A stretch of DNA of 64,000 nucleotides from Baekduia alba (GTDB lineage: Bacteria; Actinomycetota; Thermoleophilia; Solirubrobacterales; Solirubrobacteraceae): contig NZ_CP114013.1 of NCBI RefSeq assembly GCF_028416635.1, positions 4,712,001 to 4,776,000 on the forward strand, given 5' to 3'. Position 1 is the stretch's first letter. Each line of letters starts with the position of its first letter. Positions 1-64,000 of the stretch are shown one piece after another. Position numbers and translations under genes: made by a program. The notes under the pieces were generated by a model, which saw only the letters and a list, made by a program, of their open reading frames with translations, had not been told where the DNA came from and made no database searches.

Positions 1-56
1 AGGACGTCCTCGAACGGGCGACTGTCGTAGAGCGCGGTGAAGACGCCAACCTTCAT
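1..56 (-). CDS. sugar phosphate isomerase/epimerase, N-terminal fragment cut by window edge
   Basis: Only the first 18 codons are in the window. They read MKVGVFTALYDSRPFEDV, a typical first beta strand of the TIM-barrel sugar phosphate isomerase/epimerase (AP endonuclease 2-like) family. The ATG overlaps the stop codon of the upstream oxidoreductase as ATGA, so the two are almost certainly translationally coupled in one operon. Pairing with a Gfo/Idh/MocA dehydrogenase is the usual arrangement for inositol or unusual-sugar catabolism. Substrate cannot be told from this fragment. Confidence 0.6.
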   Translation of the reverse strand, partial: MKVGVFTALYDSRPFEDV

Positions 57-1198
57 GAGGAGACCTCCATCGAGTCGTTGAACATGGGGAGCTCGGGTGC
101 GCCGACCGTGGCCCAGCCGCCGGCCTTGGCCGACGCGAGCACCGCGTCGGTCACGGCGGCGGCGCGGACGCCGTCGGCGATCGTCGGCAGGCCCTCGGGC
201 ACCGTGCCCGTCGCCATGGCGGCGTAGGCGTCGGCGACGAAGGCCTCGAAGCAGTCCAGGTAGCCCTGCGGGTGGCCGGCGGGCACCGTGGCCAGGCGCG
301 CGGCGGCCGGCGCGAGGTGCTGCGGGTCGCGGGGCTGGATCGTGCTGGCCTCGCGGCGGCCGATCCACAGCGTCTCGGGCTGCTCCTGGTCGAAGGCGAC
401 GCTGGCGCCCGCGCCGTCGACCTGCAGCCACAGGCGGTTCTTGCGCCCGGGCGAGACCTGGGAGATCACGACCGAGCCGGTGACGCCGTCGGCAGTGCGC
501 AGCAGCACCGCGGCGGTGTCCTCGGTGGCGACGCTCGTCGCGACGCCGGTGACGTCAGGGCGCTCGGCGTTGACCGTGCGCAGCTCGGCGGCCACCGCGG
601 TGAAGGGCTGACCGGTGACGAAGGTGGCGGCGTCGCACCAGTGCGTGCCGATGTCGGCGAAGGCGCGCGAGGGGCCGCCGAGCTGCGCGTCAACCCGCCA
701 GTTGGCGTCGGTGTCCGCGAGCAGCCAGTCCTGCAGGTAGGACCCGTGGACCAGGTGGACGGGCCCGATCTCGCCGGCGCGCACGATCTCGCGGGCGTGG
801 CGCAGGACCGGGTGGTAGCGGTACACGAACGGGACGGCGACGACGCGGTCGGCCGCGGCGGCCGCCTCCTCGATCGCGAGGGCCTCGTCGTGGCTGACGG
901 CGACCGGCTTCTCGCAGACGACGTGCTTGCCGTGCTCGAGCGCGGTCACCGCGAGGGACGCGTGGAGGTGGTTCGGCGTGCAGATGTGCAGGACGTCGAC
1001 GTCCGGCGCGACGGCCAGCTCGAGCGCCGAGGCGTACGCGCGCTCGGCGCCGACCTCGGCCGCCGCCGCGGCTGAGCGCTCGGGTGTCGAGGCCGCGACG
1101 CCGACCAGACGCCCTCCGGCCAGGCGGGCAGATCGAGCGTGGACGCGACCGATCATGCCAAGCCCGGCGATGCCGATGCGGGGACCGTCCTGCTCCAT
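53..1198 (-). CDS. Gfo/Idh/MocA family NAD(P)-dependent oxidoreductase
   Basis: A 381-residue cytosolic dehydrogenase. The N-terminus has the Rossmann motif GIAGLGMIG, the CEKPVA motif carries the conserved lysine, and DIGTHWCD carries the aspartate and histidine expected for the catalytic site of this family. The ATG at 1198 starts MEQDGPRIGIAG; an upstream in-frame ATG at 1216 would add six residues and is less likely. It is the first gene of an operon with the sugar isomerase downstream (ATGA overlap) and has a 20-bp palindrome 41 bp upstream. Members oxidise sugars or inositols; the substrate is not predictable here. Confidence 0.9.
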   Translation of the reverse strand: MEQDGPRIGIAGLGMIGRVHARSARLAGGRLVGVAASTPERSAAAAAEVGAERAYASALELAVAPDVDVLHICTPNHLHASLAVTALEHGKHVVCEKPVAVSHDEALAIEEAAAAADRVVAVPFVYRYHPVLRHAREIVRAGEIGPVHLVHGSYLQDWLLADTDANWRVDAQLGGPSRAFADIGTHWCDAATFVTGQPFTAVAAELRTVNAERPDVTGVATSVATEDTAAVLLRTADGVTGSVVISQVSPGRKNRLWLQVDGAGASVAFDQEQPETLWIGRREASTIQPRDPQHLAPAAARLATVPAGHPQGYLDCFEAFVADAYAAMATGTVPEGLPTIADGVRAAAVTDAVLASAKAGGWATVGAPELPMFNDSMEVSS

Positions 1199-1238
1199 GG
1201 CGGGGCACCCTCGCACTTCTGCCGCGCAGCGACAAGAG

Positions 1239-1258
1239 TTCTGCTGACATCAGCAGAA
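1239..1258. promoter_or_regulatory. 20-bp palindromic operator candidate
   Basis: TTCTGCTGACATCAGCAGAA is a perfect inverted repeat with 9-bp arms around a 2-bp centre. It lies 41 bp upstream of the Gfo/Idh/MocA start and 28 bp beyond the 3' end of the next gene, so it is in the only promoter-sized gap for the sugar operon. A partial further half-site (CTTCTGC) follows at 1216-1222. This is the size and symmetry of a dimeric repressor site, but the regulator is not in the window. Confidence 0.6.
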
Positions 1259-1285
1259 GTTGGGTCCGAACGCCGTGCGGGCGGG

Positions 1286-2032
1286 CTAGCGCTGCTGCCG
1301 GGTGGGGCGCACGAGGATGTCGTTGAGCGACACGTGCGCGGGCTGGCCGAGCGCGTAGAGGATGATGTTGGCGATGTCCTCGGCCTGCAGCTGGGCGACG
1401 CCGGCGAAGCGCTCGCGTTGTGCTTGCTGTTGCTCGGCGCTGAGGTGCGTGCGCAGCTCGGTCTCGACCGCGCCGGGGTTGATCGTCGTGACCCGCACGT
1501 CGTGCTCGGCCAGCTCCTGGCGCAGCGCCTCGCTGAACGCGTTGACGGCGAACTTGGTGGCGTTGTAGACCGCCGAGCCGGCGGACGCGCGCACCCCCGC
1601 GATCGAGCTGACGGTGACGATGTGGCCGCTGCCCTGCGCGACGAGCTGGTCGACCGCGGCATGCGTCGTGTAGATGACGCCGTACAGGTTGACGTCGACC
1701 ATCGTGCGCCACTCGTCGGTGTTCGCGCCCGCAACCGGTCCGAGCAGCATGATGCCGGCGTTGTTGACGAGGGCGTCGAGGCCGCCGAGCTCCGTGAGCG
1801 TCGTGTTGATGAAGGCCTTGGCCTGCGCCTCGTCGCTGACGTCGGTCGTGACCGCGACGGCCCGACCACCCTGGTTGTTGATGACGTTGGCCAGCGCCTC
1901 GATGCGGTCGGTCCGCCGCGCGGCGAGCGAGACGGCGGCGCCGGCCGTCGCCGCCGCGAGCGCCGTCGCCTCCCCGATGCCCGACGACGCGCCGGTGATG
2001 GCGACGACCTGCCCTGAAAGATCGATGTCCAT
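1286..2032 (-). CDS. short-chain dehydrogenase/reductase
   Basis: A 248-residue classical SDR. TGASSGIG (13-20) binds NAD(P), NNAG lies near 90, and the catalytic set is Ser142/143, Tyr156 and Lys160 in VYNATK. The family interconverts alcohols and ketones; similar proteins are annotated as YdfG-like oxidoreductases, but no substrate can be assigned. The ATG at 2032 is supported by a TAGCCT -10 box seven bases upstream, which suggests a leaderless transcript and its own promoter. It runs in the same direction as the Gfo/Idh/MocA gene downstream but is separated by the palindrome-bearing gap. Confidence 0.9.
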   Translation of the reverse strand: MDIDLSGQVVAITGASSGIGEATALAAATAGAAVSLAARRTDRIEALANVINNQGGRAVAVTTDVSDEAQAKAFINTTLTELGGLDALVNNAGIMLLGPVAGANTDEWRTMVDVNLYGVIYTTHAAVDQLVAQGSGHIVTVSSIAGVRASAGSAVYNATKFAVNAFSEALRQELAEHDVRVTTINPGAVETELRTHLSAEQQQAQRERFAGVAQLQAEDIANIILYALGQPAHVSLNDILVRPTRQQR

Positions 2033-2039
2033 GGGGTCG

Positions 2040-2045
2040 AGGCTA
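2040..2045 (-). promoter_or_regulatory. -10 element, leaderless promoter of the SDR gene
   Basis: TAGCCT on the minus strand is followed by seven bases and then ATG (2032). The TANNNT-N6-8-start pattern places transcription start at or near the start codon, and no Shine-Dalgarno sequence is present. Confidence 0.5.
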
Positions 2046-2163
2046 GGGCCGGGCGGCGGAGACCGGCGTACGGCCGCAACACCAGAAACGACGACGCACC
2101 GGTGCGGCGGCGATGGCGCCGCCGACGATGGAGGCGCGTGTGCCGAACGGCGGCGAGGCGTCG

Positions 2164-3063
2164 CTACGACGCCTCCGACAGATCCACCGCGAACGTCGCC
2201 CGGAACGGCTCCGTCACCGTCCGCAGCCCGGTCCCCGAGCGCAGCGCGTCGGTCGGGGCCGTCATCGGCTCGATCGCCAGCACGGAGCGGTTCGGTGGGG
2301 TGAAGAGCTGGAGGTGGGTGTAGCCCTCCAGGAAGCGCATGGTCAGCTCGTGGCCGCCGCCGGCCATCGTGAAGGCGGGCTCGGCGCCGAGGTCGGTGTA
2401 GCCGGTGTCGAGGTCCTCGTCGCCGATCGGCGCGTGGCGCGGAGCGACGAGCACGGTCTCCCCCGTCGGGATGTCGTGGTCGTCGAGGAGCAGCTTCGAC
2501 ATCGCGGGCGTGCGCAGGATCAGATGGCCGCGGTCGACGCCCGGCAGCGTGAAGTACGGGTGGAACCCGAACGAGACCGGCACCGGCTGGTCCGACGTCG
2601 GCGTCAGCGTCGTCGTCACCGTCAGCGCGCTGGAGCTCTGCTCGACGCGCAGCTCCAGCACGTGCGGGTACGGGAAGGCGGCGAGCAGCGCGGGATCGGC
2701 GCCGAAGTCCAGCGACGCGACGAGCGTCCGGTCCGTCACCTCGCGCACCTCCCAGCGCTTGGACGCCGACAGCAGCCCGTGGATCGGGAGCCCGTGCTCC
2801 TCGATGCGCAGGCCGGGCGTCTCGGCGCCAAGTGCGACGGCGTGCCCGGCCGCCTCGTAGGCGAACCCGCCAAGCCGATTCGCCCAGGGATGCAGGAGCG
2901 GGATGCCGAACGTCGCGCCGCGCGCCGCATAGGCGTCGAGGCCGCCCATCTGACCCAGAAGCTCGCGCCCGGAGCCGAAGAGGGACACTCCGACCATGCC
3001 CACCGACGGCACCCACCGCGAAGTCCAGTTCCCCGAATGCAGCGTGACCACGTCGCTCGCCAT
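2164..3063 (-). CDS. aldose 1-epimerase (galactose mutarotase) family protein
   Basis: A 299-residue beta-sandwich protein of the aldose epimerase superfamily. Recognisable parts are the N-terminal strand region with GIPLLHPWANR, the HGLLSASKRWEV segment carrying the first conserved histidine, FGFHPYF with the second conserved histidine, and a C-terminal region ending in LAIEPMTAPTDALRSG with the conserved catalytic-type glutamate. The start ATG (3063) is preceded by an AGAGAGG ribosome-binding site. Mutarotation of a sugar or sugar phosphate is the likely activity. It is divergent from the HtrA-like gene, with about 105 bp between the starts. Confidence 0.88.
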   Translation of the reverse strand: MASDVVTLHSGNWTSRWVPSVGMVGVSLFGSGRELLGQMGGLDAYAARGATFGIPLLHPWANRLGGFAYEAAGHAVALGAETPGLRIEEHGLPIHGLLSASKRWEVREVTDRTLVASLDFGADPALLAAFPYPHVLELRVEQSSSALTVTTTLTPTSDQPVPVSFGFHPYFTLPGVDRGHLILRTPAMSKLLLDDHDIPTGETVLVAPRHAPIGDEDLDTGYTDLGAEPAFTMAGGGHELTMRFLEGYTHLQLFTPPNRSVLAIEPMTAPTDALRSGTGLRTVTEPFRATFAVDLSEAS

Positions 3064-3168
3064 GGCGCCATCCTCTCTTACCCAGCCTTTAGCGCGCCAA
3101 CAGGAAGCGATCATGTACCTGCCCCACAGTGTCGACATGCACGCGAGCCGGACCGCGGAGTCCAAGGC

Positions 3169-4428
3169 ATGACCCCGCCCAAGCACATCTGGAGCGGGAA
3201 CTGGGAGAACGAGTCCGAGGAGGACGCGCGTCGCCGCGCCGAAGCCGAGGCCGAGCGTCGCGCCCACCCGCAGCCGGATCCGGCCGAGGCGCCGACGACC
3301 GTCGGCCGCGCCTACGCGCCCAGCCCTGACGCCGACGGCGACGCCCCGCGCCGCCGCCCCTCCCGCGGCCGCATCGCCGCCTTCACGACCGTCGCGCTGC
3401 TCGCCGTCGGCGGCGGCGCCTTCGCCGCCGGAACGCTGCTGGACAACGACGACGACTCCGCCACGAAGATCGCGCGTCCCGCCGCCCTGCCGGCCGTTGC
3501 CTCCAAGCCGATCAAGCCCACCCGCGGCCAGACCCGCGCCGGCGCGATCTACGCGCAGGCCTCCCCCGCCGTCGTCTCGATCCGCAACGGCCAGGGCTCC
3601 GGCACCGGCTTCCTGATCGATGACGAGGGCACGCTGGTCACCAACGACCACGTCGTCGACACGGCCAAGACCGTGCAGGTCAAGTTCGGCACCGACGGCC
3701 GCACGATCAACGGCAACGTCAAGGGCGTCGACCCGTCGAGCGACCTCGCGGTCGTCCACATCGACGCGTCCTCCATCCCGTCCGGCGCCAAGCCGCTGCA
3801 GTTCGCCGACTCCACCGGCGTCTCGGTCGGCGACGTCGCGATCGCGATCGGCAACCCCTTCGGCCTGGACCGCACCGTCACCGAGGGCATCGTCTCCAGC
3901 CTCGGCCGGACGCTCCAGGCGCCCAACGGCTTCCAGATCGACGACGTCATCCAGACTGACGCCGCGATCAACCCCGGCAACTCTGGCGGCCCGCTGCTCG
4001 ACGACGGCGGCAAGGTCATCGGCGTCAACTCGCAGATCGCGACCAACGGCGTGTCCGCGGGCAACGTCGGCATCGGCTTCGCGGTCCCGTCCAACACGGT
4101 CCGCCAGGTGCTGCCCGGCCTCAAGGACGGCCGCACCGTGCAGCACGCGTGGCTCGGCGTCGAGACCGCGCAGACCGTCACCGGCTCCATGACCGCGGGC
4201 GCGCAGATCGCGTCGGTCGTCACCGGCGGCCCCGCCGAGAGCGGTGGCCTGCAGGCCGGCGACGTCGTCACGCGGATCGACGGCCAGCGGATCAACGACG
4301 CCAGCGACCTGTCGTCCTACATCAACACGAAGGCGCCGGACGACAAGATCACGCTGACGGTCGAGCGCAACGGCTCCAAGTCCGACGTCGACGTCACGCT
4401 CAAGAACCGGCCCGCGAAGATCCCGTGA
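3169..4428 (+). CDS. HtrA/DegP-like membrane-anchored trypsin-like serine protease with PDZ domain
   Basis: A 419-residue protease. A charged cytosolic N-terminus (1-68) is followed by one membrane helix (about 69-90), a trypsin-like domain (about 122-315) and one PDZ domain (about 327-412). The catalytic triad is intact: His161 in TNDHVVD, Asp192 in SSDLAVV and Ser272 in PGNSGGPL. The protease therefore faces outside the membrane and probably degrades or senses misfolded envelope proteins. The ATG at 3169 is the only start giving a compact N-terminus. It precedes the VWA-MoxR operon by 82 bp on the same strand. Confidence 0.93.
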   Translation: MTPPKHIWSGNWENESEEDARRRAEAEAERRAHPQPDPAEAPTTVGRAYAPSPDADGDAPRRRPSRGRIAAFTTVALLAVGGGAFAAGTLLDNDDDSATKIARPAALPAVASKPIKPTRGQTRAGAIYAQASPAVVSIRNGQGSGTGFLIDDEGTLVTNDHVVDTAKTVQVKFGTDGRTINGNVKGVDPSSDLAVVHIDASSIPSGAKPLQFADSTGVSVGDVAIAIGNPFGLDRTVTEGIVSSLGRTLQAPNGFQIDDVIQTDAAINPGNSGGPLLDDGGKVIGVNSQIATNGVSAGNVGIGFAVPSNTVRQVLPGLKDGRTVQHAWLGVETAQTVTGSMTAGAQIASVVTGGPAESGGLQAGDVVTRIDGQRINDASDLSSYINTKAPDDKITLTVERNGSKSDVDVTLKNRPAKIP

Positions 4429-4510
4429 GCGCGCAAGACCTCGCCCAGGGGCTCGGCTTGCGGGCGCGCGCTCGCCAGGGGCTCCCTCGCGCAGCTGGGG
4501 AGCGCTCGAC

Positions 4511-5482
4511 GTGAGCTTTGGCGCACCCCTGATCCTCCTCGCGCTGCTCCTCGTCCCGGCCCTCCTGATCGGCTACGTCGGGCTGCAGCGTGACCGCGGC
4601 CGCGCCGCCGCCGCGTTCGCCGCGCCGCGCATGGCCGCGTCGGTCGCGCCGCGTCGCCCGCGCTGGCGCCGCCACGTGCCGCTCGCCGCGTTCCTGCTGG
4701 CGATCGCGATCCTCGTGGTCGCCGCCGCCCAGCCGCAGAAGACGGTGGCGGTGCCGGTCGAGCACGCGCAGATCATGCTGCTGACCGACGTGTCGGGCTC
4801 GATGCTGTCGACCGACGTCAAGCCCAACCGGCTGGTCGCGGCGCGCCGCGCGGCGCAGAAGTTCATCGACAACGTGCCCAAGCAGGTCAACGTCGGCATC
4901 GAGGCCTTCAACCAGGTCCCGCAGGTCCTGGCCAACCCGACGACCGACCGCGACGCGCTCGCCGCGGCGCTCGGCCGCCTGAAGTCCTCCGGCGGCACCG
5001 CGACCGGCGAGGCGATGGTCACGGGCACGCGCGTGCTCCAGCAGGCGCCGTCGCAGAACGGCAAGAAGCCGCCGTCGGCGATCGTGCTGCTGTCCGACGG
5101 CGCGTCGACCAAGGGCGTCGACCCGATCCAGGCCGCGCAGGCGGCCGCCAAGCTCAAGATCCCCGTGTACACCGTGACGCTGGGGACCGCGTCCGGGACG
5201 ATCACCGTCCCGCGCGACCCGAAGAACCCTTCCGCCGGAACGGTCACCAAGCCGGTCCCGCCGGACGTCCCGTCGCTGCAGCGCATCGCGCAGGCGTCCA
5301 GGGGCAAGTCCTACACCGCCGAGTCGGCGAGCGACCTGTCAGACGTCTACAAGCGTCTGGGCTCGCAGCTCGGGACCAAGAAGGAGCCGCGCCAGATCAC
5401 GGCGGGCTTCGCGGGCTTGGGGCTGGCGCTGCTCGGCCTGGGCGCCACCCTCTCGCTCCGCTGGTTCGGGCGACTGATCTAG
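4511..5482 (+). CDS. BatA-like VWA-domain membrane protein
   Basis: A 323-residue protein with membrane helices at about 5-22 and 57-75, a von Willebrand factor A domain, and a C-terminal helix at about 298-318. The metal-dependent adhesion site motif DVSGS is at 93-97. GTG start at 4511. Together with the following MoxR ATPase, DUF58 protein and second VWA protein it forms the MoxR-DUF58-VWA assembly known from several phyla, which is thought to act as a chaperone-like system for metal insertion or envelope stress. The partner protein is not known here. Confidence 0.88.
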   Translation: MSFGAPLILLALLLVPALLIGYVGLQRDRGRAAAAFAAPRMAASVAPRRPRWRRHVPLAAFLLAIAILVVAAAQPQKTVAVPVEHAQIMLLTDVSGSMLSTDVKPNRLVAARRAAQKFIDNVPKQVNVGIEAFNQVPQVLANPTTDRDALAAALGRLKSSGGTATGEAMVTGTRVLQQAPSQNGKKPPSAIVLLSDGASTKGVDPIQAAQAAAKLKIPVYTVTLGTASGTITVPRDPKNPSAGTVTKPVPPDVPSLQRIAQASRGKSYTAESASDLSDVYKRLGSQLGTKKEPRQITAGFAGLGLALLGLGATLSLRWFGRLI

Positions 5483-5498
5483 ATATAGGAGAACGTTG

Positions 5499-6527
5499 AT
5501 GGACGAGATCACCACCCAGGCACCGCACGATCCCCACGAGGATCCGCGCCGTGCGCTCGGCGAGGCGCTGCACGAGATCAAGCGCGTCATCGTCGGCCAG
5601 GACGCGATGCTCGAGCGCTTGTTGGTGTCCTTGCTCGCCGGCGGCCACGTGCTGCTCGAAGGCGTGCCGGGCCTGGCCAAGACGCTGACCGTGCGGACGC
5701 TCGCCGACGTCGTCGGCGGCCAGTTCCGCCGCGTGCAGTTCACGCCGGACCTGGTCCCGGCCGACCTGGTCGGCACGCGCATCTGGCGTCCGGACACCGG
5801 GCGCTTCGACACCGAGCTCGGCCCCGTCTTCGGCAACGTGCTGCTCGCCGACGAGATCAACCGCGCGCCCGCGAAGGTGCAGAGCGCGTTGTTGGAGGTC
5901 ATGCAGGAGCACCAGGTGACGATCGGCGGCCAGACGTTCCCGGTCCCGCGCCCGTTCCTCGTGCTCGCGACGCAGAACCCGATCGAGTCCGAGGGGACCT
6001 ACCCGCTGCCCGAGGCGCAGGTGGACCGCTTCCTCATGAAGCTGCTCGTCGACTACCCGACGCCGGGCGAGGAGGCCGCGGTCGTCGGTCGCTCGCTGGG
6101 CGGCAAGGCCGACGTGCGCCAGCGCCTGGAGCTTCCGGACCTCGAGCGCTACGCGGCCCTCGCCGCCGAGGTCATGGTCGACCGCGACATCATCGCCTAC
6201 GCGGTGGCGCTGGCCGACGCGACGCGCCACCCGGCCGCGCACGGCATGGGCGACCTGACCGGGATGGTCGAGTTCGGCGCCTCGCCGCGCGGGCCGATCG
6301 GCCTGGTGCACGCGGCGCGCGCGCTGGCGATGCTCCGCGGCCGCGGGTACGTCAACGCGGGCGACGTCCGCGACCTCGCGCCCGACGTCCTGCGCCACCG
6401 GCTCGTGCTGTCCTACGACGCGCTCTCGGAGGGCGTGACGGCCGACGGGATCCTCGATCGCGTGCTCGAGGCCGTCCCCGAGCCCGAGGACCGCTACCTG
6501 CACCGGACCCGGAGCCACGCGGCCTAG
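5499..6527 (+). CDS. MoxR family AAA+ ATPase
   Basis: A 342-residue cytosolic AAA+ ATPase. Walker A GVPGLAKT is at 55-62 and Walker B LLADEINR at 115-122, followed by the sensor motif ATQNP and the C-terminal lid domain. MoxR ATPases remodel client proteins together with VWA-domain partners, here the products on both sides. The start at 5499 is fixed by an AGGAGA ribosome-binding site at 5487-5492; a TTG one codon earlier is less likely. It is 16 bp after the first VWA gene and 5 bp before the DUF58 gene. Confidence 0.95.
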   Translation: MDEITTQAPHDPHEDPRRALGEALHEIKRVIVGQDAMLERLLVSLLAGGHVLLEGVPGLAKTLTVRTLADVVGGQFRRVQFTPDLVPADLVGTRIWRPDTGRFDTELGPVFGNVLLADEINRAPAKVQSALLEVMQEHQVTIGGQTFPVPRPFLVLATQNPIESEGTYPLPEAQVDRFLMKLLVDYPTPGEEAAVVGRSLGGKADVRQRLELPDLERYAALAAEVMVDRDIIAYAVALADATRHPAAHGMGDLTGMVEFGASPRGPIGLVHAARALAMLRGRGYVNAGDVRDLAPDVLRHRLVLSYDALSEGVTADGILDRVLEAVPEPEDRYLHRTRSHAA

Positions 6528-6532
6528 CCCCG

Positions 6533-7516
6533 ATGCCGTCCGGCACCGACAACCCCACCACCGTGCCGCCCGGGGCGGGCGGGTCGACTTCTGCCGCTCC
6601 GGCGCGGCGGGCGCGCGCTGCCATGGCGCCGCCTGCCGCCCGGCAGGGGCCCGGCCCGATGCCGCCGGCGTTGTTGGATGCCTTGGCGATCGCCGTGACG
6701 CAGCGCGTCGCCGGCGCGCTGCCGGGCGACCGCCGCGCGGCCGGCGTCGGCGCCGGCACCGAGCTGGCGCAGATCCGGCCCTACGCGTTCGGCGACGACG
6801 TGCGCCGCATCGACGCGGCCGCGACCGCCCGGACCGGCGAGCCGCATGTACGCCTCGAAGTCCCTGAGCGGACGCTGACGACGTGGCTCGCGCTCGACGT
6901 CTCGTCCTCGATGGCCTTCGGGACGGCGTCGCGCCTGAAGGCCGACGTGGCCGAAGGCGTCGCCTTGGCGGTCGGACGCCTCGCGCTCCGGCACGCCGGC
7001 CGCATCGGCATCGCCACCTTCGGCGACGGCGACACGCGCGTGCAGCCGCCGCGCGGCTCGAAGGCCGGCCTGGTGGCGCTGCGCCGCACGCTCGGCGCCG
7101 GCAACGCGGTCGACGGCATGCACGACCCGCACGCGCTGGCCAACGCGCTCGGCCGCGTCGGCAAGGTCGCGCGCCTGCCCGGACTGGTCGTCGTCATCTC
7201 CGACTTCCGCGAGCAGCGCGACTGGGCCCGCCAGATGGGCGTCCTGCGCGCGCGTCACGCCGTCCTGGCCGTCGAGGTCCACGACCCGCGCGAGGCGTCG
7301 ATCCCGCCGGTCGGCCGCATCGCGGTCGTCGATCCCGAGACCGGGCGGCGGACCGAGGTCGACACGTCGCGGCCACAGATCCGGCAGCGCTTCGAGGCCC
7401 TGGAGGCCGAGCGCCGCGCCACCTTGGCGTCCGAGCTGCGGCGGCTGCGCGTCGACCACGCGCCGCTGCGGACCGACGAAGACTGGCTGCTGCAGCTCGG
7501 GCGGAGGCTGCGATGA
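6533..7516 (+). CDS. DUF58 domain-containing protein
   Basis: A 327-residue protein with a Pro/Ala-rich N-terminus and a DUF58 core. The signature RPYAFGDDVRRIDAAATART is at 82-101, and a VWA-like metal site DVSSS at 122-126. No membrane helix is evident, unlike many longer DUF58 proteins. It follows the MoxR gene by 5 bp and its stop overlaps the next VWA gene as ATGA, so translation is coupled. DUF58 proteins are the usual companions of MoxR ATPases; the molecular role is not established. Confidence 0.9.
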   Translation: MPSGTDNPTTVPPGAGGSTSAAPARRARAAMAPPAARQGPGPMPPALLDALAIAVTQRVAGALPGDRRAAGVGAGTELAQIRPYAFGDDVRRIDAAATARTGEPHVRLEVPERTLTTWLALDVSSSMAFGTASRLKADVAEGVALAVGRLALRHAGRIGIATFGDGDTRVQPPRGSKAGLVALRRTLGAGNAVDGMHDPHALANALGRVGKVARLPGLVVVISDFREQRDWARQMGVLRARHAVLAVEVHDPREASIPPVGRIAVVDPETGRRTEVDTSRPQIRQRFEALEAERRATLASELRRLRVDHAPLRTDEDWLLQLGRRLR

Positions 7517-8490
7517 CCGTCGCCACGCCGCTCGCGCTGTCCTTCGGCTCCCCCATCGGGCTGCTCGCGCTGCTCGCGATCCCGGTCGCGCTCCTGCTCC
7601 TGGCCGCCGCGCGCCGGCGCCGCACGTCTTATGCGATCCGCTTCCCGGCGGCCACGACGCTGGCGCTCGCCGCCGGCTCGGTCTCCTCGTGGCGCCGGCA
7701 CGTCCCGACCGCGCTGGCGCTCGCCGCGATCGCCGCGCTGGCGCTCGCGCTGGCCAAGCCGCAGCGCACGGTCGCGGTGCCGGTCGAGGGCGCGTCCGTC
7801 GTCCTCGTGACCGACCACTCCGGGTCGATGTCGGCGACCGACGTCGAGCCCGACCGCCTGACCGCGGCCGAGGAAGCCGCCGAGACGTTCCTGGCCAAGC
7901 TGCCCAAGGCCACGCGCGTGGGCGTCGTCGCCTACAGCGACGGACCGGACGGCACGCTCGCGCCGACCACCGACCACGACCGCGTGCGCCAGACGATCGA
8001 GGCGCAGTCCGCCGTCGGCGCGACCGCGACCGGCGAGGCCCTGCAGGTCGCGCTCGACACGCTGGCGCCCAACGGCCGCAAGGCCGCGCGGCCGGCGAGC
8101 GCGATCGTCCTGCTGTCCGACGGCAAGACGACGACCGGCCGCGACCCCGTCGAGGTCGCGAAGACCGCCAAGAAGCTCGGCGTCCCGGTCTACACCGTGG
8201 CGCTCGGCACCGCCGACGCGACGATCCCGAACCCGGTCAGCCCGCTCAGCCCGCCGATCGCGGTCCCGCCCGATCCGGAGACGCTGAAGCAGATCGCCGA
8301 GCTGTCGGGCGGCCGCGCCTTCACCTCCGGCGACGCCGGCCAGCTGCGCTCGATCTACTCGTCCCTGGGCTCGCGCCTGGCGACCAAGCACGAGGACCGC
8401 GAGATCACCGCGGGCTTCGCGGGCGCCGGGCTGGTGCTGCTGCTGGCCGCGGGGCTGCTCTCGCTGCCCCGCGTGGGCCGGCTGCCTTAG
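7513..8490 (+). CDS. second BatA-like VWA-domain membrane protein
   Basis: A 325-residue paralogue of the VWA protein encoded at the head of this operon, with the same order: N-terminal helix (about 12-31), second helix (about 62-81), VWA domain and C-terminal helix. The metal site is DHSGS at 101-105, so the DxSxS ligands are kept. The shared KTVAVPVE/RTVAVPVE segment and the shared ITAGFAG C-terminal segment point to duplication of one gene to both flanks of MoxR-DUF58. ATGA overlap with the upstream gene. It ends tail to tail, with no gap, against the DUF4389 gene. Confidence 0.88.
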   Translation: MTVATPLALSFGSPIGLLALLAIPVALLLLAAARRRRTSYAIRFPAATTLALAAGSVSSWRRHVPTALALAAIAALALALAKPQRTVAVPVEGASVVLVTDHSGSMSATDVEPDRLTAAEEAAETFLAKLPKATRVGVVAYSDGPDGTLAPTTDHDRVRQTIEAQSAVGATATGEALQVALDTLAPNGRKAARPASAIVLLSDGKTTTGRDPVEVAKTAKKLGVPVYTVALGTADATIPNPVSPLSPPIAVPPDPETLKQIAELSGGRAFTSGDAGQLRSIYSSLGSRLATKHEDREITAGFAGAGLVLLLAAGLLSLPRVGRLP

Positions 8491-9222
8491 TCAGGACAGC
8501 CCGGCCGCCGGCGTCGGACCGACGACGTCGGCTGCTGCGGCGTCCGGCGTCGGCTCCGCGCCGCCCATGTCCAACCGGAACGGCGGGTAGCGGTCGGTCA
8601 TCAGCGTCGCGTAGGCGATGACGCGGAAGACCCAGCGGTTCATCCCCATGATGAAGTCGAAGATGCCGCGCGGGTAGCGGCCGGTGAACAGCAGCACGAC
8701 GCCCGCGATGAAGGCCATCAGGCCGATCAGGCCGCCGCCGGAGCTCCAGCCACCGTGGTCCCCGGCCGCGTTGAACCCGGCCCAGGCGCCGCCGGCGAAG
8801 ACGGCGACGACGACGTACTGCGGCAGCGCGAGCAGCCACCACTTGACCAGGACCAGGCCGCGCGAGAGCTCCTGCGGGTACTCGACGTCCAGCCGCGCCG
8901 GGTGGTCCGGGACCTCGGCGAGCGTGAACGGCGGGTAGCGGTCGGTCGCGAGCGCGCTGTAGGAGTAGAAGGCCACGCGCCAGGTCCAGCGCAGCACGCC
9001 GACGTTGAAGTCGAAGATCGCGCGCGGGTAGCGGCGGGTGAAGAGGATCGCGAAGAAGGCGACGACGGTCGTGACGAAGAACGCGACCCACAGGAACGCG
9101 AGGACGATGATGTGCGGGATGATCAACACCCACTTGACCAGCCACAGCCAGCGGCTGAGATGGTCGTCGAGCTCCCCCGTGACCCGCGCCGGATAGACGG
9201 ACGCTGCGGCGTGCTCGCTCAT
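8491..9222 (-). CDS. DUF4389 membrane protein with internal repeat
   Basis: A 243-residue membrane protein. It contains two copies of the DUF4389 unit: RRYPRAIFDF followed by TDRYPPFTL, and GRYPRGIFDF followed by TDRYPPFRL. Each copy has hydrophobic helices, about 25-55 and 115-160. The ATG at 9222 is preceded by GAGAGGAG, a good ribosome-binding site. The function of DUF4389 is unknown; the pattern suggests a small integral membrane protein made by duplication. Its stop directly abuts the stop of the convergent VWA gene. Confidence 0.85.
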   Translation of the reverse strand: MSEHAAASVYPARVTGELDDHLSRWLWLVKWVLIIPHIIVLAFLWVAFFVTTVVAFFAILFTRRYPRAIFDFNVGVLRWTWRVAFYSYSALATDRYPPFTLAEVPDHPARLDVEYPQELSRGLVLVKWWLLALPQYVVVAVFAGGAWAGFNAAGDHGGWSSGGGLIGLMAFIAGVVLLFTGRYPRGIFDFIMGMNRWVFRVIAYATLMTDRYPPFRLDMGGAEPTPDAAAADVVGPTPAAGLS

Positions 9223-9254
9223 GGAACGCGCTCCTCTCGGTGCGCGGCGGAAGC

Positions 9255-9272
9255 GATCCCGCGGTCGGGATC
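9255..9272. promoter_or_regulatory. inverted repeat upstream of the DUF4389 gene
   Basis: GATCCCG-CGGT-CGGGATC has perfect 7-bp arms and lies 33 bp upstream of the DUF4389 start. A second pair, AGAAGC/GCTTCT (9274-9279 and 9293-9298), lies just outside it. It could be an operator or an RNA hairpin in the leader; neither is shown. Confidence 0.3.
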
Positions 9273-9336
9273 CAGAAGCGCCGCGCTGATGTGCTTCTGC
9301 GCCAGCGTACTCCTCTGGCGCGGCCCCGCGGCGCAT

Positions 9337-9758
9337 CTACCGCTGCGGGCCGGTGCTCAGCGCTCCGGATCCTTCAGCGTGCAGGTCGTCGGCGTACGGG
9401 ATCTGCGCGAGCAGGCACGTCCCCGCGCCGCGAGGGCTGCGGACCGCGAGCGCCCCGTTGATCGCCGCGAGCCGGTCGGCGAGGCCCTGGAGCCCTGAGC
9501 CGTGGGTCGGGTCGGCGCCGCCGACGCCGTCGTCGCGGATCTCGATGGCGACCGCGCCGCCGGCGCGGCGGATGATGACGGTGGCCTCGGTAGCAGGCGG
9601 ACGAGCACGATCGCGAACAGCGCCACGTAGAGCAGCGTCTGGAACGCGAGGGCGACGGCGGCGAGCGTGTCGTTCGCGTCGACGAGCAGGAGGCTGGTCG
9701 GGCAGTCGTCGCAGCCCAGCGCGTGGCCGGGCGGCGGGCGTGGGAGGGCGAGGGCGAT
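9337..9758 (-). pseudogene. decayed sensor histidine kinase (HisKA_3/LuxR-type), internally deleted
   Basis: Two fragments of one kinase lie in different frames. The upstream part ends with a membrane helix (FQTLLYVALFAIVLVRLLP, about 9604-9660). The downstream part (9337-9597) carries the ATP-binding G boxes: IRDDGVGG, GSGLQGLADR and RGAGTCLLAQIP, which is the C-terminal HATPase end of NarL-partner kinases. The HisKA_3 dimerisation domain and the N-box are missing, and the frame changes at the join near 9598. An in-frame stop also blocks the upstream fragment. No response-regulator gene is adjacent. It cannot make a working kinase. Confidence 0.7.
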
Positions 9759-9834
9759 TCAGGCGCGAACGGCGGAGCGCAGGGTCGCGCGTAAGGTGAA
9801 CGGTGGTTCCGGGGGCCCATAGGTCACCAAAACA

Positions 9835-9854
9835 CCGTTGACCTCCGTCAACGG
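9835..9854. promoter_or_regulatory. 8-bp-arm hairpin in the sparse region
   Basis: CCGTTGAC-CTCC-GTCAACGG forms a perfect 8-bp stem with a 4-base loop. It lies between the kinase remnant and the 3' end of the lipase gene, so it may be the lipase terminator or an orphan operator of the lost kinase gene. No T-tract follows. Nothing else is recognisable between 9759 and 9930. Confidence 0.35.
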
Positions 9855-9930
9855 CAGATTCACGCGCCGCCGACCGCTGCCCCGAGGACGAGGCACACCC
9901 GAAGCGCGGAGGATCGCTCGCGGCCCGTCC

Positions 9931-10932
9931 TCAGTCGGCCCGCCGGGTCATCCAGGCGCGGACCTTCGGCTCGCGCGTCACGCGCGGCTGCGACGTCGAG
10001 CGACCGCCGGTGAGGTTGCCGGCGGCGCCGAGCACGGTGGTCATCGACGCCGTGTCCAGGCCCGGCGCGTAGGGCTGCGCGCAGACGGCGGCGGGCAGCC
10101 GGGAGCGGCGCGCGGGGCCGGCGTGCGTGATCGCGTCGTCGATGAGCGCGAAGGTGACGGAGTCGAAGGCCGTGCCGATGTGCGTCACCTTGCGGCCCGG
10201 GCAGACCGACTGGATCAGCACGTTGGTCGCGCCCTGCAGCGCCGACGTGGGATGCGCGCCGGTCTGCGGCTGGACGACCTCGTCGCTGCTGGAGCGCACG
10301 GTCGTCCACGCGGTCGGTCCGGGCGTCTCGTCGGGCTGCGCGTTGAGCGCGCGCAGGAAATGGGAGCCGGCGGCCTGCTGCCAGTTGGCCGGCGTGCAGC
10401 CGGGTGCGGTGGCGCACGCGGTGCGATCGCCGAGCACGGTGCCGTGCTGCGTGCCGGCGGCGGCGATGACGTCGGAGACCTGCGCGCGCAGGCTCGGCCA
10501 GTAGGTCAGCGCGACGCGCGGCAGCAGCCCACCCTGGCTGATGCCGAAGACCGCGACCTTGCGCCCCGCGCGCTGGGACATCACGCGCAGGCCGTTGACG
10601 AGGTACTGCACCGAGACCTGGATGTCGGCGGTCGTGAAGTTGGGGAAGTCGACGTAGCAGACGGGCGCGCCGTAATCGTCGAGCGCCGGCTTGCCGATGG
10701 TGTAGGCCTCGGTCCCGCTCGCGCCGGTCCCGGTGACGAGCATGAGCGGCGTGCGCTTGGCGTGCTCGAGGGCGCCGGTGCAGTGCAGCGCGCGGTTCAG
10801 CGTGGCGTGGCCGACGGTGAGCGCGGGCTCGGCGGCGGGCGCCGCGGGGACCGCCGGCGGGCCGGCGAGGGCGGCGAGGGCGGCGACGCCGAACGCGAGC
10901 GCCGTGGCGACGAGGGTGCGGGAGCGGGACAT
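9931..10932 (-). CDS. secreted CALB-like triacylglycerol lipase/esterase
   Basis: A 333-residue alpha/beta hydrolase with a signal peptide (about 1-34, Ala-rich). Features match the Candida antarctica lipase B type: oxyanion-loop VTGTG at 66-70, the nucleophile elbow GISQGG with Ser132, an aspartate in SSSDEVVQP and a histidine in THIGTAFD. It probably hydrolyses lipid or polyester substrates outside the cell. ATG at 10932. It has no operon partner. Tail region 295-333 is basic and of unknown role. Confidence 0.85.
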   Translation of the reverse strand: MSRSRTLVATALAFGVAALAALAGPPAVPAAPAAEPALTVGHATLNRALHCTGALEHAKRTPLMLVTGTGASGTEAYTIGKPALDDYGAPVCYVDFPNFTTADIQVSVQYLVNGLRVMSQRAGRKVAVFGISQGGLLPRVALTYWPSLRAQVSDVIAAAGTQHGTVLGDRTACATAPGCTPANWQQAAGSHFLRALNAQPDETPGPTAWTTVRSSSDEVVQPQTGAHPTSALQGATNVLIQSVCPGRKVTHIGTAFDSVTFALIDDAITHAGPARRSRLPAAVCAQPYAPGLDTASMTTVLGAAGNLTGGRSTSQPRVTREPKVRAWMTRRAD

Positions 10933-10938
10933 GTCGGC

Positions 10939-11007
10939 CTACGCTGACACGTGCCAGCCGGCGAGGTCGAACAGGAAGTGCGCGAGCACGAGCGCGCGGA
11001 CGGCGAC
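10939..11007 (-). pseudogene. possible C-terminal remnant of a membrane protease gene
   Basis: Directly after the stop of the 58-codon reading frame, in the same frame, lies a short open stretch reading AVRALVLAHFLFDLAGWHVSA before a TAG. The AHFLFDL segment resembles the C-terminal helix of CPBP (CAAX protease-like) membrane proteins. It has no start codon. It may be a relic or chance similarity. Confidence 0.2.
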
Positions 11008-11184
11008 CTACTCACCGTCGTCCTCGGCGGCGCGGGCGTACCCGTCGTCGAGGTCCAGCACCGCGTTGATGTGCGCGACCAGCGCGACCGCCTCCCGCGT
11101 GCCGATCGTCAGCAGGACCTCGCGGCAGGCGAGGAGCAGTTGGTCTCGGGCTTCGAGCTCGTCGGCGAGGTCTTCGGCGGCCAC
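11008..11184 (-). CDS. small hypothetical protein (58 aa)
   Basis: GTG-initiated frame encoding VAAEDLADELEARDQLLLA and then a predicted amphipathic helix ending LDDGYARAAEDDGE. It is acidic and helical, with sequence composition more protein-like than the other frames here. It has no recognised domain, and its start is uncertain because the frame is open upstream. The rest of the 10.9-11.4 kb gap shows nothing else I can support. It may be a real small gene or a fragment. Confidence 0.3.
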   Translation of the reverse strand: MAAEDLADELEARDQLLLACREVLLTIGTREAVALVAHINAVLDLDDGYARAAEDDGE

Positions 11185-11365
11185 GGCACGGCAGGCACAA
11201 CGTTCGGCGAGCGCAGAGCGTAGCGGCGGGCCCGGCGCCCTCTGGCCACCGGAGGCTGCCGGAGTGGGTGGGGATCGATGCGGCCACGGTGCCGAGGTGA
11301 ATGACTGCGGCCGAGCCGGGGTGGCGGCGCCCAGAGCGAGGAGGGCGCGGTAACCGCCCGCCGGC

Positions 11366-11662
11366 TCAGCCCAGCTTCGACGTGTCCACGTGCACCTGGA
11401 ACCGGCCCTTCTCCGTGAAGACGATGTCCAGGTTCGTCTTCGCGCCAGACAGGTCGGCGGTGCAGGTGGTGCGGGAGCCTTTGGAGGGGTTCACGTCGTC
11501 CGGGCAGTGGACGGCCGCGGTCGAGCCGGTCTGGCGGTGGATGAAGTCGGAGACCTTGGACTCGAGGTCCTTGCGGTCGACGCGGTCGCTGCCGCAGCCA
11601 GTCACTCCGGCTCCCAACAGCACGGACGACAGCGCGAAGAGCGCCGTCGCCCGGCTGGTCAA
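11366..11662 (-). CDS. DUF4333 lipoprotein
   Basis: A 98-residue secreted lipoprotein. A signal peptide with lipobox VTGC (Cys23) precedes a DUF4333 domain with the usual cysteine pair (VHCPDDV and TTCTADL). The first codon is TTG at 11662, which overlaps the upstream stop codon as TTGA; there is no ATG or GTG that keeps the signal peptide. It is therefore translationally coupled to the large glycosyltransferase fusion. The domain is common in Actinobacteria and its function is unknown. Confidence 0.8.
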   Translation of the reverse strand: MTSRATALFALSSVLLGAGVTGCGSDRVDRKDLESKVSDFIHRQTGSTAAVHCPDDVNPSKGSRTTCTADLSGAKTNLDIVFTEKGRFQVHVDTSKLG

Positions 11663-14016
11663 GCGTCGACCTCGATGGCCGCCTTGTCGCCGCGGCGCGG
11701 CAGCGGCGGGAGCTCGACCGGCGAGGCGTGCATCGCGCGGAGGCGGACGTCGCGCCAGGACACGCCTTCCTTCAACAGCGCCGGGGCGCCCATGACGAAC
11801 GCGGTCGCGATCTCGACGGCCTGCAGGATGATCCCGTAGCCCAGCGCGTCCTCGACGCTGATCCCGTAGCCCTTGTGCAGCACGAACACGCACGCGGCCT
11901 GGAAGACGCCGAGGTTCGACGGCGTGGCCGGCAGCACGGCGCTCACGTTCACGGCGAACAGGACCGCCGCCGCGGCGCCGACGCCCGCGCGGTCGTCCAG
12001 CCCGAACGCGACCAGCAGCACGTAGCAGGACATCCACTGGATGACCCACGCCAGCAGCTGCGCGCTCACAGCGGCGGCGCCCAGCTTCGGATGCCGGAAG
12101 ACCTCGAGCCCGGCGCGGACCTGCGCGGTCGCCCGCCGGGCCTGACGCGACCACGCGCGCACCCGCGCGCTGCGTGACCAGCCGCGATCCCGCAGCAGCG
12201 CCGGCGCACCCAGCACGGCACCGAGGATCACCAGCGGCAGCGCCGCGAACGCGATCAGCCCGCTCTCGTGGTGATGGAACACCGGGACCGAGCGGAACAT
12301 GACCGCGCCCAGGATGGCCAGGGCCAAGATGTTCAACAACGTCTGGGAGACGATCGTCCCGAGCACGACCGGGACGCCGTCGCGCGGGCGCCCGATCCGG
12401 CGCGCCACGATCATCGCGCGCGCCGGCTCGCCCAGGCGCGCCGGCAGCGTCGCGGACATCAGCACGCCGATCATCGTCCCTTGCAGGGCGTCGCGCAGCC
12501 GCGGCCGCGGGGCCGTGGGCATCGCGGCGCGCAGGATCGCGGTCCACGCGACCGCGCGCACGACCATCGAGGCGCACATCAGACCGAGCGCGACGATCAC
12601 CCACGGCGGCGTCGCGTGCACGAGCGAATGGCCGATCCGGTCGAAGCCGATCCGCTCCAGCGCGACGACCGACCCGGCCACGATCGCGAGCGCGACCAGC
12701 GCCAGCAGCGCACGGCGAACGAACGCGAGCACCGGCCGGCGCGCGCCGCCGGAGCGCGGCCTCGGCGTCTCCATCGACGGCAGGCGGCGGGCGGGACGGC
12801 GCGGCAGCAGGTCGGCCGGCAGCGCGCCGACCCGGACCGCCGCGCGCTGGACGCGCGAGCCCTCGGGCGCCCCTACGGCGACCGCGTCCTCGTACGCCTT
12901 CAAGACCTCGGCCGCGACGACCGGCCACGCGTAGCGCTTCGCGCTCTCCAGCGCGGCGGCGCCCAGCGCGGCCCGGCGCTCGTGGTCCAGCGCGAGCGCG
13001 CGCAGCGTGTCGCCCAGCGCGGCGGCGTCGCCGCGCGGCACGAGCAGGCCGTCGACGCCGTCGCGCACGACGTCGCGGTAGCCGGCGATGTCGGACGCCA
13101 CGACCGGCGTGCCGGCCGCGAACGCCTCCGTCAAGACCATGCCGAACGACTCGCCGCCCAGCGACGGGGCGGCCAGCACGTCGGCGTCGCGCAGGACCGC
13201 GACCTTCTCCGCGTCGTCGACCTTGCCGAGCACCGTGACGCCGGTGTCGCCGTCGAGCAGCAGCGGCTGCACCTCTTCGGGCGTCGCGCCCACGATCCGC
13301 AGCTCGGCGGGCACGTGCTCGCGCAGCGCCTCGAAGGCGCGCAGCAGCACCGGCAGCCCCTTGCGCTCGACCGCCTGGCCGACGAACGCGATCCGCAGCG
13401 GACGCTCGGCGCTCACCGGCTCGGCCGGAGCGGCCGTCAGCGACGGATCGACCGCGACCCCGTTCGGGATGACGCGGTAGCGGCCGCCGTAGAAGCGCTC
13501 GCCCGTCCAGGCGGCGGCGTCGGACACCGCGATCCGGACCTTCAGCCGGTTCAGCCGGCGCCGGGCGCCGATCGCGACCGCGATGCCGTTGGAGACCGCG
13601 TTGGTCGAGTAGCAGTGGAACGTGCCGACGATCGGCACGCCGCAGGACATCAGCGTGTCCCAGCCGACGCACGGGACGACCGGCTCGTGCAGGTGGACGA
13701 CGTCGTAGCCGCCGGTCCGCAGCTCCTCGCGCAGCGCGCTCACGTTCGGCGCGTAGGGCATCGTCAGGTTGGAGACCGCGCCGTTGGCCGGGAAGCCCAT
13801 CGTGCGCCCGAGCGGGACCAGCCAGTCCGGCAGCTCGCGCTCCTGCGGAACGGCACCGCGATGCCGCCGCGCCGACCACTTGTCGGGCGGATCGACGGGT
13901 GCGAGGACTCGCACATCGTGACCGAGCGCGGCGAGCTCCTGCCGCAGTGCCTCGATGTGCCGCGTCACACCCCCGGGGTACGTCCAGGAATACGGGGAAA
14001 GAAGCGCGATGCGCAT
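11659..14016 (-). CDS. GT4 glycosyltransferase fused to LPG-synthase/AglD-like flippase-type membrane domain
   Basis: A 785-residue bifunctional protein. Residues 1-375 form a GT-B glycosyltransferase of family GT4: it begins MRIALLSPYSWTYPGG, and GESFGMVLTEAFAAGTPVV carries the ExxxxxxE-type nucleotide-sugar motif. A basic Pro/Arg linker (about 385-420) leads to a C-terminal membrane region (about 425-765) with 7-8 helices of the UPF0104/LPG_synthase_TM family, including RLGEPARAMI and LPATPSNLGVFQAA. The fusion suggests a sugar is added to a lipid carrier and the product handled or moved in the membrane. ATG 14016 is the family start. The DUF4333 gene is coupled downstream. Confidence 0.85.
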   Translation of the reverse strand: MRIALLSPYSWTYPGGVTRHIEALRQELAALGHDVRVLAPVDPPDKWSARRHRGAVPQERELPDWLVPLGRTMGFPANGAVSNLTMPYAPNVSALREELRTGGYDVVHLHEPVVPCVGWDTLMSCGVPIVGTFHCYSTNAVSNGIAVAIGARRRLNRLKVRIAVSDAAAWTGERFYGGRYRVIPNGVAVDPSLTAAPAEPVSAERPLRIAFVGQAVERKGLPVLLRAFEALREHVPAELRIVGATPEEVQPLLLDGDTGVTVLGKVDDAEKVAVLRDADVLAAPSLGGESFGMVLTEAFAAGTPVVASDIAGYRDVVRDGVDGLLVPRGDAAALGDTLRALALDHERRAALGAAALESAKRYAWPVVAAEVLKAYEDAVAVGAPEGSRVQRAAVRVGALPADLLPRRPARRLPSMETPRPRSGGARRPVLAFVRRALLALVALAIVAGSVVALERIGFDRIGHSLVHATPPWVIVALGLMCASMVVRAVAWTAILRAAMPTAPRPRLRDALQGTMIGVLMSATLPARLGEPARAMIVARRIGRPRDGVPVVLGTIVSQTLLNILALAILGAVMFRSVPVFHHHESGLIAFAALPLVILGAVLGAPALLRDRGWSRSARVRAWSRQARRATAQVRAGLEVFRHPKLGAAAVSAQLLAWVIQWMSCYVLLVAFGLDDRAGVGAAAAVLFAVNVSAVLPATPSNLGVFQAACVFVLHKGYGISVEDALGYGIILQAVEIATAFVMGAPALLKEGVSWRDVRLRAMHASPVELPPLPRRGDKAAIEVDA

Positions 14017-14092
14017 CAGCTTGCATGCTATCCAGCCGAGCCCCGGAACCACCCTGGGGATAACTCCCCTTCACATACACTGGATGGCGCCC

Positions 14093-14779
14093 ATGGCCGA
14101 CCGTCACTTCGTCAAGTACACCTTCCTCAAGCTCGATCCTGCCTGGCGCCGCCTGCCGGAGTCCGAGCGCGCACTGCACAAGCAGGAGTTCCTGGCCGCC
14201 TGCGAGGACTTCGGGACCGACCACCTGATCCAGGGCTTCTCGCTCGTGGGCACCCGCGGCGACACCGACCTGATGCTCGTGATGGAGGCCGAGAACCTCG
14301 ACCGGATCCACGAGTTCCACGTGGTGCTGAGCCAGTCCGGGCTCATGAAGTGGGCGGCGGAGCCCTACTCGTTCCTCGGCCTGCGCAAGGCGTCGGAGTA
14401 CAGCGACGAGGAGCGCCACATCCCGCGCCGCTTCAAGGGCAAGTACCTCTTCGTCTACCCGTTCGTCAAGACGCGCGAGTGGTACGGCCTGGAGGCCGGA
14501 GAGCGCTGGCGGATCATGCAGGAGCACATCGCGGTCGGCCGCGAGTACCCGACGGTCGACAACCACACGACGTACTCGTTCGGACTCGACGACCAGGAGT
14601 TCGTCGTCGCGTTCGACACCGACGACGCGGGCGCGTTCCTGGACCTCGTCCAGCGACTGCGCACGACCGAGGCGTCGGCCTGGACGCTGCGCGACACGCC
14701 GTCGTTCACCTGCATCAGCACGTCGATCGAGCGTGCGCTGATCGCCCTCGACGGCGAGCCCCTGTCCGTCGCGATCTAG
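14093..14779 (+). CDS. chdC: coproheme decarboxylase (chlorite dismutase family, HemQ/ChdC)
   Basis: A 228-residue chlorite dismutase-fold protein. It converts coproheme III to heme b in the coproporphyrin-dependent pathway of Gram-positive bacteria. The YPFVKTREWY segment matches the YPMSK region, so Tyr122 is the likely catalytic tyrosine, and His145 in QEHIAVGR the likely heme-iron ligand (positions by motif comparison). ATG 14093 begins MADRHFVKYTF; an ATG three codons earlier (14084) is an alternative. A TACACT box lies at 14076-14081. It is followed by the DNA glycosylase after 4 bp. No other heme gene is in the window. Confidence 0.88.
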   Translation: MADRHFVKYTFLKLDPAWRRLPESERALHKQEFLAACEDFGTDHLIQGFSLVGTRGDTDLMLVMEAENLDRIHEFHVVLSQSGLMKWAAEPYSFLGLRKASEYSDEERHIPRRFKGKYLFVYPFVKTREWYGLEAGERWRIMQEHIAVGREYPTVDNHTTYSFGLDDQEFVVAFDTDDAGAFLDLVQRLRTTEASAWTLRDTPSFTCISTSIERALIALDGEPLSVAI

Positions 14780-14783
14780 CGTC

Positions 14784-15404
14784 GTGGCCCGCGAGCGCAA
14801 GGCGGTCGCGCACCTGCGCGCGGCCGCCCCCGTGCTCGCGTCGATGATCGACGACCTCGGCGGCGACGTCCCACGGTGGACGCCGACCGGCGACCCGTAC
14901 GGCGCGATCGTCCGCGCCATCGTCTCCCAGCAGCTGTCGGTCGGCGCGGCCCGCGCGATCCACGGCCGGCTGCAGGCGCGTTTCGACGGCCGCGACCCGA
15001 CGCCGGCGCAGGTCCTCGCCGACGACCCGGACGAGCTGAAGTCCGTCGGGCTGTCGCGCGCCAAGGTCGTCTCGCTGCGGTCGCTGGCCGAGCACATCGA
15101 CGACGGCGCGCTCGCCCTCGACGCGCTCGGCACGCTCGACGACGAAGCGCTGATCACCGAGCTGACCGCGGTCAAGGGCATCGGCGAGTGGACCGCGCAG
15201 GTGCTGATGGTCACCGAGCTCGCGCGCGAGGACGTGCTCGTCGCGGGCGACCTCGTGATCGCCCGCGCGATCGAGCGCGGCTGGAGCCTGCCGGCGCTGC
15301 CGACGCGCGACGAGATCTACGCGCTGGCCGAGCCGTGGCGGCCGCATCGGTCGACCGCGTGTGCGCTGTTGTGGGCGTGGATGCGGGTGGTGCCGACGGC
15401 TTGA
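14784..15404 (+). CDS. AlkA-like DNA-3-methyladenine glycosylase (helix-hairpin-helix family)
   Basis: A 206-residue base-excision repair glycosylase. The helix-hairpin-helix is LTAVKGIGEWTAQ (about 127-139), and the catalytic aspartate is Asp156 in VAGDLVIAR. It lacks the N-terminal AlkA domain, so it resembles the compact yeast Mag1/AfAlkA type. It removes alkylated purines. GTG start 4 bp after the chdC stop suggests cotranscription. A second, longer AlkA lies at 32.7-33.6 kb. Its 3' end is followed immediately by the large palindromic repeat. Confidence 0.9.
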   Translation: MARERKAVAHLRAAAPVLASMIDDLGGDVPRWTPTGDPYGAIVRAIVSQQLSVGAARAIHGRLQARFDGRDPTPAQVLADDPDELKSVGLSRAKVVSLRSLAEHIDDGALALDALGTLDDEALITELTAVKGIGEWTAQVLMVTELAREDVLVAGDLVIARAIERGWSLPALPTRDEIYALAEPWRPHRSTACALLWAWMRVVPTA

Positions 15405-15412
15405 GGCGTTGT

Positions 15413-15757
15413 GGGCGCGTGCGCTGGTTGGTCGTCAGCGCGGGGCGTGGTCGTGCTGCGGTGCGTGGTGCGTCCGTCATCAAGAGCGTGCGAGTGTGGA
15501 GGCGGCGCCACCGGGACTGATGTGGCTCGTCCTCGCGGCAGCGCCGGGGGGCGAGTTCGGGGCCGAATCGTCGCATCGGGCGCCATGGATCGCGTGAAGT
15601 CCGCGATATACGCGGACTTGACGCGATCGAGCCCGCCCCGAAGCATGATCAGCGACGAGCCACACCAGCCAGGCGGTGGCGCCGCCCCGGCGCCTTCACG
15701 CCCTCGATGAGGACGCACCACGCCGCGCAGCGCCCAACGCAGACGCGCTGGGCGCCA
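15413..15757. repeat. dispersed ~345-bp palindromic element, copy 1
   Basis: This gap between two convergent stops (15404 and 15771) holds an imperfect inverted repeat closely related to the element at 24.9-25.2 kb. Paired blocks are TGTGGCTCGTC (15521-15531) with GACGAGCCACA (15654-15664), and TCATCAAGAGCGTG (15477-15490) with CACGCCCTCGATGA (15697-15710, two mismatches). The centre is a hairpin with 18-bp arms, one mismatch and loop ATATA (15588-15605, 15606-15610, 15611-15628). Short reading frames cross it but have no ribosome-binding site and follow the repeat. It may be a bidirectional terminator, a structured RNA or a non-autonomous mobile element. Confidence 0.8.
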
Positions 15758-15770
15758 CCAACGCCCGCGC

Positions 15771-17096
15771 CTACCCCGCCGCCCCCGGCTCCGCGCACCC
15801 CGCCGGCAGCGCCGGCGGCGGGTCGCTCGGCTTCCGCGCCCCGTACGCCGCCCACAGGTCATACGTCGGGTACGTCCGCGTCAACCCAGCGTCCGCCAAC
15901 CCCACCGGGTAGGCCGAGTCCTCGCGGAACGTGTACTGGAACGCCGCGTCCACGCGTTGGTCGTCGGCCCATTGGCGCAGCTTCGCGTCCTGGGCGCGGC
16001 ACTGGGCCCGCAGCGAGGCGTCGTCGACCGGCCGCAGGCCGCCCGGATCGGCGCCGCCGACCCCGGTCTCCGTCACCCAGATGTGCGCCCCCTGCGTGCA
16101 GGGACGGGCGTCGAGCGCGTGCTCGAGCGCGATCACGGGGTCGGGCTTGTCCGGGTCCGGCGTCACCTGCGCGTAGTCGTGCTGGGACCAGAGCCGCGAC
16201 GCGCAGGCGACGTCGTCGGGCAGCGCCGCGACCATCTCCTGGACCGTCGAGCGCCGCGGCGAGGGCACGGTCGACCCGGCCATCTCGCCGAGCACGAGCT
16301 GCTGCCCGCCGGGCAGCGCGTCCAGCGCGCTCTTGGCCGCGCGGACCAGCTGCGCGTAGACGCCCGCCGCGAGCGTCGGCGACGACGCCTTGCACTCGGC
16401 GCGCTGCGGGCTGATGAACGCCGGGTGGTTCGGCTCGTTCCACGGGCTCCAGTACGTCAGCGTCGCGCCCTGCTGGGCGGCGAGCTGCGCGACCTGCCCG
16501 ATCAGCGCCTTGTAGGCCTCGATCCCGGCGGCGTTGATCGGCCGCGACGACGGGCCGGCGTCCTTGCGCTCGCACCCGGACGCGCCGTTGGCCGCCCAGG
16601 CGGGGACGCCGGCGATCACGACCTCCACCCGCGGGACGCCGAAGCCGGCCTTCTGGGCCGTGGCGATCGCGGCGAGCTCGTCGGCGATCCCGCTGAACGT
16701 CCCGCACGGCGGCGTGCCGCGGGCGCAGCCGTCGGCCGGGATCGCGAGATCGGCGGGCTTGGCCGCGTCGGGCTGCAGCTGCGACCAGTAGATCGGCAGG
16801 CGCAGGTACTGGACGTGCAGCGCGGCCACGCGGTCGCGCCACGGCCCGAACCCGGGCGCGACGTCCGGATGGGACCCGGCGTCGAACAGCAGCTGCGCGT
16901 TGGTCTCGGTCAGCCCCGTGGCGAGGACCGGCGGCGCGGTCACCGGCTGCTTGGCCGCCGGCGCCTGCTGGGCCGCGCGTGGGGGCGTCGTCGCGGTGCG
17001 GGACGCGCCGTCGTCGCCACAGCCGGCAACGGCGAGGATCAGGAGGGCGGCGGCAACGAGTGCCGCCGCGCCGCGACGTGTGGCGAAGAGGCCGAT
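15771..17096 (-). CDS. clan-A glycoside-hydrolase-like lipoprotein, start codon unclear
   Basis: The mature part is a TIM-barrel glycosidase-like protein: SPWNEPNH carries the acid/base glutamate and WVTETGVG the nucleophile glutamate, as in GH5/GH39-type enzymes. In the same frame upstream is a clear lipoprotein signal, AAALLILAVAGC followed by GDDGAS. No ATG, GTG or TTG lies between that signal and the TAG stop of erpA (17106-17108). The best available codon is ATC at 17096; the first canonical start is GTG at 16943, which would lose the signal. About 441 residues if ATC is used. Probably acts on a cell-surface polysaccharide. Confidence 0.7.
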   Translation of the reverse strand: MGLFATRRGAAALVAAALLILAVAGCGDDGASRTATTPPRAAQQAPAAKQPVTAPPVLATGLTETNAQLLFDAGSHPDVAPGFGPWRDRVAALHVQYLRLPIYWSQLQPDAAKPADLAIPADGCARGTPPCGTFSGIADELAAIATAQKAGFGVPRVEVVIAGVPAWAANGASGCERKDAGPSSRPINAAGIEAYKALIGQVAQLAAQQGATLTYWSPWNEPNHPAFISPQRAECKASSPTLAAGVYAQLVRAAKSALDALPGGQQLVLGEMAGSTVPSPRRSTVQEMVAALPDDVACASRLWSQHDYAQVTPDPDKPDPVIALEHALDARPCTQGAHIWVTETGVGGADPGGLRPVDDASLRAQCRAQDAKLRQWADDQRVDAAFQYTFREDSAYPVGLADAGLTRTYPTYDLWAAYGARKPSDPPPALPAGCAEPGAAG

Positions 17097-17105
17097 GCGG
17101 TCAGG

Positions 17106-17492
17106 CTAGACCGCGGAGACCTGCTCTTCGTCCTCCACGCGGAAGGACGAGCCGCAGCCGCAGGCCGCGACCACGTTCGGGTTGTTCACCTGGAAGCCCG
17201 CGCCCTGCAGCGAGTCGACGTAGTCGATCTGCGAGCCGTCCACGTAGGGAAGGCTCTGGGCGTCGACCAGGATGCGCAGCCCCTGGTGCTCGAAGATGGC
17301 GTCGCCATCGTGCTCGTCGTCGAACGCGAGCTGGTACTGGAAGCCCGAGCAGCCGCCACCGCGCACGCCGACGCGCAGGCCGGCGGAGGTGACGTCCGCG
17401 CCCTGGGACTCCAGGAACTCGCGGACCTTCTCGGCGCCCTTGTCCGTGAACTGGACGCCCTTGGCCTGGTACGTAACGGTGGTTCCGGTCAT
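17106..17492 (-). CDS. erpA: iron-sulfur cluster insertion protein, A-type carrier
   Basis: A 128-residue A-type carrier that passes Fe-S clusters to apo-proteins. The three ligand cysteines are present: Cys48 in GGGCSGF and Cys111/Cys113 in ACGCGSSF. Length and the VRGGGCSG and VNNPN motifs fit the ErpA/IscA family; the exact name is by similarity. ATG 17492 lies inside an inverted repeat shared with the divergent bolA promoter. The glycosidase-like lipoprotein follows in the same frame after the TAG. Confidence 0.9.
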   Translation of the reverse strand: MTGTTVTYQAKGVQFTDKGAEKVREFLESQGADVTSAGLRVGVRGGGCSGFQYQLAFDDEHDGDAIFEHQGLRILVDAQSLPYVDGSQIDYVDSLQGAGFQVNNPNVVAACGCGSSFRVEDEEQVSAV

Positions 17493-17513
17493 CGCTATAC
17501 AAAGGATAGCGAT
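17491..17513. promoter_or_regulatory. divergent erpA-bolA promoter with inverted repeat
   Basis: ATCGCTAT-ACAAAGG-ATAGCGAT has perfect 8-bp arms in the only AT-rich stretch of the 34-bp gap between the divergent starts. The left arm covers the erpA start codon. It could be the site of a regulator that controls both iron-sulfur transcripts, or an mRNA hairpin hiding the erpA start. Confidence 0.5.
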
Positions 17514-17518
17514 ACCCT
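17513..17518 (+). promoter_or_regulatory. -10 element, leaderless promoter of bolA
   Basis: TACCCT followed by eight bases and the bolA ATG at 17527. No Shine-Dalgarno sequence precedes bolA. It overlaps the last base of the inverted repeat. Confidence 0.45.
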
Positions 17519-17526
17519 CAAGCCGA

Positions 17527-17763
17527 ATGCCGACGACCGACGAGATCAAGCGCCGCATCGAGGCGGCGGTCCCGGACAGCACCGTCGAGGTGGAGGATTG
17601 GACGGGAGGCGGAGACCACTTCCGCGCCACCGTCGTCTCCCCCGCGTTCGCCGGTCTGAGCCGCATCGCGCAGCATCGGCTGGTCTACGACGTGTTCGGC
17701 GCGGAGATCGGCGGGCCGATCCACGCCCTTTCCCTCACCACCAAAGTCCCGGAGCAGGCATGA
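17527..17763 (+). CDS. bolA: BolA family protein
   Basis: A 78-residue BolA-like protein with the fold core VEVEDWTGGGDHFRATVVSP and the conserved histidine of the RLVYDVF/PIHALSL region. BolA proteins pair with CGFS monothiol glutaredoxins to hold or deliver [2Fe-2S] clusters. Its stop overlaps the start of the glutaredoxin gene as ATGA, so the two partners are made together. ATG 17527. Confidence 0.92.
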   Translation: MPTTDEIKRRIEAAVPDSTVEVEDWTGGGDHFRATVVSPAFAGLSRIAQHRLVYDVFGAEIGGPIHALSLTTKVPEQA

Positions 17764-18155
17764 GCAGCGACACGAACCCCATCCGTGACGCGATCGCCGA
17801 GGCGATCCGCGACAACAAGACGATCCTCTTCATGAAGGGCAACCCCGACGCCCCGGCGTGCGGGTTCAGCGCGCGCACCGTCGCGGCGCTGCAGGCCCTG
17901 GACGCGCCGTTCGCCGCCGTCGACATCCTCCCGGATCCGCGGATCCGCCAGGAGCTGTCGGCGCTGTCGAACTGGCCCACGATCCCGCAGCTCTTCGTCG
18001 ACGGCGAGCTCGTCGGCGGCTGCGACATCGTCACCGAGATGTTCGAGTCCGGCGAGCTGGCCGAGGCGCTCGGCGTCGAGCAGCCGGACGCCGTCAGCGC
18101 CCCCGCTCAGGACGCCGCCCCGGCGCCGCTGGGCATCGAGAACCGCCTGTCCTAG
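17760..18155 (+). CDS. grxD: monothiol glutaredoxin, Grx4 family
   Basis: A 131-residue CGFS glutaredoxin. The active-site CGFS is at 34-37, Lys26 is the usual glutathione-binding lysine, and WPTIPQLFV and GGCDIV complete the glutathione site. It binds a [2Fe-2S] cluster with glutathione and BolA. The last 25 residues (Ala/Pro-rich) extend past the family core. ATGA coupling with bolA. It ends one base before the stop of the convergent S55-like gene. Confidence 0.93.
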   Translation: MSSDTNPIRDAIAEAIRDNKTILFMKGNPDAPACGFSARTVAALQALDAPFAAVDILPDPRIRQELSALSNWPTIPQLFVDGELVGGCDIVTEMFESGELAEALGVEQPDAVSAPAQDAAPAPLGIENRLS

Positions 18156-19901
18156 CTACGGCCGCACCTCGACCCGCAGCTTCGCGCTTCCGCTGATGCG
18201 CAGCTGCGGGTCGCGGTAGACCTCGATCTCGGACGTCGCGGAGTCGCCGCTGTCGTCGCCGGGATCGTGGAAGCTCGCGGTCACGCCGTCTTCGCGCTCC
18301 AGCGCGCCGAACGCGGCCGCGAGCTGGTCGACGTTCCGGGGGCCCGGGTCGTCCTCGCCGCTGCCCGAGTCGTCGCCCAACGTGATGGTGAACGTCGACG
18401 CGAGGTCCTGGGCGTCGCCCTCGCCGGCCACGGCGTCGGCGGGCGAGCCCGTGAGCTGCAGGATGTGCTCCCCCGCGCTCAGGTAGCGCGGGATGTGGAC
18501 CGTGACCGTCTTGGTGAACTCGGCGCCGCGCACGTGCTGGGCGGCCACCTGCACCTTGACGTCGCGGCCGCGCCTGACCGTGCTCGGGCCGCGCGCGTCC
18601 AACATGTAGGCCTGGCGCAGCTCGCGGCGCAGCTTGAGGTTGACGTCGACGCGCGTGACGTGCAGGACACCGAAGTTGTAGGCGTCGAGGAGCCCGCTCG
18701 CGGCGCCGAAGTCGGCGACCAGCGGCGCGGCCGGCGACGTCGGCGAGCCGCCGACGTAGGTGTTGCAGAACCGCAGCGGCGCCTTGCGCTCGCGCACGGC
18801 GATCCGCACGCACATCTCGCCCGACTGGCGAGCGGGCGAGCCGCGCAGGATGTCGTAGGCGGCCTGGGCGACGGCGACCGGCCCGACCTGCGTCAGCGAC
18901 GACGTCCCGGTCGGCTGGCCGACCGCGGTCTCGTCCGCGATGGCGGAGTTCTGGTGGACGACGCGGCCCGAATCCAGGTCGGTCGCGGTGACCCGCAGCG
19001 GGAAGCGATCGGGCAGCGCGCCGAGCGTGCCGACGACGGCGCTGGGCGCGTCGTCGGTCAGCGTGCCGAGGTCGTGGCCGGGCGCGGCCAACTTGTAGGA
19101 CGTGACCTGCTCGGTGTCGATCGGGTTGTTGACCACCGTGTAGACGTAGGCGTCCTGGAGCAGCAGCGAGCGGCGCCCGGCGCCGTCGAGCGGATGGCCG
19201 AAGGCGTACACGTTGGCCCCGTCGACGTAGGTGACGGTGCCGACCGCGCCGGCCTCGACGTCGCCGCCCGCCAGGCCGACGGCGACCGACGACCCCGGCT
19301 GGAGCGTCTGGGTCGGGAACGCGCCGGCGCGCGGCGCGGCGGGCGCGGCGTAGAGCGCGCGGCCGAGCTTCGACCCGGCCTTGCGCAGCGCGTCGGCGAC
19401 CGCACCCGACACGCCGGAGAAGCTGATCGGCGTCGCGAGCGCGCGGACCTTGCGCTTGAGCTTGGCCGACATCGGCTTCGCGCCCGACGGCGGGATCACC
19501 GGCTCGCCGAGCATCGTCTGGATCGGCGTCACCAGCACGAGCTTGTTGCCGTAGTCGCCGGTCCCCTGCGCGATCGCCCCGATCGTCTTGGGCGTGTTGC
19601 CGTCGTTGGGATCCGGGCACTTCACCGGCGAGCCGGAGAAGCCCTCCGCGATCCCGGTCTCGTCCACCGCGGGGCCGCTGACCTTGACCAGCACCGACGC
19701 GTCCGGGCCCGACAGGACGTCGATGACGTCCACGTCGAACGACGTGATCGCGGTCCCGCGGATCACGCTGTAGCCGGTGCAGTGCATCCCGGCCTGGACC
19801 TGGTCCAGCGGCAGGATGGGATCGCCGGCGGCGTGGGCGGCCGTCGGGATCAGGGCGGGGAGAAGCGCGGCGAAGCCCACCGCGAGGCGCGTTCTGAGCA
19901 C
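18156..19901 (-). CDS. secreted protein with SpoIVB-like S55 peptidase domain
   Basis: A 581-residue exported protein. After a signal peptide (about 1-25) comes a region like the S55 (SpoIVB) peptidase: GMHCTGYSVIRGT, then GFSGSPV matching the catalytic serine motif (M/F)SGSP, VTPIQTML, and later YAFGHPL matching the A-x-GH motif. The C-terminal 200 residues look like beta-sandwich domains with acidic loops. In sporulating bacteria S55 cleaves itself and signals across membranes; this organism shows no sporulation gene here, so a different envelope role is likely. GTG start 19901. Confidence 0.75.
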   Translation of the reverse strand: MLRTRLAVGFAALLPALIPTAAHAAGDPILPLDQVQAGMHCTGYSVIRGTAITSFDVDVIDVLSGPDASVLVKVSGPAVDETGIAEGFSGSPVKCPDPNDGNTPKTIGAIAQGTGDYGNKLVLVTPIQTMLGEPVIPPSGAKPMSAKLKRKVRALATPISFSGVSGAVADALRKAGSKLGRALYAAPAAPRAGAFPTQTLQPGSSVAVGLAGGDVEAGAVGTVTYVDGANVYAFGHPLDGAGRRSLLLQDAYVYTVVNNPIDTEQVTSYKLAAPGHDLGTLTDDAPSAVVGTLGALPDRFPLRVTATDLDSGRVVHQNSAIADETAVGQPTGTSSLTQVGPVAVAQAAYDILRGSPARQSGEMCVRIAVRERKAPLRFCNTYVGGSPTSPAAPLVADFGAASGLLDAYNFGVLHVTRVDVNLKLRRELRQAYMLDARGPSTVRRGRDVKVQVAAQHVRGAEFTKTVTVHIPRYLSAGEHILQLTGSPADAVAGEGDAQDLASTFTITLGDDSGSGEDDPGPRNVDQLAAAFGALEREDGVTASFHDPGDDSGDSATSEIEVYRDPQLRISGSAKLRVEVRP

Positions 19902-19954
19902 GGGTCGCGCGAACAGTAGAGAACATGGGGTTGGGACCGTGTTACTCGTGGCCT

Positions 19955-19966
19955 GACACTAGTGTC
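19955..19966. promoter_or_regulatory. palindrome over the -10 box of mtnA
   Basis: GACACTAGTGTC is a perfect 12-bp palindrome. The TAGTGT half (19960-19965) is a -10-like box seven bases before the GTG at 19973, the leaderless pattern seen at other genes here. A repressor bound to the palindrome would block that promoter. It also supports 19973 as the mtnA start rather than ATG 19925. Confidence 0.5.
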
Positions 19967-19972
19967 CTGCTC

Positions 19973-21004
19973 GTGGCCCTCGGCGCTCCCTCGATCCAGG
20001 CGGTCCGGTGGGACGGACGTCGCCTCTCGCTGCTCGACCAGACGCTGCTCCCCGGCGCCGAGACGTGGCTGACGCTGACGGGCGCCGCGGACACGGCGGA
20101 GGCGATCCGCCGGCTGGCCGTGCGCGGCGCGCCGAACATCGGGATCGCCGCCGCCTACGGCGTGGCGATGGACCTGTCGGCACGGCCGTCGCTCGGCGCG
20201 CTGGAGGAGGCGTGCGAGGTCCTGATCGCCGCCCGGCCGACGGCCGTGAACCTGGCGTGGGCGGTCGAACGCGTGCGCGCGGCGTGCCTCGGCGCCGGGC
20301 CGTCGACCATCGCCAGCGCCGCCCGCGGCGCGGCCCAGAAGATCCACGCGGCCGAGGACGCGGCGAGCGGCGCGATGGCCGAGCTGGGCGCCGACTGGCT
20401 CGCCGCCCGCGGCGTCCGGACGATCCTCACGCACTGCAACACCGGCGCGCTGGCGACCGGCGGGCGCGGCTCGGCGCTGGGCGTGTGCATCGAGCTGGCC
20501 GCGCGGGTCGAGGGCGTGACGGTGATCGCGTGCGAGACGCGGCCGCTGCTGCAGGGCGCCCGGCTGACGGCGTGGGAGCTGCAGCGCCTCGGCATCCCGT
20601 TCGCGCTGATCGTGGACGGGGCGGCCGCGGGGCTGCTGCGCCGCGGCGCCGCCGACGCGGTCATCGTCGGCTGCGACCGCGTGGCGGCCAACGGCGACGT
20701 CGCCAACAAGGTCGGGACCTACGCGCACGCGCTCGCGGCGCGCGCGGTGGACCTGCCGTTCGCGGTGGCGGGCCCGACCTCCACGGTGGACCTCGCGACG
20801 CCCGACGGCGACGCGATCGCGATCGAGGAGCGCGGCGCCGAGGAGGTCGTCGCCTTCGGCGGCGTCGACGTCGCCCCGGCCGGGACGCCGGTCATCAACC
20901 CCGCCTTCGACGTCACGCCGGCCGCGCTCGTCAGCGCGCTGATCACCGAGAAGGGCATCGCCGCGCCGGTCGACGCCGCGGCGGTCGCGGGGCTGTTGGC
21001 ATGA
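19973..21004 (+). CDS. mtnA: S-methyl-5-thioribose-1-phosphate isomerase (MtnA family)
   Basis: A 343-residue aldose-ketose isomerase of the eIF2B-related family. RRLAVRGAPNIGIAAAYG near 46-63 is the family signature; Cys155 in THCNTGALATGG and Asp235 in GCDRVAANGD are the catalytic residues. It converts methylthioribose 1-phosphate, or 5-deoxyribose 1-phosphate in salvage variants, to the ribulose form. It is followed by two zinc-type dehydrogenases with ATGA and TGATG overlaps, an operon without the usual mtnB, mtnC or mtnD. The downstream route is therefore unlikely to be the classic methionine salvage path. Confidence 0.9.
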   Translation: MALGAPSIQAVRWDGRRLSLLDQTLLPGAETWLTLTGAADTAEAIRRLAVRGAPNIGIAAAYGVAMDLSARPSLGALEEACEVLIAARPTAVNLAWAVERVRAACLGAGPSTIASAARGAAQKIHAAEDAASGAMAELGADWLAARGVRTILTHCNTGALATGGRGSALGVCIELAARVEGVTVIACETRPLLQGARLTAWELQRLGIPFALIVDGAAAGLLRRGAADAVIVGCDRVAANGDVANKVGTYAHALAARAVDLPFAVAGPTSTVDLATPDGDAIAIEERGAEEVVAFGGVDVAPAGTPVINPAFDVTPAALVSALITEKGIAAPVDAAAVAGLLA

Positions 21005-21966
21005 GGGTCGCCCGCTCCGTCGCGCCGCGCGAGGTCCGCGTCGACGAGGACCCGGAGCCGGTCGCCGGGCCGGGCGAGGTCGTCTGCCGGGTCCTGGCGT
21101 GCGGCGTCTGCGGCTCGGACATCAGCGACGCGTGGGTGGCGCCGAAGCTGCCGGTCGTCCTCGGCCACGAGCTGACCGGGGAAGTTGTAGAAGTCGGCGA
21201 GGGCGTCGTCGGGCTGGGCGTCGGCGACCGAGTTGTCGTCCATCACCACGTCTCGTGCGGCGAGTGCCGGCGCTGCCAGCGCGGGCACGAGACGTTGTGC
21301 GAGTCCTTCCGGACCACGAACATCGCGCCGGGCGGCTTTGCCGAGCGCGTCCGGATCCCGCCCGAGCTCGTCGGCGAGCTGCTGTTGTTGGAGGACTTGG
21401 ACGAGGAGCGCGGGACGTTCGTCGAGCCGCTGGCCTGCGTCCTGCGCGCCCTGAACCGGGCGCGGCTGCGCGCGGGCGACAGCCTGCTCGTCGTCGGCGC
21501 TGGGACCAGCGGCCTGCTGGCGATCGCGGCCGCCCACGCGCGCGGGGTGGAGGCGGTCTGGGTGCGCGAGCCGCGCGAGGACCGGATGGCGCACGCGCTC
21601 GCGCTCGGCGCCGAGCGCCACGGCAACGAGCTGGTCGACGTCGCGCTCGTCGCCTCCGGCGCGCCGGAGGCGATCGACACGGCGTTCGCGGCCGTCGCGC
21701 CCGGCGGCGCGATGGTGCTCTACGCCACGCCCTCCCCCGGCAAGCCGCTGACGCTCGACGCCGTGTCGCTGTACCGGCGCGAGGTCGACGTGGTCCCCTC
21801 CTACTCGGCGGGCGCGCGCGACATGATCGACGCCTATGACCTGCTGAAGGCCGGCGCGGTCGACCCGCTGCCGTGGGTCACTCATCGCGTGGGGCTCGAG
21901 GAGACCGGGCACGCCCTGGACATGGTGCGCTCCGGCGAGGCGATCAAAGTCCTGGTGCTGCCCTGA
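21001..21966 (+). CDS. zinc-dependent alcohol dehydrogenase (MDR family) 1
   Basis: A 321-residue medium-chain dehydrogenase. ACGVCGSDI and GHELTGEVV carry the catalytic zinc ligands, and CGECRRCQRGHETLC the four-cysteine structural zinc site. VVGAGTSGLLAI binds NAD(P). ATGA overlap with mtnA and TGATG overlap with the next gene give tight coupling. It probably acts on a sugar-derived alcohol or ketone made by the MtnA step. About 30 residues shorter than typical family members in the cofactor domain. Confidence 0.9.
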   Translation: MRVARSVAPREVRVDEDPEPVAGPGEVVCRVLACGVCGSDISDAWVAPKLPVVLGHELTGEVVEVGEGVVGLGVGDRVVVHHHVSCGECRRCQRGHETLCESFRTTNIAPGGFAERVRIPPELVGELLLLEDLDEERGTFVEPLACVLRALNRARLRAGDSLLVVGAGTSGLLAIAAAHARGVEAVWVREPREDRMAHALALGAERHGNELVDVALVASGAPEAIDTAFAAVAPGGAMVLYATPSPGKPLTLDAVSLYRREVDVVPSYSAGARDMIDAYDLLKAGAVDPLPWVTHRVGLEETGHALDMVRSGEAIKVLVLP

Positions 21967-22898
21967 TGCGCGCGGCGCGCCTGCACGGGCCGGACGACGT
22001 CCGCGTCGAGGACGTCCCGGAGCCGGTCGGCGAGGTCGTCGTCACGGTGCGGGCCGCGACGACGTGCGGCACCGACCTGAAGATGCTGCGCCACGGCCAC
22101 CCGACGCTCGCCGCCTACCCCGCGCCGTTCGGCCACGAGACCGCGGGCGAGCGGATCGACACCGGCGAGCGCGTCCTGGTCGGCGACTCGGTGCCGTGCG
22201 GGACGTGCCCGCCGTGCCGCGCCGGGCGGACGCACCTGTGCCGGGCGATGACGTGGGTCTACGGCGGCTTCGCGGAGCGCATCGCCGCGCCGGCCGCCGC
22301 GCTGCACTCGATCCCCGGCGCGCTGCCGTTCAGCGCGGCGGCGATGGCCGAGCCGCTGGCGGCGTGCGTGCACGCCGTCGGGCGCGGGACGAGCGAGCGC
22401 GCGGTGGCGGTCCTGGGCGGCGGCACGATCGGGCTGATGCTCGCGCGGCTGCTGGTGCTCGACGGGCGCGACGTCGCGGTGATCGACCGCCATCCCGAGC
22501 GCCGCGCGCAGGCCGACGACCTCGGCGCCCGCGGCGTCGACGCACTCGAGCCGGGCGCGGTGGCGCTGGTCTTCGAGGCCGTCGGCCGCCCCGAGGCCTG
22601 GCACGCGGCGTTGCTGCTGGTCGCGCCCGGCGGCCGCGTCGTGATGGTCGGCGGCTGCCCCGGCGGCGACGTCGCGCTGCCCGCCGTCCGGATCCACTAC
22701 GACGAGGTCGACGTCGTCGGCGCGTTCCACCATCGCCCCGCCGAGATCGACGAGGCGCTGCTGCTCCTCTCGACCGGCGCGGTCGACCACGCCGCCTTCG
22801 CCGGCCCCACGGTCGGCCTCGACGACCTCGCCGCCGCGCTGGTCGACCCGCCGTTCGGCGCCGAGGCCCGCAAGCTCGTCGTCGACCCGACGCGCTGA
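21966..22898 (+). CDS. zinc-dependent alcohol dehydrogenase (MDR family) 2
   Basis: A 310-residue second medium-chain dehydrogenase, distantly related to its neighbour. TTCGTDLKML and FGHETAGE hold the catalytic zinc; CGTCPPCRAGRTHLC the structural zinc; VLGGGTIGLMLARLL the cofactor site. It is short for the family, with some loops trimmed. Third gene of the mtnA operon, with a TGATG start. Two consecutive oxidoreductases after an isomerase suggest a stepwise redox conversion of a five-carbon deoxy- or thiosugar phosphate. That is inference. Confidence 0.88.
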   Translation: MRAARLHGPDDVRVEDVPEPVGEVVVTVRAATTCGTDLKMLRHGHPTLAAYPAPFGHETAGERIDTGERVLVGDSVPCGTCPPCRAGRTHLCRAMTWVYGGFAERIAAPAAALHSIPGALPFSAAAMAEPLAACVHAVGRGTSERAVAVLGGGTIGLMLARLLVLDGRDVAVIDRHPERRAQADDLGARGVDALEPGAVALVFEAVGRPEAWHAALLLVAPGGRVVMVGGCPGGDVALPAVRIHYDEVDVVGAFHHRPAEIDEALLLLSTGAVDHAAFAGPTVGLDDLAAALVDPPFGAEARKLVVDPTR

Positions 22899-22903
22899 GC
22901 GCG

Positions 22904-23968
22904 CTAGTCGCCGAACAGCCTCACGACGCTCGTCATTCGGCTCGCGCCGAAGCCGGCGACGCGCAGCGCGACCGGCTGGCGTGAGCCGGCGGCGCCGACG
23001 CGCTCGGGCTCGCGTTCGCGGTACCACTCGATCGTGTCGACCAGCGGCTGCTCGTGGTGGCCGGGCGTCCAGCCGAGCTCGCGCTTGGCCTTCGTCGAGC
23101 GGTAGGCCCAGCGCAGCGACAGCGCGCGGATCTCCTCGACGGTCATCGCCGGGTGCCCGGGCGCGGCCTCGGCGACGCGCGCCAGCGCGAGCGCGGCGTG
23201 CAGCGGCAGCTTGACCGCCGGCGGCTCGACGCCGCTGAGCCGGCCGAGGTCGGCGAAGAGCCGGTCGTTGGTGAAGTTGCGCCCGCCCAGGATGTAGCGC
23301 TCGCCGACCATGCCGCGCTCCTCGGCCAGCAGGTGCCCGCGGGCGACGTCGGCGGCGCCGACGATGCACAGCGCGCCGTCGACGTAGACCGGGATCTCGC
23401 GACGCAGGAACCGGCGGACGAGCTCCGTCGAGGACCGGTGGACGTCGCCGCGCCCCAGCACGTGCGCGGGGTTGACGATCACGACCGGCAGGCCCTGCGC
23501 GCAGATCCGCAGCGCCTCGCGCTCGGCCTCGGCCTTCGCGTTGGCGTAGGACAACCCGGTGCGCGCCGCGTTGTAGACGTGCAGCTCGTCGGCCGTGGAC
23601 CGGCCGTCGGCCGGCCCGATCGCGGCGGCGGCGCTCGTGTGGACGACGCGCTCGACGCCGGCGCGCATCGCTTCCTCCAGCGCGACGCGCGTACCGACGA
23701 CGTTGCTGCGGTACAGGTCGTCCCAGCCGGCGCGCAGCATCGTCGCGTCCGACACGTGGAAGAACCGGTCGACGTCCTTCAGCGCGCGGCGCATGTCGCG
23801 CCGGTCGGTGGCGTCGGCGGCGACGACCTCGACGTCGAGGTCGGCGATCGCGTCCAGCGCGGCGTGCGCGGGGACGGTCACGCGCACGCGGTCGCCGCGG
23901 GCGACCAGCGCCCGCGCCACGTGAGAGCCGATCAGCCCCGCCGCGCCGGTGACGAGCGTCGTAGACAT
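22904..23968 (-). CDS. NAD-dependent epimerase/3-beta-hydroxysteroid dehydrogenase family protein
   Basis: A 354-residue extended SDR. It has TGAAGLIGSHVARAL at the N-terminus, a Ser-Tyr-Lys set with SYANAKAEAE (YxxxK) and a C-terminal substrate domain ending near SLRWAYRSTKAKRELGW. The composition resembles hopanoid-associated sugar epimerases (HpnA) and dihydroflavonol reductase-like proteins, but no hopanoid genes are nearby. ATG 23968; divergent from DegV with 31 bp between. It converges with the mtnA operon after a 5-bp gap. Confidence 0.85.
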   Translation of the reverse strand: MSTTLVTGAAGLIGSHVARALVARGDRVRVTVPAHAALDAIADLDVEVVAADATDRRDMRRALKDVDRFFHVSDATMLRAGWDDLYRSNVVGTRVALEEAMRAGVERVVHTSAAAAIGPADGRSTADELHVYNAARTGLSYANAKAEAEREALRICAQGLPVVIVNPAHVLGRGDVHRSSTELVRRFLRREIPVYVDGALCIVGAADVARGHLLAEERGMVGERYILGGRNFTNDRLFADLGRLSGVEPPAVKLPLHAALALARVAEAAPGHPAMTVEEIRALSLRWAYRSTKAKRELGWTPGHHEQPLVDTIEWYREREPERVGAAGSRQPVALRVAGFGASRMTSVVRLFGD

Positions 23969-23987
23969 CGTGGCGCATCCTGGCAGC

Positions 23988-23993
23988 TAGGCT
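23988..23993 (+). promoter_or_regulatory. -10 element, leaderless promoter of the DegV gene
   Basis: TAGGCT is followed by six bases and the ATG at 24000. The divergent epimerase start is only 32 bp away, so this short gap must hold both promoters. Confidence 0.45.
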
Positions 23994-23999
23994 GGCCGC

Positions 24000-24875
24000 A
24001 TGTCCCAGGTCGCCGTGGTCACCGACACCACGCATTACGCCCCGCGCGCGCTGCTGCAGGCGCACGACATCCGCGAGGTGTCGCTCTACGTCAACCTCGG
24101 CGACCACCACGAGCGCGAGTCGGCGATGCCCGACTTCGACGCGTTCTACCAGCGCCTGCGCGAGCTCGACCAGCTGCCGACGACCTCGCAGCCGTCGATC
24201 GGCGACTTCCTGGAGGTCTACGAGCCGCTCGCCGCCGCGGGCAAGGACATCGTCTCGGTCCACATCGCGGGCGGCATCTCCGGCACGCCGGAGACGGCGC
24301 GCCAGGCGGCGACCGAGATCGCGGTGAGGCACCCGGGCCGGCGCGTCGAGGTCATCGACTCGCGCACGGCGTGCGGCGGCATCGGCCTCTGCGCGCTGGC
24401 CGCCGCGGCCGCGGCGTCGACCGGCGCCGACCTCGACGCCGTCGTCGCGCGCACCAACGAGGCCGCCGACACGATGAAGATCTGGTTCGCGGTCGACACG
24501 CTCGAGTTCCTCAAGCGCGGCGGCCGGATCGGCACCGCGCAGGCCTGGCTCGGCGGCGCGCTGAAGATCAAGCCGATCCTGACCATCGATCGCGAGATCA
24601 CGCCGGTCGAGCGTGTGCGCACGTCGAGCCGCGCCTTCGAGCGGATGGTGGACTACCTCAAGGCGCGCCACGAGGACGGCGCCGACGGCTGGGTGGTCCA
24701 GCACATCCAGGCTCCCGACGAGGCGGCCCGGCTGGTCGAGCGCGGGCGCGAGATCTTCGGCACCGAGCCGGTGTTCGTGTCCGAGATCGGGCCGGTGATC
24801 GGGACGCATGTCGGGCCGGGGCTGATCGGGGCGGGCGGGCTGCCGCGGCGGTTGATGGCAGAGCTGGGGGTCTGA
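24000..24875 (+). CDS. DegV family fatty-acid-binding protein
   Basis: A 291-residue two-domain DegV protein. VAVVTDTTHY is the N-terminal strand, TTSQPS the conserved lipid-headgroup loop, SVHIAGGISGT the second, and FLKRGGRIG the third signature. DegV proteins bind long-chain fatty acids; in Firmicutes the related FakB hands the fatty acid to the kinase FakA. No FakA is present in the window. ATG 24000. Its 3' end is followed 13 bp later by copy 2 of the palindromic repeat. Confidence 0.92.
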   Translation: MSQVAVVTDTTHYAPRALLQAHDIREVSLYVNLGDHHERESAMPDFDAFYQRLRELDQLPTTSQPSIGDFLEVYEPLAAAGKDIVSVHIAGGISGTPETARQAATEIAVRHPGRRVEVIDSRTACGGIGLCALAAAAAASTGADLDAVVARTNEAADTMKIWFAVDTLEFLKRGGRIGTAQAWLGGALKIKPILTIDREITPVERVRTSSRAFERMVDYLKARHEDGADGWVVQHIQAPDEAARLVERGREIFGTEPVFVSEIGPVIGTHVGPGLIGAGGLPRRLMAELGV

Positions 24876-24888
24876 GGGGGCCGAGCTG

Positions 24889-25219
24889 CGGGCGTGGTTG
24901 GTCTGCAGTGCGGCGCGTTGGTCGTGCTGCGGGGCGTGGCTCGTCCGTCATCAAGGGCGTGCGAGTGTCGTGGCGGCGCTCCGCGCGGTCGGTGTGGCTC
25001 GTCCTCGTGGCAGCGCCGGGGCGGAGTTCGGAGCCGAACCGCGGATGCGTCGAGGTCCGTGTCGACTGGTGGTCCGCATAGGGCCACAAGTCGACACGGA
25101 TCCAAGATTCGATCAGCGACGAGCCACACCAGCAGCGGTGGCGCCGCCGCTCCTGCCTCACGCCCTTGATGAGGACACACCACGCCGCGCAGCACCAACG
25201 CAAACGCGCTGGGCGCCAT
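24889..25219. repeat. dispersed ~331-bp palindromic element, copy 2
   Basis: Related to the element at 15.4 kb and likewise placed between convergent stops (24875 and 25236). Perfect pairs are TCATCAAGGGCGTG (24948-24961) with CACGCCCTTGATGA (25159-25172) and TGTGGCTCGTC (24993-25003) with GACGAGCCACA (25118-25128); GCGTTGGT and GTGCTGCG near 24915-24932 pair with the 25183-25200 end. The central hairpin has 20-bp arms (25056-25075 and 25081-25100), loop GCATA, and a sequence unlike copy 1. Both copies share the outer parts, including AAACGCGCTGGGCGCCA-like right ends. No gene or transposase is inside. Confidence 0.8.
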
Positions 25220-25235
25220 GAGCGCCAGCGGCGCC

Positions 25236-26411
25236 CTAAGTCGCCGGCACGATCAACCCGGAGCCTCCGCCCTCGTCCCCCGGCGGCGGGCCCGCGCCCG
25301 GAGCCGGACCCGCCCCCGGCGGCCCGGTCGGCGGTGGAGTGCCCGGGTCGATGATCGCGGCCGCGCGGGTCTCCTGCCGCCAGTCCCACCACTCCTTGAC
25401 GAGGATCTGGATCGAGGCCGCGAGGGGGATCGCGACGATCGCGCCCAAGACCCCCAACAACGTCGAGCCGAAGAGCACGGCCACCAGGACGACGAACGGC
25501 TGCACCTGCACGGTGCGCTTCTGGACCTGCGGCTGGATGACGTTGTTCTCGATCTGCTGGTAGATGACCGCCCAGATCGCCCAGATGATGGTGTCGGTCG
25601 GGAAGTCGTTGAACAACGTCACCAACCCGATGACGATCGCGGCGACCGTCGCGCCGACCAGCGGGATCAGCGAGGCGAGGCCCGCGAGCACAGCCAGCGG
25701 CGCCGCGAACGGCACGCCGAGCAGCTCCATCACGATGAACGACTGCACGCCGGCGATCAGCGCGATCGTCAGCGCGCCCTGGACATAGCCGCCGACCGCG
25801 GCCGACGTCGAGTCCAGGATGCGGCGCATCCGTTCTCGCTCGGCCTCGGGTCTGAGACGTAGCGCCGCGTCGGTCCAGTCCTTGCCGCGGGCGACGATGA
25901 ACACCGACAAGATGAGGATGTTGACCAGCGCGAAGACCGAGTTGACGAGGCCGAGGCCGATGTCGCTCAGCACCTTCGCGGCGTCGCCGACCTTGCCCGG
26001 AAGCTGATTGGCCTGCTTCTGCAGCTGGCCGGTCAGGTCGTACTTGTCGTCCAGCTTGCGCAGCTTCTCGTTCTTGTTGACGTAGTCCTGGACGTCGTTG
26101 GCGTAGTTGGGCAGGTCCTCGGCGAGGTTCGTGCCCTGCGTGACCAGCGGCGGGACCACGAGCGCGGTCAGCCCGACCGGCACGAGGATCAGCGCGAGGT
26201 AGACGATCGCGATCGCGAACCCACGCCGCATGTGCCGGTCGAGGCGGTTGACCGGCGCCGACAGCGCGATCGCGATGAACGTCGCGGTCAGCACCCAGCC
26301 GATCGGCTTGCGCAGCAGGTAGATCAGGTACAGCGTCAGGACCGCCGTGACGATGATCGCCACGACGCGCACGACGGTGCGGGCAGGGATGTCGGCGGCG
26401 CGCGACGGCAA
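25236..26411 (-). CDS. AI-2E family transporter
   Basis: A 391-residue integral membrane protein of the AI-2E (YdiK/TqsA) family with about 7-8 helices. The central soluble section (about 95-160) and the PFVVLVAVLFGSTLLGVLGAIVAIP region (in two helices) are typical. The C-terminus has a Pro/Gly-rich tail. Substrates of the family vary (autoinducer-2 or cations); none can be assigned. The start is a TTG at 26411, with no better upstream codon. It lies 60 bp after the DUF3618 gene, possibly the last gene of that operon. Confidence 0.85.
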   Translation of the reverse strand: MPSRAADIPARTVVRVVAIIVTAVLTLYLIYLLRKPIGWVLTATFIAIALSAPVNRLDRHMRRGFAIAIVYLALILVPVGLTALVVPPLVTQGTNLAEDLPNYANDVQDYVNKNEKLRKLDDKYDLTGQLQKQANQLPGKVGDAAKVLSDIGLGLVNSVFALVNILILSVFIVARGKDWTDAALRLRPEAERERMRRILDSTSAAVGGYVQGALTIALIAGVQSFIVMELLGVPFAAPLAVLAGLASLIPLVGATVAAIVIGLVTLFNDFPTDTIIWAIWAVIYQQIENNVIQPQVQKRTVQVQPFVVLVAVLFGSTLLGVLGAIVAIPLAASIQILVKEWWDWRQETRAAAIIDPGTPPPTGPPGAGPAPGAGPPPGDEGGGSGLIVPAT

Positions 26412-26471
26412 GGACCCCGAACCGTAGGCCGAGGACCGGACGGCGCCGGGGCGCCGCCCGTCGCGCCGCCG

Positions 26472-26705
26472 CTACCAGCGCTTCTTCTTGCGCTTCATGA
26501 GCCCGCCGATGGCGGCGATGCCGCCGCCGATGACGAACCCGGCCACGGCCGCGCCGATGAGCACCTGCTGCTGGTGCTCGCGGATCTGCTTGCGCCAGTC
26601 GGTGACCTCGGCGACCTCTCCGCGCAGCCGCTCGAGCGACACGGCCAGCTCGGCGCGGTTGCTCTCGATCGACGCCCGGATTTCCTCAGGAGAACGCTGG
26701 GGCAT
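26472..26705 (-). CDS. DUF3618 small membrane protein
   Basis: A 77-residue protein: a charged amphipathic N-terminal half (RSPEEIRASIESNRAEL) then one membrane helix (about 48-68) and a basic end GLMKRKKKRW. DUF3618 proteins accompany holin-like proteins in Actinobacteria; function unknown. Its ATG at 26705 overlaps the stop of a 17-codon micro-ORF (TGATG), and GAGG eight bases upstream is a usable ribosome-binding site. The first nine codons are the same as in the three micro-ORFs upstream. Confidence 0.85.
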   Translation of the reverse strand: MPQRSPEEIRASIESNRAELAVSLERLRGEVAEVTDWRKQIREHQQQVLIGAAVAGFVIGGGIAAIGGLMKRKKKRW

Positions 26706-26758
26706 CAGTTGACCTCGGTGAGGAATTCCGCGATTTCCTCAGGAGAACGCTGGGGCAT
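26705..26758 (-). CDS. 17-codon micro-ORF, third in the chain
   Basis: Encodes MPQRSPEEIAEFLTEVN. The stop TGA overlaps the ATG of the DUF3618 gene (TGATG) and its own ATG overlaps the previous micro-ORF stop. GAGG precedes the start by seven bases. The first nine residues equal those of the DUF3618 protein. Whether the peptide matters or only the coupled translation is unknown. Confidence 0.5.
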   Translation of the reverse strand: MPQRSPEEIAEFLTEVN

Positions 26759-26811
26759 CAGTTGACCTCGGTGAGGAATTCCGCGATTTCCTCAGGAGAA
26801 CGCTGGGGCAT
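26758..26811 (-). CDS. 17-codon micro-ORF, second in the chain
   Basis: Same 17 codons as its two neighbours, MPQRSPEEIAEFLTEVN, with TGATG overlaps at both ends and its own GAGG site. Part of the 53-bp tandem array. Confidence 0.5.
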   Translation of the reverse strand: MPQRSPEEIAEFLTEVN

Positions 26812-26864
26812 CAGTTGACCTCGGTGAGGAATTCCGCGATTTCCTCAGGAGAACGCTGGGGCAT
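26811..26864 (-). CDS. 17-codon micro-ORF, first in the chain
   Basis: Same peptide as the next two. Its ATG follows immediately after the TAG of the holin-like gene (TAGATG), so ribosomes finishing that gene could restart here. It lacks the repeat-borne GAGG, using instead the GGAG in the 3' end of the holin-like gene. Confidence 0.5.
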   Translation of the reverse strand: MPQRSPEEIAEFLTEVN

Positions 26865-27287
26865 CTAGATCGTCGTCTCCGGGTGGTCGGCCGAAACCGT
26901 GTCCTTGATCAGCTTGGCCTCCTCGATGGCCATCGTCGGCGCCGGCGGCGAGCCGGCCTTCAGGGCGCGGAACGCGATGTAGCCGGCGAGCGCGGCGAGG
27001 AGGAGCAGCACGGCCGCGACCGTGAAGAACCCCCAGAACGGCTGGCCGTCCGGGAACGGGATCGCCCAGTACGCGAGGTACGCGAACCCGAACAGGATCA
27101 TGATCAGCGCGCCCAGGACGAAGCTGCCGGCGGCCGCGGCGACGGCCGCGCCCTTGCCGAGCTTGGCGACCTTCTGCGTGACCTCGACCTTGGCGAGCTC
27201 GATCTCCTCGCGAACCAGGAGCTGGGCCTTCTCGCTGACCTCCTGGATCGCCTGGGCGATGCTCGCCGGCTGCTGCTGATCGCTCAC
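26865..27287 (-). CDS. phage-holin-like membrane protein (DUF1469/holin superfamily III type)
   Basis: A 140-residue membrane protein: an amphipathic N-terminus (IQEVSEKAQLLVREEIELA), then two helices (about 48-72 and 84-108), then a polar tail. It matches Actinobacterial holin_3_6-type proteins, which are chromosomal and not prophage-linked. There is no endolysin or phage gene nearby. GTG start overlaps the previous stop (GTGA). It is followed without a gap by the micro-ORF chain. Confidence 0.8.
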   Translation of the reverse strand: MSDQQQPASIAQAIQEVSEKAQLLVREEIELAKVEVTQKVAKLGKGAAVAAAAGSFVLGALIMILFGFAYLAYWAIPFPDGQPFWGFFTVAAVLLLLAALAGYIAFRALKAGSPPAPTMAIEEAKLIKDTVSADHPETTI

Positions 27288-27580
27288 GAGTGCTTCCTCC
27301 GGGCCAGGCCCTTCAGGAGCAGCGCGACGACCAGGCCGCCGCCGAACGCCGCGCCCACGAGCTTCTCGGGATTCGGGTCCACGACGGGGTCGCCCGCGCC
27401 GCCGAGCATGGCGCTGCCGGCCGGGGCGCCGTAGGACGCCTCGGCGCTGCCGACGGTCGGCGTCGGCTGCGGCCCCGGATCCGGGGCCGGCACGGCGACG
27501 GGCGCGTCGGGCGCCTGCACGGCCGCGTCGACGGCCTCGGGCCCCGCGGTCGCCGGGTCATGCGGGTCCTCGCCGGACAT
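27284..27580 (-). CDS. Pro/Ala-rich protein with one C-terminal membrane helix
   Basis: A 98-residue protein: a Pro/Ala/Asp-rich N-terminal stretch (about 1-55) then a Gly-rich hydrophobic helix (KLVGAAFGGGLVVALLLKG, about 73-91) and a short basic tail RRKHS. No known domain. It is coupled at both ends (TGATG upstream, GTGA downstream), so it belongs to the holin/DUF3618 operon. Confidence 0.7.
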   Translation of the reverse strand: MSGEDPHDPATAGPEAVDAAVQAPDAPVAVPAPDPGPQPTPTVGSAEASYGAPAGSAMLGGAGDPVVDPNPEKLVGAAFGGGLVVALLLKGLARRKHS

Positions 27581-27717
27581 CACTCCGGCGGATCCTCGTC
27601 GAAGATCCGGCGGAAGGCCACGGCCGCGGCGCGCGAGGCGGCGATCGACGCGATGGCGCCGAAGGCCGCCAGGAGGCCCGACCAGGCGAGGCGCTTGACG
27701 ATGTCGTTCTGCTGCAT
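27580..27717 (-). CDS. 45-residue membrane-associated small protein
   Basis: Reads MQQNDIVKRLAWSGLLAAF then GAIASIAASRAAAVAFRRIF and DEDPPE. One hydrophobic helix (about 11-33) is flanked by basic residues, with an acidic end. Its TGA overlaps the ATG of the next gene, which supports real translation. It is the first gene of the operon that ends with DUF3618 and perhaps AI-2E. It resembles a shortened DUF4235-type protein, but I cannot assign it. Confidence 0.6.
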   Translation of the reverse strand: MQQNDIVKRLAWSGLLAAFGAIASIAASRAAAVAFRRIFDEDPPE

Positions 27718-27749
27718 CGGGGCTCAACCCTACCCGGCCGGCCCGCCGC

Positions 27750-28358
27750 CTACCGATCGAGGCCCGAGCAGATCGTCTCGACGATCAGCCGCTTGGCCTC
27801 GTCGAAGCCGCCCGCCGACTGCGGGAGCGAGTCGAAGATCCAGCCCGTGAGCACCTGCTCGATCGCGCCGTAGAAGGCCATCGCCGCGAACTGCGGGGAG
27901 ATGTCGGAGCGGAACTCGCCCGCCGCCTGCGCCTTCTCGACGACGGCGCCGATCAAGTCATAGGCCTCGGTGATCTTGGCGAGGTGCGTCTGCCCGAAGG
28001 AGTTCGCCGCCCGCGTGACCTCGACGATGATGACCTTCATCAGGTCGGGGTCGTGGCGGTAGGAGTCGATGATGAAGCCGGCGATCGCCTCGAGCTTCTT
28101 GCGCGCCAGGATGTCCTGCCCGTCGACCTCGCGGATCGCGTCGAGCATGACGTTCCAGCGCTCCAGGAACAGGGTGTCGAGCACCTCGTCCTTGGAGCGG
28201 AAGTAGTGGTACACCAACCCGTAGGCGACGCCCGCCTCGTCGGCGATGTCGCTCACGCGGCACGTGTGGAAGCCCTGGCGGGCGAAGACGCGGACGGCCG
28301 CGTCGAGGATGAGCCGGCGCTTCTCGGCGGCGGCCGCGGCGGATCTGGCGGTCGCCAT
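27750..28358 (-). CDS. TetR family transcriptional regulator
   Basis: A 202-residue TetR repressor. The N-terminal helix-turn-helix is RVSDIADEAGVAYGLVYHYF (about 38-57), with an all-helical ligand domain after it. It follows the nitrilase-like gene by 28 bp on the same strand. A TetR-type operator lies upstream of the nitrilase at 29250-29265, so autoregulation through the shared transcript is likely. ATG 28358 has GAGAGG upstream. The ligand is unknown; the C-terminal domain resembles fatty-acid-metabolism TetRs. Confidence 0.9.
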   Translation of the reverse strand: MATARSAAAAAEKRRLILDAAVRVFARQGFHTCRVSDIADEAGVAYGLVYHYFRSKDEVLDTLFLERWNVMLDAIREVDGQDILARKKLEAIAGFIIDSYRHDPDLMKVIIVEVTRAANSFGQTHLAKITEAYDLIGAVVEKAQAAGEFRSDISPQFAAMAFYGAIEQVLTGWIFDSLPQSAGGFDEAKRLIVETICSGLDR

Positions 28359-28386
28359 CAGCGAACCTCTCGGGAGGGGCGAGCCA

Positions 28387-29214
28387 CTATCCGTAGACCT
28401 CCGGTCGGCGATTGGCGAGCGACGGCAGGTCCGTGCGCACGCGCTCCAGCTTGGCGAGATCCAGCTCGGCGACCACGTGCGTCTCGACGTCCGGCGCCTG
28501 GGCCAGGACGATCCCCCACGGGTCGACGATCATCGAGCGCCCGCCGGTGCGCAGCCCCGGCGCGTGCCGGCCGACCTGGTTGGCGGCGACGACGAAGGAC
28601 TGGTTCTCGATCGCGCGCGCCCGCAGCAGGACCTCCCAGTGGTCGCGCGTCGTGGGCTCGGTGAACGCGGAGGGCACGGTCAGCACGCGCGCGCCGTCGA
28701 CCGCGAGCCGGCGGTACAGCTCCGGGAAGCGCAGGTCGTAGCAGATGGTCAGGCCCAGGCCGGTGCCGTCGGCGAGCGCACTCAGGACGATCTCGTCGCC
28801 CGGCGCCTCGCCGTCGGACTCGCGGTAGTCGCGGCCGCCGACGACGACGTCGAACATATGGAGCTTGCGGTAGACCGCGCGGTCGGCCCCGTCGGGGCCG
28901 ACGTGGACCGACGTGTTGAAGCCGCGCCCGCGCGGGTCGCTGACCCCGCTCCCGCCCGCCCGCTCGCCGATCGAGCCGGCGACCAGGTCGATCGCCAGCT
29001 CGCGGGCGATCGCGCGAGCCCAGGTCAGCGCCGGGCCGTCGAGCGCCTCGGCACCGGCGCGCTGGTCCTCGGGCGTGCCGTAGGCCGACCACTTCTCGGG
29101 CAGGACGACGAGCGACGCGCCGTCGCGCACGGCGGCGCGCACGAGACGGTCGGCCGTCTCGAGGTTCGTAGCCTTGTCGGCGGTCGCGGTGAGTTGGACA
29201 GCGGCGGCGCGCAC
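28387..29214 (-). CDS. carbon-nitrogen hydrolase (nitrilase superfamily)
   Basis: A 275-residue amidase of the nitrilase superfamily with the Glu-Lys-Cys triad: Glu40 in VLPEKW, Lys117 in YRKLHMFD and Cys158 in TICYDLRFPE. The sequence resembles NIT1/Nit2-type omega-amidases (deaminated glutathione or 2-oxoglutaramate amidase). GTG start 29214. First gene of a two-gene operon with the TetR regulator. A 16-bp operator sits 35 bp upstream. Confidence 0.9.
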   Translation of the reverse strand: MRAAAVQLTATADKATNLETADRLVRAAVRDGASLVVLPEKWSAYGTPEDQRAGAEALDGPALTWARAIARELAIDLVAGSIGERAGGSGVSDPRGRGFNTSVHVGPDGADRAVYRKLHMFDVVVGGRDYRESDGEAPGDEIVLSALADGTGLGLTICYDLRFPELYRRLAVDGARVLTVPSAFTEPTTRDHWEVLLRARAIENQSFVVAANQVGRHAPGLRTGGRSMIVDPWGIVLAQAPDVETHVVAELDLAKLERVRTDLPSLANRRPEVYG

Positions 29215-29249
29215 GGAACGTCACGGGTGGTGGGTGGTTCACATGGCGA

Positions 29250-29265
29250 TTGACTGGTCAGTCAA
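29250..29265. promoter_or_regulatory. TetR-type operator between nitrilase and DUF2804 genes
   Basis: TTGACTGGTCAGTCAA: 7-bp perfect arms (TTGACTG and CAGTCAA) around a 2-bp centre, the form common for TetR repressors of lipid catabolism. It sits in the 76-bp gap between divergent starts, so it could control both genes. The adjacent TetR gene is the best candidate binder. Confidence 0.65.
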
Positions 29266-29290
29266 CCGCTGTCTGGGAGCATACCCCGCC

Positions 29291-30094
29291 GTGTCCACCC
29301 TGCAGTCGCTCCCCGCCCGCGACCGCCCGTCCGGGCTGCCGGTGCCGCCCGCGCGGATGGCGCTGATCCGGGATCGGCGGCCGCTGAAGCGCTGGCGCTA
29401 CCTCGGCCTGTACGGGGACGACATCATGGTCTGCGCGGCGGACGTCCGCATCGCCGGGCTGCCGCAGGCCTTCTGGGCGACGTGGGACCGGACCGACCTG
29501 CGCGAGAAGACCGTCTTCCGGCCGGGCGGCGTGACGCTCGGCGACGCCCACGCCCGGTTCGGCCCCGCGGACCTCACCCTCCAGCCCGATGGCGACGCGA
29601 TGGCCGTCACCTCCCGCCACGGCGACTCCTACATCTGGACGCGCAAGCAGCCCGTCCGCGCGACCGGCACGATCGCCGGCCGGGCGGTCGACCTCCGCGG
29701 CCTGGTCGACGACTCCGCCGGCTACCACGCGCGCCGCACCGACTGGCGCTGGTGCGCCGGCGTCGGCGAGACGCCGGACGGCACGCCGTTGGCCTTCAAC
29801 ATCGTCGCGGGCGTCCACGACGCGCCGGTCGGCAGCGAGCGCACGCTCTGGGTCGGCGGCGCCGCGCGTGAGCTCCCGCCCGCGATGTTCGCGGACGACC
29901 TCTCGGCCGTGACCTTCGGCGACGACGGGCTGTTGGTGTTCTCCGAAGAGGCGCGCCGCGCCCGGTCCGACGACTTCAAGATCATGGCCTCCGACTACGT
30001 CCAGCCCTTCGGCACGTTCTCCGGCACCCTGCCGGGCGACGTGCCCGTGGCGCGCGGCTGGGGCGTGATGGAGCGCCACAGCGTTCGTTGGTGA
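29291..30094 (+). CDS. DUF2804 domain-containing protein
   Basis: A 267-residue protein with the DUF2804 pattern: RRWRYLGLYGDD-like start, ADVRIAGLPQAFWA, DDSAGYHARRTDWRWCAGVG and a C-terminal GVMERHSVRW. Beta-rich, no membrane helix; some members are near lipid-metabolism genes. GTG start at 29291 fits the family N-terminus. Its TGA overlaps the GTG of the transporter remnant that follows. Confidence 0.8.
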   Translation: MSTLQSLPARDRPSGLPVPPARMALIRDRRPLKRWRYLGLYGDDIMVCAADVRIAGLPQAFWATWDRTDLREKTVFRPGGVTLGDAHARFGPADLTLQPDGDAMAVTSRHGDSYIWTRKQPVRATGTIAGRAVDLRGLVDDSAGYHARRTDWRWCAGVGETPDGTPLAFNIVAGVHDAPVGSERTLWVGGAARELPPAMFADDLSAVTFGDDGLLVFSEEARRARSDDFKIMASDYVQPFGTFSGTLPGDVPVARGWGVMERHSVRW

Positions 30095-30418
30095 CCCGCC
30101 TCCGCCCCGCGCTGCACCGCTGGGCCGGCGACCCGCCGCACGCGTTCTGGTCGATCTTCGCCGGCACGTTGATCAACCGCGTCGGGACGTTCGTCGAGCC
30201 GTTCCTGGCGCTGTACCTGACGTCGTCGCGGGACCTCTCCCCCGCGCGCGCCGGCACGTCTACGCCACGATGTTCACGATCATGCCGCCGGCGATGAAGG
30301 CCGACGGCCTCAGCGCCGCGGCGGTCGGCCTCGCCTCCGCCGTCGCGATGCTCGGGCTTGGCCCGGCGATCCAGGCCCCCGCGCAGACGCGCATCGGCAG
30401 GCCGGCGCCGTCGCGGTC
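30091..30418 (+). pseudogene. MFS transporter remnant with internal deletions
   Basis: The GTG start and first membrane helix remain (FWSIFAGTLINRVGTFVEPF, LALYLTSSRDLSPARAG). Near 30255 the frame shifts and a segment typical of the seventh helix follows (YATMFTIMPPAMKADGLSAAAVG), then LGLGPAIQAP from a later helix. At least two internal deletions are needed to explain this. It is coupled by GTGA to the DUF2804 gene, the ancestral operon arrangement. Not functional. Confidence 0.7.
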
Positions 30419-30424
30419 TAGTGT
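30419..30424 (+). promoter_or_regulatory. -10 element, leaderless promoter of pepT
   Basis: TAGTGT is followed by seven bases (GCAACCC) and ATG at 30432. It lies just past the end of the transporter remnant, so pepT has its own promoter. Confidence 0.45.
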
Positions 30425-30431
30425 GCAACCC

Positions 30432-31730
30432 ATGTCGTTGCCCTACTCCTCCGCACTCGCCGAAGCGCTCGCCCCGGGCCTCCTGGAGCGCTTCGAGCGC
30501 TACGTCCGCATCGAGTCCACCGCCGGCCGCCACCGCACGCAGAGCCCGAGCACGCCCGGCCAGCTGGAGCTGGGCCGGCTGCTCGTCGACGAGCTGAAGG
30601 CCGCGGGCGTCGAGGACGCGTCGGTCGACGACAACGGCTACGTCGTCGCGACGCTGCCGGCGACCGTCGAGGACGCCCCGGTCATCGGGCTGATCGCGCA
30701 CGTCGACACCAGCCCGGACGCGCCGGGCGCCGGCGTCGAGCCGATCGTGCACCGCGACTACGACGGCTCGGTCATCGCGCTGCCGCGCGGCGGGACCGTC
30801 CTGGATCCGGCGAGCGTGTCGGCGCTGGGCGACAAGGTCGGCCACGACGTCATCACCTCGTCGGGCGACACCCTGCTCGGCGCCGACGACAAGGCCGGCG
30901 TCGCCGAGATCGTCACCGCGGTCGCCTACCTCGCCCAGCATCCCGAGCTGCCCCGCCCGACGTTGCGCGTCTGCTTCACGCCCGACGAGGAGATCGGCGA
31001 GGGCGCGACGCTGTTCGACGTCGAGGCCTTCGGCGCCTACGGCGCCTACACGCTGGACGGCAGCGAGCTCGGCGAGCTGCAGGAGGAGACGTTCACCGCC
31101 GCCGAGGTCAAGCTGACGATCCACGGCGTCGACATCCACCCGGGCTTCGCCAAGGACATCCTCGTCAACGCGGCCCGGCTGGCCGCGCAGGTCGTCGCCG
31201 CGCTGCCGTCCGACCGCCTCACGCCCGAGACGACCGACGGCCGCGACGGCTACATCCACCCCTACGAGCTCGGCGGCGACGCGCAGGTCGCGACCGTCAC
31301 GGCGCTCGTCCGCGACTTCGACGACGACCTGCTGCAGAGCCACATCGACCTGATCCGCACGACCGCCGAGGAGGTCGTCGGCGCGCAGCCCCGCGCGCGG
31401 CTCGAGGTCGACGTCCATCACCAGTACCCCAACATGAAGGCGCACCTCGCGCCGTTCCCGGAGGTCGTGGCGGCCGCCGAGCGCGCGATCGCCGCCGAGG
31501 GCCTGGAGGCCAAGCGCACCGTCATCCGCGGCGGCACCGACGGCTCGCGCCTGAGCGCGATGGGCCTGCCGACCCCGAACATCTTCACCGGCGGACACGA
31601 GTTCCACTCGGTGCGCGAGTGGGCGTCGCTGCACGACATGGCGTCGGCGGCGGCCGTGATCGTCCACCTGGCCGAGGCGTGGACGCAGGACGACCTGCGG
31701 CGCGCGGCTACGCGGGAAGCCGCGGCGTAG
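30432..31730 (+). CDS. pepT: peptidase T (tripeptide aminopeptidase)
   Basis: A 432-residue M20B zinc metallopeptidase that removes N-terminal residues from tripeptides in the cytosol. His90 and Asp92 (AHVDTSPD), LLGADDKAGVAEI, TPDEEIGEGA with the catalytic glutamate pair, VDIHPGFAKD and RGGTDGSRLS are the family motifs. ATG 30432. It overlaps the convergent diguanylate cyclase gene by 23 bp. The reading frame is open upstream through the transporter remnant, but nothing before 30432 belongs to PepT. Confidence 0.95.
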   Translation: MSLPYSSALAEALAPGLLERFERYVRIESTAGRHRTQSPSTPGQLELGRLLVDELKAAGVEDASVDDNGYVVATLPATVEDAPVIGLIAHVDTSPDAPGAGVEPIVHRDYDGSVIALPRGGTVLDPASVSALGDKVGHDVITSSGDTLLGADDKAGVAEIVTAVAYLAQHPELPRPTLRVCFTPDEEIGEGATLFDVEAFGAYGAYTLDGSELGELQEETFTAAEVKLTIHGVDIHPGFAKDILVNAARLAAQVVAALPSDRLTPETTDGRDGYIHPYELGGDAQVATVTALVRDFDDDLLQSHIDLIRTTAEEVVGAQPRARLEVDVHHQYPNMKAHLAPFPEVVAAAERAIAAEGLEAKRTVIRGGTDGSRLSAMGLPTPNIFTGGHEFHSVREWASLHDMASAAAVIVHLAEAWTQDDLRRAATREAAA

Positions 31731-32697
31731 GCGGAGGGCTGGCGGCAGCGCCGTCGTCATCCCTGCGGCGGCGCTTCATCTCATACAACTTGCTATCGGC
31801 CGTCGCCAGCGCGCTGTCCAGCGTCGCGCCGCGCGGCCACGCCGCGGTGCCCGCCGACCACGTCATGGCATGCGCCGCACGCAGGCGCTCGACGAGGTGC
31901 TCGGCGCCGTCCTCGGACGTCGCGGGCAGCAGCAGCGCGAACTCGTCGCCGCCGTGGCGGGCCAGGATGTCGGCGGGGCGCAGTGCGTCCTGCCACGCAT
32001 GCGCGAGCTCGCCGAGCAGACGGTCGCCGGCCGCGTGGCCGTCGCGGTCGTTGATGGCCTTGAAGTCGTCGAGGTCGATCAGGACGACCGCGAGGTCGGC
32101 GCCGGTGCGCGCGGCCAGCTCGTGCTCGCGCTCGGCGGCGGTGATGAACGCGCGCCGGTTGAGCAGGCCGGTCAGGTGGTCGGTCTCGGCCTGGCGGCGC
32201 ACGCGCTCGCTCAGCCGCGACAGCGCCATGCCCGACGCCCACACGGTCGCCGACACGAGCAGCCAGCCGGTCAGCACCTCGTCCAGCCCGGTCGCCAGCA
32301 GCCCGGCGCCGAAGCCGACCGTGATCAGCGCCGCGTGCGCGCGCGTCGCGTTGTAGGACAGGAACAGGCCGCTGTAGACCGTGATCCACACGTAGGCGTA
32401 TCCGGCGAGCATCGCGCCGCCGGTCGTCGACGAAGCGCCGACGAGCACGCTGGTGATCACGATGACCGCCGCGACCGTGACGGCCAGGACGTCGTGCGTG
32501 GCCCGCGGGCCGGCGACGAACAGGCCGGCGGCGATGACGACGCCGACCCACGTCAGGACGACGAGCAGCGTCACCGGGCGGCCGGGCGCGACCGGGAACG
32601 CCGCGCTGAACGAGCACGCGGCGGCAGCCACGAGGGTCAGCAGCGCCAGCGAGCGCACCTCGGGCGGCGCGGCGGCGGCACGGCGCGGCGTCCTCAT
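31708..32697 (-). CDS. membrane-bound diguanylate cyclase (GGDEF)
   Basis: A 329-residue protein. About six membrane helices occupy residues 15-155, a form of sensor with little periplasmic part. The GGDEF domain follows (about 168-315): DHLTGLLNRRAF, and the active-site GGDEF at 249-253. The inhibitory I-site RxxD (RPAD, 240-243) lies exactly five residues before it, so product inhibition is likely. It makes cyclic di-GMP; a c-di-GMP-I riboswitch lies at 41.8 kb. It overlaps pepT tail to tail by 23 bp. Confidence 0.92.
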   Translation of the reverse strand: MRTPRRAAAAPPEVRSLALLTLVAAAACSFSAAFPVAPGRPVTLLVVLTWVGVVIAAGLFVAGPRATHDVLAVTVAAVIVITSVLVGASSTTGGAMLAGYAYVWITVYSGLFLSYNATRAHAALITVGFGAGLLATGLDEVLTGWLLVSATVWASGMALSRLSERVRRQAETDHLTGLLNRRAFITAAEREHELAARTGADLAVVLIDLDDFKAINDRDGHAAGDRLLGELAHAWQDALRPADILARHGGDEFALLLPATSEDGAEHLVERLRAAHAMTWSAGTAAWPRGATLDSALATADSKLYEMKRRRRDDDGAAASPPPTPRLPA

Positions 32698-32708
32698 CCG
32701 TCAGAGAC

Positions 32709-33593
32709 CTACCCGGTCCGTTGCTGGACTCCTCCTGATCGTGGCGCGCTCGCGGAAGGGTTGGCGAGGCTTGCCCAGAGATGGAGCGTCGCGAAGCTGC
32801 GCAGGGGCGCCCAACGTGGCGCGTCGGCGGTCGTCGCGCCGAGGAGCCCCAAGGCCTTGAGGATCGCGACGTCGGTCGGCAGGAAGACGTCGGGGTCGCC
32901 GAGGCGCAGCGCGACGTAGGCCGCGGTCCAGGGCCCGACGCCCCACAGGTCGATCAGGTCGGCGGCCTGCGCGGGCGCGGTGAGCGGCGGGTCGGCGGCG
33001 CCCAGGCCCTGGAGCGTGCGGATCCGCGAGCGCGGCATCGGGAACGCGTCGGCGGGCGCGGCGGCGAGCGCCTCCGGGGTCGGCAGCAGGCGGGTCAGCG
33101 CGGGGTCGCCGGTATCGGCCAGCTCCTCCCCCAGCCGCTCGGTGATCCGGCCGGCCAGGACGCGCGCCGCCGCGACGCTGATCTGCTGGCCGAGGATCGC
33201 GCGCACCGCGACCTCGAAGCCGCTGGCCGCGCCGGGCACCCGCAGGCCGGGCCGCGCCCGGACCAGCGGGCCGAGGATCGCGTCGGCCCCGAGGCCGTGG
33301 CGCACCGCGCCCGGGTCCTGGTCCAGGCCGAAGAGCGCCCGGGCGATGGCGACGGCCGTGGGTCGGTCGGCGGGGTCGGTCAGGCGCCCGGAGAGCGTGA
33401 CCGCGTCGCCGGTCGCGGCGACCGTGAGCGCGACGACCGCCGGCCCGCCGGGGAGCGCGAGCGTCCGCCGGTACGTGTCGCCCTCGACGACCTCCACGCC
33501 CGGGATCGCGCGCGCGGCGAGGAAGGCCAGCACGGCGCGGCCGTCGAACGGCGCGGTGGTGGCGAGCTGCGCGCGCACGGTGCCGAAACGCAC
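32709..33593 (-). CDS. alkA: DNA-3-methyladenine glycosylase 2 (AlkA)
   Basis: A 294-residue AlkA with the N-terminal AlkA_N domain (about 1-110), the HhH-GPD domain, the hairpin LIDLWGVGPWTAAY (213-226) and catalytic Asp241 in LPTDVAIL. It excises alkylated bases. The N-terminal Ada module often fused to it is absent. GTG start 33593. Runs in the same direction as the MerR gene but with a 20-bp gap to it; the MerR gene is upstream of it. Confidence 0.9.
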   Translation of the reverse strand: MRFGTVRAQLATTAPFDGRAVLAFLAARAIPGVEVVEGDTYRRTLALPGGPAVVALTVAATGDAVTLSGRLTDPADRPTAVAIARALFGLDQDPGAVRHGLGADAILGPLVRARPGLRVPGAASGFEVAVRAILGQQISVAAARVLAGRITERLGEELADTGDPALTRLLPTPEALAAAPADAFPMPRSRIRTLQGLGAADPPLTAPAQAADLIDLWGVGPWTAAYVALRLGDPDVFLPTDVAILKALGLLGATTADAPRWAPLRSFATLHLWASLANPSASAPRSGGVQQRTG

Positions 33594-33613
33594 GCGAGAC
33601 CCGCGCCGTGAGG

Positions 33614-34318
33614 TCAGCGCTCGCCGGCCTGCCGGCGCAGCTCGGCCAGCAGCAGCTTGGAGTGCATCGCGCCGAGCAGCTCGCGCAGCGGGTCGGCGCC
33701 CGAGGCGATGATGTCGGCCGCGCGGTCGGGCTCGACCTCGCCGGCCAACCGCCCCAACATGGTCGCGATCTCCTCCTCGACCAGCGGCTGCAGGGCCTCG
33801 CGGTAGCGCAGCGTGTCGTAGACGGTGAAGCCCAGCGTCTCGTCGTAGCCGCCGGCGCGGAAGCGCACCATCGCCTCGACGATCGCGACGTCGTCGGCGT
33901 CGTAGCCGCGGGCGTTGGGCGTCAGCACGCCGATCTCGGCCAGCCGCTCGAGCACGTTCTCGGGCAGGTCGTAGCGGCGCTTGATCTCCGCCGGGCTCAC
34001 GCGCGCCGACTCGCGCTGCTCCAGCGCGCGCTCGAGGATCTTGTCCTCCAACTCGACCAGCGCGAGCGCCCGGTCGGGGTCGGTGTCCAACATCCCCTTG
34101 ATCACCTTCAGCGGCATGAAGCGGTCTTCCTGCAGCCGCTTGATCAAGGTGATGCGCTCGACGTAGGCCGGCGGGTAGTAGGCCATGTTGCGCGACGTGC
34201 GCACCACGCCCTCGCCGTCGCCGAGCAGCCCCTCGCGGAGGTAGTGCTTGATCGTGCCCGCCGAGACGCCGGAGCGCTGGGCGAGCTCGCTCATCTTGAG
34301 GAGGCCGTTGTCGTTCAC
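33614..34318 (-). CDS. MerR family transcriptional regulator
   Basis: A 234-residue MerR protein. The winged helix is MSELAQRSGVSAGTIKHYLR (about 9-28) with the second half RNMAYYPPAYVERITLIKRL. The C-terminal domain has a long helix and no metal cysteines, unlike metal-sensing members. GTG start 34318 overlaps the CaiB stop (GTGA); a start at MSEL (34294) is also possible. It is the third gene of the BKACE-CaiB operon, so it may sense a metabolite of that pathway. Confidence 0.88.
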   Translation of the reverse strand: MNDNGLLKMSELAQRSGVSAGTIKHYLREGLLGDGEGVVRTSRNMAYYPPAYVERITLIKRLQEDRFMPLKVIKGMLDTDPDRALALVELEDKILERALEQRESARVSPAEIKRRYDLPENVLERLAEIGVLTPNARGYDADDVAIVEAMVRFRAGGYDETLGFTVYDTLRYREALQPLVEEEIATMLGRLAGEVEPDRAADIIASGADPLRELLGAMHSKLLLAELRRQAGER

Positions 34319-35553
34319 GGTTGGGCCAGGAAGCTGCTTCCGGTCGCGACGGAGGCGGCGGTGGCGACGGCGCCGTCCTCGACGAGCTGAGCGATCTCCT
34401 CGGGGGCGAAGCCGGCCTGCGCCAGCACCTGCTCGGTGTGCTCGCCCAGCGCCGGGCCGCCGGAGCGCACCCGCCCGGGCGTGCGCGACAGCTTGACCGG
34501 CATGCCCAACCCCTTCACCTTGCCCGCGCCGGGCTGCTCGAACTCGATCACCATCTCTCGCGCGCGCACGAGCTCGGACTCCAGCGCCTCCTCGACCTCG
34601 AGCACCGGCTCCAGGCAGCAGTCGTGCGCGTCGGCGAACGCGGCCCACTCGTCGCGCGTGCGCTGGAGGAAGATCGCCTCGACCTCGGCGTGCGCGGCGC
34701 TGCCCGGCCGCTCGAACTGCTTCTCCACCAGGTCGGGCCGCTCGACGCCCGCGCACCAGGCGGCGAAGAACTTCGGCTCCAGCGCGCCGAGCGTCACCCA
34801 GCCGTCCGCGCACCGGTACGGGCGGTAGCAGAGCAGCGAGCCGCTGAGCAGCTCCGAGCCGCGGCGCGGCCGCTCGCCCGCCGCGAACACGCGCGCGGCG
34901 ACCATCGCCAGCCACGACAGCGCGCCGTCGAACATCGAGACGTCGACGAGCTGGCCCTCGCCGCTGCGGTCGCGCTCGCGCAGCGCGGCGAGGATCCCGA
35001 ACGCGGCCATCAGCGCGCCGCCGCCGAGGTCGGCGATCTGGCCGCCGGCCTGGAGCGGCGGGCCGTCGGCGTCGCCGCTGATCGCCAGGACGCCGTTGAG
35101 CCCCAGGTAGTTCATGTCGTGGCCCGAGCGCGCGACGTTGGGCCCCGTCAGGCCGTAGCCGGTGATCGCGCAGTAGACGAGCCTGGGGTTCTCCTGCCTG
35201 AGCCGCTCGTAGCCGACGCCGAGGCGGTCGAGCACGCCCGGGCGGAAGGACTCCAGCAGCACGTCGGCGTCGCGGGCGAGCCGCAGCAGCACGTCGCGGC
35301 CGGCCGCGCTCTTGAGGTCGATCCGGACCGACCGCTTGCCGCGGTTCAAGGACAGGAACAACGCGCCCTTCGCCGTCTCCTCCGCGCCCTCGAACGCCGG
35401 CGGCGACCAGCGGACGTAGTCGCCCATGCCGGTGTCCTCGACCTTGATGACGTCGGCGCCGAAGTCGGCGAGCAGCAGCGAGCAGAACCCGCCGGGCAGC
35501 AGCCGGCTCAGGTCCAGCACCTTGAGCCCTTCGAACGGCAGAGCACCGGTCAC
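34315..35553 (-). CDS. CaiB/BaiF family CoA transferase
   Basis: A 412-residue family III CoA transferase. LPFEGLKVLDLSRLLPGGFC is the N-terminal signature, FLSLNRGKRSV and SGHDMNYLGLNG are typical, and the catalytic aspartate is in GGQIADLGGGAL. It moves CoA between acids (the closest relatives include alpha-methylacyl-CoA racemases). GTG start 35553 overlaps the BKACE stop (GTGA), so the operon is tightly coupled. It works with the upstream beta-keto acid cleavage enzyme in CoA-dependent acid catabolism. Confidence 0.9.
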   Translation of the reverse strand: MTGALPFEGLKVLDLSRLLPGGFCSLLLADFGADVIKVEDTGMGDYVRWSPPAFEGAEETAKGALFLSLNRGKRSVRIDLKSAAGRDVLLRLARDADVLLESFRPGVLDRLGVGYERLRQENPRLVYCAITGYGLTGPNVARSGHDMNYLGLNGVLAISGDADGPPLQAGGQIADLGGGALMAAFGILAALRERDRSGEGQLVDVSMFDGALSWLAMVAARVFAAGERPRRGSELLSGSLLCYRPYRCADGWVTLGALEPKFFAAWCAGVERPDLVEKQFERPGSAAHAEVEAIFLQRTRDEWAAFADAHDCCLEPVLEVEEALESELVRAREMVIEFEQPGAGKVKGLGMPVKLSRTPGRVRSGGPALGEHTEQVLAQAGFAPEEIAQLVEDGAVATAASVATGSSFLAQP

Positions 35554-36503
35554 GACGAGGACTCCGCGCCCGCGGGAGCGAGCCCCTGGGCGAGCGGCCG
35601 CCCGGAACCTCGCCCCCTGGGCGGGCGTTCCGCGAGCCCCAGCAACGCGCGCGCCTCCTCGACGGTGGCCGGCCGGCGCCCCGCGTCCTCGGTCATCTGC
35701 CGCGCCTTGGCGATCAGCTCGCCGTTGGACGTGGCCATCGCGCCGTCGGGCAGGTACAGGTTGTCCTCCAGCCCGACGCGGATCGAGCCGCCCAGCGACA
35801 GCGCCGCGGCCAGCAGCGTCCACTGCACGCGCGAGATCCCGATGACGCCCCAGTGGGCGTCCAGGCCCTGGCCCGCCCAGGCCAGGTTCTCGGCCATCGC
35901 GGCGAGGTTGCGCGCGGTCGGCGGGACCCCGCCGACGACGCCCATGACGAAGTCCGCGTGCAGCGGCCCTTCCAACAGCCCCATGTCGATCAGCGGGCGC
36001 AGCGAGCCGACGTGGCCGAGGTCGAAGCACTCGTGCTCGGGCTTGATCCCGAGCTCTTTCATGGCCTTCAACAACTCGATGATCTCGTCGAACGGGTTCG
36101 GGAAGACCGTCGAGAACACGAAGTCCTTGCGCCGCGCCGAGTACTTGGCGTAGTTCATGGACCCCATGTTGAGCGCGGCGACCTCCGGCGGGCACGCGCG
36201 CAGGTAGGCGATGCGCTGCTCGACGCTGACGCCGATCGTGCCGGTGGAGAAGTTGAGGATCGCGGCGTCGCCGACCTCGGCCCGGATCGCGTCGTGGATC
36301 GCGGTGAAGTCCTCGCTCTCGTAGCTCGGCGTCCCGTCGGGCCTGCGCGCGTGGATGTGGATGTGCACGCCGCCCTCGTCCACGATCCGCCGCGCCTCGG
36401 CGGCGTACTCGTCGGGCGTGTACGGGATCGCCGGGCACTGGTCGCGGTTGGCCAGCGCGCCGGAGATGGCGCAGGTGATGACGACGGGATCCTCGAGGCT
36501 CAA
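35550..36503 (-). CDS. beta-keto acid cleavage enzyme (BKACE, former DUF849)
   Basis: A 317-residue TIM-barrel enzyme. It cleaves a beta-keto acid with acetyl-CoA to give acetoacetate and a CoA ester. [11 protein letters not shown] carries the zinc-binding histidines, LNFSTGTIG and GSMNYAKY are family segments. The preferred start is TTG 36503, giving [17 protein letters not shown]; a GTG at 36542 lies inside the shared operator and adds residues with no family match. First gene of the BKACE-CaiB-MerR operon. Confidence 0.88.
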
Positions 36504-36526
36504 GGCTCGCTCGCTCCAAAGGTGGA

Positions 36527-36544
36527 AAGTGGGACGTGCCACTT
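36527..36544. promoter_or_regulatory. acyl-CoA regulon operator, BKACE operon copy
   Basis: AAGTGGGACGTGCCACTT is an 18-bp palindrome with two symmetric G/G mismatches. It is 24 bp upstream of the BKACE start and nearly the same as the sites at 56.4 kb and 59.4 kb. Location overlaps the expected promoter. Confidence 0.6.
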
Positions 36545-36588
36545 CCTACTCTGCCGCATCGCGCGGCGGCGAGCAACCCTCGCGCGGG

Positions 36589-37896
36589 CTAGCTGCGCCG
36601 CGTCACGGAGCGGCCGGTCCAGTCGGACTGGATCCGGACCTTCAGCCCACTCGTGCCGAGCACGCTCGGCAGCGCCAGCCGGTATGTCCCGCTGCCGGTC
36701 GTCCGCAGCGTCGCGCGGTAGCGCAGCGTCGTGCCCTGGTAGGCCCGGACGACGTACATGTCGGCCACCGAGCCGGTCCCGGACAGCACCAGGTGCCGGC
36801 CGCTGCGGCGCAGGCGCGCGGTCGGCCGGGTCAGCGCGCCGGTCCGCGGATGGAGCAGGGCCCTGCGAGCCGCGGTGAACGACGGCTTGCGCTTGTCCGC
36901 ACGATCGAGCAGGCCGAACTGGTAGGCGGTGCTCTGGTCGCGCAGCATGTACATCGTCGCCCCGGCGATCCACGGGGTCCGGGCAACGGCGCGGTAGACG
37001 TCGGCGACCCCGCGCGCCTGCTGGGCGAGCGTCACGCACGGATGGTCGGCCAGGAACTTGGGGCCGCCCTTGCGCAGGCAGCTCGTCCAGCCGAACTCGG
37101 TCAGCCACAGCGGCTTGTCGTCGCCGTTCGCCGTCTGGACGGCGTGCGTGGTCTTCAGCGCCAGCAGCGGCAAGTCGTAGAAGTGCACGGCGAGGCCGTC
37201 GTAGGAGCCCTTGGCGCCGGCGGCGTACATCGCCTTCAGCCACGCGCCGTTGGTCCCGACGAACGAGCCGGCGAGCACGGGCAGCAGCGGGTTGGCCTGC
37301 TTGAGCGGCGCGTAGACCGCCTTCATCAGCGCGACGTAGCGCTTGACCTTGTCCGGGCCGGCCCAGTACTTCTCGTTGGACTGGTCCGGCTCGTTCCAGA
37401 TCTCGAACGCCGCGAGCGCGGCGCCGTAGCGCGTGGCCAGGAACGTCGCGGCCTGGACGTAGGTCTGCGGATCGGTGGGCCCGTAGCGCGTAACCTCGAA
37501 GGTGTTCGACCCGCGCGCGGCGCAGTCGGGCTTCCGCGGCGCCGACGACGCCCAGCAGGGCGAGCGGTCGAGGAAGACGAGGCTCTTGATCCCGCGCTGC
37601 GCGGCGCCCTGGATCGTGCGATCCAGCTTGGCCAGGTAGTCCGGGTCGTAGGCGCCCTGGGCGTGCGGCTCCAGCGCGCTCCAGTCGACCTCCACGCGCA
37701 GCGTGTTGGCGTGCACGGCGGAGGCCGCCGCGACCTGGTTGGCGATCCGCGCCTGCGGCGTGGACGCCGTGACGCTGTCGATCTGCGCGCCCAGGGGCTT
37801 GGCGGCGTGAGCGGCAGGTGCGAGGGCGAGCGCGGCCGCTGCCACGACCCCGGCCAGCATGCGCCCCTGCCCGGGCCGGGAAGACGTGATCTTCAA
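36589..37896 (-). CDS. secreted clan-A glycoside hydrolase-like protein
   Basis: A 435-residue exported protein. Signal peptide (about 1-31) ends LAPAAHAA. The TIM barrel has EIWNEPD with the acid/base glutamate and LWLTEFGW with the nucleophile glutamate, as in GH39/PslG-type enzymes. About 90 C-terminal residues form a beta-sandwich-like domain. Start TTG 37896; ATG 37860 would give a shorter signal peptide. PslG-type enzymes trim exopolysaccharide, and the gene borders the polysaccharide locus. A distant relative is the lipoprotein at 15.8 kb. Confidence 0.82.
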   Translation of the reverse strand: MKITSSRPGQGRMLAGVVAAAALALAPAAHAAKPLGAQIDSVTASTPQARIANQVAAASAVHANTLRVEVDWSALEPHAQGAYDPDYLAKLDRTIQGAAQRGIKSLVFLDRSPCWASSAPRKPDCAARGSNTFEVTRYGPTDPQTYVQAATFLATRYGAALAAFEIWNEPDQSNEKYWAGPDKVKRYVALMKAVYAPLKQANPLLPVLAGSFVGTNGAWLKAMYAAGAKGSYDGLAVHFYDLPLLALKTTHAVQTANGDDKPLWLTEFGWTSCLRKGGPKFLADHPCVTLAQQARGVADVYRAVARTPWIAGATMYMLRDQSTAYQFGLLDRADKRKPSFTAARRALLHPRTGALTRPTARLRRSGRHLVLSGTGSVADMYVVRAYQGTTLRYRATLRTTGSGTYRLALPSVLGTSGLKVRIQSDWTGRSVTRRS

Positions 37897-37982
37897 AGCA
37901 CGCGTCAGGATACAACGCGATGCTCCGACGTCCGGAGGGTCGAATCCGCTCTGACGCCCGGACCGATTACCCTCCGCCGGCC

Positions 37983-38777
37983 GTGGTCGACCTCCATTGC
38001 CACATCCTGCCCGGCCTGGACGATGGCCCGGCCACGCTCGACGACGCTCTGGAGCTCGCCCGCGCGACGCTCGCGGCCGGCGTGACGATGGTCTGCGCGA
38101 CCACCCACGTCTCGCCCACCTTCCCGACGCAGGCCGCGGCCATCCACGAGGGCGTCGCGCAACTGCGTGACGCGCTCGAGCAGCGCGGCATGCCCCTGAC
38201 CCTGCGGCCCGGCGCGGAGGTGGCGCTGGAGATGCTGGCCGAGCGCGACGACGACGAGCTCGCCGCGCTGCGCCTCGGCCGTGGTCGCTTCCTGCTGCTG
38301 GAGGCGCCGCTCACCTCCCGCGCCGGCGACGCGGAGCCGTCGGTGATCACCGCCCAGGAGCGGGGCTTCCGCGTCGTGCTGGCCCACCCGGAGCGCAGCC
38401 CGCAGTTCCAGCAGAACCCCGAGAACCTGCGCCGCCTGGCGGCACGCGGCGTCCTGATGTCGGTGACCGCCAGCTCGTTCTCCGGGCGCTTCGGCGAACC
38501 CGCGGCCAAGCTCGCCGAGCTGCTGCTCCGCGAGGGCCTCGTGCACGACATCTGCAGCGACATGCATGACCTCGCCGGCCGGCCGCCCGGCATCGCGGGG
38601 CCGATCGCGGAGTCCGGGGACCTCGGGCGGCTCATCGCCCCGCACCTCGGCTGGTTCGCCGAGGCCATGCCCCGCGCGATCCTGACGGGCACCCGGTTCC
38701 CCGGCGCCCCGCTCACCGAGGCCTTCGCCGAGTCCCGGGTCGGCCGCATGCGCCGGCGCTTCAGGCCCGGCGGCTGA
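37983..38777 (+). CDS. CpsB/CapC-type tyrosine-protein phosphatase (PHP fold)
   Basis: A 264-residue metal-dependent phosphatase. VVDLHCHILPGLDDGP is the family start; ATTHVSP, RPGAEVAL, ILAHPERS-like AHPERSPQ and ICSDMHD are further metal-binding motifs of the PHP fold. It removes phosphate from the BY-kinase that controls polysaccharide chain length; a Wzz/BY-kinase is at 45.8 kb. GTG start 37983 fits the family; ATG 37920 is an alternative. TACCCT at 37968-37973 may be its -10 box. Overlaps the convergent glycosyltransferase by 17 bp. Confidence 0.85.
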   Translation: MVDLHCHILPGLDDGPATLDDALELARATLAAGVTMVCATTHVSPTFPTQAAAIHEGVAQLRDALEQRGMPLTLRPGAEVALEMLAERDDDELAALRLGRGRFLLLEAPLTSRAGDAEPSVITAQERGFRVVLAHPERSPQFQQNPENLRRLAARGVLMSVTASSFSGRFGEPAAKLAELLLREGLVHDICSDMHDLAGRPPGIAGPIAESGDLGRLIAPHLGWFAEAMPRAILTGTRFPGAPLTEAFAESRVGRMRRRFRPGG

Positions 38778-39924
38778 CCAGCTCCCGGTACAGCGCCTCG
38801 AGGCGCCGGACCTGGACGCCGACGTCGTACTCGGCGCGCTGGCGCTCCTGCGCGCGCGCCCCGAGCCGCTGCGCGCGCGCGGGATCGTCGAGCAGGTCGG
38901 CGACCGCCGTCCCGAACGCCTGCGGATCGCGTGGCTCGACGAGCACGCCCGCCGCGCCGCCGGCCAGCAGGTCGGGCGTGCCGCCGACGGAAGTGGCGAC
39001 GATCGGGCGACCCAAGGCCATGTACTCGATGATCGCGAGCGACGAGCCCTCGAACGTCGAGGAGTTGACGGCGACGTCGAACGCCGCGGCGGCCGCCGCG
39101 CCGCCCTCCTGGAAGCCGGGCAGCAGCACGCGGTCGCCGAGGCCGAGCTCGTCGACCAGGCTCCGCAGCGCGTCGCCCTCCTCGCCGTCGCCCAGGATCG
39201 CCAGCCGCGCCTCCGGGTGGCGGGCCACGACCGTGGCGTGCGCGCGGATCAGCGTGCCGAAGTCCTTCTGCGGGCGCAGCAGCCCGACGCTGCCGATCAG
39301 CGGCGCGCCGGCCGGGACGCCGAGCTGGGCGCGGAGGTCGACCACCGGCGCGGCCGGCGGCGCGATGCCGTTGGGCAGCACGCGGATCGCCGCGGCCGGG
39401 ATGTGCTCGCGCTCGAGCATCTGGCGGCGGTCCTGCTCGGAGACGGCGAGGAATGCGTCGGACGCGGCCGCGACGACCCAGCGGTCGGCGAGCTTGCGCA
39501 GCGGCCGGCCCTCGTAGGACCACGTGTGCTCGTGGGCCACGAACGCCGTGCGCGGCGCGATCCGCGTCCACAGCGCCGCCCACAGGTTCGGCCCGAACAG
39601 GTGCGAGTGGACGACGTCGACGTCGCCGCGGCGCAGCAGCCGCGCGAACGGCCGCCACGACTGGACGTCGTAGCGGCTGGTGCCCTCCAGCGTGACGACT
39701 CGCACGCCGTCCGCCCGCAGCCCGGCGACGACGCGCTCCTGGCTCTCGCGCTCGCGCGAGCCGGGCTCCAGGCGCCGGTAGACGACCAGCGTGCGCCGGA
39801 ACGCGTCGGGGTCCAGCCCGCGCAGCAGCTCGACCGCGAGGACCTCGGCACCGCCGATCTCGGCGACCACGTCGATGAGCGTCACCACATGGAGCCTGCG
39901 GGCGTCTGACGCCGTGCTCTGCAC
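38761..39924 (-). CDS. GT4 family glycosyltransferase
   Basis: A 387-residue GT-B glycosyltransferase. VTLIDVVAEIGGAE at the N-terminus is the acceptor-side glycine loop; GSVGLLRPQKDFG and EGSSLAIIEYMALGRPIVA are the nucleotide-sugar site with the conserved glutamates. It adds a sugar to a growing polysaccharide repeat unit. GTG 39924 is the best start (GTG 39888 is possible). It diverges from the acyltransferase remnant and overlaps the CpsB-type gene at the 3' end. Confidence 0.87.
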   Translation of the reverse strand: MQSTASDARRLHVVTLIDVVAEIGGAEVLAVELLRGLDPDAFRRTLVVYRRLEPGSRERESQERVVAGLRADGVRVVTLEGTSRYDVQSWRPFARLLRRGDVDVVHSHLFGPNLWAALWTRIAPRTAFVAHEHTWSYEGRPLRKLADRWVVAAASDAFLAVSEQDRRQMLEREHIPAAAIRVLPNGIAPPAAPVVDLRAQLGVPAGAPLIGSVGLLRPQKDFGTLIRAHATVVARHPEARLAILGDGEEGDALRSLVDELGLGDRVLLPGFQEGGAAAAAAFDVAVNSSTFEGSSLAIIEYMALGRPIVATSVGGTPDLLAGGAAGVLVEPRDPQAFGTAVADLLDDPARAQRLGARAQERQRAEYDVGVQVRRLEALYRELVSRRA

Positions 39925-39928
39925 TACG

Positions 39929-40432
39929 GTGCTTTGGTCATGGGCAGCGGGACGGATCGCCGAGTTGGATGCGGTGCGTGGGCTCGCCGCCGTCTGCGTG
40001 GTGCTCGGCCACCTGACGCTCGCGCTGCCCGCGGTCGACGGTGCCAGCCGCGTGAACGGCTTCACCTTCTGGAACGTGGCACTCTACAGCCCGCTTCACA
40101 TGGTCTTCGCCCAGCACGTGCTGCTGGTCAGCCACTGCCGCGACGACGCGCAGTACGTCCCGGTCATCTGGTCGCTGAGCGACGAGAGGCGCATCTCGCT
40201 CGCGTTCCCGCTCCTGATCGCCGCCGTCGCGGCGTTCGGGTGGTGGCGCTGCGTCGTCGCGTCGGTCGTGCTGACCGCGGTCGGCGTGCCGATGCGCACG
40301 ATCGTGCTGCTGGCGATCGTGCACCGGTTCGACGACGTCGCGCTCGGCTAGCTGCTGGTCGCGACGTTCGCCGTCTCGATCGCGGTCGCCGACGTGATGC
40401 AGCCCGGCGTCGAGCGGCCGGCTAGCGCCGGG
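39929..40432 (+). pseudogene. acyltransferase_3 (OafA-like) remnant with internal deletion and in-frame stop
   Basis: The start keeps RIAELDAVRGLAAVCVVLGH, the family's first motif with its histidine. After HMVFAQHVLL the sequence jumps to PVIWSLSDERRISLAFPLL, missing the central region. A TAG at 40349-40351 stops the frame, yet the same frame goes on to FAVSIAVADVMQPGVERPAS, the usual C-terminal end of this family. It overlaps the beta-helix gene. This once O-acetylated a surface polysaccharide; now it cannot. Confidence 0.75.
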
Positions 40433-41783
40433 CGGCGTGCTTCTTGGCCGCGGACTTCCTCGCCGCGGCCTTCTTCTTGGCGGCGGACTTCTTCGCCTTG
40501 ACGCTGGCGGACTTCGCCTTGGGCTTGGACTTCCTGTGCGTCACGGGGCGCTTGACCGGCGGCTTGGTCGTCGACGTCGGCGTCGTGGGCTTGGTCGTGA
40601 CGGGCGGCGTCGTCGGGGTCGGCGTCGGCTTCGGCGCAGGCGTGGGGGTCGGCGTCGGCGTCGGCGTGGGAGTCGGCGTCGGCGTCGGCGTGGGAGTCGG
40701 CGTCGGCGTCGGCGTGACCGGGGCCGCCGGGGTGGCACTCGCCAGCGAGCTCGGCGTCTCGGCGGCCAGGCCGGCCGGCGCGGCGCTCGCGCTCAGCGCC
40801 GACAGGCACGGGCTGCCCGATGCGAGGCGGAAGTCCGTGCTGGCCCGGTTGACGAACTTCGGGTCGCCGCTGACGTTGCTGCCCATCGTGAAGCCGCCGC
40901 CGCTCGTGTCGTAGGCGCCCTTGGCGGCCGACCCGATGCAGTTGTTGCGGACGACGTTGTTGGTGCCGACGGGGTTGCCGGCCGGGTACCACGACTCGAC
41001 GTTGGTGCGGATCGTCGAGTCCGAGATGATGTTGTTCTCGACGATGCTGTTGCTCGACGCGGTGCCGCCGTCGCCGGAGAAGATGACGCCCTCGCCGTTG
41101 CCGGTGATGATGTTGCCGCGCACGACCGTGCCCTGGGCGTTGGGGTACAGCTGCACGCCGCGGTCGGCGTTGTTGTAGATGACGTTGTCGAGGATCTGCG
41201 TGTTGTCGGCCGCCACGACGTAGATGCCGTGGTTGCGGTTCGTGCCCGGGCCGCCGCAGTCGTGGATGCGGTTGCCGCGGATGACCGTGCCGGCGGCGCG
41301 GCCCCAGCCGTCGTCGTTGCCGATGTTGAAGCAGATGACCGTGTGCTCGTTGCTGACGTCGTTGCCGACGAACGTGTCGTTGTTGCCGTTGACCGTCGGC
41401 GAGGGCAGCCCGGAGCTGTTGGCGCCGTCGAGCAGGAGGTTCGAGACCGTCACGCGGTCGGCGCCCTGCTTGATCCAGAAGCGGCCGACGACCTTGGCCT
41501 TCTCGCCGGGGTAGGACGTGAGCGTGATCTGCGCACGCGACACCGCGACGTTCTGGCCGTAGGTGCCGGCGCGCAGGCAGCCGGTCTGACCGGGCGCGAG
41601 CGTGTCGGCGAGCTTCTGCGCGGAGCGCAGCGGCGCGGCGACGGTCCCAGCCGCGGCGTCGTTGCCGGTGGTCGACGCGACCTTGTCGCAGGTGGTTGCG
41701 GCCTGGGCGGGCGAGCCCGCAGCAAGCGCCAGTACTGAGCTGCCGATAACGACGGCGAGCGTGGGAACGGTGGGGAGACGCAC
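40422..41783 (-). CDS. secreted right-handed beta-helix protein with Thr-Pro linker and Lys/Ala-rich tail
   Basis: A 453-residue exported protein. Signal peptide (about 1-28, ending SPAQAA), then a parallel beta-helix (about 35-340) with Asn-ladder turns such as GVQLYPNAQGTVVRGNIITG and GEGVIFSGDGGT, as in pectate-lyase-like and alginate-epimerase-like proteins. Then a (Thr-Pro)n linker and a strongly basic tail (KSAAKKKAAARKSAAKKHAA). The tail could bind acidic polysaccharide or cell wall. GTG 41783 has AAAGG upstream. A c-di-GMP-I riboswitch precedes it. A paralogue lies at 51.7 kb. Confidence 0.85.
   Translation of the reverse strand: MRLPTVPTLAVVIGSSVLALAAGSPAQAATTCDKVASTTGNDAAAGTVAAPLRSAQKLADTLAPGQTGCLRAGTYGQNVAVSRAQITLTSYPGEKAKVVGRFWIKQGADRVTVSNLLLDGANSSGLPSPTVNGNNDTFVGNDVSNEHTVICFNIGNDDGWGRAAGTVIRGNRIHDCGGPGTNRNHGIYVVAADNTQILDNVIYNNADRGVQLYPNAQGTVVRGNIITGNGEGVIFSGDGGTASSNSIVENNIISDSTIRTNVESWYPAGNPVGTNNVVRNNCIGSAAKGAYDTSGGGFTMGSNVSGDPKFVNRASTDFRLASGSPCLSALSASAAPAGLAAETPSSLASATPAAPVTPTPTPTPTPTPTPTPTPTPTPTPTPAPKPTPTPTTPPVTTKPTTPTSTTKPPVKRPVTHRKSKPKAKSASVKAKKSAAKKKAAARKSAAKKHAARR
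40642..40713. repeat. 24-bp in-frame tandem repeat (three copies) encoding Thr-Pro
   Basis: Three near-identical 24-bp units (GTGGGAGTCGGCGTCGGCGT-like) code for the Thr-Pro linker. The unit is a multiple of three, so copy changes alter linker length without a frameshift. Confidence 0.75.
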
Positions 41784-41833
41784 AGGTGGACCTTTGGGGG
41801 CTTGGTGCTCTTTCGGCCCGCCGTCCACTCGGG

Positions 41834-41926
41834 TGCCTGTCTTCGGCGGCCCGGCTGACTCCGTGTCGGAGCCCCGTGGCTTTGCGTCCCGTCCTCACGA
41901 ACGGTTTGCCTTTGTCGACAGCGTTG
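41834..41926 (-). ncRNA. cyclic di-GMP-I (GEMM) riboswitch
   Basis: On the minus strand the core consensus is present: AAAGGCAAACC, then a GGACGGGACGCAAAGCC segment and CACGGGGCTCC, followed by CAGCCGGGCCGCC. CTGTC at the 5' side and GACAG at the 3' side close the outer stem. Downstream, GTGGAC (41823-41828) can pair with GTCCAC (41786-41791) next to the AAAGG ribosome-binding site of the beta-helix gene, a plausible translation-control switch. Ligand identity rests on the consensus match. Confidence 0.88.
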
Positions 41927-42034
41927 CCGCTTTCCTTAGGAGGATCGTGTCGCCGCAGTCGAAGCTGCAGCGACGGTCCAAGATCTGGACAGATGGCCCA
42001 AGGCAGGTCAGCCGGAAGACCCGGCGGGGCCGCC

Positions 42035-42805
42035 TCAGGCCCGCGAGAGCGCGATGCGGGCGCGCTCGAGCGGCGCCATCGCGCGCGAGGCGCGGACGGC
42101 CCGGGCCAGCGGCGAGAGCTTGATCCGCGCGCGCAACGGCCCGTCGTCGTGGAAGATCGGCGCGCGCGGCCACGCCAGCGGGCGCGGCTCCGGAAGCTTG
42201 CGTGGGATCGTCCCGGCGGCCTCGTACCCGGCCGCGGCGGTGGCGCGCTCGACGCGCGCGTCGGCGTCGCCGTAGGGATAGGCGAGCGAGGTGCACGGGA
42301 CGCCGAGGCGCTCCTCGATCGTCGCCTTGGACCCCTCCAGCTCCTCGCGCAGCGCCGCGTCGTCGTCGACCTGCGTGAGGTGCGGGTGCGAGCGGGTGTG
42401 GGAGCCGATCTCCCAGCCGTCGCGCTGCAGCCCGGCCAGCTCGTCCCAGCCCAGCGCGTGCAACTCGTCCTCGTGCTCGGTGCCGAGCCAGCGGTCGATG
42501 CCCGGCCAGCGCATCGGCCGCGGATCGTCGACCCAGTCGGTCGGGACGAACAGCGTGCCCGGCATCGCATAGCGGTCGAGGATCGGCTTGGCGAGCTCCA
42601 GGACCGAGCGGTAGTTGTCGTCGAACGTCACGACGACGGTCCGGCCGGCATCCGGGGCGCGGAGCGCGTCGGTGAAGCGCGCGCCGCGGTAACCGCGACG
42701 CGCGAGACCGCCGAGCTGGCGGTCGAGCGCCTCGGGCGTGACCGAGAGCGCCGCCGGCCAGGTCGGGCTCACGGCGTGGTAGCAGAGGACGAGAAGATCG
42801 CTCAC
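42035..42805 (-). CDS. polysaccharide deacetylase (NodB homology domain)
   Basis: A 256-residue CE4-type deacetylase. CYHAV at the start, the TFDD motif (60-63) and HTRSH with the two metal histidines (136 and 140) are present, and the YPYGDAD motif follows. No signal peptide, so it may act in the cytosol or be non-classically exported. GTG 42805 starts VSDLLVLCYHAV; ATG 42886 would add an unlikely leader. It probably trims acetyl groups from amino sugars of the exopolysaccharide. Confidence 0.85.
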   Translation of the reverse strand: MSDLLVLCYHAVSPTWPAALSVTPEALDRQLGGLARRGYRGARFTDALRAPDAGRTVVVTFDDNYRSVLELAKPILDRYAMPGTLFVPTDWVDDPRPMRWPGIDRWLGTEHEDELHALGWDELAGLQRDGWEIGSHTRSHPHLTQVDDDAALREELEGSKATIEERLGVPCTSLAYPYGDADARVERATAAAGYEAAGTIPRKLPEPRPLAWPRAPIFHDDGPLRARIKLSPLARAVRASRAMAPLERARIALSRA

Positions 42806-42903
42806 GGCGAGGTGGGCACGCCCGGCTCCGGCGGTTCGGCCGAAATCCAGACGGGGGTCGTAGGATACGTCGCCGATGCCGTTCACGCCGCCGCGCCGCT
42901 GAC

Positions 42904-44394
42904 GTGCAGGAGGACAGCGTCACCCGCAACGCGGCGTTCGCGTTCGCCGCCAAGATGGTCGGCGCGGTCCTCACGGCCGCCCTGACGATCTTCCTCGGCC
43001 GCAACCTCAGCGAGCAGGCCTACGGCGCCTTCGCCTTCGCGTTGAGCGTCGGGATGCTCGTCTCGTTGGTGTCCGACCTCAGCATCTCGTCCTCGGCGCA
43101 GCGCTTCGTCAGCGAGCGCCGCGACGACCTGGAGGGCGCGGCCGACGTCGTCCGCATCTCGCTGCGGGCCAAGGTGCTGCTCGCCTTCGCCACCTCGGCC
43201 GCGCTGTTCGCTGTGGCCGTGCCGCTGTGCGACGTGTTCGGCGTCCCGGAGGCGGTCTGGGCGGTCCGCGGCGTCGCGGTCTCGGCCTGTAGCGAGACGC
43301 TGTTCCTGTTCGTCCTGGCGACGTTCGTCTCGCTCGCCCGCATCCGCTACAACGCGCTGATCGCGTTCTGCGAGAGCGCGGTCGAGGTCAGCGCGTCGGT
43401 CGTCCTCGTGCTGCTCGGCGCGGGCGCGGGCGGCGCCGCCTTCGGGCGCGCGATCGGCTACGCGGTCGGCCTCGTCGTCGGGCTCGTCCTGCTCGGGCGC
43501 CTGCTCGGCTCGCTGCGGCGCGCGCCGCAGGCCCGGCGCCCGAACGCGGTCACGCGCGAGCAGATCCTCCGCTACGCGGCCCCGCTGATCGCGGTCGACG
43601 TGGCCTTCCGGCTGTTCGAGAGCATCGACGTCCTGCTCATCGCCGCGATCCTGGGCAGCGCCGAGAAGGTCGCCGCGTTCGAGCTGCCGATGCGCCTGGC
43701 GGCGTTCCTCGACTACCCCGTCGCGGCGATCTCCTCGGCGGTCGCGCCCCGGCTGGCGCGCGGCTCCAGCGGGCCCGACGTCCGGACGTTCGTCGCCGCG
43801 CTGCGGCTGACCACGATCATCCAGCTGGTCTGGGTCGCGCCGCTGCTCGTGTGGCCGGAGACGATCATCCACCTCCTGTTCGGCGACAAGTTCCCGGAGG
43901 CGCCGGGCGTGCTGCGCGCGCTCGTGCCGTTCGTCGTGCTCGCGGGCATCGCGCAGCTGGTGACCGTCAGCGTCAACTACCTCGGCGAGGGCCGCCGGCG
44001 CGTGCCGATCGCGATCGCGATGGTGACCATCAACGTGGTGATCGACGTCACGCTGCTGCCGACGCTCGGCGTCGTCGCGGCGGCGATCGGGACCAGCGTC
44101 GCCTACATCGTCTGGGTCCCGTCGCACATCCTGATCCTCAACCGCAGCGCCGGCGTCCCGATCCGGCCCGTGGTGGTCACGACGCTGCGCGGCCTCGTGG
44201 CGGCCGGCGCGATGTCCGCCGTGCTGCTGGCGCTCGGCACCGGCGACCTGCCGCTGTGGCGCATCCTCGCGGGCGCGGTCGCCGGCCCGCTGGCCTACGC
44301 CGCCGCGCTGGTCGTCACGCGCGAGCTCCGACGACAGGACGCGCGGGACCTGCAGGACCTGCTGCGTCGTCGTCGGGGTCCCGCGGTCCCGTGA
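42904..44394 (+). CDS. polysaccharide flippase (Wzx/MOP family)
   Basis: A 496-residue membrane protein with about 12-14 helices of the MOP flippase family. NAAFAFAAKMVGAVLTAAL is the first helix and FLGRNLSEQAYGAFAFALS the second, typical of Wzx. It moves lipid-linked repeat units across the membrane. GTG start 42904, 19 bp from the divergent frame of the deacetylase region. The last 80 bp overlap the convergent polymerase gene. Confidence 0.88.
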   Translation: MQEDSVTRNAAFAFAAKMVGAVLTAALTIFLGRNLSEQAYGAFAFALSVGMLVSLVSDLSISSSAQRFVSERRDDLEGAADVVRISLRAKVLLAFATSAALFAVAVPLCDVFGVPEAVWAVRGVAVSACSETLFLFVLATFVSLARIRYNALIAFCESAVEVSASVVLVLLGAGAGGAAFGRAIGYAVGLVVGLVLLGRLLGSLRRAPQARRPNAVTREQILRYAAPLIAVDVAFRLFESIDVLLIAAILGSAEKVAAFELPMRLAAFLDYPVAAISSAVAPRLARGSSGPDVRTFVAALRLTTIIQLVWVAPLLVWPETIIHLLFGDKFPEAPGVLRALVPFVVLAGIAQLVTVSVNYLGEGRRRVPIAIAMVTINVVIDVTLLPTLGVVAAAIGTSVAYIVWVPSHILILNRSAGVPIRPVVVTTLRGLVAAGAMSAVLLALGTGDLPLWRILAGAVAGPLAYAAALVVTRELRRQDARDLQDLLRRRRGPAVP

Positions 44395-45799
44395 GGGCCA
44401 GCGGCGCCGGGCCGCCGGCCACGCCGGGATCGCGCGCCGCCTCCGAGCGGCTGCGCGCGACCGCGAGCAGGACGGGGCCGAGCGCGAAGACCAGCCACAT
44501 GACCTTCTTGTAGTTCTCGGAGATGAAGAACAGCGACGCCGCGTAGCCGGCGCAGCCGACGACCAGCCCGCGGCACAGGATCTCGAGGCGCTCGTCGTCC
44601 TGGGCCTCGAACGTCTTGACGGCCAGCCACATGCTCCGGGCGCACATCACGACGATCGCGAGGAACAGCGCCAGGCCGACGGCACCGAGCTCCGCCAGCG
44701 TGCCGAGGTAGGTGTTGTGCGCGATCTTCGGCGCGGTGAGGATCAGGTCGCCGCGCTCGAACGCGCCCGGCCGCAGCAGGTAGTGCACCGAGGAGGTGAT
44801 GTACTGGCCGGTGCCGATGCCGCGGATCGGATGGGCGTCGAACATGCGCAGGCCGATCGTCCACAGGTCGATGCGTCCCGACCCGCCGTTGGACACGAGC
44901 ACGCGGTCCCGCGCGTCGCTCGACGCGAAGACCGCGAAGTAGGTGATCGCGAGCAGCGCGACGCCGAACGCAGCCGCCACCACGCGACCGCGCCAGCGGC
45001 CGCCGACGACGATGGCGACCATCCCGGCGATCGCGAGGCCGATCAGACCGCCGCGCGACAGGGTCGCCGCGATCCCGGCCAGGCACAGCAGGGCGACGAA
45101 CCCCGCCCCGAGCCGCGCGCGGACGTCGATGTGGCGGTTGACCACGAACGCCGCGCCGAGCGCGAAGCCGATCACCAGCGCCGCGGCCAGCTCGTTGGGG
45201 TCGCCGGCCGTGCCGGACGCGCGCGAGACGTCGTACTGCGACGCGTTCGGCGCGTCGACGATGCCGGAGACCGCGGCGACGCCGGCGCCGACCAGCAGGA
45301 CGCCGAACAGCCGCACGACGTCCTCGCGGTTGCGCACGGCGGTGTAGGCGATCGGGATCAGCAGCGCGTTGAGCGCGTAGCGCGTCACGCTCGTCGCGGC
45401 CTCCCCGCGGTCCTCCGACCAGGTGATCGAGATCGCCGTCCAGCCGACGAAGAGCAGCAACACGTACATCAAGCCCGGGCGCTCGGCGAACGGGTTGCGC
45501 ACGTCGCGCCGCGACGACGTCATCATCGCCAGCCAGGAGCCGGCGATCACGATGCCGGCGACCTTGGCCAGGCTGAACCCCTGCAGCGTCGACAGCGTCT
45601 CCATGTAGGCGAAGAGCATCATCACCGCGAAGCCGGCGAACAGGTCGACGAGGACGATGCCCACGAACGTCAGGCCGACGGCCGCGCCGATCCCGAGCTT
45701 GGGGTCGACGCCGCTCAGCACCCCGAGGATCAGCGCGACGAAGCCCGCACCCAGCGGGATCAGGACCTGCGGGGAGGGAAGGCTCCGCCCGGCGGGCAC
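44315..45799 (-). CDS. O-antigen ligase/polymerase-like membrane protein
   Basis: A 494-residue protein with about 11-12 helices. The large outside loop and the RGIGTGQYI... APKIAHNTYLGTLAELGAVGL segment match the O-antigen ligase (Wzy_C) domain. It joins or polymerises repeat units outside the membrane. GTG start 45799, 4 bp after the Wzz/BY-kinase stop, so the two are cotranscribed. It overlaps the flippase gene tail to tail by 80 bp, the longest such overlap here. Confidence 0.87.
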   Translation of the reverse strand: MPAGRSLPSPQVLIPLGAGFVALILGVLSGVDPKLGIGAAVGLTFVGIVLVDLFAGFAVMMLFAYMETLSTLQGFSLAKVAGIVIAGSWLAMMTSSRRDVRNPFAERPGLMYVLLLFVGWTAISITWSEDRGEAATSVTRYALNALLIPIAYTAVRNREDVVRLFGVLLVGAGVAAVSGIVDAPNASQYDVSRASGTAGDPNELAAALVIGFALGAAFVVNRHIDVRARLGAGFVALLCLAGIAATLSRGGLIGLAIAGMVAIVVGGRWRGRVVAAAFGVALLAITYFAVFASSDARDRVLVSNGGSGRIDLWTIGLRMFDAHPIRGIGTGQYITSSVHYLLRPGAFERGDLILTAPKIAHNTYLGTLAELGAVGLALFLAIVVMCARSMWLAVKTFEAQDDERLEILCRGLVVGCAGYAASLFFISENYKKVMWLVFALGPVLLAVARSRSEAARDPGVAGGPAPLALTGPRDPDDDAAGPAGPARPVVGARA

Positions 45800-45803
45800 G
45801 GCG

Positions 45804-47366
45804 TCAGCTGACGGGCTCGGGCGGCCCGGGCGCCGGCTCTTGCGGACGTCCGGCGTAGTAGTACGCGGACTCCACGATGTGCTCGGTGCCCAGCAGCGCG
45901 ACGCCGGCCGGCGTGATGCCGCCCTGCGCGAGCAGCTCGCCGAGGTCGGTGAGGCGGTTAAGGCGGCTCACGCCCAGGCGCGAGACCATGAGCACGGCGT
46001 CGACCTGCTGCGCGAGCGCCAGCGCGTCGATGACCTCGGTGAGCGGCGGCGAGTCGATGATCACGAAGTCGGCCAGGCCCTTGGCCGCGCGCAGGAGCTC
46101 CTGCGCCGCGGGCAGCGACAGCCGGTCGATGGCCACGAGCCCACCGCCGTCGGCGAGCAGGAAGTCGAGGTGCGGGCTGATCTCCGCGACCGAGAACAGC
46201 GCGTCCTCGAGCCGCGCCTGGCCGATCAGCACCGAGCCGAGGCCCTCCACCGGCCGGGCGCCGATCGCCTTGGCGATCGTCGGGCGGCGCAGGTCGGCCT
46301 CGATGAGGATCGTGTCGTAGCCGGCCGTCGCGAACGCGTGGGCGAGGTTCAGGGCCGTCGTCGTCTTGCCCTCGCCGGTGGCGGAGCTCGTGACGAGGAT
46401 CGAGTGGCTGCCCTCGCCGAGGGTGGCCGCCAGCGTCGCGCGCAGCGTCCGGAAGGCCTCCGACGTGTCGACGGGCATCGCGTCCGGCGGCACCGGGCCG
46501 CCCTGGCTCACCGAGCGGCGATCGGGCACGCGGGCGAGGATCGGCAGGCGGAACACGTCGCGCAGCTGCGACTCGCGCCGCAGGCGCGGGTCGAGCGTCT
46601 GGGCCAGGAACGCCGCGCCGAGGCCGAGGATGAGGCCGGCGACGATGCCGGCGACGATCGACAGCTTGGTCTTGGGCGACGTCGGAGACGTCGGCGTGAC
46701 CGCGCGCGCCGCGACGCGCACCGTCGGGTCGTCGCCCTGGCGCAGCGCCTGGAGGTCCGCGACGCGCTCGCCGAGCGTGCCGGTGCCGGTCTGGTCGGCG
46801 GCGGGCAGCTTGGCGACCTGCGCCTGCAGGCGCGGGATCAGCGTGTCGAGCTGCTCGTGCAGGATGCGCGTGCGCTCGTCGACGGCGGCCCGCGCGTAGG
46901 CGTTGGCCAGCTCCTGGGCCCCCGCCGCGGTCGAGGCCTCGGCGCGGACGGCGACGAGGTTGCTCTGCGCGATCGGCTCGACGGTCATCTTGTCGAGGAT
47001 CCCGCCGGGCGGGTCGCTGAGCTTGAGGCGCCGGCCGGCCAGCGCCGCGATGTTGTTGGTGCTGATCAGGCGCGCCGCGGTCGTGACCACCTGCGTGGGG
47101 TCGTTGGACTCGGTGATCAGCCCGAGCCCGTCGGTCGAGGCGTCGCCCTGGACGACCGGCGTGACGAGGACGTCGGTCTCGGCCTCGTAGACCTTGGGGG
47201 CCACGGCCACGTAGATGATCGCCGCGATCGTGGCCAGCACGGTCACGCCCGCGACCAGCCACCACCGCTCGCGGACCGTCGAGAGATAGCGGGCGAAGCC
47301 TTGGAGCTCTGCGCGAGGTGCGAGCCACGCAGGCGTCGAAGGACGAGGCGCCTGGGATGCGGCCAT
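45804..47366 (-). CDS. polysaccharide co-polymerase with BY-kinase domain (Wzz-CpsD type)
   Basis: A 520-residue chain-length regulator and tyrosine kinase in one chain. Membrane helices at 36-54 and 236-254 flank a Wzz loop domain. The BY-kinase has Walker A SSATGEGKT (327-335), Walker A' ILIEAD (353-358) and Walker B VIIDS (435-439). A tyrosine cluster SAYYYAG near the C-terminus is the usual autophosphorylation site. The CpsB-type phosphatase at 38 kb is the likely partner. ATG 47366 with TAGTAT six bases upstream. Confidence 0.93.
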   Translation of the reverse strand: MAASQAPRPSTPAWLAPRAELQGFARYLSTVRERWWLVAGVTVLATIAAIIYVAVAPKVYEAETDVLVTPVVQGDASTDGLGLITESNDPTQVVTTAARLISTNNIAALAGRRLKLSDPPGGILDKMTVEPIAQSNLVAVRAEASTAAGAQELANAYARAAVDERTRILHEQLDTLIPRLQAQVAKLPAADQTGTGTLGERVADLQALRQGDDPTVRVAARAVTPTSPTSPKTKLSIVAGIVAGLILGLGAAFLAQTLDPRLRRESQLRDVFRLPILARVPDRRSVSQGGPVPPDAMPVDTSEAFRTLRATLAATLGEGSHSILVTSSATGEGKTTTALNLAHAFATAGYDTILIEADLRRPTIAKAIGARPVEGLGSVLIGQARLEDALFSVAEISPHLDFLLADGGGLVAIDRLSLPAAQELLRAAKGLADFVIIDSPPLTEVIDALALAQQVDAVLMVSRLGVSRLNRLTDLGELLAQGGITPAGVALLGTEHIVESAYYYAGRPQEPAPGPPEPVS

Positions 47367-47372
47367 TGCCGC

Positions 47373-47378
47373 ATACTA
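47373..47378 (-). promoter_or_regulatory. -10 element, leaderless promoter of the Wzz/BY-kinase gene
   Basis: TAGTAT on the minus strand, six bases before ATG 47366. The divergent GT2 gene must start from the same small gap. Confidence 0.5.
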
Positions 47379-47427
47379 GGTCATCGTGCGGCCAGCTTGG
47401 ACGGTTGGTCGGCGCCGCGACAGATCC

Positions 47428-48537
47428 ATGACCGACGCCCCAGGAAGACCGCCCGTCGCCGTGAGCGTGCTCGTGCCCGTGCTCGACGAGGCGGAGAGCA
47501 TCGAGGCCACCGTCGCGGTGATGGCGTCGCAGCGGTTCGACGGCCTTCTGGAGTTCCTGTTCGCCGACGGCGGCTCGGCCGACGGCACGCGTGAGCGGCT
47601 CGCCGCGATGGCGCGGCGCGACCCGCGCATCCGGGTGCTCGACAACCCGCTGCGCGGGACCGCGAGCGGCCTGAACGTCTGCCTGCGCGAGGCGCGCGGG
47701 ACCTACGTGGCGCGCATGGACGGCCACACGTTCTATCCCCCGGACTACCTGGCGCGCGGCGTCGCGCGCCTGGAGCGCGGCGACGTCGCGTGGGTCGCCG
47801 GCCCGCAGCTGCCCGAGGCGCGCGGGCCCGTGTCGCAGGGCGTCGTCGACGCGCTCGCCAGCCCGCTCGGCCGCGGCGCCTCCAAGAAGTGGGCGGCTGG
47901 GGAGGCGGAGTTCGACCTCGACACCGGCGTCTTCTGCGGCGTGTGGCGCCGCGCCGACGTCCTCGCCCACGACGGCTGGGACGAGGGCTGGCCGCGCAAC
48001 CAGGACTCCGAGATGGCGGCGCGCTTCCTGCGGCGCGGGCAGCGGATCGTCTGCGTGCCGGCGATGGCCGCGCGCTACCTGCCGCGCGACTCGGCCCGCG
48101 GGCTCTGGCGCCAGTACCGCGGCTACGGCGAGTACCGGGCGCGGACCGCGCTGCGCCATCCCACCAGCCTGCGCCGCTCGGCGCTGCTGCCGCCGCTCGT
48201 CGTGGTCGACGTCGCGACCGCCGTCCTGGCGCCCTCGCGCCCGGTGCGTCGCCTGGCCCGCGTGGGCGCTGCGCTCTACGGCCTCGCGATCGGCGCGGGC
48301 GCCGCGCGGACCGCGCGGGAGCACGGGCCGGCGCGCGGCCTGCGGGTCGCGCAGGTCCTGCTGACGATGCACCTCGCGCACGGCGTCGGGTTCTTCGCCG
48401 GCGCGCGACGCTGGGGCATGCCGTGGCGGGCGGTCACGGTCGCCGCGGGCCTGCCGCCGCGCGAGGCCGAGCGCGCGCCCTTCCCGGGCCCGGTCGACGC
48501 GCCGAGCCTCGCGGCCGCTACCGAGCAGGAGCGCTGA
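47428..48537 (+). CDS. GT2 family glycosyltransferase (ExoA-like)
   Basis: A 369-residue inverting glycosyltransferase. VSVLVPVLDEAESIEATV begins the GT-A fold, FLFADGGSADGT is the first nucleotide motif, ARMDGHTFYPPDYL carries the DxD-like metal site, and PRNQDSEM the catalytic ED. C-terminal hydrophobic helices anchor it to the membrane. It resembles succinoglycan ExoA. ATG 47428 is used; GTG 47386 is also open and lies near a TACTAG box. Three bases separate it from the following GT4 gene. Confidence 0.88.
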   Translation: MTDAPGRPPVAVSVLVPVLDEAESIEATVAVMASQRFDGLLEFLFADGGSADGTRERLAAMARRDPRIRVLDNPLRGTASGLNVCLREARGTYVARMDGHTFYPPDYLARGVARLERGDVAWVAGPQLPEARGPVSQGVVDALASPLGRGASKKWAAGEAEFDLDTGVFCGVWRRADVLAHDGWDEGWPRNQDSEMAARFLRRGQRIVCVPAMAARYLPRDSARGLWRQYRGYGEYRARTALRHPTSLRRSALLPPLVVVDVATAVLAPSRPVRRLARVGAALYGLAIGAGAARTAREHGPARGLRVAQVLLTMHLAHGVGFFAGARRWGMPWRAVTVAAGLPPREAERAPFPGPVDAPSLAAATEQER

Positions 48538-48540
48538 GCG

Positions 48541-49686
48541 GTGCGCCTCGCCGTCTACACCGACTACACCTACATGCAGGACGCCGAGGGCGTCACCGGC
48601 GAGCGCGCGTTCGTGCGGTTCATGGTGGCCTTGGCCCCTGAGGTCGAGCACCTGACGCTGGTCGGCCGCCTCCGGCCCGAGCCGGGCCGCTCGCACTACG
48701 CGCTGCCGCCCGACGTCGGCTTCGTCGGCCTGCCGTTCTACTCCAGCCTCACGCGTCCCTTCGCCGTGATCGGCTCGCTCGGCCGCTCGGCGGTGCGCTT
48801 CTGGCGGATGCTCGACGACGTCGACACCGTGTGGCTCATGGGGCCCTACGTCCACGCGGTCGCGTTCGCGCTGCTCGCCGCCGCGCGCGGCAAGCGCGTG
48901 TACCTGGGCGTGCGCCAGGACTACCCCGTCTACGTGCACAGCCGGCACCCGGACCGACGCTGGATCCACGCGGCGGCGACGGTGCTCGAGCGCACCTTCC
49001 AGACCATGGCGCGGCGCTGGCCGGTCGCCGTCGTCGGCCCGGACCTGGCCCGCAACTACCACCGGGCCAAGCGCGTGCTCACGCTCACGGTGTCGCTCGT
49101 ATCCGACGCCGACCTGGTCGCCGCCGACGCCGCGGTGGCGCGCACGCCCGCGACGCCGATGCGCGTGCTGACCGTGGGGCGCCTGGACCGGGAGAAGAAC
49201 CCGCTCCTGCTCGCCGACGCGATCGCCGGGCTGCGGGCGCGCGGCGTCGACGCGCGCCTCGACGTCGTCGGCGACGGGCCGCAGCGCGACGCGCTGGCCG
49301 CGCGCGTCGCCGAGCTCGGGATCGACGACGCCGTCGCCCTGCTCGGCTACGTGCCGATCGACGGCGGCCTGCTGGAGCTGTACCGCGGCGCCGACGTGTT
49401 CCTGCACGTCTCGTGGACCGAAGGCCTCCCCCAGGTCCTGTTCGAGGCGTTCGCCGCCGGGATCCCGGTCGTCGCGACCGACGTGGGCGGCGTGGCCGCG
49501 GCCGTCGGCGACGCGGCGCTGCTCGTCCCGGCCGGCGACGGCGACGCCGCCGCCGACGCGGTCCGCCGCGTCCGCGAGGAGCCCGGGCTGCGCGAGCGCC
49601 TCATCCGCGCCGGCGCCGCGCGGGTGCGCGAGCACACCATGGAGCACGAGGCCCAGTCGCTGGCCCGGTTCCTGGCCGAGGACTAG
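48541..49686 (+). CDS. GT4 family glycosyltransferase
   Basis: A 381-residue GT-B enzyme. It begins MRLAVYTDYTYMQDAEGV; RVLTVGRLDREKNPLLLADA and EGLPQVLFEAFAAGIPVVA form the nucleotide-sugar site. Follows the GT2 gene at once, so the two transferases act in one assembly line. GTG 48541. It ends GAGGACTAG, which is the start of a 45-bp duplication. Confidence 0.88.
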   Translation: MRLAVYTDYTYMQDAEGVTGERAFVRFMVALAPEVEHLTLVGRLRPEPGRSHYALPPDVGFVGLPFYSSLTRPFAVIGSLGRSAVRFWRMLDDVDTVWLMGPYVHAVAFALLAAARGKRVYLGVRQDYPVYVHSRHPDRRWIHAAATVLERTFQTMARRWPVAVVGPDLARNYHRAKRVLTLTVSLVSDADLVAADAAVARTPATPMRVLTVGRLDREKNPLLLADAIAGLRARGVDARLDVVGDGPQRDALAARVAELGIDDAVALLGYVPIDGGLLELYRGADVFLHVSWTEGLPQVLFEAFAAGIPVVATDVGGVAAAVGDAALLVPAGDGDAAADAVRRVREEPGLRERLIRAGAARVREHTMEHEAQSLARFLAED

Positions 49687-49767
49687 TAGGGCGCTACCCG
49701 CGCGCCGCGCTGCGCGCGGCCCGAGGACTACTAGGGCCCTACCCGCTCGCCGCGCTGCGCGCGGCGA
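49678..49767. repeat. 45-bp tandem duplication between convergent genes
   Basis: Units at 49678-49722 and 49723-49767 share GAGGACTA, AGGGC, CTACCCG and CGCCGCGCTGCGCGCGGC with about four differences. In the first, CCGCGCGC-CGCGCT-GCGCGCGG is a perfect 8-bp stem. The left unit starts in the last codons of the GT4 gene and the right unit covers the last codons of the convergent hydrolase gene. It may act as a two-sided terminator. Confidence 0.75.
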
Positions 49768-51613
49768 CGACGGTGTCGGGCCCGGCGAGCGCGACCTCGC
49801 GCTCGATCGCCGCGTCGGCGAGCGCGTGCGCGCGCTGCTGGAGCAGCAGCGGCTGGAGCTCGTGCGCCTGGCCCTCGCCCTCGAACAGGTGCAGCTCGAC
49901 GTTGGGCCAGCGCGCGAAGCGCGCGAACAGGCCGGTGTTCTCGTAGTCGGCGCGCAGCTGCTCGCCGGCGCCGAAGATCAACAGGCCCCGCTTGCCGGCG
50001 TCGCGGAGCCGGTCGAACGCCGCGTCGGCGGGGTCCTGCGGCGTTGCGCGCGAGAACCGGGCCAGCAGCCGGGCCGGCAGGCGTCGCAGCGTGGCGAGCG
50101 GCCAGCCCACGACGCCCCGGATCGCGCGGGCCAGGTCGCGGCGCGGCACCTCGCCGCGCACCAGCCGCAGCCACACGTGCGTGTGGCGGAGCTTGGCGAA
50201 GCGGCGGCTCTGCCAGGCCAGCAGCCGCACGGGATCCCAGACCAGCGCGCCGGGGTTGAGCATCAGCGCCGACACGGCGCGGTCGTCGGTCAGGCAGGTC
50301 TCGAAGGCCCAGTAGCCGCCCGAGCAGAGCCCCATCAGCACGAAGCGGTCGCCGCGGCCGGCCGCCTGCAGCGCGTCCAGCACGCTGCGCACCTGCGCGC
50401 CGTAGGCCTCCGTGTAGAAGCCCTCGACGTCGTCCCACGGCTCGCCGTCGGGGTCGGACTCGCCGACGTTGGCGAGGTCGAAGCGCAGCGACGGCACGCC
50501 GCGCGCCGCCCAGCGGCGCGCGATCTCGACCGACATCCGGTTGGGTCCGATGTGGCGCTGCGCGCCCGCGTTGAGCAGCACCAGGCAGAGGCCGTGGTCG
50601 TGCACGCGACCGCTCGCCGGCTCGGCGAGCACGCCGAAGAGCCTGCCGAACGGCTGCTCGATCGTGAACGGCGACTCGCGCACGGCGCCGCCGTCGGCCG
50701 CGGGCTGCTCGAGCGTCGCGTAGCCGCCGGGACCGTCGTCCGGGACCGGCCCGTCGACCGCCGCCCACACCGCGTCGGCCAGCCACGCGTCCACGCGCGC
50801 GAAGACCTCCGCCGGCGGCTGCTTGCCGAGGTAGGGCTCGTCCATCATCTCGGCGTGGCCCGGCCCAGGCGCCGTCGTCGTCGCGTAGCCGGCGCTCGCC
50901 AGGGCGCGCTCGAGCGCCTCGTCGACCGCGGTGTCCTCGCGGCCGAGCAGCAGCGCGCGGGCGCCGCCGGGCGGCGCGGCGTCCAGCGCGGCCGGGTCCA
51001 CCTCCGCGAGCGCGCCGAGGGTCTCCGCGGTGAGCAGGTACCCGCCGACGGCCAGGCCGCCCTCCGGCACGACGTCGTCCTCGAGCCGGGCCTTCTCCAG
51101 CCGCGCGAAGGCCCGCAGCTCGCGCGTGGCCTTGCGGCCGTTGGCCGGCGTCCCCCACAGCACGAGGTCGCGCAGCGGCGCGCCCGCGGCGGCCGCCGCG
51201 CGGAGCAGGAGCCCGCCGACGCCGACGCCGATCGCGGCGACGTCTTGCGTGGCGGTGGCGTGGGCGAGCCACCGCGCGGCGGCGTCCGCGCCCGCGACCC
51301 AGGTCCTCACGAGCCCCGCGTCGCGCGGTGTGCCACCGCTGTCGCCGGTGCCCGGCAGGTCGATGCGCAGGACCGGATGGCCCTCCGCCGCGAGGTGCTC
51401 GGCCCACCGCCGGCGCGTGGCGTGCGAGCACACGTCGTCGAAGCCGAGCGGCCCGCACATCAGCACCGGCACGCCCGTCGCGGCCTCCGGCGGCGGGTGG
51501 TAGATCCCGAAGACCGCCGACGCGCCGCTGCCGAGGTACAGGGGCCGCATCTGGGAGGCGCCGCCGCTCATGGCCGCAGACGTGAAATCGCGCATCGGCT
51601 CACGATGCGCCAT
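49739..51613 (-). CDS. tandem alpha/beta hydrolase protein with altered nucleophile motifs
   Basis: A 624-residue protein with two alpha/beta hydrolase domains (about 25-290 and 310-600). In the first, the nucleophile elbow reads GVGVGG, so the serine is lost. In the second it reads GLCSGG, with cysteine at the nucleophile place. The second domain keeps a histidine in GQAHELQP. Similar paired hydrolases occur next to exosortase-type polysaccharide loci. No signal peptide. ATG 51613 (ATG 51595 possible). It may modify a surface polymer precursor. Confidence 0.72.
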   Translation of the reverse strand: MAHREPMRDFTSAAMSGGASQMRPLYLGSGASAVFGIYHPPPEAATGVPVLMCGPLGFDDVCSHATRRRWAEHLAAEGHPVLRIDLPGTGDSGGTPRDAGLVRTWVAGADAAARWLAHATATQDVAAIGVGVGGLLLRAAAAAGAPLRDLVLWGTPANGRKATRELRAFARLEKARLEDDVVPEGGLAVGGYLLTAETLGALAEVDPAALDAAPPGGARALLLGREDTAVDEALERALASAGYATTTAPGPGHAEMMDEPYLGKQPPAEVFARVDAWLADAVWAAVDGPVPDDGPGGYATLEQPAADGGAVRESPFTIEQPFGRLFGVLAEPASGRVHDHGLCLVLLNAGAQRHIGPNRMSVEIARRWAARGVPSLRFDLANVGESDPDGEPWDDVEGFYTEAYGAQVRSVLDALQAAGRGDRFVLMGLCSGGYWAFETCLTDDRAVSALMLNPGALVWDPVRLLAWQSRRFAKLRHTHVWLRLVRGEVPRRDLARAIRGVVGWPLATLRRLPARLLARFSRATPQDPADAAFDRLRDAGKRGLLIFGAGEQLRADYENTGLFARFARWPNVELHLFEGEGQAHELQPLLLQQRAHALADAAIEREVALAGPDTVVAARSAASG

Positions 51614-51686
51614 CTTATGGGGTGACTACGGCCGCTTGGACGAACGGCCGGCGCCGCCGGTCCGACCACGCCGAGGGACCGAGCGT

Positions 51687-52754
51687 TCATCGACCGCTCA
51701 CCGGCGGCTGGCCCTGTGGGCCGGCGGGCGCCGCGCTCGCGCGCAGGACCGCGGCGCAGGGCGACGCCGCGCCGATCCGGAAGTCGTGGCTCAGGCGGTC
51801 CTTGTACAGCGGCGCCGCGACGACGTTGTCGCTCGCCGCGAAGCCCCCTCCGGAGACGTCGATGGCCGGCGTGCCGCCCTCGAGGCAGTTGCCGACCACG
51901 CGGTTGCCGCGCCCCTGCGCCGCGCCGGTCGGGTACCACGACTCGACGTTCGCGCGGATCCGCGCGCCGGTGATCGCGTTGCCCTCGACCAGCGTGTCGC
52001 TGCTCGCGGTCCGGCCGTCGCCGGAGAAGATCACGCCCTCGCCGTTGCCGTCGATGACGTTGCCGCGGATCGTCGTGCGCTGGGCGTCGGGGTACAGCTG
52101 GATCCCGCGGTCGGCGTTGTCGTAGATGACGTTGTCGAGGATCTGCGTGCCGACGGCGGTGTCGACGTAGATGCCGTGCTGGCGGTTGACCGCCGGCAGG
52201 ACCCCGCAGCCGTGGATGCGGCTCCAGCGGATCACGGTGTCGTCGGCCCGCCCGTAGCCCGACCCGATCAGGAAGCAGACGCCGGAGCGGTCGTTGGTGA
52301 CGTCGAGGCGCAGGAACTGCGCGGCGTCGCCGTTGACCGTCGGCGACGGCAGGCCGCGCGCGTTGCGGCCGTCGAGGTCGAGGTCGATGACCGCCACGTG
52401 GGACGCCTGGCGCTGGATCCACACGCGACCGACGACCCGCGCGCGCTCGCCGGGCGCCGAGCTCAGCACCACGCGGCTGCGCCCGACCGCGACGTCACCG
52501 CGATAGGTCCCGGCGCGCAGGCAGCCGCGCTGCCCCGACCGCAGGCCGCGGACCAGCCGCTGCGCGCTGCGCCAGGGATGCTTCGCCGTGCCCGCGGCGC
52601 GGTCGTCGCCGTGGGGGGCCACGAAACGGTCGCAGACGGTCGCGGCGCGCGCGCTCGGCGCCAGCACTCCGGATCCGGCCCCGCCGCAGCCCGACGTCGC
52701 CGTCAGCGCCGCGACGGCCGCCACGACCAGGAGGAGGCGACCGGCGTGCGACAC
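51687..52754 (-). CDS. lipoprotein with right-handed beta-helix, paralogue of the riboswitch-controlled gene
   Basis: A 355-residue exported protein. The lipobox TSGC gives a lipoprotein anchor (Cys23). The beta-helix shares GLPSPTVNG, NADRGIQLYPDAQ and GNGEGVIFSGDGRTASS with the protein at 40.4 kb, but has neither the Thr-Pro linker nor the basic tail, and no riboswitch precedes it. Probably binds or cuts the exopolysaccharide near the membrane. GTG 52754; divergent from the GT4 gene. Confidence 0.83.
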   Translation of the reverse strand: MSHAGRLLLVVAAVAALTATSGCGGAGSGVLAPSARAATVCDRFVAPHGDDRAAGTAKHPWRSAQRLVRGLRSGQRGCLRAGTYRGDVAVGRSRVVLSSAPGERARVVGRVWIQRQASHVAVIDLDLDGRNARGLPSPTVNGDAAQFLRLDVTNDRSGVCFLIGSGYGRADDTVIRWSRIHGCGVLPAVNRQHGIYVDTAVGTQILDNVIYDNADRGIQLYPDAQRTTIRGNVIDGNGEGVIFSGDGRTASSDTLVEGNAITGARIRANVESWYPTGAAQGRGNRVVGNCLEGGTPAIDVSGGGFAASDNVVAAPLYKDRLSHDFRIGAASPCAAVLRASAAPAGPQGQPPVSGR

Positions 52755-52813
52755 GCGGCGAAGGGTAGCCCCGGCGACGCCTGCGGCGAGGCGGTTCGTG
52801 CAGACTGCGCGCC

Positions 52814-53914
52814 ATGGCGCGCGCGGTGTTCCTGCAGCTCGGCAGCTTCTCCAACATCAACGCGGCGCTCCTCGAGCACCTCCGCGCCGCGCTCCCGGAG
52901 CACGACTTCGACGCGCTCGACCTGCGCGGCGCGGTCACCGCGCCGCGCACGCTGGTCCGGTCCGGACCGCGCGCGGTCGTCGAGTACGGGACCCGCTTGC
53001 GCGGTCGAGCGGCCGTGATGAACGCGCTGGAGACCAACTCCACCGCGTTCCGCGTGCTGTCGGCCCGCGCGGCCGCGCACGTCCGGGCGGCCGGCGCCGC
53101 GTTCTCGTTCCAGACGCAGTCGCTGTTCGACGGCGCGGTCGAGGGCACGCCGCACTTCGTCTACACCGACCACACGGCGCTCGCCCACCGCCGCTACGAC
53201 GACGCCGGCGCCGCCCCGCACTTCCCGCCCCGCTGGCTGGCGCTGGAGCGCGGCGTCTACCGCCACGCCCGGTGCACGTTCGCCACGGGGACCAACGTCA
53301 TGGACTCGCTGCACCGTGACTACGACGTGCCGTCCGACGCCGCCGCGCTGGCGCTGACCGGGCTCAACGTGCCGATGCCCGCGGACGTGAGCGCCAAGGA
53401 CTACGGCGCCGTCGAGGTCGTGTTCGTCGGCGTCGCGTGGGAGCGCAAAGGCGGGCCCGAGCTCATCGCCGCGCTGGATCGCCTCGCGCCGAGCACGCCC
53501 GGCCTGCGCCTGACCGTCGTCGGCTGCCGGCCCCCGGTGCAGCGGCCGTACCTGCACGTGGTGGGACGGGTGGCGCCGGCCGCGGTGGCCGCCCACCTCG
53601 CCCGCGCGACCGTCTTCGCCCTGCCGGCCCGCGTCGAGCCTGCGGGCATCGCCTACACCGAGGCCTCCGGGTACGGCCTGCCCGTCGTCGCGACCCGCAC
53701 CGGCGGGATCCCCGACCGTGTGGACGACGGCCGGACGGGCCTGCTCGTCGCGCCCGGCGACGTCGACGCGCTCACCGCGGCGCTGGGCCGCGTGCTCGAC
53801 GGCGCCGAGCTGCGGCGCACGCTCGGCCAGGCCGGCCGGGCCATGGTCGCGCAGCGGTTCACGTGGGATGCCGTCGCCCGCGTGATCGCCGACGGGATCC
53901 GCGCCCGCCTCTGA
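52814..53914 (+). CDS. GT4 family glycosyltransferase
   Basis: A 366-residue GT-B enzyme; VEVVFVGVAWERKGGPELIAALD-type nucleotide motif (split here as VFVGVAWERKGG and PELIAALDRL) and RVEPAGIAYTEASGYGLPVV with the conserved glutamates. N-terminal acceptor domain shares the early motif FLQLGSFSNINAALLEHL. Last glycosyltransferase of the locus. ATG 52814. The 183 bp after it (53915-54097) contain nothing I can identify. Confidence 0.85.
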   Translation: MARAVFLQLGSFSNINAALLEHLRAALPEHDFDALDLRGAVTAPRTLVRSGPRAVVEYGTRLRGRAAVMNALETNSTAFRVLSARAAAHVRAAGAAFSFQTQSLFDGAVEGTPHFVYTDHTALAHRRYDDAGAAPHFPPRWLALERGVYRHARCTFATGTNVMDSLHRDYDVPSDAAALALTGLNVPMPADVSAKDYGAVEVVFVGVAWERKGGPELIAALDRLAPSTPGLRLTVVGCRPPVQRPYLHVVGRVAPAAVAAHLARATVFALPARVEPAGIAYTEASGYGLPVVATRTGGIPDRVDDGRTGLLVAPGDVDALTAALGRVLDGAELRRTLGQAGRAMVAQRFTWDAVARVIADGIRARL

Positions 53915-54097
53915 CGTGGAGCGCGGGCGCTCTGGTCAGGCGCCGGACCGCCAACTGGCAGGGCGCCCGCGGATCGTGTTCGCTCTGCGCACGGCCGTGA
54001 CGGACGGATGAACGGCCTCGGGATTCCGGCGTGCGCCTCGCCCTCAGCAGGCCAGGCGCACGCCGCCCGTCTCCCCGCTCGGCCTCGCGACCGGCGC

Positions 54098-54775
54098 CTA
54101 CCGGCGCGACGCCAGGAAGAAGTAGATGAGCTGGGACAGCGCCGCGACGAAGGCGGCGACGTAGGTCCACGCCGCGGCGCTGAGCACCTGCTTGGCGCCG
54201 GCGAGCTCGTCGGCCTCCAGCAGGCGGCCGTCGCCCAGGGCGACGAGCGCGCGGCGCGACGCGTCGAACTCGACCGGCAGCGTGACCAGCTGGAAGAGCA
54301 CGATCGCGGTGAACAGCGCGAGGCCGACGTTCGTCAGGCCCGTCGCGCCCAGGATCAACCCGATGAAGATGATCGGGATCGCGAACGACGAGCCGATCGA
54401 CGCGACCGGCACGAACGTCTGGCGCACCCGCATCGGCAGGTAGTTGCGCGCGTCCTGGATCGCGTGGCCGGCCTCGTGCGCGGCGACGCCCAGCGCGGCG
54501 ACCGTCGACGCCTCGCCCACGTCCGGGCTCAGGTTGAGCGTGCGGTTGCGCGGGTCGTAGTGGTCGGTCAGCCGGCCCTCGACCTCGCGGATCTCGACAC
54601 CCTCCAGCCCGGAGGACCGGACGACGGCCGCGGCCGCCTGCGCGCCGGTCATCCCGTTGCGGACGGGGACCTGGCTGTACTGCTCGAACGTGCGCTTCAC
54701 CTTCCGCTGCGCCCACAGCCCGAGCCCGAGCGGGACGATCATGGTGAGCAGCCACACGACGGTGAGCGATGACAT
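54098..54775 (-). CDS. YugP-type zinc-dependent membrane metallopeptidase
   Basis: A 225-residue membrane protein with HEAGH (about 100-104) inside AAHEAGHAIQDA, the zinc site of the DUF2 / YugP family. Helices occur at about 5-20, 122-165 and 200-222. The role is thought to be membrane protein turnover; substrates are unknown. ATG 54775. It lies 53 bp downstream of the carboxyltransferase gene, on the same strand. Confidence 0.85.
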   Translation of the reverse strand: MSSLTVVWLLTMIVPLGLGLWAQRKVKRTFEQYSQVPVRNGMTGAQAAAAVVRSSGLEGVEIREVEGRLTDHYDPRNRTLNLSPDVGEASTVAALGVAAHEAGHAIQDARNYLPMRVRQTFVPVASIGSSFAIPIIFIGLILGATGLTNVGLALFTAIVLFQLVTLPVEFDASRRALVALGDGRLLEADELAGAKQVLSAAAWTYVAAFVAALSQLIYFFLASRR

Positions 54776-54828
54776 GGGCTCGACGCTAGTGCTGATCGCT
54801 TAGGGCCGCCTAAGCCTCCAGGTCGCCT

Positions 54829-56406
54829 TCAGACCGGGACCACGCCGTTGCGCTTCCACGGCCGGTCGACGCGCTTGCCCTCGGCCATCTCCAGGCCGCG
54901 GCAGATGACGGGACGGGTCTCGCGCGGGTCGATGACGTCGTCGATCATCGCGTTCCTGGCGGGGATGTAGACGTCGATGATCTTGCGATAGGCGTCGATC
55001 AGCTCGGCCTTCTTGGCGGCCGGGTCCTCGGCGGCCTCGACCTGCTTGCGGAAGACGATCTCGACCGCGCCCTCGGCGCCCATCACGCTGATCTCCGCGC
55101 TCGGCCAGGCGACGATGAGGTCGGGCTCGTAGGCGCGGCCGTTCATGACGTAGTAGCCGGCGCCGTAGCCCTTGCGCAGGACCACGGTGATCTTCGGGAC
55201 GGTCGCGTTGGCCACCGCGTACAGCATCTTCGCGCCGTGGCGGATGATCCCGCCCTGCTCGACCTTCGACCCCACCATGAAGCCGGGCACGTCCATCAGG
55301 AACACCAGCGGGATGCCGAACGCGTTGCAGAGGTTGACGAAGCGGGCGGCCTTGTCGGCGCTGTCGTTGTCCAGGATCCCGCCGAGCTGCTTGGGCTGGT
55401 TGGCGACGATGCCCGCCGGCCGGCCGCCGAACCGCGCGAAGCCCGTGATGATGGTCTTGGCGAACTGCGGCTTCATGTCGAAGAACTCGCCGTCGTCGAC
55501 GATCCGCTCGATGACGTCGTACATGTTGTAGGGCTTGCGGTTGGACTCCGGCAGGACGTCGAGCAGCTCGTCGTCCATGCGGTCGATCGGGTCGGCGGTC
55601 TCCCGGATCGGCGGCGCCTGCTCGTTGTGCGACGGCAGGAACGACAGGTAGGCCTTGATCTTCGCGATGCACTCCTGGTCGTCGGCGACCTCGAGGTCGC
55701 CGACGCCCGACTTGCGGCAGTGCACGCGCGAGCCGCCGAGCTCCTCCTGGGTGACGTCCTCCCCGACCGCCGCGCGCACGAGGTGCGGCCCGGCCAGCGC
55801 CATCGAGCCGCGGCCCTTGACCATCGGGACGAAGTCGGCCAGCCCCGGGATGTAGGCGGTGCCGGCGGCGCACGGGCCCATCAGCGCGGCCACCTGCGGG
55901 ATGACGCCGGACGCGACGACCTCCTCGCGGAACAGGTGGCCCGAGCCGGCGAAGAGCGACCCGACCGCCTCCTGGATCCGGGCCCCGGCCGAGTCCAGCA
56001 GCCACACCATCGGCATCCGCTTGGACAGCGCCAGCTCGCGCAGCCGCCCGACCTTCAGCTCGCCGGTCATGCCCATCGACCCGGCCATGACCGTGAAGTC
56101 GTAGGCCGCGATCGCGACCAGCCGCCCGTCGACCTTGCCGTAGCCGGTGATGACGCCGTCGGCCGGCGCCTGCTTGTCCTCCAGCCCGCGGACGGAGTAG
56201 TGGATGCCGGCGTGCAGGCCGAGCTCGGAGAACGTCCCGGCGTCGACGAGCAGGTCGATCCGCTCGCGCGCGGTCAGCTTGTCGGCGGCGTGCTGCTTGG
56301 CGATGCGCTCCTCGCCGCCGCCGAGACGCGCTGCGGCCCGCCGTTCGAGGAGGTCGTCGACCAGCGGGCGCAGCAGGGACGTCGGGGCGTTCGTGGTGTC
56401 CGTCAT
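54829..56406 (-). CDS. acyl-CoA carboxylase, carboxyltransferase (beta) subunit
   Basis: A 525-residue biotin-dependent carboxyltransferase. The two crotonase-like halves are seen with DSAGARIQE and GPCAAGTAY in the first and DVPGFMVGSKVE and GKGYG-like RKGYGAGYYV in the second. It takes CO2 from biotin and puts it on an acyl-CoA (propionyl-, methylcrotonyl- or geranyl-CoA type not resolved). No biotin carboxylase subunit is in the window, so alpha must be elsewhere. ATG 56406 directly abuts the shared operator. Confidence 0.9.
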   Translation of the reverse strand: MTDTTNAPTSLLRPLVDDLLERRAAARLGGGEERIAKQHAADKLTARERIDLLVDAGTFSELGLHAGIHYSVRGLEDKQAPADGVITGYGKVDGRLVAIAAYDFTVMAGSMGMTGELKVGRLRELALSKRMPMVWLLDSAGARIQEAVGSLFAGSGHLFREEVVASGVIPQVAALMGPCAAGTAYIPGLADFVPMVKGRGSMALAGPHLVRAAVGEDVTQEELGGSRVHCRKSGVGDLEVADDQECIAKIKAYLSFLPSHNEQAPPIRETADPIDRMDDELLDVLPESNRKPYNMYDVIERIVDDGEFFDMKPQFAKTIITGFARFGGRPAGIVANQPKQLGGILDNDSADKAARFVNLCNAFGIPLVFLMDVPGFMVGSKVEQGGIIRHGAKMLYAVANATVPKITVVLRKGYGAGYYVMNGRAYEPDLIVAWPSAEISVMGAEGAVEIVFRKQVEAAEDPAAKKAELIDAYRKIIDVYIPARNAMIDDVIDPRETRPVICRGLEMAEGKRVDRPWKRNGVVPV

Positions 56407-56430
56407 GGGAAGTAGGAAGTCCTACTTCCC
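56407..56430. promoter_or_regulatory. acyl-CoA regulon operator, carboxyltransferase copy
   Basis: A near-perfect palindrome with 11-bp arms (GGGAAGTAGGA and TCCTACTTCCC) around AG. The inner 18 bp, AAGTAGGAAGTCCTACTT (56410-56427), match the sites at 36.5 and 59.4 kb. It touches the start codon, so it overlaps the promoter or leader. Confidence 0.7.
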
Positions 56431-56453
56431 ACTTCGGGATCCGTCAAGCGAGC

Positions 56454-56945
56454 TCAGTAGCCGGAAGGGCCCGACACGCTGGACGAGTCGCCACCCTTCT
56501 CGATCTTCTTGCCGTTGGTCCCGACGACGTACCACTCGGCGCCGAACGCGTCGATGCCTTCGCCCTTGACGCTGCCGGGCTTGTTCTTGTCGGCGATGAA
56601 CCGGTACAGCGGGTGGCCGTTGTAGGTGACCTGCGTCGTGCCGTCGGACCGCTTGGTCGTGCCGAGCTTCGACGCGGCCGCGCCGCCGCCGGCCTTGGGC
56701 TTGCCGCTCGTCAGCGCCGGCGGCCAGTTGACCGCGCACTGCCCGGAGCACGTGCTCTTCTTGGTCTTGTCCTTCTCGAACAGGTACAGCGTCCGGCCCT
56801 TGGCGTCGACGAGCACGGTGCCGAGCGATGTGCTCCGTGTCTTGACGGTGGGCGACGAGCCCTTCGACAGGGCGATCGCCGCGGTGCCGCCGCCGAGGGC
56901 GACGACGAGGGCGAGAACGGCGAGAAGCGCGAGGGGGCGTCTCAT
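56454..56945 (-). CDS. secreted repeat lipoprotein-like protein (PF03640 type)
   Basis: A 163-residue exported protein. Signal anchor (about 4-28), then two beta-rich repeats with GTVLVDAKGRTLYLFEKDK and TYNGHPLYRFIADKNKPG, and CSGQCAVNWPPAL with two cysteines. This is the 'secreted repeat of unknown function' fold. ATG 56945 has AGGAAGG seven bases upstream; ATG 56951 is too near it. Function unknown. Confidence 0.85.
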   Translation of the reverse strand: MRRPLALLAVLALVVALGGGTAAIALSKGSSPTVKTRSTSLGTVLVDAKGRTLYLFEKDKTKKSTCSGQCAVNWPPALTSGKPKAGGGAAASKLGTTKRSDGTTQVTYNGHPLYRFIADKNKPGSVKGEGIDAFGAEWYVVGTNGKKIEKGGDSSSVSGPSGY

Positions 56946-57015
56946 GGTCATGCCTTCCTGCTGTGGGGATGGGTCTCCCTGCAAGACACCGCCGGCGCGC
57001 TGGCCTTCCGCCGCC

Positions 57016-57813
57016 TCAGCCCGCGACCAGCGGCTCCACGACGCTCGCGATCAGCTCGGTGAGCGAGGGGTCGTGGAAGCCCGTGATCTCGCAGCCGAGG
57101 ATCTCGCAGGAGTCCGCGACCTCGCTGAGCAGCGTGCGCAGGCCCCCGTCGCTCAGGCCGCCCGGCGCCGGGAACGGCGAGGGCAGGATGCCCGGGTCCA
57201 GGACGTCGAGGTCGAGGTGGACGAAGACCTCCTGGCCGGCCAGCGCGTCGGCCAGCAGCCCCGGGCGGTCGATCCGCACGACGCCGCGGGTCTCCAGCAG
57301 CGCGATCTCGGGCCCGTCGAGGTCCCGCACGCCGCACATCGCGACCGCGGTCGGGTCGACGCGCGGCGCGCCCTCGCCGAGCAGGCCGGCGTCCCAGACC
57401 CCACAGGCCGCCGCCAGGCACATGCCGCCGAGGTAGCCGCTGACGGTGGTGTCCGGCGTGTTGAAGTCGGCGTGCGCGTCGAGCCACAGCACGGTCGCCT
57501 CCGGACGGTGCCGGACGACCGCCGGCAGCGTGGTCAGCGACACCGAGCAGTCCGGAGCCACGAGGACCGGCCGACCGCCCGCGGCGAGCGCGTCGTCGAT
57601 CTGGCCGCCGGCCTCGAGCAGGCACCCGCGCGAGCCGCGCAGGTCCTCCTCCCAGCCCACGACCCGCATCGGCGACGGCGAGCCGATCAGCCGCGCCGCG
57701 ACCCCGTGGCGCGCGCCCAGCTCCTCGGTCAGCGCCCGGGTGCCCGCCGCCGCGTCCTCGACCCGCTCGGAGGACCGGCAGAGCATCCCGACCAGGGTCA
57801 GCGGCCCTGCCAC
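57016..57813 (-). CDS. arginase/agmatinase-family protein with altered metal site
   Basis: A 265-residue ureohydrolase-fold protein. WLDAHADFN and HLDLDVLDP keep four aspartate ligands and one histidine, but the motif usually GGDHS reads APDCS, so one metal-binding histidine is a cysteine. It also has GGM in place of the arginase HGM. It is therefore not likely a standard arginase. GTG 57813 overlaps the ECH stop by 16 bp, and the two are cotranscribed. Confidence 0.75.
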   Translation of the reverse strand: MAGPLTLVGMLCRSSERVEDAAAGTRALTEELGARHGVAARLIGSPSPMRVVGWEEDLRGSRGCLLEAGGQIDDALAAGGRPVLVAPDCSVSLTTLPAVVRHRPEATVLWLDAHADFNTPDTTVSGYLGGMCLAAACGVWDAGLLGEGAPRVDPTAVAMCGVRDLDGPEIALLETRGVVRIDRPGLLADALAGQEVFVHLDLDVLDPGILPSPFPAPGGLSDGGLRTLLSEVADSCEILGCEITGFHDPSLTELIASVVEPLVAG

Positions 57814-58583
57814 ACCGGCTCCCGCTTCTCGAAGAACGCTTTCACGCCCTCCTGGATGTCCTCGGTCGAGAACGCGAGCGTGAGGTTGTGATGCAGGTAC
57901 TCCAGCGCGTCGACGAACGCGAGGTCCTGCTGGCGGTACATCGCGTCCTTGCCCAGGCGCATCAGCACCGGGGACTTCCGGGCCAGCTTGACGGCCCAGT
58001 CGCTCACGGCTTCGTCGAAGCCCTCGGCGGGCACCACCCTGTTGACGATGCCGAGCCGCTCGGCCTCGGCCGCGTCGATCCGCTCGCCGAGCAGGAGCAG
58101 CTCGTTGGTCTTCTTGCGGCCCACGTTGCGGTAGATCAACGCCATGATCATGAACGGGAACACGCCGACGTTGATCTCGGGCGTCCCGAACGTCGCGCCC
58201 TCCTTGGCGACGATCAGGTCGCACGCCAGCGCCAACCCCAGCCCACCGGCCAGCACGTGACCGTTCGCCGCGCAGATCGAGGGCTTGCCGAGCGCCCCGA
58301 TGAGCTGGAACAGCCGCGGGAAGCGATCGGTCCCGAAGTGCTTGTGCACGAGCGGCACGCCCTCGGCGAAGCCGGCGAGGTTGCCGCCGCTGCTGAAGAC
58401 CTTGTCGTGCGTGGAGGTCAGCACGACGCAGCGGACCGCCTCGTCGTCGCGCGCGGCGGTGAACGCCGCGAGCAGCTCGTCGAGCACCTGGTCCGAGAGC
58501 GCGTTGCGCGTCTCCGGATGATCCAGGGCGATGGTCGCCACGCCGGTCTCGGCGACGTCGTAGCGGATCGTCTCGTAGGCCAT
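57798..58583 (-). CDS. enoyl-CoA hydratase/isomerase family protein
   Basis: A 261-residue crotonase. FSSGGNLAGF is the CoA/oxyanion site, GHVLAGGLGLALACDLIVA the second oxyanion motif, and TPEINVG keeps one catalytic glutamate; the position of the first glutamate of hydratases (before LAxxCD) is glycine. It may act as isomerase or hydrolase as well as hydratase. ATG 58583. First gene of the operon with the arginase-like protein; a palindrome lies 18 bp upstream. Confidence 0.85.
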   Translation of the reverse strand: MAYETIRYDVAETGVATIALDHPETRNALSDQVLDELLAAFTAARDDEAVRCVVLTSTHDKVFSSGGNLAGFAEGVPLVHKHFGTDRFPRLFQLIGALGKPSICAANGHVLAGGLGLALACDLIVAKEGATFGTPEINVGVFPFMIMALIYRNVGRKKTNELLLLGERIDAAEAERLGIVNRVVPAEGFDEAVSDWAVKLARKSPVLMRLGKDAMYRQQDLAFVDALEYLHHNLTLAFSTEDIQEGVKAFFEKREPVWQGR

Positions 58584-58600
58584 GGGCGCAGAGCAAAGCA

Positions 58601-58617
58601 CGTCTGGGCACCAGACG
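58601..58617. promoter_or_regulatory. palindrome upstream of the enoyl-CoA hydratase gene
   Basis: CGTCTGG-GCA-CCAGACG has perfect 7-bp arms and lies 18 bp upstream of the start. A further GACCATCTGG adjoins it. A different motif from the AAGTAGGA sites. Farther on, CCGTTTCG (58638-58645) and CGAAACGG near 58715 form a spaced pair in the same divergent gap. Confidence 0.45.
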
Positions 58618-58770
58618 ACCATCTGGAACCGCCGTGCTCCGTTTCGTCAGCGGTGAGCGTCTCTGCGCCACGATCGGGACACTTCGGCCAACGCGCGGCA
58701 GGAGCCGAGGCCGAAACGGTACAGAGCTTTCACACGCCGTGGTCCGCTACGGCACCATTCACCCTGACCC

Positions 58771-59373
58771 ATGAGCGACCAGACCTCTGACGCCCGGCTG
58801 CGCTCCGACGCGCGCCGAAACCGCCGCACCGTGCTGGACGCGGCGGTGGCCCTGCTGGCCCAGCGCCCGCAGGCGACGATGCAGGAGGTCGCCGACGCCT
58901 CCGGCCTTGGCCGGACGACGGTCTACCGCCACTTCCCACGCCGGCAGGACCTCATCGACGCGCTGTTCGAGGAGGTGCTCCGCGAGGCGGCCGAGACGGT
59001 CGCCGACGCGCTGAGCACGGCCTCGTCGGCGCGCGAGCTGCTGTGCGACCTCGGCCCGCGGATCATCGCCATCGGCGACCGCTACCGGTTCCTGGACGCC
59101 CATCCGGACCTGCGCGAGCGCGCGCTGGCGCCGGCCGAGGGCGACGAGCTCGGCGAGAACCCGCTGGAGGCCTACCTCACCGCGGCCCAGGCGCGGGGCG
59201 AGGTGCGCGACGACCTGCCGGTGACCTGGATGCTCACGACGCTGCGTGGCCTCGGCGTGGTCGCGATGGTCGAGGTCACCGCAGGCCGGATGAGCGTGGA
59301 CGAGGCGGGCCGGCACGTCGGGGAGACGTGCGCGTCGGCGTTCGCGCCGCGCGGGGACGGCGGCGCCAGCTGA
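58771..59373 (+). CDS. TetR family transcriptional regulator
   Basis: A 200-residue TetR protein. The DNA-binding part is MQEVADASGLGRTTVYRHF (about 36-54). The ligand domain is helical with no known motif. It ends one base before the shared operator at 59374, and the acyl-CoA dehydrogenase gene follows. It is therefore the best candidate for the regulator of the AAGTAGGA sites, though this is inference. ATG 58771. Confidence 0.9.
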   Translation: MSDQTSDARLRSDARRNRRTVLDAAVALLAQRPQATMQEVADASGLGRTTVYRHFPRRQDLIDALFEEVLREAAETVADALSTASSARELLCDLGPRIIAIGDRYRFLDAHPDLRERALAPAEGDELGENPLEAYLTAAQARGEVRDDLPVTWMLTTLRGLGVVAMVEVTAGRMSVDEAGRHVGETCASAFAPRGDGGAS

Positions 59374-59391
59374 AAGTAGGACGTGCCACTG
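59374..59391. promoter_or_regulatory. acyl-CoA regulon operator, acyl-CoA dehydrogenase copy
   Basis: AAGTAGGACGTGCCACTG, matching the sites at 36527 (16 of 18) and 56410 in 14 of 18 positions. It is 35 bp upstream of the dehydrogenase start, over the -35 region of the promoter with TACGGT at 59415. Confidence 0.6.
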
Positions 59392-59414
59392 TTTACTTTC
59401 GGTCCGGCGGTCGT

Positions 59415-59420
59415 TACGGT
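59415..59420 (+). promoter_or_regulatory. -10 element, leaderless promoter of the first acyl-CoA dehydrogenase
   Basis: TACGGT six bases before ATG 59427. It fits the pattern at other genes and sets the operator upstream of it. Confidence 0.4.
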
Positions 59421-59426
59421 CCGCCC

Positions 59427-60632
59427 ATGGCCACGACCGCTGACGTCTTGAAGCCCGACCACGGGGCCGCGCGCAAGCACTTCATCTTCACCGACGAGCA
59501 CCAGCAGCTCCGCGAGTCGATCCGCGGCTTCGCCACCAAGGAGCTGGCGCCCCACGCCGAGGAGTGGGAGGAGACGACGTTCCCGGACTCCGTCTTCCCG
59601 CGGATGGGCGAGCTCGGCTTCCTCGGCCTCGACAAGCCCGAGCAGTACGGCGGCCAGGGCGGCGACTACTACACGTCGCTGGTCCTCGCCGAGGAGCTCG
59701 TCCACGGCCACTCCGGCGGCCTGGCGATGGGCATCGCGGTGCACACCGACATGGCGATGCCGCCGATCCTCGCGTTCGGCACCGAGGAGCAGAAGCAGGA
59801 GTGGGTCGTGCCCGCCATCAAGGGCGAGAAGATCCTCTGCCTCGGCATCACCGAGCCCGACGCGGGCTCCGACGTCGCCGGCATCAAGACGCGGGCCATC
59901 TACGACGAGGCCAGCGACGAGTACGTCATCAACGGGTCCAAGACCTACATCACCAACGGCCACCGCGCCGACGTGATCGTGCTGGTCACCAAGACCGGGG
60001 CGGGCGGCGGGTCCGGTTCCGGCCACGGCGACATCTCGCTCTTCCTCGTCCCGATGGACGCGCCGGGCGTCGTCCGCGAGCAGCGGCTGCAGAAGCTCGG
60101 CATGCACGCCTCCGACACCGCGCTGCTGGCCTTCCAGGACGTCCGCGTCCCGGCCTCCGCGCTCCTCGGCGAGAAGGGCAAGGGCTTCTACCACATCAGC
60201 TGGGAGCTCCAGGGCGAGCGGCTGATCGGCGCCGCCGGCTGCGTGGCCGGCGCCCAGAACTGCTTCGACATGACGCTGAAGTACGCGATGGAGCGCCAGG
60301 CGTTCGGCCGCTCGATCGGCAAGTTCCAGGTCATCCGCCACAAGTTCGCCGAGATGGCCACCAAGATCGAGACCGCGCGGCAGTTGGTGTACATGACGGC
60401 GTGGCGCTTCAACAACGGCGAGTACCCCGTCCGCGAGATCTCGATGGCCAAGCTGCACGCCTCGCGCATCGCGGTCGAGGTCGCCGACGAGTGCATCCAG
60501 ATCCACGGCGGCGCGGGCTACATGAAGGAGTACGGGGTCGAGCGCGTCTGGCGCGACCTGCGCCTCAACCGCATCGGCGCGGGGACCGACGAGATCATGC
60601 TCGAGGTCATCGGCCGCTCCTACGGCCTGTAG
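59427..60632 (+). CDS. acyl-CoA dehydrogenase
   Basis: A 401-residue FAD enzyme. ITEPDAGSD is the FAD-binding signature, GSKTYITNG the next strand, RQAFGRSIGKFQ the helix and QIHGGAGYMKEYGVERVWRD the C-terminal motif with the usual glutamate position. It makes the alpha-beta double bond in an acyl-CoA. Followed 7 bp later by a second dehydrogenase, 45-50% similar by eye. ATG 59427 with operator upstream. Confidence 0.93.
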   Translation: MATTADVLKPDHGAARKHFIFTDEHQQLRESIRGFATKELAPHAEEWEETTFPDSVFPRMGELGFLGLDKPEQYGGQGGDYYTSLVLAEELVHGHSGGLAMGIAVHTDMAMPPILAFGTEEQKQEWVVPAIKGEKILCLGITEPDAGSDVAGIKTRAIYDEASDEYVINGSKTYITNGHRADVIVLVTKTGAGGGSGSGHGDISLFLVPMDAPGVVREQRLQKLGMHASDTALLAFQDVRVPASALLGEKGKGFYHISWELQGERLIGAAGCVAGAQNCFDMTLKYAMERQAFGRSIGKFQVIRHKFAEMATKIETARQLVYMTAWRFNNGEYPVREISMAKLHASRIAVEVADECIQIHGGAGYMKEYGVERVWRDLRLNRIGAGTDEIMLEVIGRSYGL

Positions 60633-60639
60633 GCCTTCG

Positions 60640-61788
60640 GTGGCCAAGCCTGAGCCGCCGTTCGGCGACGAGCACGAGGCGCTGCGGGAGTCGATCCGCC
60701 GCTTCGTGCTCGCCGAGCTGCGCCCGCACGCCGCCGAGTGGGAGGCGGCCCGCGGCTTCCCCGACAGCGTCTTCGGGCAGTTCGCCGAGCACGGCTTCCT
60801 GGGGTTGAAGTACCCGGAGGCCTACGGCGGCCAGGGCGGCGGCTACCTGCACGACGCGGTCCTGGCCGAGGAGCTGGCGCACTGCGGCTCCGGCGGCGTG
60901 GCCGCGGGCATCGGCGCGCACATCAACATCGCCACGCCGCCGATCGCGAAGTTCGGCACCGACCGCCAGAAGGAGCAGTACCTGGCGCCCGCGATCGCCG
61001 GCGAGAAGCTCGCGGCGCTGGCGATCACCGAGCCGGACGCGGGCTCCGACGTCGCCGGGCTGAAGACGCACGCCAAGCGGGTCGACGGCGGCTGGCTGAT
61101 CAACGGCTCGAAGATGTTCATCACCAACGGCGTGCGCGCGCACTTCTGGGTGACGGCGGTCAAGACGACCGCCGAGGGCGGCCACCACGGCATCAGCTTC
61201 TTCATCGTCGACCGCCAGGACGGCGTGACGACGTCGCCGATCGAGAAGCTGGGCTGGCACGCCTCCGACACCGCGCTGATGGCCTTCGACGACGTGTTCG
61301 TGCCCGAGGAGAACCTGCTCGGCCGCGAGAACGAGGGCTTCTACCTCATCATGGCCAACTTCCAGTGGGAGCGGCTGGTGATGGCCCTGGGCGCGGTCGG
61401 CGCGATGCAGGTCGCCTACGACAAGACCGTGGCCTTCGCCCAGCAGCGCAACGCGTTCGGCCGGCCGCTCACGGGCTTCCAGGCGCTGCGCCACAAGCTC
61501 GCCGACGTCGCGACCACCGCGCACGTCGGGCGCGTCGTCACCTACGACGCGCTGCGCCGGTTCGTCGACACCGAGGGCGACGCGGTCAAGGAGGTCACGA
61601 TGGCCAAGCTCGCCACCCAGCGCGCCTGCTTCGACGTGATGGACACGTGCCTGCAGATCCACGGCGGCGCGGGCTACATGGAGGAGTACGAGATCGAGCG
61701 GATGGCCCGCGACGCGCGCCTGGGCCCGATCGGCGGGGGCACCGACGAGATCATGCGCGAGATCCTGGCCAAGGTCCTGGCGCTCTGA
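60640..61788 (+). CDS. acyl-CoA dehydrogenase, second of tandem pair
   Basis: A 382-residue paralogue of the gene before it with the same motifs: ITEPDAGSDVAG, GSKMFITNG, RNAFGRPLTGFQ and QIHGGAGYMEEYEIERMARD. GTG start 60640, 7 bp after the first, so the two are cotranscribed. Tandem dehydrogenases may make a heterocomplex, as for some side-chain degradation enzymes, or have different chain-length range. Confidence 0.92.
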   Translation: MAKPEPPFGDEHEALRESIRRFVLAELRPHAAEWEAARGFPDSVFGQFAEHGFLGLKYPEAYGGQGGGYLHDAVLAEELAHCGSGGVAAGIGAHINIATPPIAKFGTDRQKEQYLAPAIAGEKLAALAITEPDAGSDVAGLKTHAKRVDGGWLINGSKMFITNGVRAHFWVTAVKTTAEGGHHGISFFIVDRQDGVTTSPIEKLGWHASDTALMAFDDVFVPEENLLGRENEGFYLIMANFQWERLVMALGAVGAMQVAYDKTVAFAQQRNAFGRPLTGFQALRHKLADVATTAHVGRVVTYDALRRFVDTEGDAVKEVTMAKLATQRACFDVMDTCLQIHGGAGYMEEYEIERMARDARLGPIGGGTDEIMREILAKVLAL

Positions 61789-61939
61789 GCAGACGCGCCA
61801 GCTTCGCGTGCGAAGTCGCCCGCGCGCAGAACGCGGCGCTCCAGCGCGCCTGACGTCCTGGTGCTGGGGCGGCTGCGCGACAGCTAGGATCCGCCGCGCA
61901 AGTTGACGTTGGATTCACGTTCTGGAGAAGGAGACGCGC

Positions 61940-62767
61940 ATGGGAGTCCTCGACGACAAGGTGGCGATCGTCACCGGGTCCGCCCGCGGCATCGGCCGGG
62001 CCACCGCTGAGCTGCTCAGCGCCCAAGGCGCCAAGGTGGTCATCAACGACCTCGACGGCGACGTCGCCGAGCAGACGGCGGGCGAGATCGCCGGCGAGAC
62101 GGCCGTCTACGCGGGCGACCTGACCAAGGGCGACGCGCCCGACCGGCTGGTGCAGACGGCGATCGACGCCTGGGGCCGGGTCGACATCATCGTCAACAAC
62201 GCGGGCTACACGCTGGACGCGCCGATCCACAAGATGAGCGACGACTGGTGGGAGCGGATGCTCGCCATCCACGTCACGGTGCCGTTCAAGGTCATCCGCG
62301 CCGCGGCGCCGCACCTGCGCGAGCCGGCCAAGAAGGAGCGCGAGGAGGGCGTCGAGGTCTTCCGCAAGATCGTCAACGTCTCCTCGGTCTCCGGCACGAT
62401 GGGCAACGCGGGCCAGGCCAACTACAGCGCCGGCAAGAACGCGGTCGTGGGCTTGACCAAGACGCTGGCCAAGGAGTGGGGCCAGTTCAAGATCAACGTC
62501 AACGCGGTCGCGTTCGGCTACATCGAGACGCGGCTGACGGCGTCCAAGGACGACAGCAACCAGATGGAGATCGGCGGCGAGAAGGTCCAGCTCGGCATCC
62601 CGGACCAGCTGCGCGGCATGGCCTCCATGTTGATCCCGCTGGGCCGGCCGGGGACGCCGGAGGAAGCCGCCGGCGGCGTCTTCTTCCTGTGCTCGCCGTG
62701 GAGCAACTACGTGCACGGCCAGGTGCTGAACGTCACCGGTGGGCAGTTCACCGGCATGACGACGTAG
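61940..62767 (+). CDS. short-chain dehydrogenase/reductase (FabG-like)
   Basis: A 275-residue SDR. VTGSARGIGRATAE binds NAD(P); NNAGY, VNVSSVSG and YSAGK give the catalytic Asn-Ser-Tyr-Lys set. An insertion near residues 130-145 (PAKKEREEGVEVF) sets it apart from FabG. It likely oxidises 3-hydroxyacyl-CoA in the acyl-CoA cluster. ATG 61940 with AGAAGGAGA ribosome-binding site. TAGGAT at 61886-61891 may be its -10 box. Confidence 0.9.
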   Translation: MGVLDDKVAIVTGSARGIGRATAELLSAQGAKVVINDLDGDVAEQTAGEIAGETAVYAGDLTKGDAPDRLVQTAIDAWGRVDIIVNNAGYTLDAPIHKMSDDWWERMLAIHVTVPFKVIRAAAPHLREPAKKEREEGVEVFRKIVNVSSVSGTMGNAGQANYSAGKNAVVGLTKTLAKEWGQFKINVNAVAFGYIETRLTASKDDSNQMEIGGEKVQLGIPDQLRGMASMLIPLGRPGTPEEAAGGVFFLCSPWSNYVHGQVLNVTGGQFTGMTT

Positions 62768-62776
62768 CGCGGCGAG

Positions 62777-62782
62777 TAGCCT
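62777..62782 (+). promoter_or_regulatory. -10 element, leaderless promoter of the cupin gene
   Basis: TAGCCT, then seven bases, then ATG 62790; the same box as for the SDR at 2 kb. Confidence 0.45.
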
Positions 62783-62789
62783 CGACGCC

Positions 62790-63167
62790 ATGAAGGTCAT
62801 CAGACCGGGCGGGGCTCCGCACGAGGAGCCCCGCGGCGTCGTCGGCGGTCACGAGATCTCGCGCGCGACGACGGGCAGCGAGAACCTCTTCATGGGGATC
62901 TTCCGCCTGCCGGCGGGCGCGCGCTCGCGGCCGCACTTCCACGCCAACTGCGAGAGCGCCTGCTACCTGCTGAGCGGCGGGATGCGCATCCGCTGGGGCG
63001 AGCGGCTGGAGCACGTCGTCGAGCTCCAGCAGGGCGACATGCTGTGGGTGCCGCCGCACGAGACGCACGTGCTGGAGAACCTGTCCGACGACGACGACGT
63101 CGAGTACGTCGTCGCCCGCAACTCGCCGACCGAGGACGCCGTCGAAGTGCCCTGGGCCCCGCGATGA
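62790..63167 (+). CDS. cupin domain protein
   Basis: A 125-residue single-domain cupin. RSRPHFHANCESACYLLSGG-type motif 1 (RPHFHANCE, then YLLSGGMRIRWG) and PPHETHVLENL motif 2 hold the metal histidines and glutamate. Might bind a small acid or act as an isomerase or dioxygenase; nothing definite. Its TGA overlaps the ATG of the ACT protein. Confidence 0.82.
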   Translation: MKVIRPGGAPHEEPRGVVGGHEISRATTGSENLFMGIFRLPAGARSRPHFHANCESACYLLSGGMRIRWGERLEHVVELQQGDMLWVPPHETHVLENLSDDDDVEYVVARNSPTEDAVEVPWAPR

Positions 63168-63541
63168 GGCTGCGGGTGCTGGAGGGCGACTACGCGGTGT
63201 GCCGGCTGGCGGCCGGCGTCGACGCGCCGGTCGTGCCGCCGTCCGGCACCGGCTTCTGGTCGCTGACCGAGGTCGGCGAGGAGCGGTCGCTGGTGTGCCT
63301 GGAGGACCTCGTCGGCGACGACGCCGGCGTGGTCGTGCGCGGCTGGCGCATCGTCGAGGTCGCCGGCCCGCTGGACCTCGGGCTGACCGGCGTGCTGGCG
63401 TCGATCGCCGCGCCGCTGGCGGAGGCCAACGTGCCGATCTTCCCGATCGCGACGCACGACACGGACTGGGTCCTCGTGCCCGGCGGGCAGCTCGACGCCG
63501 CGGTCACCGCGCTGCGTGACGCCGGCCACGACGTCGTCTGA
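63164..63541 (+). CDS. ACT domain protein (COG3603-like)
   Basis: A 125-residue protein with two ACT-like halves. GFWSLTEVGEERSLVC and GVLASIAAPLAEANVPIFPIATHDTDWVLVP are the typical parts of the aspartokinase-ACT-related family that binds amino acids. No catalytic domain. Coupled to the cupin gene (ATGA). The pair may be a small sensor or enzyme unit. Confidence 0.82.
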   Translation: MRLRVLEGDYAVCRLAAGVDAPVVPPSGTGFWSLTEVGEERSLVCLEDLVGDDAGVVVRGWRIVEVAGPLDLGLTGVLASIAAPLAEANVPIFPIATHDTDWVLVPGGQLDAAVTALRDAGHDVV

Positions 63542-63550
63542 CGGCGCGCG

Positions 63551-64000
63551 TCAGAAGCCGACCGCCTCGAACGCCGCCTCGCGCCGCGGGTCCTCCTCGT
63601 AGCGGAAGCGGTCCGGGCTGACGCCCCGGGCCTCGGCGAGCTCGAGCGCGACGCGCTGCACGACGGCGGTGAGCGGGAAGATCGAGAGCTGCTCGCCGAG
63701 CCGCTCGTCGGCGGCGAAGCGGACGACGCGCGCGCCGGTGACCGCGACGGCGTCGGCGATCTTCGCGGTGCGCGCGGCCATCGGCCCGCCGCCGTCGAGG
63801 ACGACGAGCGCGTCCTGGACGTCGAGCGCGACCGACGGGCCGTGGAAGAACTGCTCGGAGGACAGGCCCTCGGCCGCGACGTAGGACGCCTCGCGGATCT
63901 TCAGCGCGCCCTCGGCGGCGGTCCAGGCGTTGGGGCCGGCGCCCACGAGCTCGACGAGGCGCGGCGGCACGTCGAGCAGCGGGCCGGGGAGGTCGAGCAC
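63551..64000 (-). CDS. SIS-domain sugar isomerase, C-terminal part cut by window edge
   Basis: The last 149 residues. LVELVGAGPNAWTAAEGALKI begins the second SIS domain and EASYVAAEGLSSEQFFHGP is the active-site motif of the GlmS/AgaS isomerase type. The gene continues past the right end. It probably acts on a hexosamine phosphate. Stop at 63551, 10 bp after the convergent ACT gene stop. Confidence 0.75.
   Translation of the reverse strand: MLDLPGPLLDVPPRLVELVGAGPNAWTAAEGALKIREASYVAAEGLSSEQFFHGPSVALDVQDALVVLDGGGPMAARTAKIADAVAVTGARVVRFAADERLGEQLSIFPLTAVVQRVALELAEARGVSPDRFRYEEDPRREAAFEAVGF

What the first reader, a model, noticed from the sequence alone, without database searches (positions are those of the whole stretch)
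26679..26865. Three identical stop-start-coupled 17-codon micro-ORFs made by a 53-bp tandem repeat
Seen: on the minus strand each 53-bp unit gives GAGG, ATG and the peptide MPQRSPEEIAEFLTEVN, with each TGA overlapping the next ATG, ending on the ATG of the DUF3618 gene. The first nine codons equal those of DUF3618. Because 53 is not a multiple of 3, every unit moves the frame, yet the TGATG joins make each unit a closed ORF. Inference: a translational relay or counter that sets DUF3618 output by repeat number, or a fresh slippage product.
Basis: partly seen in the sequence, partly recalled or inferred. Interest (0 to 1): 0.8.

Follow-up and report, generated by a model that had tools for sequence, protein, structure and literature searches.

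The report
MIRU-like micro-ORF repeat at gene junction
Between two tightly coupled genes of an actinobacterium sits a fresh threefold 53-bp repeat whose copies are tiny genes chained stop-to-start, one of at least ten arrays of about 55 bp in this genome, mostly at gene ends, resembling the variable repeats (MIRU/VNTR) used to type tuberculosis strains.

Summary
Window 26679-26865 (minus strand) holds 3.5 perfect copies of a 53-bp unit. Each whole copy is a 17-codon ORF (MPQRSPEEIAEFLTEVN) whose TGA shares its A with the next ATG; the last join is the ATG of a DUF3618 gene. The insert is lineage-specific: in all six same-genus genomes the holin-like stop and the DUF3618 start abut or overlap, so 159 bp (3 x 53) entered a coupled junction. 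It is not a one-off. In 1.66 Mb of this genome, 10 of 12 high-identity arrays with period 40-200 have 53-57-bp units of unrelated sequence, and 9 of 10 touch a predicted gene end (26% expected). One, before rsmI, has the same anatomy: 56-bp units starting with rsmI's own first codons and closing on a GTGA stop-start overlap. A congener carries a single homologous unit there. M. tuberculosis MIRU/VNTR loci have similar unit sizes and, for MIRUs, the same coupling. I judge this a recent VNTR of an actinobacterial ~55-bp class that keeps coupling intact and probably changes DUF3618 output little. A repeat counter is possible but unsupported. New variant of a known kind.

The parts
26679..26865 (-). 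tandem array, 53-bp unit, 3.5 perfect copies
26811..26864 (-). micro-ORF 1, MPQRSPEEIAEFLTEVN*; ATG follows directly on the TAG of the holin-like gene
26758..26811 (-). micro-ORF 2, identical peptide, TGATG joins at both ends, GAGG 7 nt before its ATG
26705..26758 (-). micro-ORF 3, identical peptide, its TGA shares its A with the DUF3618 ATG
26472..26705 (-). DUF3618 membrane protein gene (77 aa, PF12277), downstream partner; its first 27 nt are copied in every unit
   Evidence: N-terminus MPQRSPEE... shared with same-genus orthologues
26865..27287 (-). holin-X-like gene (PF07332, 140 aa), upstream partner, ends TAG at 26867-26865
26706..26731 (-). unit-specific filler, copy 3 (others at 26759-26784 and 26812-26837); carries the GAGG

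Best explanation
The array is a recent, lineage-specific minisatellite (VNTR) of an actinobacterial class with ~53-57-bp units that forms mostly at gene ends. It sits exactly in the stop-start junction of a coupled holin-like/DUF3618 gene pair. Shown: position, perfect identity, absence in relatives, genome-wide size class, second example at rsmI. Inferred: one unit containing a copy of the DUF3618 start arose first and was then amplified by slippage or unequal recombination on the 27-28-nt direct repeat. Inferred: alleles survive when the unit is 3n+2 long and ends in a stop-start overlap with an SD, because ribosomes leaving the holin-like gene can reinitiate at each micro-ORF and reach DUF3618, or initiate there on its own GAGG. 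The peptide is thus a by-product of keeping coupling, and the effect on DUF3618 output is probably small.
For: Perfect copies. No repeat at this junction in the 25 relatives whose junction was printed, among them all six congeners; the junction is TAGATG in the closest relative and TGATG in four other congeners. Filler not found in the 398 other genomes of the class searched (up to 3 mismatches), IMG/VR or phages; plasmids gave only one chance-level partial hit. Size class: 10 of 12 arrays (>=90% match, period 40-200) are 53-57 bp (p<1e-7 against a uniform spread); 9 of 10 lie within 30 bp of a predicted gene end versus 26% of random segments (p=4e-5). Second case: 56-bp units before rsmI, VTGRLVVCPTLGVGAEVAS with GTGA joins, and a single homologous unit in congener G003, MSGRLVVCPTLGVGAERSA with an ATGA join. 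Block-shuffled sequence gives no such structure. Literature: 11 of 15 M. tuberculosis typing loci have 51-59-bp units (PMC3004912); MIRU ORFs couple at start codons (PMC12548453).
Against: The source of the 26-nt filler is not found: it does not resemble the holin-like gene's end (p 0.15 ungapped, 0.69 gapped), and similarity to the DUF3618 interior or a fold-back copy is marginal (p 0.01 for the DUF3618 sense strand, 0.08 for the locus on both strands). So the first step is unexplained. Closest relative G006 (0.4 Mb) and G053 (0.4 Mb) show no ~55-bp arrays and G001 only one, so the class is not uniform in the group. The rsmI unit shared by G000 and G003 could mean that some units are kept by selection. 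No expression data.
Confidence: 0.7

Rival explanations
1. A selected translational relay or rheostat: repeat number tunes DUF3618 (and, at the other locus, RsmI) output because each extra stop-start join changes the fraction of ribosomes that pass, or adds entry sites.
For: Stop-start joins and GAGG at 7-nt spacing in both arrays; unit lengths 53 and 56 are both 3n+2; M. tuberculosis fpg1 mRNA rises with the length of a 55/79-bp array ending at its start codon (PMC2734929).
Against: SD energy at the DUF3618 start unchanged and accessibility lower than at the empty site; the coupling anatomy follows if only non-disruptive alleles survive; no variant alleles known; the fpg1 effect is on mRNA and modest.
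Confidence: 0.13
2. A small mobile element of MIRU type that inserts at stop-start junctions.
For: Same size, same kind of site and same coupling as MIRUs; the rsmI unit is shared between two species but missing in others.
Against: The filler occurs nowhere else in the genome with up to 3 mismatches, whereas MIRUs are scattered at 41 places in M. tuberculosis; the other ~55-bp arrays have unrelated sequences; half of the unit is a copy of the host gene.
Confidence: 0.07
3. The 17-residue peptide is the product, a functional small protein or decoy of the DUF3618 N-terminus.
For: Closed ORFs with start signals; the rsmI micro-peptides of two species share LGVGAE.
Against: No relative has the DUF3618 micro-ORF; identical copies give no sign of coding constraint; a hydrophilic fragment without a known domain.
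Confidence: 0.05
4. An assembly error in copy number.
For: Perfect repeats are prone to it; reads are not available here.
Against: The genome is one 5.86-Mb contig, which implies long reads that would span 187 bp (inference); nine further arrays of the same class were found, and a congener's separate assembly has a related single unit at rsmI.
Confidence: 0.04

Closest known systems
Mycobacterial interspersed repetitive units (MIRU), e.g. the senX3-regX3 77/53-bp units
   Same: Unit length (53 bp), tandem copies in a junction of co-directional genes, small ORF in each unit coupled by stop-start overlap, presumed minimal effect on the downstream gene
   Different: MIRUs are one dispersed sequence family; here the unit is unique in the genome and its first half copies the downstream gene's own start. 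MIRUs are described with a -4 overlap; here TGATG shares one base (the rsmI array has the -4 GTGA form)
M. tuberculosis VNTR3239/ETR-F upstream of fpg1
   Same: 55-bp (and 79-bp) units ending at the start codon; non-tuberculosis mycobacteria have only a few bp between the two genes; lineage-specific insertion
   Different: Starts 40 bp after the rnc stop and is built of several sub-repeats; stop-start micro-ORFs are not described there
M. tuberculosis MIRU-VNTR/ETR/QUB typing loci as a size class
   Same: 11 of 15 listed loci have 51-59-bp units, and 75 and 77 bp also occur; this genome sample has ten arrays of 53-57 bp and one of 77 bp
   Different: Different order and class of the phylum, no shared sequence shown; the typing loci were chosen for typing, so their size distribution may be biased
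Termination-reinitiation at overlapping genes (translational coupling)
   Same: TGATG/ATGA overlaps with an SD inside the upstream ORF
   Different: A chain of three identical ORFs between the partners instead of a direct overlap

Membership tests
MIRU | sequence belongs to a repeat family dispersed over many loci | tested here: not met
   filler unique in the 5.86-Mb genome with up to 3 mismatches; absent from the other 398 class genomes searched
MIRU | located at a junction of co-directional genes at stop/start codons | tested here: met
MIRU | small ORF whose ends overlap the stop/start codons of neighbours | tested here: met
   TGATG at three joins; the first join is adjacent (TAGATG), not overlapping
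MIRU | sequence homology to the mycobacterial MIRU consensus | not tested
   no MIRU sequence was compared
VNTR / minisatellite | tandem head-to-tail copies of a unit of tens of bp | tested here: met
VNTR / minisatellite | copy number varies between isolates | not testable with these tools
   one genome per species is held; between species the count is 3 versus 0; at rsmI it is 3 (first one diverged), 1 or 0
translationally coupled gene chain | stop and start overlap or lie within a few nt, with SD | tested here: met
translationally coupled gene chain | downstream translation depends on upstream translation | not testable with these tools
   needs reporters or ribosome profiling

The most novel reading that the evidence does not exclude
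Actinomycetota share an uncharacterised process with a nearly fixed step of about 55 bp that creates tandem arrays at gene ends. Where the ends are coupled genes, it yields chains of micro-ORFs copying the downstream gene's first codons, which act as an adjustable translational relay for proteins such as DUF3618 and RsmI.
Probability: 0.15. Interest if true: 0.8.

Novelty: new variant of a known kind. Interest (0 to 1): 0.5.

Why it matters
MIRU/VNTR repeats are used worldwide to type tuberculosis strains, yet the origin of their ~53-58-bp size and their effect on genes are not settled. A bacterium from another class of the phylum with arrays of the same size at gene ends, built from host-gene starts rather than from a dispersed element, suggests a shared generating process. 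It also offers a presumably harmless system in which both origin and effect can be tested.

Tried and rejected
Filler copied from elsewhere in the genome: no copy with up to 3 mismatches. From phage, plasmid or viral contigs: no exact match in IMG/VR and no phage match; the one plasmid hit (Methylobacterium, E 0.5) is chance level. Filler as a duplicate of the holin-like gene's end: not supported for the window, though the G003 rsmI filler does resemble its own upstream gene's end (16/24, p 0.0013, uncorrected) and the L082:17775 array's filler matches the native upstream region. Filler from the DUF3618 interior (CCGAGGTCA) or as an inverted copy of TGAGGAAATC: similarity seen but p 0.01-0.08. 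Structured RNA: Rfam gives nothing credible; fold z-score -1.9, with repeats pairing with each other in the predicted structure. Promoter or terminator in the array: none found by consensus. Single-unit forms at the same spacing as a large hidden class: not seen, only a few exact repeats of 16-20 bp lie near 55. Ancestral states for arrays L102 and L141 could not be read because loci were no longer cut out.

Full report
Observation. The minus strand of window 26679-26865 carries 3.5 perfect copies of a 53-bp unit. Each whole copy is an ORF ATG-CCC-CAG-CGT-TCT-CCT-GAG-GAA-ATC-GCG-GAA-TTC-CTC-ACC-GAG-GTC-AAC-TGA. Successive ORFs share the A of TGATG, and the last join is the ATG of DUF3618 at 26705 (PF12277). 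Upstream lies a PF07332 holin-X-like gene ending at 26865. The first ATG lacks the unit's GAGG and follows the upstream TAG directly. And a self-coupling unit must have length 3n+2, so 53 is not paradoxical.

Ancestry. DUF3618 was found in 57 of 61 genomes including its own. At the junction, the closest relative by protein (G006, 95%) reads CTCTAGATGCCTCAG; G001, G002, G003 and G004 read TCTGATG; G005 reads CGGTAGGTG. None of the 25 relatives whose junction was printed (all six congeners among them) has a repeat. The event is therefore an insertion of 159 bp, three units, exactly between stop and start. The 26-nt filler is unique in the genome and absent from the 398 other genomes of the class that were searched, from IMG/VR and from the phage collection; plasmids gave one chance-level partial hit.

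Wider pattern. I took four stretches of 400 kb from the same genome and ran Tandem Repeats Finder on them and the window (1.664 Mb, 28% of the genome). Of the 12 arrays with at least 90% match and period 40-200, ten have periods of 53, 54, 55, 56 or 57, one has 77 and one 45. The ten units are unrelated in sequence by inspection. Nine of the ten lie within 30 bp of a predicted gene end, against 26% of random segments (my own simple codon-usage gene finder). The closest relative G006 and the more distant G053 showed none in 0.4 Mb each; G001 showed one of 53 bp at a gene's 3' end. One Solirubrobacteraceae MAG locus (L052) also has a 55-bp duplication.

Second case of the same anatomy. In front of rsmI (L101: start GTG at 12735; genome position 1072735) stand 56-bp units reading VTGRLVVCPTLGVGAEVAS, with TGA overlapping the next GTG (GTGA), preceded by a longer, diverged first unit. 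The first ten codons copy those of rsmI, and GAGG sits 7 nt before the start, as in the window. Congener G003 has one unit at the same place, MSGRLVVCPTLGVGAERSA with an ATGA join, while G006, G001 and G005 have none. A search for this anatomy finds the window array and the rsmI array in front of real genes, and two further arrays (L102, L136) with coupled or nearly coupled small ORFs. A few isolated weaker matches also appear; block-shuffled sequence gives none.

Origin. At the L082:17775 array the filler is the native upstream sequence (TAGCGTGCCG is conserved in G001 and G003), so the unit is a duplication across the gene start. In G003 the rsmI filler resembles the end of its own upstream gene (16 of 24, p 0.0013, not corrected for the ten comparisons), which fits duplication of a stop-start junction. 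For the window array the filler does not resemble the holin-like end, and the weak similarities to the DUF3618 interior and to a fold-back of TGAGGAAATC are not convincing. The first step is thus unexplained here; amplification on the 27-28-nt direct repeat is the natural second step (inference).

Mechanism. Three of the four starts lie 7 nt after GAGG, with predicted anti-SD pairing of -7.1 kcal/mol, equal to that of the joined empty site (-7.0). SD accessibility is predicted lower with the array (0.50 against 0.82). I therefore expect DUF3618 translation to be preserved, by reinitiation along the chain and by entry at its own GAGG, rather than boosted. Whether output depends on copy number is open.

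Known relatives. A 2025 review describes MIRUs as inserting at start codons so that their ORF is coupled to the downstream gene, probably with minimal impact on its expression (PMC12548453). The senX3-regX3 MIRUs are 77 and 53 bp (PMC4213456). The fpg1 array of M. tuberculosis has 55- and 79-bp units, ends at the start codon, replaces a junction of a few bp in other mycobacteria, and its length correlates with fpg1 mRNA (PMC2734929). Eleven of 15 listed typing loci have units of 51-59 bp (PMC3004912). The window array works like these, but it is not a MIRU by the test of dispersal.

Verdict. A real, recent, lineage-specific repeat that belongs to a recurring class. The single array is of moderate interest; the shared ~55-bp step and the copying of host-gene starts in coupled junctions are the parts worth following.

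Noticed in passing
L101:12560-12765 (own genome ~1072560-1072765): 56-bp array before rsmI with the same micro-ORF anatomy (GTGA joins); a congener (L221:1442-1498) has a single homologous unit
   Followed up: yes
L082:8813-8961, L082:17775-17908, L092:17307-17423, L102:8647-8833, L124:11745-11871, L136:4866-5051, L138:9735-9875, L141:4988-5173: further tandem arrays of 54-57-bp units with unrelated sequences, mostly at predicted gene ends
   Followed up: partly
L100:9465-9621: 77-bp duplication just after a predicted gene end, with a strong internal inverted repeat; the same length as the long MIRU type
   Followed up: no
L181:9440-9581 (G001): 53-bp array at a gene's 3' end whose unit holds the inverted repeat GACTTCGCC...GGCGAAGTC
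   Followed up: no
L052:5782: 55-bp duplication in a Solirubrobacteraceae MAG, apparently inside or near an oxidoreductase-like gene
   Followed up: no
window 49676-49765: 45-bp duplication across the end of a + strand gene and the end of a - strand gene (convergent pair)
   Followed up: no
window 40603-40716: hexamer-based (GGCGTC) low-complexity array
   Followed up: no
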